Assembly (NCBI GenBank): GCA_028868975.1 | Contig: JAGWTM010000005.1 | Coordinates: forward strand, 1-49,579 | From: Actinomycetales bacterium | GTDB taxonomy: Bacteria > Actinomycetota > Actinomycetes > Actinomycetales > Microbacteriaceae | Direction: 5' to 3' | DNA: 49,579 nt | Shown: positions 1-49,579 of the stretch, in pieces | Position numbering within the stretch: position 1 is the first letter of the stretch | How the letters are laid out: each line of letters begins with the position of its first letter | Notes under the pieces: model-generated | What the model saw: only the letters and a program-made list of their open reading frames with translations | What the model was told of the DNA's origin: nothing | Databases searched by the model: none | Position numbers and translations under genes: made by a program

Positions 1-1065
1 GAGGAACAGCGTGCCGCATACCGCGCCGAGGGTCGCACCCCGGCGCTGCGCCTGCGCGTGCCTGACGTAGACATCACCTTCACCGACCTGGTGCGTGGCG
101 AAATCACGTTCCCGGCCGGTTCGTTCCCAGACTTCGTCGTGGTGCGACCGAACGGCCAGCCGCTTTACACCTTGGTCAACCCGGTTGACGACGCGCTCAT
201 GGGCATCACCCACGTGCTTCGTGGCGAAGACCTGCTCTCGTCGACCCCGCGCCAGATCGCGCTTTACAACGCGATGTATGAGGCTGGGATCGCCAAGTTC
301 ATTCCTCAGTTTGGTCACCTGCCATACGTGATGGGTGAGGGCAACAAGAAGCTCTCGAAGCGCGACCCCGAGTCGAACCTGTTCCACCACCGCGACCGCG
401 GCTTCATTCCAGAGGGTCTGCTCAACTACCTATCGCTGCTAGGTTGGGGTCTCAGCGCCGACCAAGACATCTTCACCCTCGAAGAGTTGGCCGCGAACTT
501 TGACGTGAAGAACGTCAACCCAAACCCTGCGCGCTTCGACCAGAAGAAGGCCGACGCGATCAACGCAAGCCACATCCGTCTGCTCGGTCTCGAAGACTTC
601 AAGTCGCGCCTGGTGCCATACCTCCAGTCGGCTGGAATCCTCGGCCCGACCGTGACGGTCGAAGAAGACGCGATTTTGACCGCCGCCGCCCCGCTGATTC
701 AGGAGCGCATGACGGTGCTGAGCGAATCGGTGGGCATGCTCGGCTTCTTGTTCACCACTGCCGACAAGCTCGTGGTCGAGGAGGATGCGCTCGCCGGCCT
801 GCCTGAAAACACCCGACAGATTCTGGATGCCGCAATCGCCGCGATCGAAGGCTTCGCTACCGATGAGTTCAAGACCGAGAAGCTGCAAGCCGCGTTGAAC
901 CACGCCCTGATCGAGGTGCTCGAGCTCAAGCCACGCAACGCGTTTGGCCCGCTGCGCACTGCTGTTTCGGGTCGTCGAGTGTCACCACCGCTATTTGAGT
1001 CAATGGAAATTCTTGGCAAGGCCGAGACTCTGGCGCGCCTGAACGCGTTTGCCCAGCGCTTCTAA
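1..1065 (+). CDS. gltX: Glutamyl-tRNA synthetase, 3' part (5' end outside window)
   Basis: Charges tRNA-Glu with glutamate in the cytosol. The reading frame is open from base 1 (E-E-Q-R-A-A-Y), so the track start at the GTG at 58 is only an internal codon and the true start lies upstream of the window. Visible family marks are [20 protein letters not shown] of the class I catalytic core, the KMSKS-equivalent GNKKLSKRD about 115 residues into the visible part, and the helical anticodon-binding region that follows, ending in LNAFAQRF. The C-terminus is complete. A tRNA-Gln gene follows 43 nt downstream, and its probable promoter lies in the last codons of this gene. Identification is firm; only the N-terminal third is missing. 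Confidence 0.97.
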
Positions 1066-1077
1066 GCCCGCTAAGAT
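1049..1077 (+). promoter_or_regulatory. Probable promoter of tRNA-Gln
   Basis: TTGCCC (1049-1054) and TAAGAT (1072-1077) are separated by 17 nt and sit 31 nt before the mature tRNA 5' end, overlapping the gltX stop region. A small hairpin (GGACC-GCTT-GGTCC, 1086-1099) lies between the -10 and the tRNA, in the 5' leader that would be removed by RNase P. Inferred from sequence only. Confidence 0.5.
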
Positions 1078-1108
1078 TGACCACTGGACCGCTTGGTCCG
1101 TGCATCAT

Positions 1109-1180
1109 TGGGATATGGTGTAATTGGCAACACGAAGGTTTCTGGTTCCTTTGTTCTAGGTTCGAGTCCTGGTATCCCAG
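1109..1180 (+). tRNA. tRNA-Gln (anticodon CTG)
   Basis: The 72-nt sequence folds as a cloverleaf: acceptor TGGGATA pairs with TATCCCA, the D arm is GTGT/ACAC with TTGG in the loop, the anticodon loop is TTCTGGT (anticodon CTG, reads CAG), and the T arm is CTAGG-TTCGAGT-CCTGG. The base of the anticodon stem has a T-T mismatch. The 3' CCA is not encoded (GCTTT follows), so it must be added after transcription. A terminator follows at once. Confidence 0.96.
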
Positions 1181-1186
1181 CTTTAG

Positions 1187-1213
1187 AAAACCCCCGCTCC
1201 GGCGGGGGTTTTC
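1187..1213 (+). terminator. Rho-independent terminator after tRNA-Gln
   Basis: AAAACCCCCGC-TCCG-GCGGGGGTTTT forms an 11-bp stem, with seven G:C pairs, and a 4-nt loop ending in a T run. It lies 7 nt after the tRNA and ends its transcript. Confidence 0.92.
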
Positions 1214-1248
1214 GCTTTTTGGCGAGCGTTATCGCCTACTCTGGGGTG

Positions 1249-1638
1249 GTGAATATTGCCGTTGTTTCAACCTGGATCGTCATCGTGACACTCGCGTTGG
1301 TTTCGCTATTTCAAATCGCACTCATCGCTGGCGCGCCGATGGGCGAGTATGCCTTTGGCGGCCAGAACCCGGGCAAGCTGCCGGTGAGGTTTCGAATCGG
1401 CAGTGTGTTCACGCTCGCAATCTACGTAGGCATGATCGGGCATTTGTTCGCGCAGTTGGGCATACTGCCAAAAATGCTGCCCGCAGGCCTCAATAGCGCC
1501 GCAAACTGGGCGATCTTTGGCCTCAATTTGCTAGGCCTCTTGATGAATGCAATTTCGCGCAGCAAGAAAGAACGCGAAATGTGGGTGCCGGTGGCATTGC
1601 TGCTCTCGGTTGCCTCGTTCTTCGTTGCGCTCGGTTAG
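1249..1638 (+). CDS. Small integral membrane protein, unknown function
   Basis: About 129 residues with four predicted membrane segments: an N-terminal helix (IAVVSTWIVIVTLALVSLF), a second around VFTLAIYVGMIGHLFA, a third (WAIFGLNLLGLLMNAI) and a fourth at the C-terminus. Between helices 1 and 2 is GAPMGEYAFGGQNPGKLP, which resembles a loop I have seen in small actinobacterial membrane proteins; no function is known to me. The ORF track extends back through the tRNA and terminator to 1093, which cannot be real, so the start is placed at one of two adjacent GTG codons (1246 or 1249). No strong ribosome binding site is seen, so the exact start is uncertain. Confidence 0.65.
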   Translation: MNIAVVSTWIVIVTLALVSLFQIALIAGAPMGEYAFGGQNPGKLPVRFRIGSVFTLAIYVGMIGHLFAQLGILPKMLPAGLNSAANWAIFGLNLLGLLMNAISRSKKEREMWVPVALLLSVASFFVALG

Positions 1639-1662
1639 CGTCGGCCACCGCTCAAGCTCGTC

Positions 1663-2310
1663 CTAAACCTCGGTGAATTCACCAACGCGCAGGTATTCAA
1701 AACTGCCGCCGCCGGCTTCGGTCACCATCGCGATGCGCCCATTGTTCAACTCGTGACCAAAATCGCTCAGTAGGGCATTGTGGGTGGCAAAACTGCGCTT
1801 GGGTTTGACAGCAGCGATGAAGTCCATCACATCGCCTATCTTCAGCCAAGGCGCGCTCGACGGGCAGGCGAGCAGTTCAACTGAGCGATCGGGCTGAGTG
1901 TATGAATCGCCGGGGTAGTAGAGCTTGTCGTTGACCATCACCCCGCAGTTCTGGATCAGCGGGATGCTGCGGTGGATCTCCTGGTGCAGGTCGCCGAAGA
2001 ACTCGAGAGTGAATGGCCCGACCTCGTAAAAGTCGCCATGGTGCACGGCCGTGACCGGCAGTTCTGGCATGGATGCGCTCAATCGCTCACGCACCTCGTC
2101 GGTGCCGTAGACGTGCAGCTCGGGGTTATTCGCCAAAATGCCGGTCAGTTGCTGCTCAAAACAGTGGTCGTCGTGCTTATGAGTGATCACGACGGCGAGA
2201 ACGTTGTCAACGGAAGCCATCGATTCGGTGTAAAAACCTGGATCGATAAGGATGCGCTCACCGCTCTCGAGAAGCTCGAGGCAGGCGTGACCGTGCTTGG
2301 TGATCTTCAT
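1663..2310 (-). CDS. MBL-fold metal-dependent hydrolase (UlaG-like)
   Basis: A 215-residue metallo-beta-lactamase-fold protein of the short, cytosolic UlaG/UPF0173-like type. The metal ligands are visible: THKHDDHC (HxHxDH, about residue 60), a His in VHHGDF, the metal-bridging Asp in YYPGDSY and a late His in FATHNALL. There is no signal peptide. It starts 9 nt after the multicopper oxidase on the same strand. A TAGCCT hexamer, whose TAG is the oxidase stop codon, ends 6 nt before the ATG, so it may also have its own leaderless promoter. The substrate cannot be told; linkage to copper handling is by position only. Confidence 0.85.
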   Translation of the reverse strand: MKITKHGHACLELLESGERILIDPGFYTESMASVDNVLAVVITHKHDDHCFEQQLTGILANNPELHVYGTDEVRERLSASMPELPVTAVHHGDFYEVGPFTLEFFGDLHQEIHRSIPLIQNCGVMVNDKLYYPGDSYTQPDRSVELLACPSSAPWLKIGDVMDFIAAVKPKRSFATHNALLSDFGHELNNGRIAMVTEAGGGSFEYLRVGEFTEV

Positions 2311-2319
2311 GGCAACAGG

Positions 2320-3900
2320 CTACAACTTGTAGCGAATTGCACCCATCATGCCCGAATCCATGTGGTAGTGGTTGTGGCAGTGGATCGCCCAATCACCTGG
2401 GTTGTCGGCCTGAATGCGAATGGTTACCTGGGTCATCGGTTTGACGATGACCGTGTCTTTGCGAGGTCCATTCGGTAGCTTCTGCCCATACGCGCTAATC
2501 ACCTGGAAGGTGTGGCCATGCAGGTGCATCGGGTGGAACATCGTGGTGTGATTCATGAAGTTCAAATCCACGGTCTCACCCTCGCGCAGTTCGAAAAGTG
2601 AGGCGTGCATGTCGGTGTTGCCGTTGATGTTCCACTTGTAGGGCACCATGGTTCCCATCAACATGGCCTGCAAAGTGCCGGTTGGTGAACCGGTGAGGCG
2701 GTTTTCATCAAGGGTTTCGAGGTCGCTGAACTGAGCAATCGACTTTGGTTTGGTCGGTATGGTTTTCAAGCTAGGTATTGAATTCGCGCCAGTTCGCAGC
2801 ACGGCGCGGGCAGGGGTTCCAGTCTTCGCGACTGGAATTGCATAAGCCGAGAATGCGCCGGATTTGACCGTGATGATTGCGTCGATGCGTTCGCCCATGC
2901 CGAGCAGGGCGCTCTCGGAGTTGTGCGACTTCACGGCAAAGCCGTCGGTGTGCGTGATGGTTAGCGGGTGACCCTCGACGCCGAACACAAAAGCCGTATC
3001 ACTCGCAGCATTGATAACCCTGAGGCGGATGCGCTCGCCGGCCTTGGCCGCAAAAACCTCGGGGTCTTCGGGAACGCGTCCGTTGATGATGTAGGCGGGG
3101 TAGGCCACGTCGCTCATTCCCATGCCAAGCCCGAACTGATCCTGCATTCCGGCCATGTGCATGCCACCCATATTGGACATGTCCATTCCATCCATGTTCA
3201 TGCCACTCATGTCACCCATGTCGTCGTGAGAGTGGGTTGCGGTTTGGAGCCCCTTGAGGATTTCTTCAGGAGTTTTGCCGAGACCCAAAGTCCAGTCGTC
3301 GAGAACTAGAATCCACTCGCGGTCGTAACCGCCTCGCTCGTTCGGGTCATCGATGATGAAGCTGCCGTGTAGCCCGGATTCGATTTGAAGGCCGGTGTGA
3401 GAGTGATACCAGTACGTGCCTGGGTGTGGTGCCTTGAACGACTGAACGTGCGTGGCGCCCGAGGCGACCTCATCCTGGGTGAGCATCGGAACGCCGTCGG
3501 CATCGTTGCGAAGCGCCAAACCGTGAATGTGAATGGATGAGTTCTCGCCGAGCTGATTCTTTTGCGTCAGGCGAACTAGGTCGCCGTATGACGCTCGCAG
3601 AGGAGACCCCGGCACCCGGCCATCGAAGGTTTTGGCCAACGCAGTCTTGCCGGCACCCAGGTCAATCCGTTGTACCGACTGGGTGACATTCAGTCGAGTC
3701 GTTTTATTGCTGGCAAAACGACCCGCTTCGACGCGCTCAATCGCCTTTTTCAATTCGTCGCCGCTGAGGGTTCCGCCCGTGGTGGCTGGGGTGTGCCCGC
3801 TGTGATCCATGCCCGGGTTTAGATTGGCGCAACCGGCGAGTGTGCCAGTGGCGACGACTCCCAAGAGGCCGCCAAGAGCTGTGCGACGCGAAACCGACAT
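2320..3900 (-). CDS. Tat-exported multicopper oxidase lipoprotein (CueO/CopA-like)
   Basis: Predicted copper-detoxifying multicopper oxidase of 526 residues. The N-terminus is a Tat signal (SVSRRTALGG) with a lipobox LAGC (Cys24), so it is expected folded on the outer face of the membrane. All four copper-binding blocks are visible: IHIHGLAL, HPGTYWYHSHTG, HPMHLHGHTF and AIHCHNHYHMDSGMM with the type 1 copper Cys and Met. A methionine-rich insert (about 12 Met within 40 residues near residue 235) and a His/Met-rich N-terminal stretch resemble the copper-binding regions of CueO and PcoA. The ATG is preceded by AAGGAG at 5 nt. It is divergent from csoR over a shared operator, which supports copper-induced expression. 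Confidence 0.93.
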   Translation of the reverse strand: MSVSRRTALGGLLGVVATGTLAGCANLNPGMDHSGHTPATTGGTLSGDELKKAIERVEAGRFASNKTTRLNVTQSVQRIDLGAGKTALAKTFDGRVPGSPLRASYGDLVRLTQKNQLGENSSIHIHGLALRNDADGVPMLTQDEVASGATHVQSFKAPHPGTYWYHSHTGLQIESGLHGSFIIDDPNERGGYDREWILVLDDWTLGLGKTPEEILKGLQTATHSHDDMGDMSGMNMDGMDMSNMGGMHMAGMQDQFGLGMGMSDVAYPAYIINGRVPEDPEVFAAKAGERIRLRVINAASDTAFVFGVEGHPLTITHTDGFAVKSHNSESALLGMGERIDAIITVKSGAFSAYAIPVAKTGTPARAVLRTGANSIPSLKTIPTKPKSIAQFSDLETLDENRLTGSPTGTLQAMLMGTMVPYKWNINGNTDMHASLFELREGETVDLNFMNHTTMFHPMHLHGHTFQVISAYGQKLPNGPRKDTVIVKPMTQVTIRIQADNPGDWAIHCHNHYHMDSGMMGAIRYKL

Positions 3901-3905
3901 CTGAA

Positions 3906-3911
3906 CTCCTT
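3906..3911 (-). promoter_or_regulatory. Shine-Dalgarno of the multicopper oxidase
   Basis: AAGGAG, 5 nt before the ATG at 3900. It is one of the few strong SD sites in this stretch and contrasts with the leaderless-type csoR start on the opposite side of the same operator. Confidence 0.8.
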
Positions 3912-3934
3912 GATCTGGGTATCCTCGCCTGAGG

Positions 3935-3956
3935 AATACCCCCTAGGGGTATTATA
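3935..3956. promoter_or_regulatory. CsoR-type operator with overlapping divergent -10 elements
   Basis: AATACCCCCTAGGGGTATT (3935-3953) has perfect 8-bp inverted arms AATACCCC/GGGGTATT around a 3-nt centre, the G/C tract flanked by TA expected of CsoR-family operators. On the plus strand TATTAT (3950-3955) lies 6 nt before the csoR ATG; on the minus strand TATAAT (3956-3951) is a perfect -10 for the oxidase. The two hexamers overlap by 5 bp and both touch the operator, so one CsoR tetramer could shut off both arms. No good -35 is seen on either side. Confidence 0.85.
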
Positions 3957-3961
3957 GGCGC

Positions 3962-4249
3962 ATGGATGCTGCACTGAAAAAACGAGCCATGCACCGTGGC
4001 AAAATTCTCCAAGGGCAACTTGAGGGTTTGCTGAGAGCCATTGAAAACGAGGACTACTGCATGGACATCATCACGCAGTCGCTTGCCATCCAGAAGTCGC
4101 TGGGCTCTTTGAACAAGCTAATTGTCGAAAACCACATCCAGACCCATGTGGCCCACATGATGCATTCGCACGACCCGCAGGAGCGTCAAAAAGCGATGGC
4201 TGAGCTCGGGCAGATTTTTGAACTGAACAACAATCGAGGCACCAAATGA
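3962..4249 (+). CDS. csoR: CsoR-family copper-sensing repressor (C-H-H ligand set)
   Basis: A 95-residue all-helical metal-sensing repressor (DUF156 family). Copper(I) binding normally releases it from DNA and turns on efflux genes. The ligand positions are Cys33, His58 and His62 (NHIQTHVAHM); most CsoR proteins have Cys at the last place (Cys-His-Cys). A C-H-H set occurs in Thermus thermophilus CsoR, which senses copper, and in the nickel/cobalt sensor RcnR; RcnR also uses His3, which is absent here (MDAALKK). Copper genes on both sides and the CsoR-like operator favour copper. The ATG starts 6 nt after a TATTAT -10 with no room for an SD, so the mRNA is probably leaderless. It overlaps the ATPase start by 4 nt (ATGA). 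Confidence 0.92.
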   Translation: MDAALKKRAMHRGKILQGQLEGLLRAIENEDYCMDIITQSLAIQKSLGSLNKLIVENHIQTHVAHMMHSHDPQERQKAMAELGQIFELNNNRGTK

Positions 4250-6519
4250 ACCACAACGAAATGCAAGCTCACAAGTGCGACCACCACGGCGATAACCCAC
4301 CGATGTGCTCATGTGACCACAACCCAGGCGGCGAATGTCACTGCCCACCAAATGAGTGCAAGTGTGACCAGCAGCACCACCTCGTTGGCGAAACTCAAGA
4401 GGGGCACCACTGCTGCGAAACCGGCGGTGAGCATGACGTGGACAACCACGGCCACAGCCATGATCACTCGGGACACGATCACTCGGGACACGATCACTCG
4501 GGGCACGATCACAGCCACCATGACCCGGGCGCCTTCAAAAAGCAGTTCTGGCTAGCGCTGGGGCTCACCATCCCCACAATTCTGTTTAGCCACACCGTCC
4601 AGATGCTCCTGGGATTCCGGCTCGAATTCGCTTTCAGTTACCTGATTCCAGCGGTGTTCGGTTCAGCGCTCTTTTTCACGGGAGGGCGAGTTTTTCTAAC
4701 CACCGGTTGGGCCGAAATCAAAGCCAAACGGCCCGGCATGATGGCTCTGATCGCTTTGGCCCTGGTGGTCGCGTTCGGCTACTCAAGTTTCATCACGATT
4801 GCCACGGCGGCTAACCTCGGCTGGCAGGGCATGGACTTTTGGTGGGAGCTAGCGGCACTGATCACCATCATGTTGCTCGGTCACTGGATTGAGATGTCTA
4901 GCGTCATGAAGGCATCGGATGCGGTTGGCGCACTCGCGAGTCTGCTCCCGGCTGAAGCGGACCTGATCGAGGATGGCGTGACCCGCAAGGTCTCGCTCAG
5001 CGAGCTCAAGCTGGGTGATCTGGTGATGGTGCGTCCGGGTGCGGCTGTGCCGGCAGACGGTGAAGTAGTCGAGGGCTCATCCAAGCTAAATGAAGCCATG
5101 ATTACCGGTGAATCAGCACCGGTTTTGAAAGAGCCTGGAAGTCTGGTCATCGCGGGCACCATCAACTCAACGAGCGATGTGCTGGGTGAAGGGGCACTGA
5201 CCGTTCGCGTGACGGCTATCGGTGAAAACACCATGCTGGCCGGAATCGTGCGTCTGGTTCGCGAGGCCCAGGAATCGAAGTCCAAGACTCAGGTGCTTGC
5301 CGATAAGGCCGCGGGCTGGCTGTTCTACGCTGCGCTAGGCGCTGCCGTACTGACTGCAGCGATTTGGACCGCGCTCGGCACCCAGACGCCAGATTTCATC
5401 CTCGAACGCATCGTGACCGTGCTGGTGATTGCCTGCCCGCACGCTCTCGGGCTCGCGATTCCGCTAGTTAATGCCATCACTACATCCAAGGCGGCAAGCC
5501 AGGGAATTTTGATTCGAGACCGCCGAGAATTCGAAGCTGCCCGGGCCGTTGATGTCGTGCTTTTCGACAAGACCGGCACGCTAACCACCGGTCAGCGAGG
5601 CTTCATCGCGGCACACCTGGCTCATCAATCGCCACTTCGCAGCACCGATGACCTGATGGCTATCGCGGCTGGACTCGAGCAATTTTCTGAACACTCGATC
5701 GGCCAAGCGATTGTTGCCGAGGCCCAGCGTCGTCGAGTCGAAATCGTTGCCACGACGGACTTCAGAACTGTGCCCGGCCAGGGCGTGGCCGGCGTTCAAG
5801 ATGCCAAGAGCGTTCTCGTCGGTGGTCCAGTTTTGTTGACCGGCCGCAACATTGATGTTCACGTGAGCGACCTGGTGAAGGCCGACGGCGCGAACCAGTC
5901 GGGTAACACCGTTGTCTACGTGGTTCTCGAGGGCCAACTACTTGGTTACATCGAACTGGGTGACGTCATGCGCGAGACTTCGGATCAGGCCATTCACGCC
6001 CTCAAGCTCATGCGCAAGCGAGTCGGTCTAGTTACCGGTGATGCGCAGGGAGTCGCGGCATCGGTTGCTAAACAGCTATCAATCGGTGAGGTCTATGCCG
6101 AGGTGCTGCCGCACCAAAAGGCTGATTTGGTTCGCCGAGTACAGCTGGATCGCTCGCGCGTTGCCATGGTCGGTGACGGAGTCAATGATGCTCCGGCTTT
6201 GGCGCAGGCCGATGTGGGCATCGCGATTGGAGCGGGCACGGATGTGGCCATCGAATCGGCAGGTGTAATTCTGATTTCGAGCGATCCAACCGCTGTTCCT
6301 CAATTGATTGATCTCAGCCGTCGCAGCTATTCGAAGATGGTGCAGAACCTGATTTGGGGTGCTGGGTACAACATCATCGCGATACCGCTCGCGGCTGGCG
6401 CGCTGATGCCATTCGGTTTAGTTCTCTCACCAGCGTTGGGTGCGGTGCTAATGTCGCTCTCGACCATCATCGTCGCAGCTAACGCACAGTTGCTGAGACG
6501 GCCACCGCGCCGCCGCTAA
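4246..6519 (+). CDS. copB: CopB-like P-type copper-exporting ATPase (CPH type) with Cys/His-rich N-terminus
   Basis: A 757-residue P1B-type ATPase that should pump copper out of the cytosol. The transmembrane ligand motif is CPH (397-399), the mark of the CopB-type subgroup. Also seen are TGES in the actuator, DKTGTLT with phosphorylated Asp441, [12 protein letters not shown] in the hinge and about eight membrane helices. Instead of a CxxC heavy-metal domain, the first 95 residues hold 9 Cys (three CxC pairs and one CC) and 23 His, including HDHSG repeats, a likely copper-binding or buffering tail. The gene is translationally coupled to csoR (ATGA overlap, GAGG upstream) and is thus under the same operator. 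Confidence 0.93.
4459..4512 (+). repeat. 15-bp tandem repeat coding for HDHSG
   Basis: About 3.6 copies of a CACGATCACTCGGGA-type unit in frame within the ATPase N-terminus, encoding HDHSG repeats. The units differ at only one or two bases, which suggests recent copy-number change by slippage; copy number may vary between strains. Confidence 0.9.
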
Positions 6520-6549
6520 ACGCACGGCGCCTGCCCAAGGGGAGTGCGA

Positions 6550-7449
6550 GTGACCTCAGGAATCAAACTCGGTGTGCTCGTCAATCCAACTTCGGGTCGA
6601 GGCAAAGGCGCGCTCGCCGGTGGAGTGGTCTTTGACACCCTGGCCGCTGCCGGGGTCGACTTTGTTGACCTAAGTGGCCACAGCATGTCTGAGGCCTCGG
6701 CCAACGGCCACCGGGCAATCGCCGAAAAAGAGATCGGCGGAGTCGTCGTGGTCGGAGGCGATGGCATGGCTCACCTAGGCGTTAATCTTTGCGCCGAAAA
6801 GGGCATCCCGCTTGGCATCATCGGGGTTGGAACCGGCAATGACTCGGCCCGATCGCTCGGATTGCCCATCGACGACGCGGCTGCCGCAACGACTTTTGTG
6901 ATTGCAAACCTGAACCGAACCAGAGCCGTGGACGCGATCAAACTGCACAGTTCCACTGGGCAACACTGGGTGCTCGGCACGGCTTCAGCCGGGTTCGATG
7001 CACTGGTGAACCAGCGCGCAAACCAGTTGAAGTGGCCCAAGGGGCAGCGGCGATACGAGGTCGCGATGCTCCTCGAGCTCGCGAAGTTCAAACCGCTGAA
7101 GTATGAGCTCGAAATCGATGGCGCCAAGCGCAAAGTCGAAGCCATGCTGTGCGCCGTCGCGAACGCACCCGCCTTCGGTGGCGGCATGTTGATTGCCCCG
7201 GAGGCGGTGATGGATGACGGACTCGTCGACCTGTTCATCGTTCATAAAATCTCGCGTCTTGAGCTGATCAAGATTTTCCCTTCGGTTTACAAGGGTGGGC
7301 ACGTCACTCACCCAGCCGTCGAGTTTGTGCGGGCAAAACATGTCACCATCAATTCGGGACAAATGCCGGCCTTTGCCGACGGTGAATCTGTCGGACGCGG
7401 TCCGCTCAAAACGCAGTTGGTCGAAGGTGCACTTCGCGTCTTTGGGTAG
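6550..7449 (+). CDS. Diacylglycerol/sphingosine kinase-like lipid kinase
   Basis: About 299 residues of the DAGK catalytic family (DgkB/YegS/LCB5 type), which phosphorylates diacylglycerol or a similar lipid using ATP at the inner membrane face. The nucleotide-binding loop VVVGGDGMAHLGVN and the following PLGIIGVGTGNDSARSLGLP are clear, as is the C-terminal FADGE. The track starts at GTG 6544, but AAGGGGAG (6537-6544) is placed properly for the GTG at 6550 (VTSGIKLG), which is preferred. It lies 30 nt after the copper ATPase on the same strand, and co-transcription is possible; no functional link is evident. Confidence 0.88.
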   Translation: MTSGIKLGVLVNPTSGRGKGALAGGVVFDTLAAAGVDFVDLSGHSMSEASANGHRAIAEKEIGGVVVVGGDGMAHLGVNLCAEKGIPLGIIGVGTGNDSARSLGLPIDDAAAATTFVIANLNRTRAVDAIKLHSSTGQHWVLGTASAGFDALVNQRANQLKWPKGQRRYEVAMLLELAKFKPLKYELEIDGAKRKVEAMLCAVANAPAFGGGMLIAPEAVMDDGLVDLFIVHKISRLELIKIFPSVYKGGHVTHPAVEFVRAKHVTINSGQMPAFADGESVGRGPLKTQLVEGALRVFG

Positions 7450-7466
7450 TCGGCTGGTTAGGGCGT

Positions 7467-7496
7467 TTGCGGCCAAGCGCATCCATGTGTTAAGGT
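7467..7496 (+). promoter_or_regulatory. Probable promoter of tRNA-Glu
   Basis: TTGCGG (7467-7472) and TAAGGT (7491-7496) with an 18-nt spacer, 18 nt before the tRNA 5' end. Confidence 0.6.
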
Positions 7497-7514
7497 TTTC
7501 AGGTTGTTCTAAAC

Positions 7515-7590
7515 GGCCCCATCGTTTAGCGGCCTAGGACGCCGCCCTCTCACGGCGGTAGCGCGGGTTCAAATCCCGCTGGGGTCACCA
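7515..7590 (+). tRNA. tRNA-Glu (anticodon CTC)
   Basis: The acceptor GGCCCCA pairs with TGGGGTC (one G-T pair), the anticodon stem CCGCC/GGCGG encloses CTCTCAC (anticodon CTC, reads GAG), and the T arm is GCGGG-TTCAAAT-CCCGC. The CCA end is encoded (7588-7590). It is followed by a terminator-like hairpin. Confidence 0.96.
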
Positions 7591-7592
7591 CT

Positions 7593-7630
7593 CTCGGCTC
7601 AGATGACTTGTCTCTGGGCCGAGTTTGATT
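7593..7630 (+). terminator. Terminator after tRNA-Glu
   Basis: CTCGGCTCAGA and TCTGGGCCGAG form an 11-bp stem (one G-T pair) around a 9-nt loop, followed by TTTGATTT. It ends the tRNA transcript and insulates it from the convergent MFS gene. Confidence 0.8.
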
Positions 7631-7687
7631 TAACCGAGACTTTTCGCGGGCTTTTCTGCGGCTTGGTGCCGGGCTGGTGAACAGGAA

Positions 7688-8980
7688 TTAGTTTCCGCTG
7701 CGGCGCAAATGCGTGACCGCGGCCGCAATCAACGTGACGCTCACCGGAATGAACGCGGCAGCGTTGAGCCCGCTGAAAGCGACCGCCGACAAGATGGCTC
7801 CCGCAGTCGCGCCACCGAGGGCACCCGAGAGGTTCATGAGAGAGTCACTCAAGCCTTGAACGTTGGTTTTTTCGTTGGTTGGGAGCGTCGCTGAAAGTAG
7901 CGAAGAGGCTCCAACGGTTGAGGCTGACCAGCCGAGGCCAAGGAGGAACAGACCAACCTGCACGGCTGAGATCGACTGACTGCCCCAGCCCGCGGTTGCC
8001 AGTGCGGCGACGTAGATTGCCTGGCCGGTCAAAATGACTCTCACTCGACCGAAACGGTCGGCCAGCCAGCCCCAAATTGGGCTGAAGGCATACATACCAG
8101 CAATGTGAAGGCTGATGGTGAACCCGACGATCACCAAGCCAGCTCCGTGATGGGTCAAGTGCACGGGAGTCATCGACATCACCGAAACCATGACCATGTG
8201 GCTGAACGCGATTGTGATCACCGAGAACGCCGCGACGGGTTTTTCACGAAGGGTTGAAATAGCGGCACTAATGGACGCCTTGGGGCGCGCAAAGTTGCGC
8301 TCCGCATCAAGTTTTTGGGCAATCAGCAGCGGGTCTGGGCGAAGACCAAACCAAAAAACTGTGCTGGCTAAAGTCTGCGCGATGATCGTGAACACGAAGG
8401 GTCCGGTGAGATGCGGCAGCCCAAGCGACCTACCGACGGCTTCGCCAGGCCCGAAAAGATTTGGGCCGATGACCGCTCCGACGGTGGTTGCCCAAACTAC
8501 CAGGCTGAGATTGCGACCCTGATGCTTGCCGCTGGGCAGGTCAACCGCGGCAAAGCGCGCTTGCAGGCCAGTGGCCGAGCCGGCGCCCATAAGAAACAAC
8601 GCCACGAGTAACAGCGGAAAAGTGCGAGTTGCGGCTGCCGTAACCACTAGCAGGGCGCCGGTGATGGCCAGGCCTGCGCCGGCCGCCAGTGCGCGGCGCC
8701 GACCCTTTGCTCCTGCCAATCGAGCCAGTGGAATCGCCCAGGTTGCGGCACCAAGGGTGCTAAACGTTGCCGCCGCGCCGCTCCAGGCGGCCGTTCCGCT
8801 CAGTTCCTGAGCGAGAAGCGCGCCGATTGAGAGCGTGGAGCCGAGACCAAAACCACTGAGCACCTGACCGGCGGTCAGAGTGCGAATCGTTTTGCGTTGA
8901 ATACGCGCGATCGCATCCGTGCTGAAGGTTGCGGCGGTCGTTGAAGTAGACACTGGCTGGTCTGGCTCGGCAAAGCTCAT
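7688..8980 (-). CDS. Major facilitator superfamily transporter
   Basis: About 430 residues with roughly twelve hydrophobic segments in two halves, a cytoplasmic loop between helices 2 and 3 (RLAGAKGRRRALA) and its counterpart in the second half (WGWLADRFGRVRVILTG), typical of MFS drug/metabolite exporters. The substrate cannot be inferred. The track begins at 9040, but the ATG at 8980 (MSFAEPDQPV) is preferred: TAGGCT lies 7 nt upstream, a leaderless-type promoter, and the extra 20 residues look unlike a normal MFS start. It is divergent from leuC and convergent with tRNA-Glu. Confidence 0.9.
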   Translation of the reverse strand: MSFAEPDQPVSTSTTAATFSTDAIARIQRKTIRTLTAGQVLSGFGLGSTLSIGALLAQELSGTAAWSGAAATFSTLGAATWAIPLARLAGAKGRRRALAAGAGLAITGALLVVTAAATRTFPLLLVALFLMGAGSATGLQARFAAVDLPSGKHQGRNLSLVVWATTVGAVIGPNLFGPGEAVGRSLGLPHLTGPFVFTIIAQTLASTVFWFGLRPDPLLIAQKLDAERNFARPKASISAAISTLREKPVAAFSVITIAFSHMVMVSVMSMTPVHLTHHGAGLVIVGFTISLHIAGMYAFSPIWGWLADRFGRVRVILTGQAIYVAALATAGWGSQSISAVQVGLFLLGLGWSASTVGASSLLSATLPTNEKTNVQGLSDSLMNLSGALGGATAGAILSAVAFSGLNAAAFIPVSVTLIAAAVTHLRRSGN

Positions 8981-8987
8981 GTCTGCC

Positions 8988-8993
8988 AGCCTA
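8988..8993 (-). promoter_or_regulatory. Leaderless-type -10 (TAGGCT) of the MFS gene
   Basis: TAGGCT ends 7 nt before the ATG at 8980 and no SD is present, so transcription would start at or next to the A of the start codon. Confidence 0.55.
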
Positions 8994-9081
8994 ATCGCGA
9001 GGCGATAGTGCCCTCGGTCAAACCCGCGACAGCCCAGCACCGGCGCGGTAAACTTGAACTTCGCGATATTTGAGGTGCACG

Positions 9082-10500
9082 ATGAGCAACAAACCGCTGA
9101 CTTTGGCAGAAAAAGTTTGGAACGACCACTTGGTCGCCAAGGGTGAAAATGGCGCGCCTGACCTGCTCTACATCGACCTTCACCTGGTTCACGAAGTCAC
9201 CAGCCCGCAGGCCTTCGATGGTTTGCGCCTAGCTGGCCGCCCGGTGCGTCGCCCCGATTTGACCATCGCGACCGAGGACCACAACACTCCAACCTGGGAC
9301 ATCGACAAGCCGATTGCCGACGTCACCAGTCGCACGCAGATCAATGCGCTGCGCGAGAATGCCAAGGAGTTCGGCATTCGCATCCACTCGCTGGGCGACG
9401 TGGACCAGGGCATCGTTCACGTCGTGGGGCCGCAGCTGGGATTGACCATGCCGGGCATCACGGTGGTCTGTGGCGACTCGCACACCTCGACCCACGGCGC
9501 CTTCGGCGCTCTGGCGATGGGCATCGGCACCAGCGAGGTCGAACACGTTTTGGCGACCCAGACGCTGCCGCTCAAGCCGTTTAAGACGATGGCAATCAAC
9601 GTCGAGGGGACCCTGCGACCAGGTGTCACCGCGAAAGACATCATCCTCGCCGTGATTGCCAAGATCGGCACCGGCGGTGGCCAGGGTTACGTGCTCGAGT
9701 ATCGAGGCTCGGCCATCCGCGCGCTTTCGATGGAAGCCCGCATGACCATCTGCAACATGTCAATCGAGGCCGGTGCTCGCGCGGGCATGGTTGCTCCAGA
9801 TGAGACAACGTTTGAATACCTCAAGGGTCGACCACACGCACCGGAGGGTGCCGACTGGGATGCCGCGGTTGAATATTGGAAGACATTGCCGACCGACGAG
9901 GGAGCCAAGTTCGACGCCGAGGTGTTCCTCGATGCCGACACGCTTGACCCGTTCGTAACCTGGGGCACCAACCCAGGTCAGGGTGTCAGCTTGCTTGGCA
10001 GTGTGCCGTCACCGGATGACTTCAGCGACCCGAACGAGCGCGCCGCCGCGGAGCGAGCGCTCGAGTACATGGACCTCAAGGCGGGCACGCCGATGCGTGA
10101 CATTCGCGTTGACACCGTTTTCTTGGGATCCTGCACTAACAGTCGAATTGAAGATCTTCGTGCCGCTGCAGCCGTGATCAAGGGGCAGAAGAAGGCTGAC
10201 GGTCTGCGCTTCATGGTGGTGCCTGGCTCGGCTCGCGTTCGCTTGCAGGCGGAGGCCGAGGGACTCGACCAGGTCTTCAAGGAGTTTGGTGCCGAGTGGC
10301 GTTTTGCCGGTTGCTCGATGTGTTTGGGCATGAACCCAGACCAGCTGGCTCCGGGCGAACGAGCCGCCTCAACCTCAAACCGAAACTTTGAAGGCCGCCA
10401 GGGCAAGGGCTCGCGCACGCACCTCGTGTCGCCGCTGGTTGCCGCTGCTACCGCCATCCGCGGGACACTTTCTTCACCTGCAGATTTGGAGCAGAACTAA
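9082..10500 (+). CDS. leuC: 3-isopropylmalate dehydratase, large subunit
   Basis: Isomerises 2-isopropylmalate to 3-isopropylmalate in leucine synthesis, as a heterodimer with LeuD and a 4Fe-4S cluster. About 472 residues. The aconitase-family cluster cysteines are seen in FLGSCTNSR and [11 protein letters not shown], plus the N-terminal [29 protein letters not shown] and the C-terminal [12 protein letters not shown]. The ATG at 9082 is chosen over the TTG at 9070 because TGAGGTG lies 4 nt before it. A TAAACT hexamer about 27 nt upstream may be the -10. Its stop overlaps the leuD start (TAATG), so the two are translationally coupled. Confidence 0.97.
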
Positions 10501-11099
10501 TGGAAAAGTTCACCGTTTTCACCGGCACTGCGGTTCCGCTGCGTCGCAGCAACGTCGACACCGACCAGATCATCCCAGCCGTCTACCTCAAGCGCATCAC
10601 CAAGACCGGCTTCGATGACGCCCTGTTTGCTGCCTGGCGCAATGATCCAGAGTTCGTTCTTAATCAGGATGCGTACAAGGCCGGTCAGGTTCTGATTGCC
10701 GGGCCAGACTTTGGCACCGGCTCCAGCCGTGAGCATGCGGTTTGGGCGTTGCGCGACTACGGATTCAAGGCTGTGCTGAGCTCGAAGTTTGCCGACATTT
10801 TCCGCGGCAACTCGGGTAAGCAGGGTTTGGTTACGGGAGTCATCAGTGATGCCGACACCGAGCGACTCTGGGCTGCCATCGAGGCGAATCCGGGCATTGC
10901 CTGCACCATCGATTTGCCAAACCAGACCGCCACGATTGGCGACCTCACCGTGCCATTTGAGATTGACGAATACACTAAGTGGCGTCTGATGGAGGGCCTC
11001 GACGATATCGGTTTGACCCTCCGGGACGAACAAGCAATCACCGACTTTGAGGCGAAGCGAGAGGCCTGGCGGCCCAAGACCTTGCCGGCAAAGCATTAG
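10500..11099 (+). CDS. leuD: 3-isopropylmalate dehydratase, small subunit
   Basis: The 199-residue swivelling-domain partner of LeuC. Visible marks are the N-terminal [16 protein letters not shown] and [14 protein letters not shown] (phosphate/substrate-binding loop). The start overlaps the leuC stop by one base. murA follows 9 nt later, preceded by GAGGAG, so leuCD and the cell-envelope genes form one operon. Confidence 0.97.
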
Positions 11100-11108
11100 A
11101 GGAGCCAG

Positions 11109-12422
11109 ATGAGCCAGATCACAGTCACCGGCGGCAAGCCGCTGAAGGGACGAGTGCAGCTCAAGGGCGCAAAGAACCTGGTTACCAAGGCCATGGTCGC
11201 GGCTCTGCTGGGCGACAGCCCGAGCATCCTCAAGGACGTCCCGCAGATCAGCGACGTCGAGGTTGTCAAAAACCTTCTCACGCTGCACGGTGTAAAGATC
11301 GAGTTCGGCAACGACGGCGTCATGCACCTCGATCCAACCAACGTCAAGTCGGCTCACATGGTCGACATCGACGCTCACGCCGGCTCATCGCGCATCCCAA
11401 TTTTGTTTTGCGGCCCGCTCTTGCACCAGCTTGGCGAAGCGTTTATTCCTGACCTTGGCGGTTGCCACATCGGCGATCGTCCCATCGACTTTCACCTCGA
11501 GGTGCTCCGTAACTTCGGCGCTGTGATCGAAAAGCAGCCCAACGGCATCCGCATTTCGGCTCCGGAGGGATTGAAGGGCGCCAAGGTTTCGCTGCCTTAC
11601 CCGTCGGTTGGGGCTACCGAGCAGGTCCTATTGGCGGCCACTCGAGCCGAAGGAATCACTGAGCTTTCGGGTGCGGCCATCGAGCCCGAAATCATGGACC
11701 TGATTGCCATTCTGCAGAAGATGGGTGCCATCATTTCGGTGGACACCGACCGCGTAATTCGCATCGAGGGTGTGCCACACCTCAGCGGTTACACGCACCG
11801 TGCACTCTTTGACCGCAACGAGGCTGCCTCATGGGCGGCTGCCGCGCTAGCCACCCAGGGCGACATCTTCTGCGAAGGCGCACGTCAGCCCGAAATGATG
11901 ACTTTCTTGAACGTGTTCCGCAAAGTTGGCGGCGCTTTTGAGATTCACGATGACGGCATTCGTTTCTATCACCCCGGTGGCGAACTGCACCCGGTGGTAA
12001 TCGAGACCGACGTCCATCCTGGCTTTATGACCGACTGGCAGCAACCGCTCGTGGTGGCTTTGACCCAGGCCAAGGGGCTTTCAATCATCCACGAAACGGT
12101 TTATGAGAACCGCTTCGGTTTCACCGATGCGCTGGTGCAAATGGGTGCCAACATTCAGATCTACCGCGAATGCCTCGGTGGCACTCCTTGCCGCTTTGGT
12201 CAGCGCAACTTCTATCACTCCGCCGTTATTTCGGGTCCAACGCCGTTGAAGGCTGCCGAAATTCGCGTACCTGACCTGCGCGGAGGTTTCAGCCACATGG
12301 TTGCTGCGCTGGCGGCCGAAGGCACTTCGCTAGTCACCAACGTTCAGTTGATTTCACGTGGTTACGAGCACTTCCTGCAAAAACTAACCGACCTCGGCGC
12401 AGACTTTACCTACACCGAATAG
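11109..12422 (+). CDS. murA: UDP-N-acetylglucosamine 1-carboxyvinyltransferase
   Basis: First committed step of peptidoglycan precursor synthesis: transfers enolpyruvate from PEP to UDP-GlcNAc in the cytosol. 437 residues, normal for the family. The substrate-binding QLKGAKNLVTKAMVAALL replaces the more common KNAALP and is, as I recall it, the variant seen in many Microbacteriaceae. The catalytic loop keeps the PEP-reactive cysteine (DLGGCHIGDRPIDFH), the residue alkylated by fosfomycin; the Asp variant of mycobacteria is not present. GAGGAG precedes the ATG. It sits between leuD and the acyltransferase. Confidence 0.95.
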   Translation: MSQITVTGGKPLKGRVQLKGAKNLVTKAMVAALLGDSPSILKDVPQISDVEVVKNLLTLHGVKIEFGNDGVMHLDPTNVKSAHMVDIDAHAGSSRIPILFCGPLLHQLGEAFIPDLGGCHIGDRPIDFHLEVLRNFGAVIEKQPNGIRISAPEGLKGAKVSLPYPSVGATEQVLLAATRAEGITELSGAAIEPEIMDLIAILQKMGAIISVDTDRVIRIEGVPHLSGYTHRALFDRNEAASWAAAALATQGDIFCEGARQPEMMTFLNVFRKVGGAFEIHDDGIRFYHPGGELHPVVIETDVHPGFMTDWQQPLVVALTQAKGLSIIHETVYENRFGFTDALVQMGANIQIYRECLGGTPCRFGQRNFYHSAVISGPTPLKAAEIRVPDLRGGFSHMVAALAAEGTSLVTNVQLISRGYEHFLQKLTDLGADFTYTE

Positions 12423-12432
12423 TCGCGATCTG

Positions 12433-13224
12433 ATGGCCAAGCGCAGCAAACCGAAATCAGAACTGGCCATGCCGGTTCTCAAGGACAGCGAGTTTCACTT
12501 CGCGCTGCACGCCGCTGCCTCGGTGCTCGTGCCCATCGTGCGCACTCTGTTCAAAGTGCGTGCGCGCGGAGCCGAGAAGCTTCCTAAGAGTGGCGCATAC
12601 ATTTTGGTTGGCAACCATGTCACCAACGTGGACGCCCTAGCGGTCGCATACTTCATCTATGTGCAGCTCAAGCGCGCACCGCACTTTCTGGCCAAGGAGG
12701 GGTTGTTTCGCACCCCGATCATTGGCCCGATTATTCGTGCGGCTGGGCAGATTCCGGTCTATCGCAGCGGGCGCCGTAACGATGAACCGTTGCGTGCCGC
12801 ATTCGAATTTTTGAAGGCTGGTCACAGCATCGCGATCTTCCCCGAGGGCACACTAACGCGCGACCCAAATCTATGGCCGATGCGTGGCAAGCCGGGTGCC
12901 GTGCGCCTCGCGCTAGAGGCCGGTGTGCCGGTTTATCCGCTCGGCCAGTGGGGTAGTGAAAAGGTATTGCCGCAGTACGGCGCCAAGTTTCGCCCCGGTT
13001 TCTGGAAGCCGGTCGACATCTTGATTGGCGATGAAATCAACCTCGACAAATTCCGCCACAAGCAGCTCTCACCCGCTGACCTCAATGAAGCCACGCAGTT
13101 GGTCATGAAGCACATCACGGCGCTGGTCGAAGAATTGCGCGGTGAAAAGGCACCTGGTGAAATTTGGGATCCCGTCGAGCACGGTCAAAAGGTAACCGGC
13201 AACTTCAAGAAAGATGAGAACTGA
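12433..13224 (+). CDS. plsC: 1-acyl-sn-glycerol-3-phosphate acyltransferase
   Basis: Acylates lysophosphatidic acid to phosphatidic acid at the membrane. 263 residues with the family motifs in order: GNHVTNVDAL (HX4D catalytic), the PVYRSGRRND block, IFPEGTLTRDP (substrate phosphate binding) and VPVYPLG. A basic N-terminus (MAKRSKPKSE) precedes the domain. It is spaced 10 nt from murA and followed by gpsA, which makes glycerol-3-phosphate, the backbone upstream of its substrate. Which of several acyltransferase paralogues this is cannot be told. Confidence 0.9.
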   Translation: MAKRSKPKSELAMPVLKDSEFHFALHAAASVLVPIVRTLFKVRARGAEKLPKSGAYILVGNHVTNVDALAVAYFIYVQLKRAPHFLAKEGLFRTPIIGPIIRAAGQIPVYRSGRRNDEPLRAAFEFLKAGHSIAIFPEGTLTRDPNLWPMRGKPGAVRLALEAGVPVYPLGQWGSEKVLPQYGAKFRPGFWKPVDILIGDEINLDKFRHKQLSPADLNEATQLVMKHITALVEELRGEKAPGEIWDPVEHGQKVTGNFKKDEN

Positions 13225-13225
13225 C

Positions 13226-14227
13226 ATGGCCAAAATTGCGGTTATGGGTGCCGGTTCATGGGGAACCACTTTTGCCAAGATTTTGGCCGATGCCGGAAAC
13301 GACGTGACTATTTGGGCTCGACGCGAAGACCTGGTTGAAGAAATCAACGACGACCACCGCAACGGTGATTACCTGCCAGGTATTCGCCTGCCAAAGTCAC
13401 TGCGTGCTGCATCGGATGCCGCCAGCGTGCTGGCCGAGGCTGAGCAGGTTTACCTTGCCGTCCCATCGCAATCGCTGCGCGCCAATCTTCAGCTTTGGGG
13501 TGAGGCTATTCCAAAGCACGCAATTTTGGTGAGTCTGATGAAGGGTGTCGAAAAAGATACCGGTCTTCGAATGAGCGAAGTGATCGCCCAAGCAACCGGG
13601 TTTCCAACCGCTCAGATTGTTGTGGTTTCCGGGCCAAACCTTGCGCTCGAGATAGCTAACGAAGAGCCGGCCGCATCCGTTGCTGCGTCGAGCTCAAAGG
13701 CTTCGGCCTTGGCAGTAGCCAAGGCATCGAGCAACTCGTACTTCACCACGTTCACCAACGGTGACGTGATTGGAACCGAATTCGGCGGCATTCTGAAGAA
13801 CCTGATTGCGGTGGCGATTGGAATCGTAAACGGCGTTGGTTATGGCCAGAACACCAAGGCTTCAATCATGACTCGCGGGCTCGCTGAAATCTCGCGGTTT
13901 GCCGTGGCCTACGGAGCAAAACCGTCAACCATGGTGGGCCTAGCTGGTCTGGGCGACCTAATCGCGACCGCCGAATCGCCGCTTTCGCGCAATCACCGAG
14001 CCGGCGAAATGCTTGGCAAGGGCTACACCAAAAAAGAGGTCCTCAAGCGCATGTCGCAGACTGCGGAGGGCTTGGCCTCGGTGGCTCCGGTGCTGAATCT
14101 TGCGGCCGAAAAGGGCGTCTCGATGCCGATTGTTGAGCAGGTCAATCTGGTGATTGAGGGCAAGATGGATCCACATGACATCGCCCCGCACCTGACCCAT
14201 GAATCCGAGCAGCCCCAGGGCGAATAG
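13226..14227 (+). CDS. gpsA: NAD(P)+-dependent glycerol-3-phosphate dehydrogenase
   Basis: Reduces dihydroxyacetone phosphate to sn-glycerol-3-phosphate for phospholipid synthesis. About 333 residues. The Rossmann motif VMGAGSWGTTFAKI, the conserved SLMKGVEKDTG, SGPNLALEI, the catalytic Lys region GGILKNLIAVAIGI and GLAGLGDLIATA are all visible. The track starts at ATG 13214 inside plsC; the ATG at 13226, one base after the plsC stop, gives the usual N-terminus (MAKIAVMGAG) and is preferred. ddl follows after 21 nt. Confidence 0.95.
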   Translation: MAKIAVMGAGSWGTTFAKILADAGNDVTIWARREDLVEEINDDHRNGDYLPGIRLPKSLRAASDAASVLAEAEQVYLAVPSQSLRANLQLWGEAIPKHAILVSLMKGVEKDTGLRMSEVIAQATGFPTAQIVVVSGPNLALEIANEEPAASVAASSSKASALAVAKASSNSYFTTFTNGDVIGTEFGGILKNLIAVAIGIVNGVGYGQNTKASIMTRGLAEISRFAVAYGAKPSTMVGLAGLGDLIATAESPLSRNHRAGEMLGKGYTKKEVLKRMSQTAEGLASVAPVLNLAAEKGVSMPIVEQVNLVIEGKMDPHDIAPHLTHESEQPQGE

Positions 14228-14248
14228 ACGCGAATCGAGGCAGGTTTC

Positions 14249-15334
14249 ATGAGCAAACTGCGAGTAGCCATAGTTTTTGGCGGCAAGTCGAGCGAGCACT
14301 CGATTTCCTGTGCCACCGCTGCCGGTGTTCTCGGAGCTATCGATCGTGAAAAGTATGACGTGGTGCCCATCGGCATCACTCAGACCGGCAAGTGGACTCT
14401 AGCCGCTGACGACACTGAGAAGTGGAAGCTACGCAAGGGTGAGCTAGCCGTGGTGGTTGACGAGGGCAACCAGGTCGATTTCGCGATGGATGGGTCGCGC
14501 GAACTGATCTACAGCGATGCAAGTGGGCAACATCGTTCACTCGGTCCAATCGATGTGATTTTTCCCGTCTTGCACGGCCCATTCGGCGAAGACGGAACGG
14601 TTCAGGGGTACTTTGAGCTGCTCGGCATTCCTTATGTGGGTAATGGCATCCTGGCCTCGGCGGCCGGAATGGACAAGGAATTCACCAAGGCCCTGTTTGT
14701 CGCCGCGGGGATTCCTTGCACACCGCACGTTGTGGTTCGAGAGCGCGAAATGCTCGATGACCCTGAGTCGGTCTTGGCGCGAGTGCGCGACCTCGGTGGT
14801 CTACCGGTTTTTGTAAAGCCGGCTCGAGCGGGATCATCGGTGGGCGTGTCGAAGGTCAAAGACTGGAGCGAATTTGGACGAGCCGCGGAGCTCGCGCTGC
14901 AGCACGATAACAAGTTCGTGGTCGAACACGGGTTGGTTGGTCGCGAGGTTGAGTGCGCGGTGCTCTCGGCTTTCGACGGCGGTAAGCCTCGAGTTTCAGT
15001 GGCCGGCGAAATCATCGTCAAGGGTCGCGAGTTCTACGACTTTGATGCCAAGTACCAGGACGAAGCCTCGGTCGATCTCGTCATTCCGGCGCAGTTGACC
15101 CCGGCCGAGCTGACCGAGATGCAGGGAATTGCGCGCGACGCATACGACGCGCTCGGTTGCTACGGCTTGGCTCGTGTCGACTTCTTCTTGACCGCGGATG
15201 GCTTCTTCGTCAACGAGATCAACACGCTGCCCGGTTTCACTCCGCTGTCGATGTTCCCGTCCCTCTGGCAGGCGTCCGGCATCGCGTACCCCGACCTGAT
15301 TGACGAGCTAATTCGCTTGGCTTTGGCTCGCTAG
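14249..15334 (+). CDS. ddl: D-alanine--D-alanine ligase
   Basis: ATP-grasp enzyme joining two D-alanines for the peptidoglycan stem peptide. 361 residues: N-terminal VAIVFGGKSSEHSIS, VLHGPFGEDGTVQGYFELLG, the ATP-binding VKPARAGSSVGVSKV, GREVECAVL, and the Mg-binding NEINTLPGFTPLSMFP. GAGGCAGG precedes the ATG. It is the last gene of the leuC-ddl run. Its TAG stop shares the palindrome CTAG with the stop of the convergent DUF3515 gene, a 4-nt tail overlap. Confidence 0.97.
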   Translation: MSKLRVAIVFGGKSSEHSISCATAAGVLGAIDREKYDVVPIGITQTGKWTLAADDTEKWKLRKGELAVVVDEGNQVDFAMDGSRELIYSDASGQHRSLGPIDVIFPVLHGPFGEDGTVQGYFELLGIPYVGNGILASAAGMDKEFTKALFVAAGIPCTPHVVVREREMLDDPESVLARVRDLGGLPVFVKPARAGSSVGVSKVKDWSEFGRAAELALQHDNKFVVEHGLVGREVECAVLSAFDGGKPRVSVAGEIIVKGREFYDFDAKYQDEASVDLVIPAQLTPAELTEMQGIARDAYDALGCYGLARVDFFLTADGFFVNEINTLPGFTPLSMFPSLWQASGIAYPDLIDELIRLALAR

Positions 15335-15786
15335 CCCAAACATTTTGCGGTTGCCGGAATGGTTCCGATCGCGCTCGCAAGTTCATCAAGTGCGGTGACG
15401 CCGACAACCTTGGTTGAATCAAGAATCACCTCGGTGGCAGGCGTACGACCAAAACTGATAAACCGATATCTCGGTGCATCACTCGGATCAACCAGCCAAT
15501 CGATCTCGCTGGTGGTGACGCAGCGCAGTTTGCTCACCGTCACACCAGGCAGGCCGCAGCGGACAATGACTGAGGTTGGGTTGCCGTATGCCGCGGTTGC
15601 TTGCGCATCGGTGGTTCGACGTTCCTGATCGGCAATCTTGTCAGGCAGACGGACGCTGACATCAGCGCAGGCTGGGTCATTGGCCAATTCGGCTGGTTCG
15701 AGCGTCACGGTCGCAGAGCAACCGGATGCCCCGAGCGCAAAGGCTAGGCACAGGCTGCCGGCGGTCAAAGCTCGCAAAATCTTCAT
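15331..15786 (-). CDS. DUF3515-family putative lipoprotein
   Basis: 151 residues with a lipoprotein signal peptide (lipobox SGC, about Cys23) followed by a compact domain with two or three further cysteines, matching the actinobacterial DUF3515 family usually found next to ddl and thiL. The function is unknown; surface location near cell-wall precursor genes suggests, without proof, an envelope role. The ATG lies 7 nt after TAGCCT and lacks an SD, so it is predicted leaderless. It is divergent from thiL with 24 nt between start codons. Confidence 0.85.
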   Translation of the reverse strand: MKILRALTAGSLCLAFALGASGCSATVTLEPAELANDPACADVSVRLPDKIADQERRTTDAQATAAYGNPTSVIVRCGLPGVTVSKLRCVTTSEIDWLVDPSDAPRYRFISFGRTPATEVILDSTKVVGVTALDELASAIGTIPATAKCLG

Positions 15787-15793
15787 CGCATAC

Positions 15794-15803
15794 AGGCTAC
15801 CTT
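15794..15803. promoter_or_regulatory. Overlapping divergent -10 elements, DUF3515/thiL
   Basis: In AGGCTACCTT the minus strand reads TAGCCT, 7 nt before the DUF3515 ATG, and the plus strand reads TACCTT, 7 nt before the thiL GTG. The two hexamers share the central TA. Both mRNAs would begin at the start codon, and polymerase can occupy only one direction at a time. Confidence 0.65.
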
Positions 15804-15810
15804 TGACTCT

Positions 15811-16791
15811 GTGACTGTCGAAAATCCAACTATCGCTGACCTTGGCGAAAACGAGGCCCTAAAGCGCACGGTATCGCGTTTGAACTCGAGTGATTTTGCG
15901 ATCATCGGTTCGGGCGATGACGCCGCGGTAATTGCGACCAACGCTGACCGATTCGTCGTCACCACCGACACCATGGTCGAGGGTCACGATTTTCGTCTGG
16001 ACTGGTCGACCGCCTTTGATCTTGGCTGGAAGGCCGTGGCCACAAACATCGCCGATGTAGCGGCCATGGGAGCCCGCCCGACCGCACTCGTGGTGGCGCT
16101 CGCGGTTCCAGGCTGTACCGAAATCAGTTGGCTCGAGGCTTTTGCCGATGGTCTGCGGGAAGCTTGCCAGACGCTAGCGCCCGGCGTAGGAGTTGTCGGG
16201 GGAGACCTGGCTGCCGCGGATCAGGTATTCATCGCGGTTACGGCACACGGTTCACTCGAGGGTCGCGAGCCGGTGCTTCGTTCGGGAGCCAAGCCGGGCG
16301 ATACGGTCGCGGTCGCCGGAACCCTGGGCCGTGCCGCGTGCGGCCTAGCGCTTCTGCAAAGCGGAGAAGCAACGGCGATTAGCGCATACGACGACTGGGT
16401 TAATGTTCAACGCCGCCCACAGCCACCGGTCAAGGCCGGAATCGAAGCCTCGATCGCCGGAGCAACCAGCATGCTTGATATCAGCGACGGATTAGCGAAG
16501 GACGCTCACCGCATTGCACGTGCCTCAGAGGTCACGATAGCGATTGACCGAGCTCAGCTTGCTGGTTTTGAAGCGATGTTGGAAGAGCCCGCGATGCGCA
16601 TCGCGGCTTCGGCAATAGAGTGGGTGCTGACCGGAGGCGAGGATCACTCGCTGTTGGCAACTTTTCCGGCTGGAGCCGAGATTCCACGAGCCTTCAAGCC
16701 AATCGGCGTGGTGACCGAACGAGGATCGGCAGCTGTTTTGCTCAGCGGAGAACCCTTAACTGAACGTGGTTGGGACTCGTTCGTCGGCTAG
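15811..16791 (+). CDS. thiL: Thiamine-monophosphate kinase
   Basis: Phosphorylates thiamine monophosphate to the active cofactor thiamine pyrophosphate. 326 residues of the ATP-binding PurM-like fold: GSGDDAAVI near the N-terminus, DTMVEGHDFRLDW, NIADVAAMGARPTALVV, VVGGDLAAAD, and SDGLAKDAHRIA. The GTG start has no SD and sits 7 nt after TACCTT; no TPP riboswitch could fit in the 24-nt gap. The neighbouring DUF3515 gene points away on the other strand. Confidence 0.95.
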   Translation: MTVENPTIADLGENEALKRTVSRLNSSDFAIIGSGDDAAVIATNADRFVVTTDTMVEGHDFRLDWSTAFDLGWKAVATNIADVAAMGARPTALVVALAVPGCTEISWLEAFADGLREACQTLAPGVGVVGGDLAAADQVFIAVTAHGSLEGREPVLRSGAKPGDTVAVAGTLGRAACGLALLQSGEATAISAYDDWVNVQRRPQPPVKAGIEASIAGATSMLDISDGLAKDAHRIARASEVTIAIDRAQLAGFEAMLEEPAMRIAASAIEWVLTGGEDHSLLATFPAGAEIPRAFKPIGVVTERGSAAVLLSGEPLTERGWDSFVG

Positions 16792-16799
16792 CCGAAGCC

Positions 16800-17747
16800 T
16801 TAGGCGTGCAACTGGCTGTTTAGAACGATCCCGGCGCCGACGCGTGGCAGAACCTCGACGGCCCCGGTTGCGGAGTTGCGGCGGAACAGCAGGTTTGGAA
16901 CACCGCTGAGCTCCACGGCCTTGACTGTGCGCGCCTCGCCACCATCGACGATGTTCACCTTGGTACCTGCCGTTACATAAAGACCGGCCTCAACCACCGA
17001 ATCATCACCGATTGAAATTCCAACGCCCGAGTTAGCGCCTAGAAGCGCACGTGCGCCGATAACAACCTTTTCTTTGCCGCCACCCGAAAGCGTGCCCATG
17101 ATTGACGCGCCGCCACCGATGTCAGCTCCGTCATTCACGATGACTCCCTGCGAGATGCGCCCCTCAACCATCGAGGACCCCAGCGTTCCAGCATTGAAGT
17201 TCACAAAGCCCTCGTGCATGATCGTCGTTCCCGGGGCCAGGTGTGCTCCAAGACGGACGCGGTTGGCGTCAGCGATTCGAACCTTGCGCGGGGTCACGTA
17301 GTCAACCAAACGCGGAAACTTATCGATGGAGTGCACGATGACGCCCTGACGCTGCAAGGCTGACCGGTTTCGCTCGAGCTCATCCAATCCGATAGCACCG
17401 ATGTTGGTGAATGCCACAATCGGAAGGTTCGGAATTAGCCCCTCGAGATTGATGCTGTTTGGGCGAACCAGAAGGTGCGACAGCAGATGCAGGCGAAGGT
17501 ATGCGTCTGCGGTGGAGACCACAGGCAGTTGAAGGTCGATTTCGGTGCGAACCATTTGGACGGTGACATTGCGTCTCGGGTCTGGACCGACCTGAGCATC
17601 GAGTTCGCGTGGAACGAGCCACTGCGAATCATCCTTCGGCGCCGAGCCCAGCTGCGGGTTCGGGTAATAGACATCGAGTACGGTGCCATCGTTGGATACG
17701 GTCGCGAGGCCGTGGGCCCAGGCGGTGGTCATGGTTGCTTCAGTCAC
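16800..17747 (-). CDS. dapD: Tetrahydrodipicolinate N-succinyltransferase
   Basis: Adds succinyl from succinyl-CoA to tetrahydrodipicolinate in the lysine/meso-diaminopimelate route. 315 residues of the actinobacterial DapD type: N-terminal substrate region, then a left-handed beta-helix of hexapeptide repeats ([37 protein letters not shown]). The GTG at 17747 is 7 nt after TAACCT, a leaderless-type start; an internal ATG (MTTAWAHG) five codons on is a less likely alternative. It is divergent from dapE, the next enzyme but one in the same pathway, with only 30 nt between them. It converges on thiL with 8 nt between stops. Confidence 0.96.
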
Positions 17748-17754
17748 GAGAACA

Positions 17755-17771
17755 AGGTTAACAGTTAGCCT
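17755..17771. promoter_or_regulatory. Back-to-back divergent -10 elements, dapD/dapE
   Basis: Within the 30-nt gap, TAACCT on the minus strand (17760-17755) lies 7 nt from the dapD GTG, and TAGCCT on the plus strand (17766-17771) lies 6 nt from the dapE GTG. The two are 5 nt apart and lie inside an inverted repeat AACAAGG...CCTTGTT. Neither gene has an SD. Any shared regulator would have to bind over the start codons. Confidence 0.7.
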
Positions 17772-17777
17772 TGTTGT

Positions 17778-18857
17778 GTGTCTGGCTCAGTTCTAAATCT
17801 CACCGGTGACGTCGTTGAACTCACCGAGGCAATCTGCAACATCGAATCGGTTTCGGGTAACGAGCAGGCGCTCGCCGATGCCATCGAGGCGGCGCTGAGC
17901 GCATACCCTCACCTCGAGGTGCTGCGTGACGGTGACGCGATTGTCGCGCGCACAAACCTGGGGCGGGCTAGTCGAGTTGTGATCGCCGGCCACATTGATA
18001 CCGTGCCGGTCGCTGAAAACTTGCCGGTCGAGCGCCGGGTCGTCAACGGGCAGGATGTGCTCTGGGGTCGAGGAACGGTTGACATGAAAGCCGGCGTTGC
18101 CGTGCAGCTGAAGTTGGCCGCCGAGTTGTCATCACCGAATGTCGACCTGACCTGGATTTTCTACGATCACGAGGAGGTCGAGGCTTCGCTCAATGGCCTT
18201 GGCCGAATTTCGCGCAATCGTCCAGAGCTGCTGGCCTCAGATTTCGCGGTGCTCTGTGAGCCGACGGCGGCTTTAGTCGAGGGCGGTTGCAACGGCACCA
18301 TGCGCGTTGACGTAACCCTGCGCGGTGTCAAGGCGCACAGCGCTCGAGCATGGATGGGCAAGAACGCGATTCACGCGGCCGCTGAGGTGCTTGAGGCTCT
18401 GAATGTTTATGAGACCCAGTCGGTTGAGGTCGATGGTCTCACCTATCGCGAAAGCCTCAATGCGGTTCTGATTCGCGGTGGAATCGCCACCAATGTGATT
18501 CCCGACGAATGCGTGATCACAGTGAACTACCGTTTTGCGCCCAGCAAGTCGGGGGCCGACGCCGAAGCCCACCTGCGCGAGGTTTTCGCCGGCCACGAAC
18601 TGGTCGTGGTTGATGTTGCCGAGGGCGCTCGACCTGGTCTGGATCGCCCCGAAGCTCAGGCCTTCCTTGCTGCTAGCGGAGTCGAGGCTCGTCCGAAATA
18701 TGGCTGGACCGATGTGGCCCGTTTTAGTGCGCTCGGCATTCCGGCCGTGAACTACGGACCCGGCGACCCTAACAAGGCCCACGCCGATGATGAAAACTGC
18801 CCGATCGAGCAGATTTACGCTTGCGAAAATGGTCTTCGCGCGTGGTTGACCGCCTAG
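17778..18857 (+). CDS. dapE: Succinyl-diaminopimelate desuccinylase
   Basis: Zinc M20-family hydrolase removing succinate to give LL-diaminopimelate. 359 residues: metal-binding [10 protein letters not shown] and [15 protein letters not shown], catalytic Glu in DHEEVEA, a dimerisation domain around residues 175-290, and [15 protein letters not shown] with the last metal His. GTG start with no SD, 6 nt after TAGCCT. The next gene begins inside its last codons, so the two are probably co-transcribed. Confidence 0.96.
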
Positions 18858-20047
18858 CCACCTCTGCTTCGATCGAGCCGCGCTGGTGGCTGCGGGTCTC
18901 GCTGATATGGTTGGCCACACGTGTCTCGACCGCTGCCCTGTTTTTGCTGGTCGCGCGAAGTCAGGCCGAAAACTACTGGACTGGCCAAGCTCCCGGTTAT
19001 TTCGAATATCTGAATATCTGGGATGCCGAATGGTTCCACAAGGTTTTTGACCACGGGTATCCGGTGCAGTTGCCAGTCGGCGCCGATGGGCTCGTCACCG
19101 AAAACGAATGGGCTTTCATGCCCGGTTATCCGATTCTGGTTCGACTGATCTCCACCTTGACGGGTCTCGATTGGGTGTTCGCGGCTCCACTGGTCGCCAC
19201 TCTGGCAAGCTTCGGATTCGCGCTGGTTGCCTACCGGCTGATTCGCTTGCGCTTCGATGCCGGCATCGGCCTTTGGTCGCTGGTGCTCATCGGTCTCTCA
19301 CCGGCTTCGGCGGTTTTGCAAGCCGGGTATGCCGAATCGCTAGGGCTGTTGTTCTTGGCTGCCGGATTGTATTTCTGGGCCACCGGTCGATACATCTGGT
19401 CAGCGATTTCAGTTCTGGCACTCTCGGTGACTCGACCGGGAGCCGTTGCCTTTGGAATGGCCGTAGCCGCGGTTTGGATTTGGCGTTGGTGGGCAACTCG
19501 AACCGATAACTCGAAAGCTGTCTGGCGTGAGCGCATCCGGCTCGGTTTGCTCGCGCTGGTGACCGGCATCAGTGGTTTTCTCTGGTTCGGAATCGCCTGG
19601 CTGGTCACCGGTAGGTTCGACGCTTACTTAGCCACCGAGTTGGCTTGGCGCCGCGGCTACACCGGCTCTGAGCACCTGCAGCTGTTTCAGTCTTGGTTTG
19701 TATCGGCTGATTTCTGGCTAGGCACGGGCACCGGAAGCCTTATCGTTTGGGCACTCTTCGGTTTCGCCGTCTGGATCATGTTCACTCCTTCGGTGCGCTC
19801 CCTAGGCACCGAACTTCGCGCTTTCAGCGGCGCATACCTGCTTTATTTGGCGCTGGTGTTTTTTCCGCAGTCGAGCACGATTCGCATTCTTTTTCCGGCG
19901 TTCGGGGTTCTCGTTGCACTGGCATCCAAGACGGCTAGCTCGCGACCAGCCGTTCGGTATGCGCTAATCGCCCTCGCGTTGCTCCTGCAGCTCACGTGGT
20001 TGCTCACCTGCTGGAAGTATTCGCCGCCGGACTACTCACCGCCGTAG
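18842..20047 (+). CDS. PIG-V-like polytopic mannosyltransferase
   Basis: About 401 residues with some eight to ten membrane helices. WDAEWFHKVFDHGYP, FMPGYPILVRL and LSPASAVLQAGYAESLGLLFLA match the PIG-V/GPI-mannosyltransferase-2-like branch of the GT-C superfamily, which uses polyprenyl-phosphate-linked mannose on the outer membrane face. The acceptor is unknown; lipomannan-type glycolipids or glycoproteins are candidates. The track begins at TTG 18821 within dapE; the GTG at 18842 ([10 protein letters not shown]) overlaps dapE by 16 nt and is preferred, though no SD is clear. Confidence 0.78.
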   Translation: MVDRLATSASIEPRWWLRVSLIWLATRVSTAALFLLVARSQAENYWTGQAPGYFEYLNIWDAEWFHKVFDHGYPVQLPVGADGLVTENEWAFMPGYPILVRLISTLTGLDWVFAAPLVATLASFGFALVAYRLIRLRFDAGIGLWSLVLIGLSPASAVLQAGYAESLGLLFLAAGLYFWATGRYIWSAISVLALSVTRPGAVAFGMAVAAVWIWRWWATRTDNSKAVWRERIRLGLLALVTGISGFLWFGIAWLVTGRFDAYLATELAWRRGYTGSEHLQLFQSWFVSADFWLGTGTGSLIVWALFGFAVWIMFTPSVRSLGTELRAFSGAYLLYLALVFFPQSSTIRILFPAFGVLVALASKTASSRPAVRYALIALALLLQLTWLLTCWKYSPPDYSPP

Positions 20048-20232
20048 GTTTCAAAGCCTCAGGCCCTCAGGTGCGGGGCTGGGCGAGTATTGGGTTTCCC
20101 GCAGATTTTAGAGAAAAATTCGGTTCTGTGTTACCCAGTCGTTACCTGTCTGGCTGGATTGCGGTTTTTTGGCTCAAATCTGCGTGTTTTAATTGAAAGT
20201 AATGGCTATGAAGCCAACCACAAGGAGTCACA
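20048..20232. other. Intergenic region upstream of DUF3117
   Basis: The 185-nt gap is among the longest in the window. It contains a direct repeat GTTACC-N5-GTTACC (20130-20146), a possible -10 TTTAAT (20188-20193, 5 of 6 matches) without a convincing -35, and the AAGGAG SD of the next gene. No tRNA, terminator or further ORF was recognised. Confidence 0.6.
20130..20146 (+). promoter_or_regulatory. GTTACC direct repeat, possible response-regulator site
   Basis: Two identical GTTACC hexamers with an 11-nt period, about one helical turn, lie roughly 50-60 nt before the candidate -10 of the DUF3117 gene. This is the format used by OmpR/PhoB-family activators. The assignment is inference; the regulator is unknown. 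Confidence 0.35.
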
Positions 20233-20406
20233 ATGGCAGCAATGAAGCCACGCACCGGCGACGGACCTATGGAAGCCGAACGCGAGCCTCGCGGCCTTAT
20301 CGTACTTCGTGTTCCGCTCGAAGGGGGAGGCCGCTTGGTCGTTTCAGTAAACGATGAAGAGGCGAAGAACCTCTACGAAGTTCTCGAAGGCGTCGTAAAA
20401 AAGTAA
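20233..20406 (+). CDS. DUF3117 small conserved protein
   Basis: A 57-residue protein, too short for the ORF track: MAAMKPRTGDGPMEAE at the start and VPLEGGGRLVVSVNDEEA in the middle. This is the hallmark pattern of the actinobacterial DUF3117 family (about 55-60 residues), of unknown function. AAGGAG lies 5 nt before the ATG, a strong SD, and a strong terminator follows the stop, so it is a monocistronic and probably well-expressed gene. No signal peptide or membrane segment. In Mycobacterium a homologue lies in the dapE-sigE region, as here. Confidence 0.93.
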   Translation: MAAMKPRTGDGPMEAEREPRGLIVLRVPLEGGGRLVVSVNDEEAKNLYEVLEGVVKK

Positions 20407-20420
20407 GGCAAAAAACTTTG

Positions 20421-20453
20421 GGCCGGTCAGCAATGACCGGCCTTTTGTTTTGT
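20421..20453 (+). terminator. Strong terminator after DUF3117
   Basis: GGCCGGTCA-GCAA-TGACCGGCC is a perfect 9-bp stem with a GNRA tetraloop followed by TTTTGTTTTGT. It ends 14 nt beyond the small gene and abuts the convergent methyltransferase. Confidence 0.95.
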
Positions 20454-20454
20454 C

Positions 20455-21087
20455 CTAGTGAGCGCGCTTGCTGGCTAGCAGCAGGCCATCGCCGGCCGGC
20501 GAAAGAACCGAGATGAAATCCTCGTTGTTGTCAAAAAAGCGCAGCACGTCGCGGTAGACCGCTGTGGCTTCATCGCGCATGGCTGGGTCGGGCACACGGT
20601 CGCGCCAGAGGGCGTGTGCAATCGCAACAACTCCGCCGGGGCGAAGCAGGCGAGAGGCCTCGTGCAGTTGCTCTTCGAGCGTTTCGCGATCGGCATCGAG
20701 GAAGACTAGGTCATAGGCTGCGTCAGCCATATTCGACATCACGTCAGCGGCGCGACCGCTGATCACGCGAGTGCGGTTCGAGGTGATCCCAGCATCTGCA
20801 AATGCAAACTTCGCCGCGGCCTGGTATTCCGATTCGGTGTCAATCGTGGCCAGCACCGAGTTGGTGCTGGCACTCAACAACCAAAGACCAGAAACGCCGG
20901 TGCCGGTGCCGGCCTCGACAATAGCCTTGGCACCCATCGCCGATGCGATGAGCGCGAGGTGGGCACCGACGGCAGGGGTAACGCACTCGACACCGAATTC
21001 TTCGGCGCGACCGCGTGCGTCACGAATAACAGCAGTCTCGGTGGTGAAATCCTCTGCGAACTTCCAACTGCTGATTTTGTCTACCAT
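20455..21087 (-). CDS. SAM-dependent O-methyltransferase
   Basis: About 210 residues of the class I O-methyltransferase family 3 (catechol/caffeoyl-CoA type fold). The SAM-binding loop IVEAGTGTGVSGLWLLSA, the acidic strand-2 end VLATIDTES, and DLVFLDADRE with a metal-binding Asp are visible. Its substrate is unknown. The track starts at 21189, overlapping tatB; the ATG at 21087 with AGGAGG 5 nt upstream is clearly better. A TATGCT hexamer (21110-21105) is the probable -10. In mycobacteria the homologous gene (Rv1220c) sits next to sigE. Confidence 0.9.
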   Translation of the reverse strand: MVDKISSWKFAEDFTTETAVIRDARGRAEEFGVECVTPAVGAHLALIASAMGAKAIVEAGTGTGVSGLWLLSASTNSVLATIDTESEYQAAAKFAFADAGITSNRTRVISGRAADVMSNMADAAYDLVFLDADRETLEEQLHEASRLLRPGGVVAIAHALWRDRVPDPAMRDEATAVYRDVLRFFDNNEDFISVLSPAGDGLLLASKRAH

Positions 21088-21104
21088 TGGGGCCTCCTGC
21101 CAAA

Positions 21105-21110
21105 AGCATA
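21105..21110 (-). promoter_or_regulatory. -10 element (TATGCT) of the O-methyltransferase
   Basis: TATGCT lies 7 nt before the AGGAGG SD, giving a very short leader. No clear -35 is visible. Confidence 0.45.
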
Positions 21111-21157
21111 AAACCGCGACCGCCGTTTGCCTTGCAGCCTTGCGGTAACGTTGAAGC

Positions 21158-21526
21158 ATGTTCGGCATCAGCGGCGAGAAGCTTCTCATTCTCGGGTTGC
21201 TAGCAGCGATTGTGCTAGGCCCCGAGCGACTGCCCTACTACGCCCAGCAGCTGGCGAAGCTAGTCAAGAGCGTCAAAAGATTCGCTGACGGCGCCAAGGA
21301 TCAACTGAGCGCCGAAGTCGGTGAAGAACTCGACTGGAAAAAGCTTGACCCTCGACAGTACGACCCCCGGCGCATCATTCGCGAGGCTTTGATTGAGGAT
21401 GAGTCTGCGATGCACTCGGTTTCAACTACTGCTTCGGTTTCACTTGGGGCAGGCTTGAATCAGGCCAAGAAGCTGGAAACCCTCAAAGCGGGCGAGAGCG
21501 CTCCGTTCGACAGCGAAGCTACCTAG
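21158..21526 (+). CDS. tatB: Sec-independent protein translocase TatB
   Basis: Twin-arginine translocase subunit that receives folded precursors with TatC. 122 residues: a short N-out membrane helix (EKLLILGLLAAIVLGPERLP), the amphipathic helix YYAQQLAKLVKSVKRFADG, then a soluble tail with DWKKLDPRQYDPRRIIREAL, the block typical of actinobacterial TatB rather than TatA. The ATG is 6 nt after TAACGT (21146-21151) with no SD: leaderless-type. Its stop shares CTAG with the convergent aldehyde dehydrogenase. The Tat-signal multicopper oxidase in this window would be one of its clients. Confidence 0.92.
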   Translation: MFGISGEKLLILGLLAAIVLGPERLPYYAQQLAKLVKSVKRFADGAKDQLSAEVGEELDWKKLDPRQYDPRRIIREALIEDESAMHSVSTTASVSLGAGLNQAKKLETLKAGESAPFDSEAT

Positions 21527-23073
21527 AAGCGGCGCAAAACCTTCAGCAGGATGCGGAACAGGGGAGCCATGGTCTTCCACTCGCGTGCGCGGTTTGGTAG
21601 ATGTATCACCGCGCCGAGCAATCCCGAATTGGCAACACCGATGGTTTTAGTCTGTGTGTACTTGACCAAGCCGGCGGCGCCGTTGCGGCGTCCCAGCCCA
21701 CTCAACTTCACGCCTCCCATGGGCGATTCCATCGAAGCAAACGAAGCTCGGTAACCCTCGTTCACGTTGACGCTTCCCGCGTTTAGGCGATTGGCAACTC
21801 TAATTGCTTCGGCCTGCGGTCCAACGACTGAGGCATTCAAGCCGTATTCGCTGTCGTTGGCTTGCGCGATCGCATCCTCGATCTCGGAGTACGAGCTGAC
21901 GGCGAGTACCGGACCGAACACCTCGCCGCGGAACATGCGGGCGTCTTCGGGCACATCCGTGAGAACGGTCGGCGAATAGCAATTTGGGCCGGCTGCCGGA
22001 AGCGGCTTACCACCGGCAATCACCTGGGCACCTTTTGAAACCGCTTCGTCCACCAGACCGGATACGCGTGCTAGTTGACTCGCACTGGTGAGGCTGCCGA
22101 GGTCAAAATCAAACTCTCCGCTGCGGCCAACGGTCAGCTCCTCCGTGCGGCGTCCGAGTTCGGTCACGAAGGCGTCGTAGATCGAATCGTGCACATAAAC
22201 GCGCTCGATTGACACACAGAGCTGGCCGGCCGATCCGAAAGCGCCGCCGATAGCAAGTTCTGCGGCCTTAGCCGGCTTGGCACCTGGCAAGACAATCATC
22301 GGGTTCTTGCCGCCCAATTCGAGGCTGGCTCCGATGAAATTCGCTGCGGCGCGCTGGTAGACCTTTTGGCCGGTGGCAGTGGATCCGGTGAAGGCCACGT
22401 AGTCGCTGTTGTCGGTCACCGCGTTACCGACCTCGACACCATCGCCGGTCACGACGGTCCAGAGTTCGCTCGGCAATCCAGCGGCAATCGCGTACTGTCT
22501 CAAAATCAAGACGCTCAACGCCGTTTGGTTGTCGGCTTTCTGAAGCACCGCATTGCCAGCAGCCAAGGCTGGGAACACATCGAGGGCGGTGAGCGCCATC
22601 GGGTAATTCCAAGGTGTGATGATGCCAATAACACCGAGCGGTATGCGTTCTACCCAGGTGCGCGTGAGCACCGGCACGCCGGCTCGGGTCTTTTCTCGCT
22701 GCAGGAATTTCGGTGATTTCTTGCCGTAATAGAGTGCCGATTGGATTGCTCCCGAAACCTCTTCGAATGCGTGAGCCCGAGACTTGCCGGTTTCGAGTTG
22801 CAGTACATCAATCAGTTTGTCTTGGTTTTTGAGCAATACATCAAAAAGCTCGAGCAGTATGCCCGCACGCTTGACCGCTGGCGTTTCAGCCCAAGCAACC
22901 TGTGCTGCACGCAGTTCTTGACCTGCCGCTTCGACCTGCGATGCGCTCAGCTGTGGAAGGTCATAGATGCGTTTGCCCGAAAACGGGTTCAACACCGGAA
23001 CTGTCGATTGGATGCCGCCGCGCGCGCTGGCTTCGATGTGCCCCACAAGGGTTGAGATGCTGGTATCAGTCAC
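21523..23073 (-). CDS. NAD(P)+-dependent aldehyde dehydrogenase, succinate-semialdehyde dehydrogenase type
   Basis: 516 residues of the ALDH superfamily. It oxidises an aldehyde to its acid; the closest pattern I recognise is the GabD2-like succinate-semialdehyde dehydrogenase of actinobacteria. Visible are PWNYPMALTALDVFPALAAGN, AFTGSTATGQKV (cofactor), the general base in LELGGKNPMIV, the catalytic Cys in GSAGQLCVSIERVYV, and EVFGPVLAV. A C-terminal extension of some 35 residues rich in basic and hydrophobic residues (LFRILLKVLRRF) may associate with membranes. GTG start, 6 nt after TAGACT, no SD. Substrate assignment is tentative. Confidence 0.88.
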   Translation of the reverse strand: MTDTSISTLVGHIEASARGGIQSTVPVLNPFSGKRIYDLPQLSASQVEAAGQELRAAQVAWAETPAVKRAGILLELFDVLLKNQDKLIDVLQLETGKSRAHAFEEVSGAIQSALYYGKKSPKFLQREKTRAGVPVLTRTWVERIPLGVIGIITPWNYPMALTALDVFPALAAGNAVLQKADNQTALSVLILRQYAIAAGLPSELWTVVTGDGVEVGNAVTDNSDYVAFTGSTATGQKVYQRAAANFIGASLELGGKNPMIVLPGAKPAKAAELAIGGAFGSAGQLCVSIERVYVHDSIYDAFVTELGRRTEELTVGRSGEFDFDLGSLTSASQLARVSGLVDEAVSKGAQVIAGGKPLPAAGPNCYSPTVLTDVPEDARMFRGEVFGPVLAVSSYSEIEDAIAQANDSEYGLNASVVGPQAEAIRVANRLNAGSVNVNEGYRASFASMESPMGGVKLSGLGRRNGAAGLVKYTQTKTIGVANSGLLGAVIHLPNRAREWKTMAPLFRILLKVLRRF

Positions 23074-23079
23074 CCAATG

Positions 23080-23085
23080 AGTCTA
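23080..23085 (-). promoter_or_regulatory. Leaderless-type -10 (TAGACT) of the aldehyde dehydrogenase
   Basis: TAGACT ends 6 nt before the GTG at 23073 and overlaps the mrp stop region, giving the gene its own promoter although mrp is upstream on the same strand. Confidence 0.55.
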
Positions 23086-24255
23086 TGACTGCACGCTGAT
23101 ATTGAGTTTGCGTCGCGCGAGTCCACGCGGCAAACTAAGCAACTTTTCAGCAACGGATGCGATTGCCAAAGCCGCCGGGTCATTCGGGTTGGCCAAGACC
23201 ACCGGTTCACCCCGGTCGCTGCCCTCGCGAAGTGCAACGCTGATCGGAATCTGGCCCAGCACCGGCACCTGATTTTGGCTATTTTCAGCGTCAGGAGCTT
23301 GCTCACCGGCTTGAACCAGTGCGGTGAGGCGATCGGCTACTAATTGGCCGCCACCCTCACCGAAAATGTTCAATCGACTGCCATCGGATTGTTCCAGCCA
23401 GGACATGTTTTCAATGACTCCCAGGATTCCTTGACCGGTTTGCAGGCCAACCGCGCCCGAGCGTTCAGCGACATCCGCTGCAGCGCTTTGGGGAGTCGTC
23501 ACCACGATTGATTTAGCGGTCGGGAGCAACTGCCCGAGACTGATGGCGATATCGCCCGTGCCGGGTGGCAGGTCGACGAGCAGGTAGTCGAGGTCACCCC
23601 AGAACACATCGGTCAGAAACTGCTGCACGGCTCGGTGCAGCATCGGTCCACGCCAGGCCACCGGCTGATTACCCTCGAAGAACATGCCAATCGAAATGAC
23701 TTTCACGCCGTATGCGACGGGCGGCAGCATGAGCTCGTTCACGCGGGTTGGGCGTCCCGTCGGTTTGCTGTTGTCTAACCCCAGCTGACCCGGAATCGAA
23801 AAGCCAAAAATGTCGGCGTCGATAAGGCCAACTTTCTGACCGGCGGCGGCCAAAGCCACCGCTAGATTTGCGGTGACCGACGATTTGCCCACGCCGCCCT
23901 TGCCAGAGCCAATCAGGAGCACGTGGGTGAGCGTGTCGGCGTCGAACGGATTCACTCGGGCTGGCTTGTTAGCGCGCAGCTTGGCCACCAGCGCCTCACG
24001 TTCGGCCGGCGACATCACATCCAGCTGAATTTGAACGGAATTCACGCCGGCAACCGATTCGATTGCGGCTCGCACCTCGCGTTCAATTTTGTCGCTGGCT
24101 GGGCAACCGACCACGGTTAGCTTCACGCGCTGAGACACCGACCCGTCTGCCTCGATGACCGGCTGGTCGAGCATGTCGAGCTCAACCAGTGGAAGCCGAA
24201 TTTCTGGGTCTAGGACCGTGCCGAGTGCCGACCAAACTTGGGCAGCGAGGCTCAT
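23083..24255 (-). CDS. mrp: Mrp/ApbC-family P-loop ATPase
   Basis: 390 residues: an N-terminal MIP18/DUF59 domain (about 1-90, with VGCPASDKIE) and a P-loop NTPase domain with the deviant Walker A GKGGVGKS (118-125), DADIFGFSIPGQLGL, and VDLPPGTGDIAISLGQL. The family loads or transfers Fe-S clusters. The CxxC that binds the bridging cluster in classical ApbC is not seen; the corresponding stretch reads ENMSWLEQSDGSRLNIFG, which I believe is usual in actinobacterial Mrp, so the cluster role is uncertain. Overlaps DUF1003 by 4 nt (ATGA). Confidence 0.93.
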   Translation of the reverse strand: MSLAAQVWSALGTVLDPEIRLPLVELDMLDQPVIEADGSVSQRVKLTVVGCPASDKIEREVRAAIESVAGVNSVQIQLDVMSPAEREALVAKLRANKPARVNPFDADTLTHVLLIGSGKGGVGKSSVTANLAVALAAAGQKVGLIDADIFGFSIPGQLGLDNSKPTGRPTRVNELMLPPVAYGVKVISIGMFFEGNQPVAWRGPMLHRAVQQFLTDVFWGDLDYLLVDLPPGTGDIAISLGQLLPTAKSIVVTTPQSAAADVAERSGAVGLQTGQGILGVIENMSWLEQSDGSRLNIFGEGGGQLVADRLTALVQAGEQAPDAENSQNQVPVLGQIPISVALREGSDRGEPVVLANPNDPAALAIASVAEKLLSLPRGLARRKLNISVQS

Positions 24256-24815
24256 TTCTTGACTGAGCCGGACTTGCTCGTGGCGGTTTTTGCGCTCGGC
24301 TTGGCTGGTTGTTTTGCAGCAGCCTCAGTTGCAGCGGTCAACTCAACCTTGAATTCGTTGAGCAGGTCGCGCAGCTCATCGCGCACGAAGTCGCGAGTGG
24401 CCATCTCTTCAAGGGCCAAGCGAAGAGCAACCACCTCGCGGGCAAGGTATTCCGTGTCGGCCAGGTTGCGTTCAGCGCGCTGACGGTCTTGCTCGAACTT
24501 GACGCGGTCGCGGTCATCCTGACGGTTCTGTGCCAACAGGATGAGCGGGGCAGCGTAAGAAGCCTGCATCGAGAGCAGCAGGGTGAGCAGCGTGAAGTTG
24601 AGAGTCTTCGGGTCAAACTGCCATTCGGCTGGGGCAAGCGTGTTCCAGGTGAGCCAGGCGGCACAGAAAAAAGTCATGCCAATTAGGAAACCGCCGGTGC
24701 CCATAGCGCGAGCGAAAGCCTCGCTGGCTCGACCGAACTTCTCAGGATCGACCCGCAGGTTAGCCCTGAAACCGCGGCGTGCGCCAATAGGACTGTCTAG
24801 ACGATCGTGTGACAT
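24252..24815 (-). CDS. DUF1003 membrane protein
   Basis: 187 residues with two membrane helices (FLIGMTFFCAAWLTWNTL and LNFTLLTLLLSMQASYAAPLILLA) followed by QNRQDDRDRVKFEQDRQRAERN, the block that defines DUF1003, then a charged, probably coiled-coil stretch and a Lys/Ala-rich tail. Function unknown. It is translationally coupled at both ends: TGATG overlap with the MgtE_N gene upstream and ATGA overlap with mrp downstream. The same trio occurs in other actinobacteria, which suggests a shared role, perhaps around metal or magnesium homeostasis. Confidence 0.9.
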   Translation of the reverse strand: MSHDRLDSPIGARRGFRANLRVDPEKFGRASEAFARAMGTGGFLIGMTFFCAAWLTWNTLAPAEWQFDPKTLNFTLLTLLLSMQASYAAPLILLAQNRQDDRDRVKFEQDRQRAERNLADTEYLAREVVALRLALEEMATRDFVRDELRDLLNEFKVELTAATEAAAKQPAKPSAKTATSKSGSVKK

Positions 24816-26152
24816 CAGCGCACTCCTCTCGTGGTCTTAGCGTTTGACTTGGCTGCAGTTTTGGCCGGTGACTTTTTAGCAACTGGTTTCTTCTTGACGG
24901 GGGTACTGCTCGAGGCATCCTCGTCTTCGGTGCGCCAGTCTTCGGGCAATAGATGGTCTAGAACGTCATCCACAGTCACCACACCGAGTAGTCGATGTTC
25001 GGCATCGACGACGGGCAGAGCGACCAGGTTGTAATTTGCCAGCATTCGGTGAATTGCCGCAATCGAGGTATCTTCGCGAACCGGCTCGAGCTCGGTGTCG
25101 AGCAGGTTGCCCAGACGCTCGTGCGGCGGGTAGCGCAGCAGGCGCTGAAAGTGCACCACGCCAAGGTAGCGGCCGGTCACCGTTTCGTAAGGCGGTAGCG
25201 TGACGAAAACCGAAGCGGCCAAAACCGGAGCCACCTCTTTGCGACGAATCAGTGCCATCGCCTCAGCCACCGTGTTGTCGGCGGCACAGATAATCGGCTC
25301 GGTGGTCATCAGACCACCAGCGGTGAATTCGTCGTACTCCATGAGGCGACGCAGATCGTCGGCCTCTTCCTCATCCATCAAATCGAGAATCGCCTCGGTG
25401 CGCTCTTCAGGCAGGTTGGCCATGAGGTCGGCGGCGTCATCCGGTTCCATCAGATCGAGAACCTCGGCGGCGCGCTCGTCATCGAGTTCCTCAATGATGT
25501 CGAGCTGTTCCTCTTCTGGCAGCTCCTCGAGAACGTCGGCCAGACGTTCATCGTCCAGCTCCTCCGCCACCTCAATCATGCGGTCGTCCGGCAGGTCAAG
25601 CAGAGCGCTCGCGATGTCAGCTGGGCGAAGGTCTTCATAGGTGGCGATCAGCTGCTCAGCCGACTGTGCCTCGTCACCCTGTGCTTCCTCGCTGACCTGC
25701 TCCCAAGCGGCAAACAAGGTGGCACCCTTGGCAAAGGGTGAGGCACCGGTCTTTGGTCGGCGCAAGAACAGCTCGCTGACATTCCAGTCGAGGTTCTTTT
25801 GCTGCTCAATCGCCAAATCTTCAATGGACGCGATGCCCGTACCATCAAGCAATCGCACCTTGCGACCGAGAATCTCGGCGATGACACGCACCTCGCGACC
25901 GCGCTGGGTGAAACGGCGCAGGTCAATGAGTCCGTTAGTGATTACCTGACCGGGAGCGATGGAAGTGACTCGGCTGATCGGAACGAATACGCGACGGCGT
26001 CCGCTGATTTCGACCAGCATTCCGGTGGCTCGAGGAGCGCCAGCTTTGCGGTAGGCCACTAGAACGTCGATGACTTTTCCGACGCGGTCACCCGCGGGGT
26101 CAAAGACGCCACAGCCGGCCAATCTGGCCACAAAAACTCGAGTTGCGCTCAC
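24815..26152 (-). CDS. PRC-barrel / MgtE_N / CBS protein without transport domain
   Basis: 445 residues: an N-terminal PRC-barrel-like region (about 1-130, FDPAGDRVGKVIDVLVAYR), the MgtE intracellular N domain built of acidic helical repeats (LDDERLADVLEELPEEEQ, LMEPDDAADLMANLPEER), a CBS pair (about 290-405) and an Ala/Lys tail. MgtE channels have these domains gating a five-helix pore; the pore is absent, so this is a soluble sensor-like protein whose partner is unknown. GTG start 6 nt after TAAGGT (26159-26164), no SD. First gene of the MgtE_N-DUF1003-mrp operon. Confidence 0.9.
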   Translation of the reverse strand: MSATRVFVARLAGCGVFDPAGDRVGKVIDVLVAYRKAGAPRATGMLVEISGRRRVFVPISRVTSIAPGQVITNGLIDLRRFTQRGREVRVIAEILGRKVRLLDGTGIASIEDLAIEQQKNLDWNVSELFLRRPKTGASPFAKGATLFAAWEQVSEEAQGDEAQSAEQLIATYEDLRPADIASALLDLPDDRMIEVAEELDDERLADVLEELPEEEQLDIIEELDDERAAEVLDLMEPDDAADLMANLPEERTEAILDLMDEEEADDLRRLMEYDEFTAGGLMTTEPIICAADNTVAEAMALIRRKEVAPVLAASVFVTLPPYETVTGRYLGVVHFQRLLRYPPHERLGNLLDTELEPVREDTSIAAIHRMLANYNLVALPVVDAEHRLLGVVTVDDVLDHLLPEDWRTEDEDASSSTPVKKKPVAKKSPAKTAAKSNAKTTRGVR

Positions 26153-26158
26153 CCTTCA

Positions 26159-26164
26159 ACCTTA
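26159..26164 (-). promoter_or_regulatory. Leaderless-type -10 (TAAGGT) of the MgtE_N operon
   Basis: TAAGGT ends 6 nt before the GTG at 26152. The divergent gene on the other side has a weaker CAGAAT 6 nt before its ATG. Confidence 0.5.
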
Positions 26165-26198
26165 GACGAGAGGTTTAGGGTCGTGCCAGAATAAGTGG

Positions 26199-26705
26199 AT
26201 GAACAACAGTCGAAAAGTGGCACCAACGCACACGCCCTCAGCCGTTCCTCAAGGAGAGGTTGTGGCCGAATTTGGTCAGTACCAGCAGGCGGTCAGCTAC
26301 GTCGAAAGATTGTTGGCTAAAGACTTCCCCGCGGGCATGATTGCAATCGTCGGTAAGGACCTTCGGCAGGTTGAGCGAGTCCGCGGAAAACTAAGCTACG
26401 GCCGTATTGCCCTCAGTGGCGCGCTAACCGGTTCTTGGCTGGGTTTCATCATCGGATTCCTGTTTGGTCCGTCCATTCAGGGAGTGGATTCCACCACCGG
26501 TGGCACGGGCTCGATTATTTCGGCGGTCGTAATCGGTGCGGGTGTCGGAATGCTCTGGAGCATCCTTCGCTACTCGACCAACAAGAACAAGCGCAGCTTC
26601 ATGAGCCAGCAGCAAATCGTCGCATCGGTCTATCAGGTGCAGGTGCCGATGACCCTCGTGAACGAGGCCCGCGCGGCTGCCGGCGAAGAAACCCTAGCTA
26701 GCTAA
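26199..26705 (+). CDS. General stress protein 17M-like membrane protein
   Basis: 168 residues. An N-terminal domain (VVAEFGQYQQAVSYVERLLAKDFPAGMIAIVGKDLRQVERV) matches the general-stress-protein-17M-like fold common in actinobacteria, followed by two Gly-rich membrane helices (ALTGSWLGFIIGFLFG and GSIISAVVIGAGVGMLWSIL) and a short soluble tail. Function unknown. The ATG has no SD; CAGAAT ends 6 nt before it, a weak leaderless-type -10. Divergent from the MgtE_N operon, convergent with pepP. Confidence 0.82.
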   Translation: MNNSRKVAPTHTPSAVPQGEVVAEFGQYQQAVSYVERLLAKDFPAGMIAIVGKDLRQVERVRGKLSYGRIALSGALTGSWLGFIIGFLFGPSIQGVDSTTGGTGSIISAVVIGAGVGMLWSILRYSTNKNKRSFMSQQQIVASVYQVQVPMTLVNEARAAAGEETLAS

Positions 26706-26714
26706 AGTCGCTGG

Positions 26715-28115
26715 TTAGGCGAGTTTAGCGAGCCAGGCCTCAACGTCTTCGCTCTTGCGAGGTAGTGCGGCCGAAAGGTTTTCAACACCGTTTTCAGTCA
26801 CCAGAACATCGTCTTCAATACGGACGCCGATTCCGCGGAACTCCTCGGGTGCGAGTAGGTCATCCGGCTGGAAATAGAGTCCGGGCTCAATCGTGAAAAC
26901 CATGCCTGGCTTCAGTTCGCCGTCGAGGTACATGTCGCGGCGGGCCTGGGCGCAGTCGTGCACGTCGATTCCCAGGTGGTGACTGGTGCCGTGCACCATC
27001 CAGCGGCGGTGGAACTGTTTATCGAGCTCGAGTGACTCCTCGGCGCTGACCGGCAGTAGACCCCATTCGGCAGTCTTTGCTGCAATGACCTTCATCGCGG
27101 TCGAGTGCAATTCGCGAAACTTCATGCCCGGTTTTGCAACAGCGAAGACAGCGTCGGCTGCTTCGCGAACCGCCTCGTAGATCTTGCGCTGGACGTCGGT
27201 GAACTTGCCGTTTACCGGCAGGGTGCGAGTGACGTCGGCGGTGTAAAGGCTGTCGACCTCGACTCCGGCGTCGAGCAGCAGAAGGTCGCCATCGCGAACC
27301 GGTCCGTTGTTCACAATCCAGTGCAGCGTGCAGGCGTGGGCGCCGCTGGCGGCAATCGTCTCGTAACCGAGGTCATTGCCCTCGGCTCGGGCTTGACTAA
27401 AGAAGGCCGTCTCAACGACACGCTCCCCACGCGGATGCGCCTGAGCCTTTTTGAGGTTGCGGGCAACCTCTTCAAAACCCTTGATGGATGCAGCCACGGC
27501 CTTGCGCATTTCGCCGATTTCGTATGCGTCCTTTACCAGGCGAAGTTCGCTGACCGCGGTTGCCAGTTCTTCGTCGGTCAAGTCCAACTTGGCGCGATCG
27601 GCCACGTAGGCCTCGTATTCGTTGAGTGAACGGGTCTCGATGTCTAGCAGGGCGGCAACCTGAGCCAAGGTTGGTCGAGCACCGACCCAAAATTCACCGA
27701 TGGCTGGATTCGCGAAAAATTCGTCAGTGCCCTTTCCGGCGGTCTCTCGGAAGAACAAGATTTGACGGTTCTGTTCGCCATCGAGCACCAGCACCGAGTC
27801 GGGTACGGTTTCGCTACCCCAACCGGTTAGGTGCGCAAACGCTGCATGCGGGCGGAATCGATAATCGGTGTCGTTTGAGCGGGTCTTGAGGCCGCCCGCC
27901 TCGATGATGATGAGCTTGCCGCTGAAGGCGTCCTGAATTGCATTTCGTCGGACTGCCGCGAATGGAGCAACCTCTGCTCGGGGCGGCAGGGTTTCGTCAC
28001 GATCGGCCCAGTTTGAACCGATGTAGGCCATGAACTCTGGGCTGTTTGGGGTGCGGCTGCGGTTCGAACCGCGCTTTTCCAACTGGTCGCTAGATTTTTC
28101 GGCTTCGTTGCTCAT
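26715..28115 (-). CDS. pepP: Xaa-Pro aminopeptidase (M24B)
   Basis: 466-residue metallo-aminopeptidase removing an N-terminal residue before proline. N-terminal aminopeptidase-P domain (about 30-170, with EAGGLKTRSNDTDYRFRPH), then the pita-bread catalytic domain with the five metal ligands: LLLDAGVEVDSLYTADVTRT (two Asp), HGTSHHLGIDVHD (His), FTIEPGLYF (Glu) and GVRIEDDVLVT (Glu). The first ~28 residues are Ser/Arg-rich and may be disordered. CAGAAT ends 6 nt before the ATG; no SD. Confidence 0.94.
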   Translation of the reverse strand: MSNEAEKSSDQLEKRGSNRSRTPNSPEFMAYIGSNWADRDETLPPRAEVAPFAAVRRNAIQDAFSGKLIIIEAGGLKTRSNDTDYRFRPHAAFAHLTGWGSETVPDSVLVLDGEQNRQILFFRETAGKGTDEFFANPAIGEFWVGARPTLAQVAALLDIETRSLNEYEAYVADRAKLDLTDEELATAVSELRLVKDAYEIGEMRKAVAASIKGFEEVARNLKKAQAHPRGERVVETAFFSQARAEGNDLGYETIAASGAHACTLHWIVNNGPVRDGDLLLLDAGVEVDSLYTADVTRTLPVNGKFTDVQRKIYEAVREAADAVFAVAKPGMKFRELHSTAMKVIAAKTAEWGLLPVSAEESLELDKQFHRRWMVHGTSHHLGIDVHDCAQARRDMYLDGELKPGMVFTIEPGLYFQPDDLLAPEEFRGIGVRIEDDVLVTENGVENLSAALPRKSEDVEAWLAKLA

Positions 28116-28186
28116 TCCGCTATTCTGCCACCCAAAAAGATGTCGGTGCGCGCAGGTAACCTAGGCGTGTAGGAAGCAGGGATCAG

Positions 28187-29098
28187 ATGAATTCAGCGCC
28201 GGTAATCGACCTTCACAGCCACTCCAATAAATCCGACGGACGCGAGTCGGTGCGCGAGGTTTTTGAGAACGCGGTGAGGTCCGGCGTGAACATTCTTGCC
28301 CTCACGGATCACGACACCACCAGTGGCTGGCAGGAGGCAGAGGCCTGCGCGCGCGAATTCCAAATTGGTTTCGTGCCCGGCATCGAGGTGACCACGCGGG
28401 CCAACGTGCTGGGCCAAGACGGAACCCGTCACCGATTCGGCGTCCACATGTTGGCATATCTGCCAAACCCAAATGATGTTTCGCTGACCAGCGCCCTGGT
28501 CACCAGCGTCGAGAGCCGCGTTGGGCGGCTTCAGGAGATCGTCGCCAAAATCGCCGAAGACTACGAATTGACCTGGAGCGACGTTGAGGCTGAGCTAGCC
28601 GACGAAGCCACCATGGGGCGGCCCGCGGTCGCCGATGCATTGGTCACGCGAGGGCACTTCAATAATCGCGGTGAGGTTTTTGACCAGCTGTTCTTCAAAG
28701 GAAGCCCCTATTACGTTCCGAACACGGGCGTGCCCGAAACAATCGAGGCGATTGAGCTAATTCGCCGAGCTGGAGGAGTGCCGATCATCGCCCATCCGCT
28801 CTCGCGCGGCAAAGGTCCGGCCGAGGGTGAACCGATGCCAGTCGAGCACTTTGAAGAAATGATTGCGGCTGGGTTGGCTGGTTTCGAGGTAATGCATCGC
28901 GATGTGCCAGAACACTCGCGCAGATGGCTACGGGCGATGGCCGATAAACACGACCTAATCGTCACCGGATCTAGTGACTATCACGGTGAGACCGGCAAGC
29001 CGAATCGGCTTGGCGAGAATTCCACCGAGCTTGAAATGTTTGAACGCATCGTGGCCCAGGCAAGCGGAGTTGCCCCCTACTTGCCCTGGCTCGATTAG
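28187..29098 (+). CDS. PHP-domain phosphoesterase (RNase AM/YciV-like)
   Basis: 303 residues of the PHP superfamily with metal ligands in order: DLHSHSNKSDGRE, ALTDHDTTSGW, Glu in PGIEVTTR, His in HMLAYLP, IIAHPLSRG, and the C-terminal VTGSSDYHG. The closest group is the YciV/TrpH type, whose members cleave 3',5'-nucleoside bisphosphates or trim RNA 5' ends. GGAAGCAGGGATCAG precedes the ATG, a weak SD. The stop overlaps that of the convergent DEAD helicase (TTAG shared). Confidence 0.9.
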   Translation: MNSAPVIDLHSHSNKSDGRESVREVFENAVRSGVNILALTDHDTTSGWQEAEACAREFQIGFVPGIEVTTRANVLGQDGTRHRFGVHMLAYLPNPNDVSLTSALVTSVESRVGRLQEIVAKIAEDYELTWSDVEAELADEATMGRPAVADALVTRGHFNNRGEVFDQLFFKGSPYYVPNTGVPETIEAIELIRRAGGVPIIAHPLSRGKGPAEGEPMPVEHFEEMIAAGLAGFEVMHRDVPEHSRRWLRAMADKHDLIVTGSSDYHGETGKPNRLGENSTELEMFERIVAQASGVAPYLPWLD

Positions 29099-30531
29099 AC
29101 CTGAGGTGCGTTACCGCCAGCTGCCCCGCGGGTGCGGCGACGTTGACGATTGCGAGCGGGTCGCGGGTGTTCGTGACCGCCGTGTGTCTCTGCCTTAGGC
29201 GCATCGCTGTTAGCGCTGCCAGCCTGTCCTGAGCGACCTTGACTCGTGCGACCCTGACCTGAGCGACCTTGTCCCGTGCGACCTCGACGGTTGTCGCCCT
29301 CACCAGTCTTCTTGGCCGATTCGGCCTTTTCGCTGGCGGTGCGCTCGCGACGGATGCGCCCCTTGGTGCCCTCTGGAATGTCCAGGTCGGCAAAAAGATG
29401 CTTTGAACTCGAATAGGTTTCGGCCGGATCAGGCTGACCAAACTCGAGTGCGTCGTTGATGTGCTTCCAACGCGTCAGGTCCTCCCAGTCGACAAAGGTC
29501 ACTGCGATACCGGTTCGTCCGGCACGTCCGGTACGCCCGACGCGGTGCAGGTACGCCTTCTCATCCTCGGGGACGGTGTAATTGATCACGTGTGTCACGT
29601 CGTCGACGTCGATGCCTCGGGCCGCAACCTCGGTGGCGACCAGAATGTCTTTCTTGCCGGCTCGGAATGCAGCCATCGAACGCTCGCGCGCTTCCTGTGA
29701 CATGTCGCCGTGAAGCGCCGCCGCATTGAAGCCGCGGTCGACTAGCTCTTCTGCGACTTTGCCAGCCTGACGCTTCGTCTTGGTGAAGATGACGGTTTTG
29801 CCGCGACCGTTAGCCTGCAGGATGCGGCCGACAACCTCATCCTTGTCTAGCGCGTGAGTGCGATAGACAAACTGCTTGATGTCAGCCTTGGTGTGGCCCT
29901 CATCCTCGGGATCGTGCGTGCGGATGTGCACGGCACGGTTTTGGTACTTGCGAGCCATGGTGACAATCGCACCGGGCATGGTTGCCGAGAACAGCAGGGT
30001 CTGTCGACCGGCCGGCGTGTATGCGAACAGGCGCTCGATGTCTGGAGCGAAACCGAGGTCGAGCATCTCGTCGGCCTCATCCAGCACCATGAAGCGGATG
30101 TTTGAGAGGTCGAGTTTTTTCTGCTTGCTCAGGTCAATCAAACGGCCGGGTGTGCCCACGATAACCTGCGCGCCGGCTTCGAGTTCGGCCACCTGTGACT
30201 CATACGACTTGCCGCCGTAGATTGCCGCGACCTGAGTAGGGCGGTTGCTAGCTGCAAGTTTCAGGTCTTCGGCGACCTGCATGGCAAGTTCGCGCGTCGG
30301 CACCACGACCAGGGCTTTGGCGCCCGGTTCTGGGTTAGTGCCGAGCGACTGCAATAGGGGCAATCCAAAGCCAAAGGTCTTGCCGGTTCCGGTCTTGGCT
30401 TGGCCGATGATGTCTTGTCCGGTGAGAGCCACCGGGATTGCTTGTTCTTGGATGGGGAAAGGGCTTGTGATGCCTTTTGCGGTTAGTGCATCAACGATGT
30501 CTTGATCGATGCCCAGTTCCTGAAAATTCAA
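29095..30531 (-). CDS. DEAD-box ATP-dependent RNA helicase (RhlE/CsdA-like)
   Basis: 478 residues unwinding RNA, probably in ribosome assembly or mRNA decay. Full motif set: Q-motif (GITSPFPIQEQAIP), AKTGTGKT, PTRELAMQ, VLDEADEMLDLGF, SATMP and HRVGRTGRAGRTG. After about residue 390 comes a basic tail with GRTGQGRSGQGR-type repeats and a second Arg-rich end, an RNA-binding extension. The start is a TTG with AGGAGG 4 nt upstream inside a short inverted repeat. In M. tuberculosis the rhlE gene heads the same syntenic block as seen here. Confidence 0.95.
   Translation of the reverse strand: MNFQELGIDQDIVDALTAKGITSPFPIQEQAIPVALTGQDIIGQAKTGTGKTFGFGLPLLQSLGTNPEPGAKALVVVPTRELAMQVAEDLKLAASNRPTQVAAIYGGKSYESQVAELEAGAQVIVGTPGRLIDLSKQKKLDLSNIRFMVLDEADEMLDLGFAPDIERLFAYTPAGRQTLLFSATMPGAIVTMARKYQNRAVHIRTHDPEDEGHTKADIKQFVYRTHALDKDEVVGRILQANGRGKTVIFTKTKRQAGKVAEELVDRGFNAAALHGDMSQEARERSMAAFRAGKKDILVATEVAARGIDVDDVTHVINYTVPEDEKAYLHRVGRTGRAGRTGIAVTFVDWEDLTRWKHINDALEFGQPDPAETYSSSKHLFADLDIPEGTKGRIRRERTASEKAESAKKTGEGDNRRGRTGQGRSGQGRTSQGRSGQAGSANSDAPKAETHGGHEHPRPARNRQRRRTRGAAGGNAPQV
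29216..29290 (-). repeat. Short degenerate tandem repeats in the helicase tail
   Basis: Repeated units encode G-R-[TS]-[GS]-Q-G type motifs in the basic tail, visible on the plus strand as repeated CTGACCTGAGCGACCTTG-like units. Likely to vary in number between strains. Confidence 0.6.
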
Positions 30532-30532
30532 T

Positions 30533-30547
30533 AGACCTCCTAGGTCT
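30533..30547 (-). promoter_or_regulatory. Inverted repeat enclosing the helicase SD
   Basis: On the minus strand AGACC-TAGGA-GGTCT encloses the AGGAGG SD of the DEAD helicase, immediately before its TTG start. In the mRNA the 5-bp stem would cover half of the SD, so a temperature- or helicase-sensitive translation switch is possible. Inference only. Confidence 0.35.
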
Positions 30548-30567
30548 TTCCCAGTCTACCGATTGGG

Positions 30568-30573
30568 TATCCT
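30568..30573 (+). promoter_or_regulatory. Leaderless-type -10 (TATCCT) of the ferritin-like gene
   Basis: TATCCT ends 7 nt before the GTG at 30581, and this decides the start over the TTG at 30563 used in the ORF track. Confidence 0.6.
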
Positions 30574-30580
30574 TGCCTTT

Positions 30581-31354
30581 GTGTTTGATTGGTTTAAGCG
30601 TCTCCGCAGCGGTGCTCGAAAGTTCACTCTGCCCGCTCGTGAGGAGCGCACCGCCCGCAACACCGAGACCGTGAACCTCAAACCATTCACTCCGGAGCCA
30701 AAAGAATTTCTCGGTCAACTCGCATACTTGCAGCTGACACAGTTTGAGATTTTGACCAATGAACTCAAGTATTCGCCTAACACTCAATACAAGGCTGAGT
30801 TGAGTGAGGCTGCCACCAAGAGTTTTGATAAGTACCGTCACATTTCGCGCAAACTATCCGGCCTCGGTTTTGATCCGACGGATGCGATGGACCCGTACGT
30901 TGAACGCATCGAGACCTTCCACGCCCGGACTGCTGGCGCGGACTGGTTCGAAACGGTAATCAAGATGTATCTGGTAGCTGGTCTCCTAGACGACTTTTAC
31001 CGCCGTTTGGCTGTCGGTCTGGACCCACTGCTGCGGGCTGAGGTCGAGAAGGCACTCAACGACAAAGCGCTGGATAAGTTTGCGAAACGCGTCCTGACCG
31101 AGTCGATGGCACTCGACCCAACTTTGGCGTCAAGATTAGCGCTCTGGGGCCGTCGCCTGATGGGCGATGTCTTGCTTGAACTGCGCGCGGCTTTTGACAA
31201 TCGCAAACTCGCGGGTGTGGCCAAGAATCGCAAACTTTCGCCAGAGGAAGAGCGCGAAGTCAACCTAGCGAGTTACTCAAAGGTTGAACCGCTGATCAGC
31301 GAACTCATCGGTGCGCACACCATGCGCATGGATGCCCTTGGCCTAACCGCCTAG
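30581..31354 (+). CDS. Ferritin-like fold protein (MiaE-like)
   Basis: About 257 residues, mainly helical, of the actinobacterial ferritin-like group related to the tRNA-hydroxylase MiaE. Helix-borne acidic/His patterns such as QLAYLQLTQFEI, YRHISRKLSGLG, DWFETVIKMYLVAGLLDDFYRR and LISELIGAHTMRMD are suggestive of, but do not prove, a di-iron site. Its role in this lineage is not established. The GTG start is 7 nt after TATCCT; the track start at TTG 30563 includes promoter sequence. It is divergent from the DEAD helicase, as in other actinobacteria. Confidence 0.8.
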   Translation: MFDWFKRLRSGARKFTLPAREERTARNTETVNLKPFTPEPKEFLGQLAYLQLTQFEILTNELKYSPNTQYKAELSEAATKSFDKYRHISRKLSGLGFDPTDAMDPYVERIETFHARTAGADWFETVIKMYLVAGLLDDFYRRLAVGLDPLLRAEVEKALNDKALDKFAKRVLTESMALDPTLASRLALWGRRLMGDVLLELRAAFDNRKLAGVAKNRKLSPEEEREVNLASYSKVEPLISELIGAHTMRMDALGLTA

Positions 31355-31401
31355 TTGCCTATCACCTAGCTGCCCACGTGTGGCGGCTCATGCCCGCACG
31401 C

Positions 31402-31671
31402 TCAGGCGCGAATCGACTCCAAGCGTTTGGCGCCAAACCACATTGCGGCCGGCATCGTCAGCATGACAATGAGCCAAATCCAGGGCTGCTCGTAAGACAA
31501 ACCTGTCCAGGTCAAGATTGCCCAGAGTAGCGAACCGAAAATGATGGCAATCGCTCCGGGTGCGGTTGAGTGGTAACTCTTGCTCGCGGCACCGACATAC
31601 GGTGCGACCAGACCGAGGATGGCTCCGTAAACCGCAATGAAAGCTACGTTCAGATAAATCGTTAAGTCCAT
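31402..31671 (-). CDS. Small three-helix membrane protein, unknown
   Basis: 89 residues with three hydrophobic segments (YLNVAFIAVYGAILGLVAPYVG, APGAIAIIFGSLLWAILTWTGL, WIWLIVMLTMPAAMWFGA). I do not recognise the family. AAGGAC lies about 7 nt before the ATG as an SD. Downstream of DUF3107 on the same strand with a 51-nt gap, so possibly co-transcribed with it. Confidence 0.7.
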   Translation of the reverse strand: MDLTIYLNVAFIAVYGAILGLVAPYVGAASKSYHSTAPGAIAIIFGSLLWAILTWTGLSYEQPWIWLIVMLTMPAAMWFGAKRLESIRA

Positions 31672-31722
31672 GATTTGTCCTTCGGGTCGTTCGTTTCGAT
31701 TGGCCGAGGTTCGGGGTTCGAA

Positions 31723-31947
31723 TTACGAAATGAAGCCTACGCGTCGAGATTCCTCGGCGCCGATTTCTACATAGGCCAGTGAATCCGTAGGAATAACAAA
31801 AACGCGTCCCTTGGAATCGTTGAATTTGATCAGCTTGGATGCCGAAGCGATGGCGTTTTCAACGGTTGAATAAATCTCGGATGCGCCCTGCGCAGAATCG
31901 AAGGTGAGTTCGCGAGGCGACTGTTTGATGCCGATTTTGACGTCCAT
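31723..31947 (-). CDS. DUF3107 small conserved protein
   Basis: 74 residues, MDVKIGIKQSPRELTFDSAQ at the start and a C-terminal IPTDSLAYVEIG, the pattern of the actinobacterial DUF3107 family (related to M. tuberculosis TB9.4/Rv3208A). Function unknown. AAAGG precedes the ATG, and TAATCT (31992-31987) about 40 nt upstream may be its -10. It is divergent from adnA, with 82 nt between, and its proximity to adnAB is conserved in actinobacteria. Confidence 0.88.
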   Translation of the reverse strand: MDVKIGIKQSPRELTFDSAQGASEIYSTVENAIASASKLIKFNDSKGRVFVIPTDSLAYVEIGAEESRRVGFIS

Positions 31948-32017
31948 GTTTTGCCTTTCAGCGTTGTCTCTTGTGGCGCTTGGACTAGATTACGTCAGAA
32001 ATGTCGGACCCTCCAGA

Positions 32018-32023
32018 TAGCAT
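32018..32023 (+). promoter_or_regulatory. Leaderless-type -10 (TAGCAT) of adnA
   Basis: TAGCAT ends 6 nt before the ATG at 32030; no SD. No LexA-type box (GAAC-N4-GTTC) was seen in the gap, so there is no visible sign of SOS control. Confidence 0.55.
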
Positions 32024-32029
32024 CGCCTC

Positions 32030-35000
32030 ATGACCGAATTGCCAATCAACAAGGCTCGGTTTCGACTGGGGAGTCATCAGGCGAAATCTGGCGCTGAGCT
32101 CACTCTCACGCGTGCTCAGAGCGTTGTCGAGGCTTTCTCTGGCGAGGAGCATCGATTGGTTTACGGTGCGCCGGCAACTGGCAAATCAGAAGCTGCCAAG
32201 CGCTTAGCGCTTCGATTGGCGCGCCAGAACGGAGCCGCGTCAGTACTGGTGTTGGCGGCGAATCGAGAATCTGCCAATCGCTTGCGCGATGAAATCGCTC
32301 TTGCCTTTCAGGGGGCTACCCCCGGCCCGCTTGCGCGCACGATCAGCTCGCTCGCGTTTTCGGTGCTTCGTCAGGCAGCATTGACGGAGGGTTTTCGTGA
32401 GCCTGAGCTAATTAGCGGTCCGGAGCAAGATCGAATCTTAAAGTCAATTCTCGAACCTTATGTAGTGCGCGGAAATTCGGAATTTGCCTCGGTTGATTTC
32501 ACCGAACGCACCGCAGCGCTCGCTGCTCTGGGGTTCCCCAAATATGTGACGGCTCAAGTTGCCTCACTGAGAGGTTTTAGGGCAGAGCTTCGAGACCTGA
32601 TAGCCGTCTGTCAAGAGAATCGGATTAGCCCCGAGCGTCTTGCCGAGCTGGGCACCGAGCACGGCATCGATATTTGGGCTGGCGCCGCCGCGATTTATAG
32701 CTCTTACATGAATAGATTGCGCGAGCCCCAGTTTGAGAATCGACACGACAGCTCAACCCTGCTCAACGTGGCCTATGACTCGTTGATCTCAGAAGATGCT
32801 GCGTTCGACTCGGTTCTCGGCCAATTGCGCACCCTCATCGTCGATGACGCGCAAGAACTAACCCAGGGCGGCGCCCGATTGCTCCAAGCTATCGCCGGCC
32901 GCGGTGTCGCCGTGGTTTTACTTGGTGATCCAGATGCCGCAGTACTCGGATTCAGAGCATCCGATCCAAGAGCCATGCGAGAGCTTTACAACCAACTCGG
33001 TGCCGTCCATGAACCGGTGATTTTGGATGCGCTGGAGGCCGCCAACCCTGAGATTCGGGCTGCGATGAGTCGGGTCTCAAACAAAATCAACACTGAGTTA
33101 GCTGGTCCGCAGCGAGCCGCAAATGCCCGTTTGGCGGTTGACCCGAATGTTGCCGCATCCGGTGACTTGGCCACTGCGGTAGATCAAGCCGAGTCACTGG
33201 TCGATGAAACTCCACAGGATTGTTCAGGCGACCTTGCGGGTGGCGGGTCGGTTGAGGTCCGAGTCCACGACAACTCGGCATCGGAGTCGGCATGGCTCGC
33301 CCACCGCCTTCGTCAGCTTCACCTGCACGATGGAATCGCATGGCGCGACATCGCCGTTGTCGGCCGGTCCAGAGAGGTTCTAAATGCCTTTGAGGCCGAG
33401 CTAGCTGCCGAAAATATCCCTGTGCTGCTCCAAGGAGCCCGCTCTGCACTAAAGGATGAGTTTGCCAGTCGAGAACTGCTTCAACTGGCAAAGTTTGCTG
33501 TGAGTGCCCACCAGCTAACCATCGAAGAAGTAGTCGGGTTCCTTTCCGGACCGTACTGCGGTCTCGACTCGCTTGCCCTTAGACGCCTGCGAAGGGTCCT
33601 GAGGCGCCAAGAGCTTGAAGCCGGCGGTAACCGCACCGCTGAGGACCTTCTTCTCGAGATTTTTTCCGCTCCGGGAAGCGCGGTAACTATCGGCACTCCC
33701 GAGGGCCATGCGTTATCCGATTTCGTTCGAAGCATTTTTGAAACCCGAAATCTGGCAAGCGAAGGTGCGACCGTTGATCAATTGCTTTGGCAACTTTGGT
33801 CGGGCAGTAAGGCCAAAAATCGCTGGGTTGCACAATCTCGCGGGCTTGGCGAGGTTGCGGTGCAAGCAAACCGCAATCTCGATGCGCTGGTTGCTTTGTT
33901 CGCAGCCGCCAACCGCTTTGTGGAGAGAAATCCGCAGGCTGAGCCGCTCACATTTATTGATTTCCAGTTGGATCTCGAACTGCCGGAAGACACCCTCTCT
34001 TTGAACTACCGTGACGATAATCGCATCCAACTCGTCACACCGGCCGCCCTAATCGGTCGGGAATTTGACACGGTGATTTTGGTGGGTATGCAAGAGGGCA
34101 TCTGGCCAAACCTAAAGGCGCGGTCCTCCCTAATGAGGGCGATGGCATTAGCCGAATTTGCCAGCGGCCGAATCGAAAATCCGAAACAGGTGAGTCGAGC
34201 AGAAATCTTCGGTGAGCTGCGCATGCTCTACAAGGCCCTCGGTGCGGCTCGCAATCGTGTGATTTTCAGCTCAGTCGAGAGTGAAGAGAGCCAAATCTCG
34301 CAATTTGCTGCCATGCTGACCGATGCCGTGCCCGAGGCTCAAACCTTCAACGAACCGGCGCTGACACTGCGAGGCAAAGTTGGTGAAATTCGCCGACGCT
34401 TGCATGCTGAAACTGACCCTTCTCGTCGCGCTGAATTGTTACAGGCCCTGGCAGTACTGGCCGAGCAGGGAGTGCCGGGAGCATCTCCGACTCAATGGTT
34501 CGGTGCCAGATCACTGTCGACCAGTGAACCCTTGGTAGACCTTGCCGCGGGCGATGTTGTCTACATATCTCCCTCGCAATTCGAGAAGTTCCTTGACTGT
34601 CCTCTGCACTGGTTCATGGCTTCACACGGAGCGCGAGAAGGCGGCTTCGAGGCGAATCTCGGAACACTTCTTCACAAAGTGCTCGAAGAAGCGATCGACG
34701 AGACCGAAGATGGGCTCAATGCTTCAGTCGAGTCCAAGTGGCACACGCTCGACTTTGAGTCGGAATGGGTCGAACGAGCACAGCGTAAAAAGGCTCGCGA
34801 GATGGTGGGTTGGCTGGCTGGTTACCTTGCTGAAAGGAAGGTGGCCGGCATCGAGGCCATCGCTCGCGAGCAGCGAATCGAAGCCACCATCGGCCAGGCC
34901 AAAATCTCAGGCAACATCGACCGAGTCGAGCGTTCGGCCGATGGAGCAATACAGATCGTTGATCTAAAGACCGGAAGCGCTACCAAGCATCGGGTTAGCG

Positions 35001-35332
35001 GGATGGATGACAACGCCCAGTTGGCGCTCTATCAACTTGCTTACGAGCATGGTGGGGCGTTGATGATTCCAGGCGTAATAGAGGGTGATCGGCTGATTGG
35101 GGCATCCCTCATTTTCCCGGGCGAACGGGCGATTAGAACTCAGGTAAGCCTCTCCGATGAAAGCAATCGGGGTTTGCGCCAGAGCTGGCTAGCACGTGTC
35201 GAGAATGCGATACGCGGAATGGCAATGAGTGATGGATTCTTCATCGCAAACATCGGAAGCCACTGTCACGATGAATACAGTTACGGCGACTGCCCAATAT
35301 TCCTAACTGAGGCGGTTTCACATGCAGGCTAA
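32030..35332 (+). CDS. adnA: AdnA-like helicase-nuclease subunit with degenerate motor
   Basis: 1100 residues, subunit of the AdnAB DNA-end resection machine of actinobacteria. Walker A GAPATGKS (46-53) is intact, but motif II reads DDAQE (272-276) in place of DExQD, motif III lacks its Gln (GDPDAAVLGFR), and motif VI near residue 735 reads KALGAARNRV without the Thr-Arg pair, so the motor is probably weak or inactive. The C-terminal RecB-family nuclease looks complete: LGTLLHKVLEEA, GNIDRVE, QIVDLKTG and QLALYQLAY. Cysteines 857, 1079 and 1088 fit three of the four ligands of an AddB-type Fe-S cluster. Overlaps adnB by 11 nt. Confidence 0.9.
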   Translation: MTELPINKARFRLGSHQAKSGAELTLTRAQSVVEAFSGEEHRLVYGAPATGKSEAAKRLALRLARQNGAASVLVLAANRESANRLRDEIALAFQGATPGPLARTISSLAFSVLRQAALTEGFREPELISGPEQDRILKSILEPYVVRGNSEFASVDFTERTAALAALGFPKYVTAQVASLRGFRAELRDLIAVCQENRISPERLAELGTEHGIDIWAGAAAIYSSYMNRLREPQFENRHDSSTLLNVAYDSLISEDAAFDSVLGQLRTLIVDDAQELTQGGARLLQAIAGRGVAVVLLGDPDAAVLGFRASDPRAMRELYNQLGAVHEPVILDALEAANPEIRAAMSRVSNKINTELAGPQRAANARLAVDPNVAASGDLATAVDQAESLVDETPQDCSGDLAGGGSVEVRVHDNSASESAWLAHRLRQLHLHDGIAWRDIAVVGRSREVLNAFEAELAAENIPVLLQGARSALKDEFASRELLQLAKFAVSAHQLTIEEVVGFLSGPYCGLDSLALRRLRRVLRRQELEAGGNRTAEDLLLEIFSAPGSAVTIGTPEGHALSDFVRSIFETRNLASEGATVDQLLWQLWSGSKAKNRWVAQSRGLGEVAVQANRNLDALVALFAAANRFVERNPQAEPLTFIDFQLDLELPEDTLSLNYRDDNRIQLVTPAALIGREFDTVILVGMQEGIWPNLKARSSLMRAMALAEFASGRIENPKQVSRAEIFGELRMLYKALGAARNRVIFSSVESEESQISQFAAMLTDAVPEAQTFNEPALTLRGKVGEIRRRLHAETDPSRRAELLQALAVLAEQGVPGASPTQWFGARSLSTSEPLVDLAAGDVVYISPSQFEKFLDCPLHWFMASHGAREGGFEANLGTLLHKVLEEAIDETEDGLNASVESKWHTLDFESEWVERAQRKKAREMVGWLAGYLAERKVAGIEAIAREQRIEATIGQAKISGNIDRVERSADGAIQIVDLKTGSATKHRVSGMDDNAQLALYQLAYEHGGALMIPGVIEGDRLIGASLIFPGERAIRTQVSLSDESNRGLRQSWLARVENAIRGMAMSDGFFIANIGSHCHDEYSYGDCPIFLTEAVSHAG

Positions 35333-38300
35333 ATTCCGAGCAAACGACATCTATCAGGCACTTCGCGGATCTACTGACTATTCGTTGACTGACTATCAGG
35401 TCGCGGCAATCGAGTCTGATCCTGAGCAGCCTGCTCTCATCATCGCTGGAGCCGGGTCAGGCAAAACCGAACTCATGGCCGTCCGCGTGCTTTGGTTGAT
35501 AGCAAACTCATTTAGTCTGCCCGGTGAGGTGCTCGGGCTAACCTTCACGAGAAAAGCCGCGGCTTCGCTCACCAAGCGAATTTCTAATGCCATAGCGCAG
35601 CTTCGCAAGACACAATTCTGGCCAGAAGCCCTAAAAGCCGAAGCTTCAGCCCCCACTATTTCGACGTATAACTCATACGCGAATTCGCTGTTCAGAGATT
35701 CAGCCCTCGCCCTGGGTTACGAACCAGAATCACTTTTGCTCAGTGAAGCTCAGCGCTATCAGCTGGCCCGCCAAGTTGTCCTAGAGCACGCTGGTGAAGT
35801 TATTTCAAACATCGCCGAGCTGGACAAGAAACCAAATGAGATTATCGACGCGGTGCTCAACCTCGCGAGTGAGATGAACGATCATGACAGCGATGTCGAT
35901 GAGATTGCGCGCGTCGCTGCAGCGCATGCTCACGCGCTAAGTGAGCTCGAAGAATCGAAACTCAAGGGCACTCAATCAACCATCGAAGAACTCAGAGACA
36001 GCTTCGATCTGATTCCAAATCTTGCGCGCCTAGCAGAGCTTTTTCGCCGAGAGAAACATCGCCTCGGCTACGTGGATTTTTCGGATCAAGTTCTTCTCGC
36101 CAAGCGAGCGCTTCAGCTCACGGACCTAGCCGAGCAGCAGCAATCGATCTACAAACATGTGCTCCTAGATGAATACCAGGACACCAGCTATTTGCAGACC
36201 GCGCTTTTAGAGGGCTTGTTCAAGGGCCGGCCCGTGTATGCGGTTGGCGATCCAAATCAGTCCATCTATGGCTGGCGAGGCGCCAGTTCGTCCAACCTCG
36301 CAGAATTCTTGAATCAGTTCGCGACCGACCAGGTGGAGGTAGCCAAATTTGAGCTTCCTACTAGCTGGCGAAACCCGTCTCTCGTCCTGGACCTGGCTAA
36401 TGCCATCGCTGCCCCTCTGAAGTCAAAACCCTCATATTCGGATCAGGCTTTGGTTGACGTGGACAGACTCCTGCCGAGGCCGGGGGCGCCGGTAGGTGAG
36501 GTCGAACTTGACTTTTTGCCCACCCTTCCTCAGGAAGCAGAGAGGGTCGCGGACTGGTTCGCGAGGGAGATCAATGCAGCCAAAGCTTCGGGACAATCGC
36601 AACCCACTGCGGCTCTCCTCTTGCGCAAGCGTGCCGCGATGAGTGACTTTGTCGCTGCACTTCAAAATCGCGGGATCTCGGTCGAAGTTCTCGGTTTGGG
36701 CGGGCTGCTGCAGATGCCTGAAATCATCGATCTGGTTTCGGCACTCAAAGTCATCAATTCGCCAGCCTCCGGGACGGCTCTGATCCGTTTGCTGACGGGG
36801 GCTCGATGGCAGATCGGAGCCAAAGACATAGCTGCACTCAATGCCTTCGCCGATGCCCTAGCCCGAAACAGACGAGGAGAGCGAGACCAAGACGGTTACG
36901 GCTCTGACTACGAAGCTTCGATTATCGACGCGCTTGATTTGTTGCTTTCGGACTATCGAGAGTGGAAGCACGATATCAGTGAAGAGGGTCTAGTCCGGAT
37001 GCGAGACGCAGCGGCTCTGTTCAGAAACCTTCGAGCTAAACAAGGGCTGCCGCTACAAGAGCTCGTCCGAACCATCGAACAAGAACTCTGGCTTGACATT
37101 GAATTGAGAGCCAATCCATCCCGCGTGAACCCAATGCAGCACCTGAATGCCTTTGCCAACATAGTTGGCAATTTTGATGGAAGTTCGAATGCTGGCCTGG
37201 CTGCCTTCTTGGATTGGCTTGACTATGCTTCAAAACTCGAGCGGTTCGATGTGGCTCCGGCCAATGCGCAAGCCGGTGTGGTGCAAGTCATGACAATTCA
37301 CGCATCCAAGGGTTTGGAATGGGACATCGTCGCCGTCGCCGACTGTTCGATGTCTGTTTCTGGGTTCGGGCAGCTGCCGGATGATTACGAACCGCTTGAG
37401 GCTCCATCGGGTTTGTTGCGCAGTCGGACTGGCATGAAAGGCACGTCGGGTTGGCTGCGGGCTGGCGCGCTGCCGTATGCCTTGCGCGGCGACGCCGCCT
37501 CGCTTCCGGTTTTTCCGCTGGGCAACTGCAAGACACAGGATGAAGTGCACAAGGTAGCCCTGCCGTTATTTAAAGACAACGTGGTTGAGATGCGCGAACG
37601 AGAAGAACGACGACTTATGTACGTTGCGTTGACCAGACCTCAGAAGAAGTTGCTTGTCACTGGGTCATCATTTGCCGGAGCTCAGAAGGGCAAGAAACTA
37701 CCGGATTACTACCTTGAAGAATTGATTCATTACTCGGATTCTCGAGTAGCTAAGCCCAAGAATTACCCTGACGTGTTCTGGATGCGGGTTAATCCATTAG
37801 ATTCGACGCCGAATCAGTCGACTTGGCCGCTAGATCCCATCGGTCCGCGATACGCCGAAAGTTTTGCTCGCAATCTTGCCGAGGCTAGTCAAACTCGGAC
37901 CGATGCCTCGGCTGCCGGAAGCCTTCTAAGACAGGAGATTGATTTACTGCTAGAAGAGCGCGAGGCCCGGCTGCGGTACGCATCATCTGTGGAATTGCCC
38001 GTTCGAATTCAAGCATCCCGTTTCAAAGACTTCATTCGCAGTACGGACGAAATGGCCGAACATTTCAGACGACCAGTGCCCGAGAAACCATACAAATCGA
38101 CAATGCAGGGCACACTCTTCCATTCATGGGTCGAATCACGCTTTGGGTTTGTAGCTAGCAGCGATGAACTCGATGCCGGAGTCGAGCCGGTATCCGAGGA
38201 CGAACTCACCACCTACGCACAGCTTGAGGAGCTGAAGGCTACGTTCGAGAGGTCTCGCTGGGCGCAGCTAACCCCAGTAGACGTGGAATGTGAAATTCAA

Positions 38301-38612
38301 GTCACCATCGGTTCCAACACCTTCATCTGCAAATTGGATGCGGTTTTCAAAACCGATACCGGCTACGAAATCATCGACTGGAAGACTGGAAAGGCCCCCG
38401 ACGAGAAGGATCTCGATGACTTATTCGAGCGATCCTTGCAACTTTCGCTCTACCGAATGGCCTACTCGCGCTATCGCGGCATACCAGAGAACGAGATTGA
38501 CGTGAGTCTGTACTTCGTGAACGAGAATCGAGAAATTCGCCCGGAAACCGTGCTCACAGAGTCTGAGCTAGTCGAGCTCTGGACTAATACGGTGGCCGCC
38601 GCGGTCGACTAG
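35322..38612 (+). CDS. adnB: AdnB-like helicase-nuclease subunit, active motor
   Basis: 1096 residues, the motor-bearing partner of AdnA. UvrD-type motifs are complete: AGAGSGKT (42-49), GLTFTRKAA, DEYQDT (283-288), VGDPNQSIYGWRGA, TSWRN, VMTIHASKGLEWD and MYVALTRPQ. The C-terminal nuclease has GTLFHSWVE, CKLDAVF, EIIDWKTGK (Asp about 1019) and QLSLYRMAY. No Fe-S cysteine set is seen. Together AdnA and AdnB would unwind and chew DNA ends for repair, the role RecBCD or AddAB fills elsewhere. The ATG lies inside the adnA end; the TAG stop shares CTAG with the convergent kinase-like gene. Confidence 0.94.
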   Translation: MQAKFRANDIYQALRGSTDYSLTDYQVAAIESDPEQPALIIAGAGSGKTELMAVRVLWLIANSFSLPGEVLGLTFTRKAAASLTKRISNAIAQLRKTQFWPEALKAEASAPTISTYNSYANSLFRDSALALGYEPESLLLSEAQRYQLARQVVLEHAGEVISNIAELDKKPNEIIDAVLNLASEMNDHDSDVDEIARVAAAHAHALSELEESKLKGTQSTIEELRDSFDLIPNLARLAELFRREKHRLGYVDFSDQVLLAKRALQLTDLAEQQQSIYKHVLLDEYQDTSYLQTALLEGLFKGRPVYAVGDPNQSIYGWRGASSSNLAEFLNQFATDQVEVAKFELPTSWRNPSLVLDLANAIAAPLKSKPSYSDQALVDVDRLLPRPGAPVGEVELDFLPTLPQEAERVADWFAREINAAKASGQSQPTAALLLRKRAAMSDFVAALQNRGISVEVLGLGGLLQMPEIIDLVSALKVINSPASGTALIRLLTGARWQIGAKDIAALNAFADALARNRRGERDQDGYGSDYEASIIDALDLLLSDYREWKHDISEEGLVRMRDAAALFRNLRAKQGLPLQELVRTIEQELWLDIELRANPSRVNPMQHLNAFANIVGNFDGSSNAGLAAFLDWLDYASKLERFDVAPANAQAGVVQVMTIHASKGLEWDIVAVADCSMSVSGFGQLPDDYEPLEAPSGLLRSRTGMKGTSGWLRAGALPYALRGDAASLPVFPLGNCKTQDEVHKVALPLFKDNVVEMREREERRLMYVALTRPQKKLLVTGSSFAGAQKGKKLPDYYLEELIHYSDSRVAKPKNYPDVFWMRVNPLDSTPNQSTWPLDPIGPRYAESFARNLAEASQTRTDASAAGSLLRQEIDLLLEEREARLRYASSVELPVRIQASRFKDFIRSTDEMAEHFRRPVPEKPYKSTMQGTLFHSWVESRFGFVASSDELDAGVEPVSEDELTTYAQLEELKATFERSRWAQLTPVDVECEIQVTIGSNTFICKLDAVFKTDTGYEIIDWKTGKAPDEKDLDDLFERSLQLSLYRMAYSRYRGIPENEIDVSLYFVNENREIRPETVLTESELVELWTNTVAAAVD

Positions 38613-39991
38613 AAAAGTTCGTTATCGGTCTTCGCCGGCAATTCAATTGGTCGAGTGCGGTCATCAACCTGCTTGATTGGAGCCGTTCTGGCCTCATCGT
38701 TGGCGCTCGACTCGTGGCCTAAGCCGTCAGCTTCACTCCGCTCAACTTCTGCCAGCTCGATCTCATCCAGTTCAACCTCAAGGATGTCGATGACCTCAAC
38801 GGGTTCGGTCGCCGGCGAAGCAGACTCGTGAGCAAGTTCGTCCGTCGGGCTGACGCTCGCATCGGAGTATTCAAAACTGGAGTTGGCATCCGACTCTTCT
38901 TTGGATTCGGATTCGCGCTCCTGAACAGTCGGCTGGTCTAGGTCGATGACCTCGATTACCTCTAGCGAGTCCAGTTCGGCGTCCTGTGCCGAACCCGAGG
39001 CGTCCGAAATGAGATCGGTGTCCGCAAAAATCGATGCGATTGGAGCCTGAACGATACCCAGGTGAGGCAGAAGGCCTTCCTCGAGATCGCTTGCGTATGT
39101 TGCCAAGATTGCAACCGCATCGTCGACAATCTCTTCGTTTCCAGAGTTGACTCCGGCCAGCAGGTAGCGTCCGATAGCTAGCTCGCTGTAAAGCTGAGCT
39201 CGCTGCCGCAGAGTCTCATCCTTATTCGGGTGGCGAGTGTTGTAAGACATCAGGATTACGTCGCAGAGTTCGTTGAGACCTGAGCCAAAGATCCAAGCAA
39301 AGTCTTCGGCAGGGTCTCCGATGTGAAGCTGGGACCAATTGGTAACACCAGTCACGATTTGCGCGTGATCGACCTCGCCCTGGAGGACGGTCTGCGAATC
39401 GAGGCTGCCATGCACCACGGTTGGCTGATACCTGAACAGCGAAACGTCCTCGAGGGCCGTCTGCCACCGGTCCAGCAGAGCGGCTGGAACCTTGCCGGTA
39501 GCGGCCATGCGGTCCATCTCGTTGACATACTTCAGTGCGATATCGGCCGGGTTGTATTCGGGCAGCTGGGCATCGACCACAACCGCGGCTGGCAGGTTGT
39601 GAATCGCGCCGAGTACTTCGCCGATGTTTTCGGCGAGAGTGCCATTCGGCGATGTGCGCTCAAGCTCGATTTCTCGACCGGGTACGTGTTCGAGCACGAG
39701 AACGCGAAGTCCTTTGGAATGTTTGGCTTCGCCCACGAGCGTGCTAACCGAGAATGGCAGGCGTGCACGAGCGCTTTCATCCAGCGCTTTCAAGGCCCTC
39801 AATTCGAGCTCCAGCTCGGTCAAGGCTGCCTGGCTGCGAGGCAAACGAGCCTCGTATTTCCTGCCTTCGGCATCAGTGATAATTGCGAACTTTAGAGAGG
39901 CGTCGCCGAAAAGCGGCCCAACATGAACGATGTTTAGCGCTGGAACCGCGGCCTTAGTCAGCGCGGCTAAAATCAAGGGAGTATTGCCCAT
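38609..39991 (-). CDS. Aminoglycoside-phosphotransferase-fold protein, predicted pseudokinase with acidic tail
   Basis: 460 residues. Residues 20-300 follow the APH/macrolide-phosphotransferase fold (KYEARLPRS, LVLEHVPGREIE, HIGDPAEDFAWIFG). The catalytic loop reads VVHGSLDSQTVL (His194-Gly-Ser196), with Ser where the catalytic Asp belongs and Thr for the metal-binding Asn; the second metal Asp is Asn218 in GVTNWS. All three key residues are changed, so kinase activity is unlikely. Residues 310-460 form a low-complexity Glu/Asp-rich tail (VEVIDILEVELDEIELAEVE). The ATG is 7 nt after TAACCT. It is placed between adnB and nudC; a role with DNA repair is only positional. It is not evidence of antibiotic resistance. 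Confidence 0.8.
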   Translation of the reverse strand: MGNTPLILAALTKAAVPALNIVHVGPLFGDASLKFAIITDAEGRKYEARLPRSQAALTELELELRALKALDESARARLPFSVSTLVGEAKHSKGLRVLVLEHVPGREIELERTSPNGTLAENIGEVLGAIHNLPAAVVVDAQLPEYNPADIALKYVNEMDRMAATGKVPAALLDRWQTALEDVSLFRYQPTVVHGSLDSQTVLQGEVDHAQIVTGVTNWSQLHIGDPAEDFAWIFGSGLNELCDVILMSYNTRHPNKDETLRQRAQLYSELAIGRYLLAGVNSGNEEIVDDAVAILATYASDLEEGLLPHLGIVQAPIASIFADTDLISDASGSAQDAELDSLEVIEVIDLDQPTVQERESESKEESDANSSFEYSDASVSPTDELAHESASPATEPVEVIDILEVELDEIELAEVERSEADGLGHESSANDEARTAPIKQVDDRTRPIELPAKTDNELF

Positions 39992-39998
39992 GCCTCAA

Positions 39999-40004
39999 AG
40001 GTTA
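39999..40004 (-). promoter_or_regulatory. Leaderless-type -10 (TAACCT) of the kinase-like gene
   Basis: TAACCT ends 7 nt before the ATG at 39991. The spacer TTGAGGC could act as a weak SD only if transcription began further upstream. Confidence 0.5.
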
Positions 40005-40065
40005 TTAGCCAACCGGCCACTGGCAGGGCAGCGCCACGCATCAGCCGGCAAACCGAGGAGGCATC

Positions 40066-41016
40066 ATGAACCAGCTGCCTATCCTGCCGCTCGCGAAATC
40101 GGCGCTGGATCGCGATTCGCTAGTTAGAACCGATCCCAATCTGCTCACCGAACTGGCGCAAAATTCGGCCACCAGGGTCCTTTCGGTGCACGATTCACTC
40201 GTCCGACTGAATGGCAACCCAACGGTCGAAGGACCAATGTTGTTGCTCGAGCCCGTTGAGCTCGTTCCCCTGAGCGAAATTGAGGTCTACCTAGGCAAGA
40301 CCTTGCAGACTACAACCGATTTCGACGGGGGTGAGCTTCCTGCCGGAACGCCAGTTCTGCTCCGAGTTCTATCGGAGGATCAGGCGAATCAGCTAGCGGG
40401 AGACTGGCATAACCTGCGCCGATCGGCTGCCGGCCTGAGCGAGCTCGATGCTGGACTCTGGACGCAGGCTCTCGCAATCGCTAATTGGCATTTGACCCAC
40501 CAGTTTTGCCCACGCTGCGGCTCAAAGACGCATCCCGAACAGGCTGGTTGGTCACGCCGCTGCCCGGTTGATGACCGTCAGGTTTTTCCGCGCACCGACC
40601 CGGCCATCATCGTCGCGGTTACCGATGAGGAGGATCGCCTGCTGCTTGGTTCGCAGGGCAGTTGGGAGCAAAATCGCTGGTCCGTGTTGGCCGGATTCGT
40701 TGAGGCGGGTGAGAGTCTGAACGCAGCCGTGGCCCGCGAGGTCTTCGAGGAGAGCGGTATCAAAGTGGATGACATCGAGTATCTCGGCAGCCAGCCCTGG
40801 CCTTTTCCTTACTCGCTGATGTTCGGCTTCAAAGCAACGGCGCGAGCGGGCCAGACCCTGCAGCCCGATGGCGAAGAAATTGTGAAACTTCGCTGGGTGA
40901 GTCGGGCCGAACTCGCCGCCGAACTCGATGAACTTTTGCTCCCCGGTCGATTGTCAATCGCCCGAGCTCTGATTGAAAACTGGTTTGGTCGGCCACTCGA
41001 GGGGTCGAGTCGGTGA
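40066..41016 (+). CDS. nudC: NAD(H) diphosphatase (Nudix, NudC)
   Basis: 316-residue hydrolase splitting NADH/NAD+ into NMN(H) and AMP, and in known homologues removing NAD caps from RNA. N-terminal domain, a zinc-ribbon with Cys148, Cys151 and Cys166 (the usual fourth Cys is replaced near CPVDDR), then the Nudix box GFVEAGESLNAAVAREVFEESG and the NudC-specific SQPWPFPYS. AGGAGG lies 6 nt before the ATG, a strong SD. Its GTGA end overlaps the uvrD2 start, so nudC and uvrD2 are coupled, as in mycobacteria (Rv3199c-Rv3198c). Confidence 0.94.
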   Translation: MNQLPILPLAKSALDRDSLVRTDPNLLTELAQNSATRVLSVHDSLVRLNGNPTVEGPMLLLEPVELVPLSEIEVYLGKTLQTTTDFDGGELPAGTPVLLRVLSEDQANQLAGDWHNLRRSAAGLSELDAGLWTQALAIANWHLTHQFCPRCGSKTHPEQAGWSRRCPVDDRQVFPRTDPAIIVAVTDEEDRLLLGSQGSWEQNRWSVLAGFVEAGESLNAAVAREVFEESGIKVDDIEYLGSQPWPFPYSLMFGFKATARAGQTLQPDGEEIVKLRWVSRAELAAELDELLLPGRLSIARALIENWFGRPLEGSSR

Positions 41017-42728
41017 ATTCAGAGTCCACCAAAGTCACCGCACTGACCCCAGAGCAGATTCTTGAACTTCTGGATGAGCAACAGCGCGCCGCGGCTGAGT
41101 CTGTTCTCGGTCCGACGGTCATTCTGGCCGGTGCCGGAACCGGAAAAACTCGAACCGTAACCCATCGAATTGCTTACGGAATTGCTCGTGGCTACTACGC
41201 CCCAAATCGCATTTTGGCGCTTACCTACACCAATCGAGCTGCTGGCGAGCTTCGCGATCGACTAAGACGGATGGGTATCGTCGGGGTTTCGGTCAAAACG
41301 TTCCACGCGGCAGCGCTTTCTCAACTCGAGTATTTTTGGCCCCAGTACGCCGGCGTTCCGGCACCGCTCGTGATCGAGTCGAAGGCCCGGTTTATCGCCC
41401 GAGCAGCCGAGTCGCAGGGTGTAATGCTCGACACGGCCGGTGTTCGAGAACTGGCATCCGAGATTGAGTGGAGAAAGTTTTCGATGCTCAGCCTCGATGA
41501 ATACGCCCAAGTGCGACGCCCAGCTGCAGCAGGCTTGAGCCATGCCAAGAACGTTGCGATTCAAGAGGCATACGAAAACCTGAAAACAAAAGAGCAGCGA
41601 CTCGACTGGGAAGACGTGCTCGTGCTCTGCCTTGGTTTGCTGCGAGCCGAGCCTCGCGCCTTGGCCCACGTCCAGCAGCAGTACCGGTTTTTCACCGTGG
41701 ACGAGTACCAGGACATCTCTCCGCTGCAGCACGCACTGCTGGACGAGTGGCTCGGTGGGCACAGTGACCTGTGCGTGGTTGGTGATCCGAACCAAACGAT
41801 TTACTCCTTCACCGGTGCTTCAGCTGCTTTCTTGCAGGGTTTTGCAAACCGTTTTGATGGCTCGACAGTGGTTGAACTCACTACGAATTACCGGTCGACC
41901 CCAGCAATCGTTGAGACGGCGAATCGTTTGCTGCGCGGCGAAAATTCAATGGCCGAACTGGTTGCGGCCAACCGAGAAAGCGCGGCTCAACCTGTCGTGC
42001 CGCGAGCTTTTGATTCGGTTTCAGACGAGTTGAACTGGGTTGCCTACTCGGTTAGGCAGCGTCTTGAGCAAGGGGTTCCAGCAAGCCAAATTGCAATTCT
42101 CTACCGTGTGAACGGGCAGTCCGAGGCCATCGAAAACGCGCTGGCGCGTCAAAATGTTGAGTATCAATTGCGCGGGGGGCAGCGGTTTTTTGCCAGACCC
42201 GAAATCGTGCAGGCTATGTTGGCGCTTCGGGCCGAAGCTATTTCACCCAGTGCCAAACCACTTTTTCAAACCGTCAGCGACATTTGTCGATCGCTTGGTT
42301 GGCAGTCACAGCCACCTGAACACAGCGGTGCCACGCGCGAAAAATGGGAATCGCTGAACGCACTCATTGGCATTTTGGATGAGCTCGATCCGGCGGCCAC
42401 CATTGTGGACTTTGTCGCCGAGCTGGATGAACGGCAGCGCTCGCAGCATGAACCGACCAAGGAAGCCGTGACATTGAGCACCATCCACGCTGCCAAGGGG
42501 CTCGAGTGGCAGGTTGTTTACGTCGTCGGACTCACCGAGGGATACCTCCCAATTGCCTATGCCGAATCAGATGCGGCAATTGCCGAAGAGCGCCGCTTGC
42601 TCTACGTGGCAATCACCCGCGCACGGACTTCCTTGCAGCTGACCTTCGCGCGACGTGATGTTGGCGGGCGACCAACCGCTCCATCCAGATTCCTAAGCAG
42701 TCTCAGCCGTCATGCTGCCGGTGACTAG
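41013..42728 (+). CDS. uvrD2: UvrD2-like superfamily 1 DNA helicase, short form
   Basis: 571-residue 3'-5' DNA helicase with AGAGTGKT (39-46), ALTYTNRAA, DEYQDI, VGDPNQTIYSFTGA, TTNYRST, LSTIHAAKGLEWQVV and LLYVAITRAR. Mycobacterial UvrD2 (about 700 residues) carries a C-terminal HRDC domain and tetracysteine module; here the protein ends soon after motif VI (LSSLSRHAAGD), so both are absent. The GTG start overlaps nudC by 4 nt. The last 36 nt overlap the convergent ThiF-like gene. Position and motif pattern support UvrD2 rather than UvrD1/PcrA. Confidence 0.88.
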   Translation: MNSESTKVTALTPEQILELLDEQQRAAAESVLGPTVILAGAGTGKTRTVTHRIAYGIARGYYAPNRILALTYTNRAAGELRDRLRRMGIVGVSVKTFHAAALSQLEYFWPQYAGVPAPLVIESKARFIARAAESQGVMLDTAGVRELASEIEWRKFSMLSLDEYAQVRRPAAAGLSHAKNVAIQEAYENLKTKEQRLDWEDVLVLCLGLLRAEPRALAHVQQQYRFFTVDEYQDISPLQHALLDEWLGGHSDLCVVGDPNQTIYSFTGASAAFLQGFANRFDGSTVVELTTNYRSTPAIVETANRLLRGENSMAELVAANRESAAQPVVPRAFDSVSDELNWVAYSVRQRLEQGVPASQIAILYRVNGQSEAIENALARQNVEYQLRGGQRFFARPEIVQAMLALRAEAISPSAKPLFQTVSDICRSLGWQSQPPEHSGATREKWESLNALIGILDELDPAATIVDFVAELDERQRSQHEPTKEAVTLSTIHAAKGLEWQVVYVVGLTEGYLPIAYAESDAAIAEERRLLYVAITRARTSLQLTFARRDVGGRPTAPSRFLSSLSRHAAGD

Positions 42729-43778
42729 GCAACCGCAACGATCCATTTCGGGCCACTCGAGCTGAAGAATGTGCCCAGTTGCTCGCTCGAAAAACCATCC
42801 AATTCGCTCGAACGCTTGATGTTCGAAGCCAGCAATCGAATCCATGGCCTCCGCGATGGCGGCGACCATCACCGCGCCGGCAAACAACACAGAACTCGCA
42901 TCGTCATACTTCTGCGTTGCTTTGATCGACTGCATGACCTGCATTGAGCGAATCGAATTGGCCTCGCGCAGAGTGAGTTCGAAACAGCTGAGGCATGGTG
43001 ACTTATGAGGTGTGATCAAGGGCGAAACCTGCACCCCGAGATGGCTGTAGGTGGCGGCTAAGTGTGGCACGCCCAGTCGCATCCAACGTTCGTAGCGCTT
43101 GGGTTCGATCGCTACCGAACCAATCAGAACCGCACAATCGACTTTGTCGAGCACTCGGGGCCGAAGCTCGCTCACATCTAACAGTGCGGTTCGATCACCG
43201 AATGAGTCGGCGAGTTTGGCCGCAGCAGCGAATCGCGATGCGCCCAGTTGGCTCTTTTCGAATCCAACTCCTGTTACGTCAAACGAATCGACCTTGGCTG
43301 TATCGCCCGACCAAAACTGAGCAAAGCCGGCCGATGCTAGACCGCGCATCAGCGTGATTCCCGTTCGGTCGAGTGTTTCCAAGTGAATTACCCGCCCGGC
43401 GCGCTGACCAACGGCAGCCGCGCCATCGATGTTGGTTGCTAGAGCAAATCGGATGAGCTCTGCGAAATCCGGTGGTCCACCTCGAAGCTGCGCGATTGCG
43501 CTAGCGACGTTTTTGGGTCGGGTGGCGGTAGATGGTCCGGTTTTGAGCAGCGCGGGACTGATGCGCTGAATCAAGTTTTGGGCTTCGGTAGCCGTGAGTC
43601 GACTAGCCCTAGCAATTGCGTTGACCTGAGTTTCTGAAATGCCCGACTGCAACGCTCGGATGAATCGTTGGTGGGCGGGGGATAGCCCACCAACGATCAC
43701 CGACTCGGCATCAAGCCCAATCTGAAGTGTGTCTGGGCGAAGCCAGATTTTTGGTTGACCGGGATTTATCTTGAGCAC
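42693..43778 (-). CDS. Degenerate ThiF/E1-like protein (TOMM cyclodehydratase-associated type)
   Basis: 361 residues. An N-terminal region (1-90, LGISPAHQ-like helices: GGLSPAHQRFIRALQSG) resembles the leader-binding domain found in front of ThiF modules of TOMM/RiPP cyclodehydratases. Residues 125-310 follow the E1/ThiF Rossmann order but lack the GxGxxG nucleotide loop. A zinc site is suggested by Cys262/Cys265 (PCLSC) and Cys348/Cys350 (RCGC). No YcaO partner or precursor peptide is in the window. GTG start, GATATT 6 nt upstream. It may be a conserved housekeeping protein of actinobacteria rather than a biosynthetic enzyme; function unknown. Confidence 0.68.
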   Translation of the reverse strand: MLKINPGQPKIWLRPDTLQIGLDAESVIVGGLSPAHQRFIRALQSGISETQVNAIARASRLTATEAQNLIQRISPALLKTGPSTATRPKNVASAIAQLRGGPPDFAELIRFALATNIDGAAAVGQRAGRVIHLETLDRTGITLMRGLASAGFAQFWSGDTAKVDSFDVTGVGFEKSQLGASRFAAAAKLADSFGDRTALLDVSELRPRVLDKVDCAVLIGSVAIEPKRYERWMRLGVPHLAATYSHLGVQVSPLITPHKSPCLSCFELTLREANSIRSMQVMQSIKATQKYDDASSVLFAGAVMVAAIAEAMDSIAGFEHQAFERIGWFFERATGHILQLEWPEMDRCGCLVTGSMTAETA

Positions 43779-43887
43779 GTCACCAATATCAGGCGGGCTT
43801 CAGGAGCCGGTGAAAGTTATCCACACCTCGCGACAGGGGCAGTCGTTCCAGCCAGCACTGGTTTGCACCCCGATTGCGATCCGAAAG
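43779..43887. other. Intergenic region with a DnaA-box match
   Basis: The 109-nt gap between the metalloprotease-like gene and the ThiF-like gene contains TTATCCACA (43817-43825), a perfect match to the high-affinity DnaA box, and no terminator or ORF. It is a single copy with no AT-rich element or further boxes nearby. Confidence 0.5.
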
Positions 43888-45213
43888 TCATTCCCCGAGC
43901 AGATCTCGCAGTTCGCGATCTAGGTCGTCGCCCAGTGCGTCCTGCTGGCTGAGCCGGGTCAATAACAGTTCGGGGTTATCGATGTCGGCCGCAGTCGGTA
44001 ACAGATCGGGGTGATTCCAGAGGGCATCCCGTTCATCGCGTCCAAGCCTCTCGCCCAGCAATCGCCACAGGTCGGCGGCTTCGCGGAGTCTGCGCGGACG
44101 CAGTTCTAGACCGATGAGCTGACCAAAGGTTTTTTCAGCAGGTCCGCCGGTGGCTCTGCGGCGTCGGACAAACTCGCTCAGAGCGCCAGCTTTTGGCAGA
44201 AGCTTGCAAGCTTCGGTGGTTACTGTCTCAACCCAGCCTTCGACCAGTGCGAGCAGGGTTTCAATCGCATCCAGCGCCCGTTGCTGTTCCGCATTCGGTG
44301 CCGCGATGAAGGCGCCGCGTTCGATTGCAGATTTCAGAGCCTCCAAATCGCTTCCCTCAAGCTCGCCCGCGAGGTCGGCCAACCTGGAATTGTCGATAGC
44401 CAAATCATGGGCATAGGACGCGATTTGAGTGACAATCGCCTCGCGCAACCACCGCGCATGCTTGAACAGTCGCGCGTGCGCGATTTCGCGAACCACTAGA
44501 TAGATGTACGCCTGATCCTGCTCAACTTCGAGTTCGTCCAGCGCGGCGGCTAGGTTTTGCATCACTAGAGCTGCTCGCGGTTCTTGAAACAGCGGCAAAC
44601 CAATGTCACCCGCGCTGAGCACCTCGCTCGATAGTTGGCCGAGGGCCTGACCGAGTTGCATCGCGAACATCGAAGCTCCGGCCGATTTGATCAGGCCCGT
44701 CGCCGACCCGAGAATTCCGCTGAGCTCATCCGGTGCATTTTCAACCAGGTTTCGACTCAGCGCATCACTCATTTTGTCGGCAATCGGTGAAGCAAGGGAT
44801 TGGAACAGCGGGAGGGCTTCATCGACCCACAGTTCACGCCCAATCAGTTTGGGTTCGGTCGCAAGTTCACTGACCGAAGTGGCCTGGTTGAGCCAGAGCG
44901 AACCGATGTGCCAGGCGTCCATAACCGCTTTTCGCTGAGCATCGGTGATCGGTCGCGAATCTTTTCGAGCGATGGATTTCGCCTGGTCTGCGGCAAGCTT
45001 CCAATTAACACCGGTTTGTGTCGCTCCGGGGGTGGATGCGATCGCATCCTGAAGGTGTTTGATCATCGCGGCGAGTTGCTCGGGGTCGCGAGCCAGGCCG
45101 GCAAATTCGGCTAGCTGCTCGGCGTCGAGCCCGTCCTTGTTTGCCATGAATTGCTCAAGAAAGCGCTTGAATTCCTCTGGGTCCGGCGTGCCGCCACCCT
45201 CGCTGTTTGACAT
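43888..45213 (-). CDS. DUF2342 zinc-dependent metalloprotease-like protein
   Basis: 441 residues of the actinobacterial DUF2342 family (zincin-like; homologue Rv3195 in M. tuberculosis by position). The N-terminus is acidic and disordered, followed by an all-helical domain. The motif VVREIAHARLF (Glu243, His246) stands where zincins carry HExxH; here only ExxH is seen, which I believe is usual for this family, so protease activity is unproven. The ATG is 6 nt after TAGCGT with no SD. Divergent from the Lon-like protease gene. Confidence 0.85.
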   Translation of the reverse strand: MSNSEGGGTPDPEEFKRFLEQFMANKDGLDAEQLAEFAGLARDPEQLAAMIKHLQDAIASTPGATQTGVNWKLAADQAKSIARKDSRPITDAQRKAVMDAWHIGSLWLNQATSVSELATEPKLIGRELWVDEALPLFQSLASPIADKMSDALSRNLVENAPDELSGILGSATGLIKSAGASMFAMQLGQALGQLSSEVLSAGDIGLPLFQEPRAALVMQNLAAALDELEVEQDQAYIYLVVREIAHARLFKHARWLREAIVTQIASYAHDLAIDNSRLADLAGELEGSDLEALKSAIERGAFIAAPNAEQQRALDAIETLLALVEGWVETVTTEACKLLPKAGALSEFVRRRRATGGPAEKTFGQLIGLELRPRRLREAADLWRLLGERLGRDERDALWNHPDLLPTAADIDNPELLLTRLSQQDALGDDLDRELRDLLGE

Positions 45214-45219
45214 GTCTCA

Positions 45220-45225
45220 ACGCTA
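45220..45225 (-). promoter_or_regulatory. Leaderless-type -10 (TAGCGT) of the DUF2342 gene
   Basis: TAGCGT ends 6 nt before the ATG at 45213. An 11-bp inverted repeat lies 44 nt further upstream. Confidence 0.55.
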
Positions 45226-45268
45226 CTTCGCGAGGGTTCTTTTGGCTCCATCGACGAGGTTGAATTCG

Positions 45269-45308
45269 CGCTTGTTCGCCGACAGCGTCACCCTACAGCG
45301 AACAAGCG
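45269..45308. promoter_or_regulatory. 11-bp perfect inverted repeat in a divergent promoter region
   Basis: CGCTTGTTCGC (45269-45279) and GCGAACAAGCG (45298-45308) are exact reverse complements separated by 18 nt, between the divergent DUF2342 and Lon-like genes. There is no T run, so it is not a terminator. The arms are 29 bp apart centre to centre, near three helical turns, which suits a dimeric regulator. It does not match the actinobacterial LexA box. Confidence 0.6.
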
Positions 45309-45341
45309 GGCTCCGGCCCAAATAGATGTCGAAACTCCACT

Positions 45342-45347
45342 TAGGCT
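45342..45347 (+). promoter_or_regulatory. Candidate -10 (TAGGCT) of the Lon-like gene
   Basis: TAGGCT lies 26 nt before the TTG at 45374, which has GAGG at 5 nt. If used, the ATG at 45326 would be upstream of the mRNA start, supporting the shorter protein. Confidence 0.45.
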
Positions 45348-45373
45348 TATTCAAACAGTCAAATGAGGTTGCC

Positions 45374-46453
45374 TTGAGTTTGTTTGAAGAGCCGTATGCG
45401 CCATCCGCTTCGAGGCGTCGAAAAACTCTCGGGCGCGCCCTCTTGGCCATAGGAATCTTGCTCGTGTCGGCCATCGCTGTCATGCCGTCGCCCTATGTAA
45501 TCGAACGTCCCGGAATCGTTGTCGACACCCTCGGAAACGATGGCGCCGAGCCAATCGTTCAGGTTTCAGGCAAGACTTTCCCCACCTCCGGCAAGCTCAA
45601 TCTGCTGACCGTGAGCCTCGTTGGCTCACCCGAGCGCACACCGAGCTGGTTTGAGATCGCGCAAGCCTGGATTGACCCAGCGCAAACGATTCTTCCTTTG
45701 GATGAGGTCTACCCACCAAACCAAACGGTTGAGCAGTCCGATGCCGAGAGCAAGGCTCTGATGGAGGAATCGCAGCAGGATGCGGTTGCTGCCGCTCTGA
45801 TTGGCCTCGGCTACGACGTACCTCGACACATCTATGTTTCCGAGGTCTTCAAAGAGACTCCCGCGGCGGGCAAGTTCATTGCAAAAGACTTCATTCAAAA
45901 GGCAAACGGCAAACCAGTCGACTCCCTGGAGGCGCTCAAAGCCGAGATTCAGGCCAACGGCGCCAAGACCATGACTCTCGAGGTTCGTCGGGCGGGTTCG
46001 ACTCACGTTGTTGAGGTCAAGCCATACCTAGATGGCAAGACCTATCGACTCGGAATCATGATTGGCTACACCTACGACTTTCCGGTGAAGGTGAAAATAA
46101 GCACGGGCGACATTGGCGGGCCATCGGGCGGCATGATGTTTGCCCTGGCCATCACCGACAAACTCACCCCGGGCAAGCTCACCGGTGGTCTCAACATTTC
46201 GGGCACGGGAACCATTGATGCTCGCGGGAATGTAGGCGCCATCGGGGGAATTCAACAAAAGATGTATGCCGCCTTGCGCGCGGGCTCGAAGCTGTTCTTA
46301 GCTCCGAGTTCCAACTGCGACGAGGTGGTGGGTCACATTCCCAACGGCCTCAACGTCATAAAGGTTTCAACTTTGACCGACGCAAAAAAGGCAATCGCCG
46401 CTCTTGCAGCCGGAACCAAACCGTCTAGCCTCCCGGTTTGTGCCGGGCAATAA
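45374..46453 (+). CDS. Membrane-anchored PDZ/Lon-like serine protease (YlbL type)
   Basis: About 359 residues: a membrane anchor (LLAIGILLVSAIAVMPSPYVIERPG), a PDZ domain (VFKETPAAGKFIAKDFIQKANG) and a C-terminal Lon-type proteolytic domain with the Ser in GGPSGGMMFAL and the Lys in IGGIQQKMYAAL (Ser267/Lys312 in the longer numbering). Such proteins cleave substrates on the outer membrane face; the substrate is unknown. The track begins at ATG 45326, which has no SD; the TTG at 45374 has GAGG at 5 nt and a TAGGCT -10 in between, so it is preferred. The homologue Rv3194c is likewise next to a UPF0182 gene. Confidence 0.88.
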   Translation: MSLFEEPYAPSASRRRKTLGRALLAIGILLVSAIAVMPSPYVIERPGIVVDTLGNDGAEPIVQVSGKTFPTSGKLNLLTVSLVGSPERTPSWFEIAQAWIDPAQTILPLDEVYPPNQTVEQSDAESKALMEESQQDAVAAALIGLGYDVPRHIYVSEVFKETPAAGKFIAKDFIQKANGKPVDSLEALKAEIQANGAKTMTLEVRRAGSTHVVEVKPYLDGKTYRLGIMIGYTYDFPVKVKISTGDIGGPSGGMMFALAITDKLTPGKLTGGLNISGTGTIDARGNVGAIGGIQQKMYAALRAGSKLFLAPSSNCDEVVGHIPNGLNVIKVSTLTDAKKAIAALAAGTKPSSLPVCAGQ

Positions 46454-46503
46454 CGATCCACAACAAAAGAACTCCGTATCACCAACCGAAAGGCAACAAA
46501 GCG

Positions 46504-49419
46504 ATGACCAACGCCACCGCGAGCCAGGCTGCGCGAAAACTAGGACCAGTTCGACTGTCCGTTTTGATACTCGCCGCCATCGCAATCTTGATTTTCAGCG
46601 GTGCCGGTTTCTTCACCGATGTGCTTTGGTTCAATCAGCTCGGGTACGGTCAGGTGTTCACCACCGGAATTTGGGCTCGCGCGGGCGTGTTTGCAGCCGC
46701 GGCTCTGACCTTTGGTGGTCTGACATGGCTGAGTCTCTATCTGGCTTACCGTTCCCGTCCGATTTACTCTCGAGTCGGAGAATTGTCGGGAGTTTTCGCT
46801 CCGTATCGTGAACTGGTGGACGCGCTCAGGCGCGTGGCCCTAGTGGTTGTTCCGCTCGCCTTCGGTCTAATCGCCGGTGGTTCCGCTGCCGCTCAGTGGG
46901 CCACTATCGTCGCCTGGTTCAACCGCAGCTACACCGGCGAGGTTGACCCGCAGTTCGGGTTGGACACCGGTTTTTACCTGTTTGATCTGCCATTCCTTAC
47001 CGCGGTATGTGGCTTTATGTCGATCGCTCTCCTGGTGTCGACCCTGCTGGGCACCTTTGTCCACCTGATTTACGGCAACGTCAGGTTCGTCGGCCGTGGA
47101 GCCAAAATTACCAAGACTGCCCGAATTCAAATTTCGGTGTCCGCCGGTGCTTACCTGCTGGTGCAAGCCGCCACACTCTGGCTAGACCAGTACGCAACCC
47201 TAACCTCGGCGACCGGACTTTTCACCGGAGCTACTTACACCGACGTGAATGCCCGCATTCCAGGGTTCCAAATCATGGCCTACATCTCGCTTGCGGTGGC
47301 GGTGGCCTTCCTGGCAACTGCTTTTATCGCTAAGTGGCGTCTTTCACTAATGGCTACCGGAGTCATGGTCATCACTTCGTTGGTGGTTGGCGGTTTGTAT
47401 CCATGGGTCGTGCAAACCTTCCAGGTGGCACCAAACGAGCGCACCTTGGAAGCCCAGTTCATTGACCGCAACATCAAGGCAACGCTCAAGGCGTACGGGC
47501 TGGACAACATCGACGTTATTTCCTACGACGCTAAGACCACGGCGGAACCCGGTGCTCTGCGCACCGACGCCGAGACCGCTGCCAACATTCGCATCATCGA
47601 CCCGGCACTGGTCTCTGATTCCTTCAAACAGCTCGAGCAATACAAGCAGTACTACGACTTTGAGGATCACCTCGATGTCGACCGGTATGTAATCGATGGA
47701 AAAACTCAGGACACCGTGATTGCGGTTCGTGAGCTAAATCAAGCCGGTCTGGGCGATGCCCAGTCATGGTTCAACAACGTGGTCGTCTACACCCACGGTT
47801 ACGGTGTGGTTGCGGCATACGGAAACCAGCGCAGCGTTGACGGTCAGCCTGTTTTCTTGCAGAAGGGCATTCCTTCAGCAGGATCACTCGGCACGTATGA
47901 GCCGCGCGTCTATTTTGGTGAGCGCTCGCCGCTCTATTCCATTGTCGGAGCACCAGCTGGCAAGGCTCCGCAAGAGCTGGATTACCCGGCAACCGACTCC
48001 AAGGCGGCCAACGGAACCGCGCAACAGATGTACACGTTCAAGGGCAACGGTGGTCCGAAGCTCGATAACTTTGCGACCCGCTTGGCTTACGCGATTAAGT
48101 TCCAGAGCGAGCAAATTCTGCTCTCGAACGCGGTTACCAACGAGTCTCAAATCCTCTACAACCGCAACCCGCTACAGCGTGTGAAAGCGGTGGCACCGTA
48201 CCTCACGCTGGACAGTGACCCATACCCAGCCATCGTCGATGGCAAATTGCTTTGGATAGTTGATGGTTACACGACATCGGCTAACTACCCATATTCGCGA
48301 GCCGAAAATATGTCTCGCTCGATCGCCGACACTTCAACAACCAAGCCGTTTGATGGCATGTCAATCAACTACATCCGCAATTCGGTGAAAGCCACCGTGG
48401 ATGCCTATGACGGATCGGTCAAGCTCTACGCCTGGGATTCGAAGGATCCAATCCTGAAGACCTGGCAAAAGGTTTACCCGAACACCGTCAAACCGGCAAG
48501 CGAAATGTCGGCGTCGCTCATGTCGCACGTGCGCTACCCGGCCGATCTGTTCAAGATGCAGCGAGCTATCCTGGGTCGCTACCACGTCACCGACGCCGGT
48601 TCGTTCTACAGCGAAGACGATGCTTGGATGACTCCGAAGGATCCGGTCGAGCCTGCCATTACGGCAACCGGAGAACTTCAGCCGCCCTACTACCTGACCA
48701 TGCAGGCGCCGGGTGCTGACAAGCCATCATTCTCGCTGTACACCACGTTTATTCCGCGCTCGACCGATGCAAGTAGCCGAAACGTTTTGACCGGTTACCT
48801 AATGGTCAATTCAGATGCCGGTAATACTCCAGGCAAGGTTTCGGCCGACTACGGTCGACTGAAGCTCCTTCGCCTGCCGAAGAGCACCATCGTTCCCGGT
48901 CCGGGACAGGTACAAAACAACTTCAACGCCGACAGTGAAGTTTCGCGCCTGCTGAACATTTTGAGGCAGGGCTCCACGAATGTGCTCAACGGAAACCTGC
49001 TGACTCTGCCAATCGGTGGCGGCTTGCTCTACGTGCAGCCGGTTTACATCCAATCGAAGGGTTCAACCTCATTCCCGCTACTCAAGAAGGTCTTGGTTGC
49101 CTTCGGCGACAAGATTGCGTTCGAGGACAGCCTCGATGCTGCCTTGAACTCACTGTTCGGCGGTAACTCAGGGGTCGACACCGGCACAAGCAGCGGAGGT
49201 GGTTCGACCGGGTCGGGAACTGGTTCCAGTGGTTCTGGAACGACCTCGGGCGGCAGCAGCACCAAGCCGAGCGCGGCCCTGCAAGATGCCCTGAACCGTG
49301 CATCGCAGGCGCTGAAAGACAAGCAATCAGCACTCGAAGCCGGTGACTGGACGGCTTACGGCAAGGCCGATGCTGCGCTGGCCAAGGCGATCGCGGATGC
49401 CGTGGCTGCCAGCAAGTAG
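46504..49419 (+). CDS. UPF0182 family large membrane protein
   Basis: About 971 residues: seven membrane helices in the first ~320 (VRLSVLILAAIAILIFSGAG, then helices near 65, 115, 165, 210, 260 and 290), followed by a large extracytoplasmic domain (VAPNERTLEAQFIDRNIKATL onward) and a Gly/Ser/Thr linker leading to an Ala/Lys-rich C-terminal helix (ALKDKQSALEAGDWTAYGKAD). This is the UPF0182 architecture (Rv3193c homologue); function unknown. The track start at 46438 overlaps the protease gene; the ATG at 46504 with GAAAGG upstream gives the usual N-terminus. It lies 50 nt after the Lon-like protease, and their pairing is conserved. Confidence 0.93.
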   Translation: MTNATASQAARKLGPVRLSVLILAAIAILIFSGAGFFTDVLWFNQLGYGQVFTTGIWARAGVFAAAALTFGGLTWLSLYLAYRSRPIYSRVGELSGVFAPYRELVDALRRVALVVVPLAFGLIAGGSAAAQWATIVAWFNRSYTGEVDPQFGLDTGFYLFDLPFLTAVCGFMSIALLVSTLLGTFVHLIYGNVRFVGRGAKITKTARIQISVSAGAYLLVQAATLWLDQYATLTSATGLFTGATYTDVNARIPGFQIMAYISLAVAVAFLATAFIAKWRLSLMATGVMVITSLVVGGLYPWVVQTFQVAPNERTLEAQFIDRNIKATLKAYGLDNIDVISYDAKTTAEPGALRTDAETAANIRIIDPALVSDSFKQLEQYKQYYDFEDHLDVDRYVIDGKTQDTVIAVRELNQAGLGDAQSWFNNVVVYTHGYGVVAAYGNQRSVDGQPVFLQKGIPSAGSLGTYEPRVYFGERSPLYSIVGAPAGKAPQELDYPATDSKAANGTAQQMYTFKGNGGPKLDNFATRLAYAIKFQSEQILLSNAVTNESQILYNRNPLQRVKAVAPYLTLDSDPYPAIVDGKLLWIVDGYTTSANYPYSRAENMSRSIADTSTTKPFDGMSINYIRNSVKATVDAYDGSVKLYAWDSKDPILKTWQKVYPNTVKPASEMSASLMSHVRYPADLFKMQRAILGRYHVTDAGSFYSEDDAWMTPKDPVEPAITATGELQPPYYLTMQAPGADKPSFSLYTTFIPRSTDASSRNVLTGYLMVNSDAGNTPGKVSADYGRLKLLRLPKSTIVPGPGQVQNNFNADSEVSRLLNILRQGSTNVLNGNLLTLPIGGGLLYVQPVYIQSKGSTSFPLLKKVLVAFGDKIAFEDSLDAALNSLFGGNSGVDTGTSSGGGSTGSGTGSSGSGTTSGGSSTKPSAALQDALNRASQALKDKQSALEAGDWTAYGKADAALAKAIADAVAASK

Positions 49420-49439
49420 CGCGTTCGTTCGATTCGTGG

Positions 49440-49445
49440 TAACCT
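49440..49445 (+). promoter_or_regulatory. Extended -10 (TGG-TAACCT) of tRNA-fMet
   Basis: TGGTAACCT gives a TGn-extended -10, 11 nt before the tRNA 5' end. No recognisable -35 is present. Confidence 0.5.
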
Positions 49446-49456
49446 AGGGACTTCGC

Positions 49457-49533
49457 CGCGGGGTGGAGCAGTTCGGTAGCTCGCCGGGCTCATAACCCGG
49501 AGGTCGTAGGTTCAAATCCTGCCCCCGCAACCA
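49457..49533 (+). tRNA. Initiator tRNA-fMet (anticodon CAT)
   Basis: The acceptor CGCGGGG faces CCCCGCA with the C1-A72 mismatch that marks initiators, and the anticodon stem CCGGG/CCCGG contains the three consecutive G:C pairs around CTCATAA. The T arm is TAGG-TTCAAAT-CCTG. CCA is encoded (49531-49533). Confidence 0.97.
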
Positions 49534-49539
49534 CGAAAG

Positions 49540-49567
49540 AAAACCCAGTCAGCTCCGACTGGGTTTT
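49540..49567 (+). terminator. Terminator after tRNA-fMet
   Basis: AAAACCCAGTC and GACTGGGTTTT form an 11-bp perfect stem around AGCTCC, ending in TTTT. It lies 6 nt after the encoded CCA. Confidence 0.92.
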
Positions 49568-49579
49568 CGCTTTAACCGG

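Follow-up and report, generated by a model that had tools for sequence, protein, structure and literature searches.

Gene organization of the csoR locus

The DNA studied was a window of 49,579 nt, i.e., the whole stretch that was analysed, from an Actinomycetales bacterium of the Microbacteriaceae (GCA_028868975.1, contig JAGWTM010000005.1, forward strand). A gap of 61 bp (3901-3961) lies between a gene for a multicopper oxidase on the minus strand and the csoR and copB genes (3962-6519) on the plus strand, which overlap by 4 bases. Operator, boxes, geometry, conservation and gene order were taken from the sequence; repressor binding, metal, induction and start sites are what we infer. The following features were found.

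1663-2310, minus strand: MBL-fold metal-dependent hydrolase (PF13483)
2317-2322, minus strand: TAGCCT, the hydrolase's own leaderless -10 box, its TAG being the oxidase stop codon
2320-3900, minus strand: multicopper oxidase (Pfam Cu-oxidase, Cu-oxidase_2, Cu-oxidase_3), His/Met-rich, with a twin-arginine-type lipoprotein signal
3906-3911, minus strand: oxidase Shine-Dalgarno sequence AAGGAG, 5 nt before the ATG (3900-3898)
3935-3953: CsoR-type (type 2) operator palindrome AATACCCC-CTA-GGGGTATT, core TAC-N9-GTA at 3937-3951
3944, minus strand: predicted oxidase mRNA start, an A at the operator centre, 7 nt past the last base of TATAAT, with T at -18 (3962)
3950-3955, plus strand: TATTAT, -10 box of the csoR-pump transcript, with the TANNNT spacing of related csoR loci
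3951-3956, minus strand: TATAAT, -10 box of the oxidase transcript, a sigma-70-like match on the reverse face of the csoR element
3962, plus strand: predicted leaderless csoR mRNA start, the A of the ATG, 7 nt past the last base of TATTAT, with T at -18 (3944)
3962-4249, plus strand: CsoR/RcnR-family repressor with Cys33-His58-His62 (PF02583, E 1e-17)
3975-3980, minus strand: weak -35-like TTTTCA of the oxidase arm, inside csoR codons 5-7
4246-6519, plus strand: CopB-like copper P1B-type ATPase (TIGR01525, TIGR01511) with CPH motif and His/Cys-rich N-terminus, overlapping the csoR stop

Palindrome, both -10 boxes and their 5-bp overlap were recovered exactly where a preliminary description of the locus had placed them. 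Its strong Shine-Dalgarno sequence for the oxidase was likewise found, and from the predicted start at 3944 the oxidase mRNA would carry a leader of 44 nt. The csoR ATG at 3962 has no Shine-Dalgarno sequence. The pump N-terminus (4246-4440) contains a metallothionein-like CxC/His-rich stretch; the relatives L005 and L103 have a separate small Cys-rich open reading frame after csoR.

One CsoR-type operator spans both promoter regions

The palindrome is an inverted repeat with arms of 8 bp and a centre of 3 nt. A single copy of the exact TACCCCNNNGGGGTA is present in the window, and 100 dinucleotide shuffles gave none. Type 2 CsoR operators follow the rule 5'-TACX9GTA-3' (PMC3902906), and the palindrome has this TAC-X9-GTA together with two G/C tracts and an AT-rich inverted repeat outside. 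Compared with the type 2 operators of Streptomyces lividans (csoR, copZA1, copZA2; PMC3902906), which share TAC-X9-GTA, the window core TACCCCCTAGGGGTA is that of one listed duplex (copZA2), in support of the earlier assignment as a CsoR-type operator. The S. lividans repressor is a biochemically studied Cu(I)-CsoR, whereas the metal residues of the window sensor are C-H-H. An operator of this type was also found at orthologous csoR genes. Using a relaxed pattern, only 4 sites were found in the 1.39-Mb genome, with 2 for the reversed-pattern control. A second CsoR-family gene (L130, G000:C24:3362) has genes for a rhodanese and for a flavin disulfide-reductase-like protein as neighbours and is probably of the sulfur-sensing CstR type; its operator TACCCCCTAGGGTA is very similar to that of the window, and cross-talk is possible. 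A small Cys-rich open reading frame (MCSPANCSNCGKVTWTG...) at L133 (G000:C81:2987) is preceded by a perfect palindrome of 14 bp, TACCCCTAGGGGTA.

Counted from the predicted starts, the operator extends from -25 to -11 on the csoR side and from -7 to +8 on the oxidase side. As it spans the promoter regions of both transcripts, one bound repressor should block both, via different contacts. Coupling of the two arms by a single CsoR operator is a well-supported inference.

The sensor belongs to the CsoR/RcnR family

The Trns_repr_metal domain (PF02583) was found with 64.5 bits against a cutoff of 22.8, placing the sensor in the CsoR/RcnR family, and its closest solved structures are CsoR proteins. 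The Cys-His-Cys ligands of the Mycobacterium tuberculosis/Staphylococcus aureus-type Cu(I)-CsoR are absent from the window sensor, which has Cys33-His58-His62; this C-H-H did not vary when the window protein was aligned with 8 orthologues (9 sequences in all). In the alignment the site corresponds to NHLETC in 2hh7 and to AHLKDH in 3aai, the latter a Thermus thermophilus protein that, like the window sensor, has C-H-H in place of C-H-C. The window sensor has R-G-K-I in place of RLXR, the DNA-contact motif of the S. lividans repressor. The preliminary description called it a copper sensor; with Cys-His-His at the metal positions, copper as its metal is suggested by the neighbours, pump and oxidase.

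The csoR promoter is leaderless and conserved

Around 80 csoR loci were found by protein pattern, plus genus members. The distance from the end of TANNNT to the csoR start codon is exactly 6 nt in 75 of 82 loci and 7 nt in 6 of 82, while for all ATGs of the window a TANNNT ending 6 nt upstream was found in 6 of 1,311 cases. The leaderless signal described for bacteria is a TANNNT some 12 bp ahead of the start codon (PMC3160421), and M. tuberculosis promoters have a TANNNT -10 box with no conserved -35 box (PMC3898074). The csoR gene has this signal and no Shine-Dalgarno sequence, in agreement with both reports. Judged from these spacings, the leaderless csoR proposed before is a conserved property and not a guess from a single sequence. 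No published evidence was found of bidirectional and leaderless promoters of M. tuberculosis being treated together in one paper.

Comparing 18 genus-level loci, TTGACT or a close variant was found directly before the operator in 12, where the operator is consequently the -35/-10 spacer. This -35 box is absent in the window and in five other loci with hydrolase or cargo gene opposite. We considered its loss as an adaptation of the divergon, since the correlation in the genus is perfect (12/12 versus 0/6), but the carriers form one clade (98/92), which makes it one event, and the idea was dropped. Six MAG contigs, several labelled Saccharibacteria or Microgenomates (L053, L073, L079, L081, L082, L105), carry close csoR relatives, mostly as TTGAC-operator-TANNNT-N6-ATG, reflecting either transfer or binning error.

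Geometry of the overlapping -10 boxes

TATTAT (plus strand, 3950-3955) and TATAAT (minus strand, 3956-3951) share the 5 bp 3951-3955, and both overlap the right arm of the operator. The predicted starts at 3944 and 3962 are 18 bp apart, both are A, T is found at -18 on both strands, and -11A and -7T are reciprocal. The commonest class of bacterial bidirectional promoters, with divergent starts 7-25 bp apart, usually 18, has reciprocal -11A/-7T, and each strand carries A at +1 and T at -18 (PMC10268837); by its boxes and predicted starts the gap falls into the 18-bp class.

A shift of 1 bp is enough to put A at -11 and T at -7 when a TANNNT box is read from the opposite strand, whatever its three inner bases. 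TATTAT gives NATAAT in reverse, so that only A3956 is needed in addition for a perfect TATAAT. As TANNNT is near-symmetric by nature, the sharing of 5 bp is largely automatic. Promoter scans covered sigma-70-like sites only, and TTTTCA-18-TATAAT was the sole match in 3000-5000, with a shuffle mean of 0.7, which makes the minus-strand promoter by itself statistically unremarkable. TTTTCA matches the -35 consensus at 4 of 6 positions, lies in coding DNA and encodes conserved Leu/Lys residues, for which reason it is weak evidence as a -35 box. TATTATA is present in one copy (shuffle mean 0.21). The full 18-bp signature was also found at L036, L038 and L040, loci with no divergent gene, and is consequently no proof of reverse firing.

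The divergent side: a hydrolase and its probable newcomers

In 14 loci across the Microbacteriaceae, lying among L031-L109, an MBL-fold hydrolase gene diverges from csoR at a distance of 51-91 bp. At L022 and L023 the hydrolase gene faces a CopB gene instead, with an operator of the same type between them. The protein is UPF0173/PRK00685-like, and its repeated divergence from csoR or copB over a CsoR-type operator, also counted at L025, suggests that it is part of the copper regulon. Thirteen of the 14 divergent hydrolase genes have their own TANNNT 6-7 nt before the ATG and therefore have no need of the reverse face of the csoR box.

The window hydrolase gene (1663-2310) retains TAGCCT-N6-ATG, and the oxidase gene sits between it and csoR. 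At L018 this position is taken by a gene for a DUF305 lipoprotein; the DUF305 family includes the copper-binding member CopM (PMC4335983). In both cases the hydrolase -10 box begins with the stop codon of the newcomer, and the gap is 9 nt. The two genes are unrelated, and the overlap is made by TAG for the oxidase (2317-2322) and by TAA in TAAGTT for DUF305 (L018:870-875). A third cargo case was sought at L108, where the hydrolase lies 1 kb away, and was discarded as the intervening gene runs the other way.

The oxidase is present in 1 of 67 genomes of the genus. Its closest relatives are at most 47% identical, those on plasmids around 43%, and the gene looks like an arrival by transfer. A csoR-oxidase divergon as a widespread unit was rejected, with none found among 38 other oxidase loci. 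Both newcomers are Shine-Dalgarno-led, lack a leaderless -10 box of their own and have the perfect TATTATA with the whole 18-bp signature. On these grounds the oxidase very probably relies on the csoR -10 box read in reverse. The perfect reverse TATAAT is rare, at only 3 of 81 homologous sites, each of which has a divergent copper-locus gene close by; together with the features of the two newcomers, this is the best sequence evidence for such use. Relatives suggest that the oxidase is a newcomer which took over the reverse side of a promoter that formerly worked one way.

A probable bidirectional promoter with a single repressor site

We consider it likely that the gap holds a bidirectional promoter governed by a single CsoR operator, in which the csoR side is the older one and the oxidase uses the reverse face. 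With no copper, the CsoR-family repressor would occupy 3937-3951. It would block the -10 box and the stretch just upstream for the polymerase of the csoR-pump transcript, and the -10 box, the start point and the first transcribed bases for that of the oxidase transcript. Upon binding of copper the repressor would leave, and polymerase could load on TATTATA in either orientation. One orientation would yield the leaderless csoR-copB mRNA, the other the Shine-Dalgarno-led oxidase(-hydrolase) mRNA. The csoR promoter would have existed before the oxidase gene came between csoR and its old divergent neighbour, the hydrolase gene, which kept its leaderless promoter.

Alternatively, only the csoR direction might be truly regulated. 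The reverse TATAAT would then be a by-product of TATTAT, and the oxidase would be transcribed weakly from it or from another start, with no selection for coupling. Operator and TATTAT are indeed kept at loci with no divergent gene, and a single base turns TATTATN into the perfect reverse box, so coincidence is possible. The base completing the reverse box varies (G, A, C, T) among hydrolase divergons; this lack of conservation also made us reject the idea that the symmetry was conserved for coupling. We nevertheless regard this explanation as rather unlikely, since the perfect reverse box, where it does occur, always faces a close divergent copper-locus gene, including both cargo genes, which have no other visible promoter. 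In line with this, A follows the box in 5 of 9 genus loci with a close divergent gene versus 0 of 9 with none (one-sided Fisher test by hand, approximately 0.015, kinship ignored; 3 of the 5 divergent genes have their own promoter). It appears most improbable that the operator serves mainly csoR-copB while oxidase transcription starts at some other, unrecognised promoter within csoR or depends on an alternative sigma factor. The restriction of the scans to sigma-70-like sites leaves room for such a promoter; however, they gave a single candidate, and any minus-strand start further upstream must still cross the CsoR site.

Favouring the bidirectional promoter, we find part of the earlier proposal, a symmetric box coupling sensor and oxidase, to be sound: one operator lies over both arms. 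It does not represent a conserved device, because the oxidase is so rare and the usual partner is the hydrolase with its own leaderless promoter. In relatives the spacing of the csoR arm is kept; the perfect reverse box is not. Competition of both arms for polymerase, also proposed earlier, is doubtful. In five bidirectional promoters of Escherichia coli basal firing was too low, and competition was seen only on strong one-sided activation (PMC12825309). By analogy, it would not be expected at basal firing but could appear if one arm is strong after derepression.

More tentatively, the slot between csoR and hydrolase might in this lineage be a place where new copper genes (the oxidase, DUF305 in L018) come under CsoR by firing from the csoR -10 box in the reverse direction. 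Each newcomer ends exactly at the start of the old neighbour's leaderless promoter, its stop codon opening that -10 box. If so, two operons would be regulated with no new promoter built.

Comparison with known systems

Regulation of both RNAs of a bidirectional promoter by one repressor is already known, as is the coupling of CopB and a multicopper oxidase by CsoR in S. aureus. In E. coli acrR/acrAB (PMC12825309; class in PMC10268837) there is, like in the window, one near-symmetric -10 region with an autorepressor gene divergent from efflux genes, and AcrR represses both RNAs of the acrA/acrR promoter (PMC12825309). That system has a TetR-family repressor and extra activators, while the window has a CsoR-family repressor and a leaderless sensor-pump operon opposite an oxidase. 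In S. aureus, CsoR acts on copB-mco at the copB promoter (PMC6191537), one CsoR site coupling a CopB-type pump and a multicopper oxidase as in the window. However, copB-mco is a co-directional operon with csoR elsewhere on the chromosome, whereas csoR-copB and the oxidase gene of the window diverge from one site. The csoR-cueA locus of Bradyrhizobium (PMC5057107), described as a divergon, also combines csoR with a copper gene, in a different phylum and with a different partner, the comparison being based on its published description.

What is new is the combination of a single CsoR site, a leaderless operon on one face and a Shine-Dalgarno-led newcomer on the opposite one, while relatives still show the ancestral layout. 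Leaderless and Shine-Dalgarno-led translation initiation would both respond to the same copper signal. Furthermore, an MBL-fold hydrolase becomes linked to the CsoR regulon across the Microbacteriaceae. The locus is a compact and testable case in which a single base and a single inserted gene may turn a one-way promoter into a regulated two-way switch, and relatives keep the state before the change.

Follow-up and report, generated by a model that had tools for sequence, protein, structure and literature searches.

The window, meaning the whole stretch of 49,579 nucleotides analysed here, carries dapD and dapE as a divergent pair, both belonging to the succinylase branch of DAP/lysine synthesis. 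The identity of each gene is supported by a curated NCBIfam model: TIGR03535 for dapD (461 bits, cut-off 441.5) and TIGR01900 for dapE (513.7 bits, cut-off 304.2). The gap between them occupies positions 17748-17777 and, by a base-by-base check, is 30 nt long with the sequence GAGAACAAGGTTAACAGTTAGCCTTGTTGT. The start codon of dapD lies at the same position in many congeners, where it is often ATG, and an earlier start for dapE is excluded by an in-frame TAG at 17766-17768. The genes and features of the locus are the following:

16800-17747, minus strand: dapD, 2,3,4,5-tetrahydropyridine-2,6-dicarboxylate N-succinyltransferase, GTG start at 17747
17747, minus strand: predicted leaderless start of dapD transcription, coinciding with the first base of its GTG (from the -10 spacing and the absence of a Shine-Dalgarno sequence)
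17751-17775, no strand assigned: 25-bp palindrome AACAAGGTTAAC-A-GTTAGCCTTGTT, in which 11 of the 12 pairs flanking a central A match, its centre midway between the two boxes
17755-17760, minus strand: dapD -10 element TAACCT (AGGTTA on the plus strand), its first T 13 nt upstream of the GTG
17766-17771, plus strand: dapE -10 element TAGCCT, its first T 12 nt upstream of the GTG
17778, plus strand: predicted leaderless start of dapE transcription, coinciding with the first base of its GTG (on the same two grounds)
17778-18857, plus strand: dapE, succinyl-diaminopimelate desuccinylase, GTG start at 17778

The 30-nt gap, the outward-facing TAACCT and TAGCCT with 5 nt between them, and the AACAAGG/CCTTGTT repeat of a preliminary description of this DNA were all found where that description had placed them.

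The two boxes have the position expected of leaderless promoters. TAACCT is followed by a spacer of 7 nt before the GTG of dapD and TAGCCT by one of 6 nt before the GTG of dapE, and the hexamers AGGTTA and TAGCCT are separated by the 5 nt ACAGT (17761-17765). Estimated from the density of TAnnnT in the window, the chance of this motif occurring at a spacer of 6-7 nt before both starts is approximately 3e-5; the paired boxes are far beyond chance. Within the window, no Shine-Dalgarno-like sequence lies just upstream of dapD or dapE, and neither gene has a convincing -35 element. Passages on leaderless genes in three papers on actinobacteria describe a TAnnnT motif approximately 12 nt before ATG or GTG and no Shine-Dalgarno sequence (PMC3160421, PMC3898074, PMC3890552). 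The same combination, namely TAnnnT at -13 and -12, GTG starts and no Shine-Dalgarno sequence, is found for dapD and dapE, and both genes very probably start transcription inside the 30-nt gap.

A complete congener, G063, shows the same signal at the level of the genome. Among the first genes of its divergent pairs, as taken from 1270 genes called by a home-made codon scorer whose start choices are approximate, TAnnnT peaks at -12 (65 of 362) and at -13 (29 of 362) over a background of approximately 5 per position. The boxes in the window coincide with these peaks, that of dapE with the main one at -12 and that of dapD with the second at -13. Shine-Dalgarno-like tetramers precede only 4 of the 94 G063 genes in the two peaks versus 98 of the remaining 268, and a -35 signal is absent from the genus logo and from 199 genes with such a -10 box.

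The promoter pair is widely distributed. Both boxes occur at a spacer of 6-8 nt in all 57 genus loci, a set made up of the window and 56 relatives, and in 99 of a separate set of 104 other actinobacterial dapD/dapE loci, versus 0-1 loci at each of seven control spacings. The choice of start codon adds little freedom to this result, as the median number of candidates per gene is 1-2. The gap measures 27-31 nt in 56 of the genus loci and 38 nt in one. The dapE box reads TAGGCT in 48 of the 57, its usual form being followed by CGT, and the window has TAGCCT. No Shine-Dalgarno-like tetramer precedes dapE in 56 of the 57 genus loci or dapD in 52 of them. Thus the dapD/dapE feature is real as sequence and, as a predicted pair of leaderless promoters, is conserved in the genus and beyond, which supports the earlier proposal that both genes fire from the 30-nt gap. 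One of the collected loci, L205, lies on a contig deposited under the name Stenotrophomonas maltophilia P13 and is Microbacterium-like; this contig is probably contaminated or mislabelled.

The favoured interpretation, to which a probability of roughly 0.75 is assigned, is that the gap holds two back-to-back leaderless promoters at which the binding of polymerase is mutually exclusive. More specifically, these would be two distinct promoters for the housekeeping sigma factor, each pared down to its TAnnnT -10 element and each starting at the first base of a start codon, such that both mRNAs would be leaderless and the gap would be essentially all promoter, presumably with no dedicated regulator. 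The sigma holoenzyme covers DNA from roughly -55 to +20. With only 31 bp between the predicted starts, the footprints of polymerases at the two promoters would overlap almost wholly, and each binding event should yield a single transcript. A polymerase engaged at either promoter would cover the -10 element of its neighbour, giving dapD or dapE mRNA per event and never both, and the intrinsic strengths of the two boxes would determine the dapD:dapE ratio. The suggestion that a single binding event could set both fluxes runs counter to this geometry, as the footprints overlap and a polymerase in place for either gene should keep the opposite one from being transcribed. At the bidirectional promoters of Escherichia coli, closely opposed polymerases are sterically exclusive, basal activity is too low for competition, and a strongly activated side could repress the opposite one (PMC12825309). 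By analogy, and with the caveat that the E. coli rules apply to overlapping -10 elements and to starts separated by no more than 25 bp while the distance here is 31 bp, dapD and dapE would probably fire independently at low occupancy and limit each other at high occupancy, with interference arising only if one side is strong.

The palindrome is the feature on which the earlier idea of shared control was founded. Its arms are AACAAGG (17751-17757) and CCTTGTT (17769-17775). The window has three sites at which a palindrome of at least 11 of 12 pairs with a loop of 0-5 is present, the remaining two being terminator-like, and first-order Markov controls gave 0-2 per 49.6 kb; the palindrome per se is unusual mainly by its location. 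An RNA hairpin or terminator was ruled out for the gap, as the palindrome lies outside the transcripts if both genes are leaderless. Elsewhere in the window, strong inverted repeats flanked by runs of A and T at 1186-1213 (GAAAACCCCCGC...GCGGGGGTTTTC) and 49540-49567 (AAAACCCAGTC...GACTGGGTTTT) are probably intrinsic terminators. If a dimeric regulator, perhaps responsive to lysine or DAP, bound 17751-17775 and repressed or activated dapD and dapE jointly, the 11/12 symmetry centred exactly between the boxes would be explained, and joint control has a precedent in Mycobacterium tuberculosis, where deletion of crp mildly raises both genes (log2 0.67 and 0.62; PMC7938724). Against this, the symmetry about the box-to-box centre falls from 11/12 in the window to 3-8/12 in the 56 congeners, so that the importance earlier attached to it is not borne out. 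Of the two observations that the preliminary description had set against its own proposal, loss of the repeat in relatives and independent expression of the two genes, comparison across relatives thus provides the first. The distance between the boxes also varies within the genus (3-6 nt, once 14), while the spacing of each box to its own start holds steady at 6-8 nt, and no second copy with up to 3 mismatches is found in the source genome (approximately 91% complete), hence none before other targets. The gap has no good match to Crp-, DtxR- or LexA-like motifs. DtxR boxes share the half-site AGGTTA, but their halves lie 3 nt apart versus 5 here. Compared with the G063 locus (L007; common core GGTTAACAGTTAG), two substitutions in or beside the dapE box (G to C and C to T) make CCTTG match CAAGG, and additional differences at the outer ends extend the match over the full arms; the palindrome would have arisen by a few substitutions beside two boxes that were already opposed. 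Counting against this account, symmetry of 11/12 is improbable under a simple model, appearing in 0 of 200,000 draws of random flanks between typical genus boxes, though the model mostly drew genus boxes instead of the window's own pair and ignored the number of places examined. Because the palindrome is not conserved, is present in single copy and spans a variable box spacing, it is probably no operator; judged from the sequences compared, its extension is most likely a coincidence. A joint operator is therefore very improbable, although the palindrome might conceivably be a young, species-specific operator or the site of a one-site regulator.

Two other explanations concern the promoters themselves. 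The same two leaderless promoters may simply have been pushed together by genome streamlining, their closeness being of no regulatory effect. This account agrees with back-to-back exclusive promoters on the anatomy and differs on the consequence, and it is a serious possibility that nonetheless falls short of being probable. It accords with the behaviour of the gap outside the genus, whose length ranges between 17 nt and hundreds of nt with no displacement of either box, and with the low basal activity of the E. coli promoters. Compact forms are also found, however, in genomes of normal size, with gaps of 17 nt in G074 (3.1 Mb), Cryobacterium and Leifsonia aquatica, and the layout is stable within clades, although neither counterpoint proves function. 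A single -10 element serving both directions, as in E. coli, and bound by polymerase in two orientations, is most improbable for the window: its hexamers do not overlap and are 5 nt apart, and the predicted starts, at 31 bp, are beyond the 7-25 bp by which bidirectional promoters are defined (PMC10268837). Such sharing finds its support in the dapD/dapE loci of Cryobacterium, Leifsonia aquatica and G074, which do have a shared TAnnnTA.

The back-to-back arrangement with separate boxes is one of several forms of the dapD/dapE gap, each typical of its clade. The gap is approximately 30 nt in this genus. Five Cryobacterium, Leifsonia aquatica and G074 (L068, L167, L198, L199, L202, L210 and L212) have a gap of 17 nt and one shared TAnnnTA, and three Agrococcus (L215, L221 and L231) have a gap of 23 nt in which the boxes share a TA; elsewhere the boxes are separate and the gap is longer. 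Across 67 genomes of the genus, the TA-sharing layout CAY-N6-ANNNTANNNT-N6-RTG (22-nt gap) was counted 220 times and its reversed control 44 times, and the layout with a fully shared box (17-nt gap) gave 128 matches versus 58 for its control; these are raw pattern counts and not gene-by-gene assignments, and congeners are not independent. The excess of the TA-sharing layout suggests a genus-wide class of leaderless bidirectional promoters. The exact 30-nt layout was rejected as such a genome-wide class, most of its matches in the genus being dapD/dapE itself. The site CACRTTGTTANNNTANNNNNATG occurs in 39 of the 67 genomes, and in G063 it lies between menC and menB, which diverge from a 17-nt gap in which a single TAGTCTA would serve both leaderless genes:

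L099, 16425-16447 (G063:C1:156425-156447); also G000:C52:7945-7967: menC/menB site

The window has a second compact divergent gap of 24 nt at 15787-15810 (CGCATACAGGCTACCTTTGACTCT), between a minus-strand ORF for a small lipoprotein-like product and thiL, in which two TAnnnT boxes share a TA (AGGCTACCTT).

A broader and rather doubtful proposal is that leaderless bidirectional promoters are a general device of streamlined Microbacteriaceae, in which the entire gap separating two divergent genes of a pathway would form one polymerase-sized site, making the enzymes compete for each polymerase and tying together their ratio and noise. The dapD/dapE loci would then form a lineage series, from separate promoters through back-to-back (31 bp between predicted starts) and TA-sharing (24 bp, Agrococcus) to a fully shared -10 element (18 bp, Cryobacterium), with menC/menB fully merged.

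These layouts are revealing of the minimal size of a divergent intergenic region, which is 30 nt here and shrinks to 17 nt in other pairs, leaving out a leader, a ribosome site and a separate -35 element. They also offer a conserved natural series in which to ask whether competition between polymerases at opposed promoters is selected within one essential pathway. For dapD/dapE, the reading as a single symmetric switch is not supported and gives way to a simpler, testable layout.

The locus resembles known systems in part. As in the leaderless (TA-led) genes of actinobacteria, TAnnnT lies approximately 12 nt upstream with no Shine-Dalgarno sequence and no clear -35 element; unlike the cases in the leaderless-gene passages of the papers concerned (PMC3160421, PMC3898074, PMC3890552), two such promoters here stand back to back in an otherwise empty gap, a layout that those passages do not discuss. 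A search for literature combining leaderless with bidirectional or divergent promoters, with most subscription papers outside its range, likewise returned nothing on the back-to-back arrangement. Mycobacterium tuberculosis has the same divergent gene pair, dapD (Rv1201c) and dapE (Rv1202), which are reported to change together in the crp deletion; control there is attributed to Crp (PMC7938724), whereas no Crp-like site was found in the gap of the window. The bidirectional promoters described by Warman, Grainger and colleagues, in classes of 18, 10 and 23 bp, similarly have divergent starts too close for opposing polymerases to bind together, and often lie between functionally linked genes, as do those of dapD and dapE (PMC12825309). 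In contrast to that class, with its starts 7-25 bp apart and reciprocal overlap of the -10 elements, the boxes in the window are 5 nt apart, the starts are predicted to be 31 bp apart and both mRNAs are predicted to be leaderless. Among dapD/dapE gaps, those of Cryobacterium (17 nt) and Agrococcus (23 nt) fall in or adjoin the Warman and Grainger classes, and reciprocal overlap of the -10 elements is found in the dapD/dapE loci of Cryobacterium and G074.
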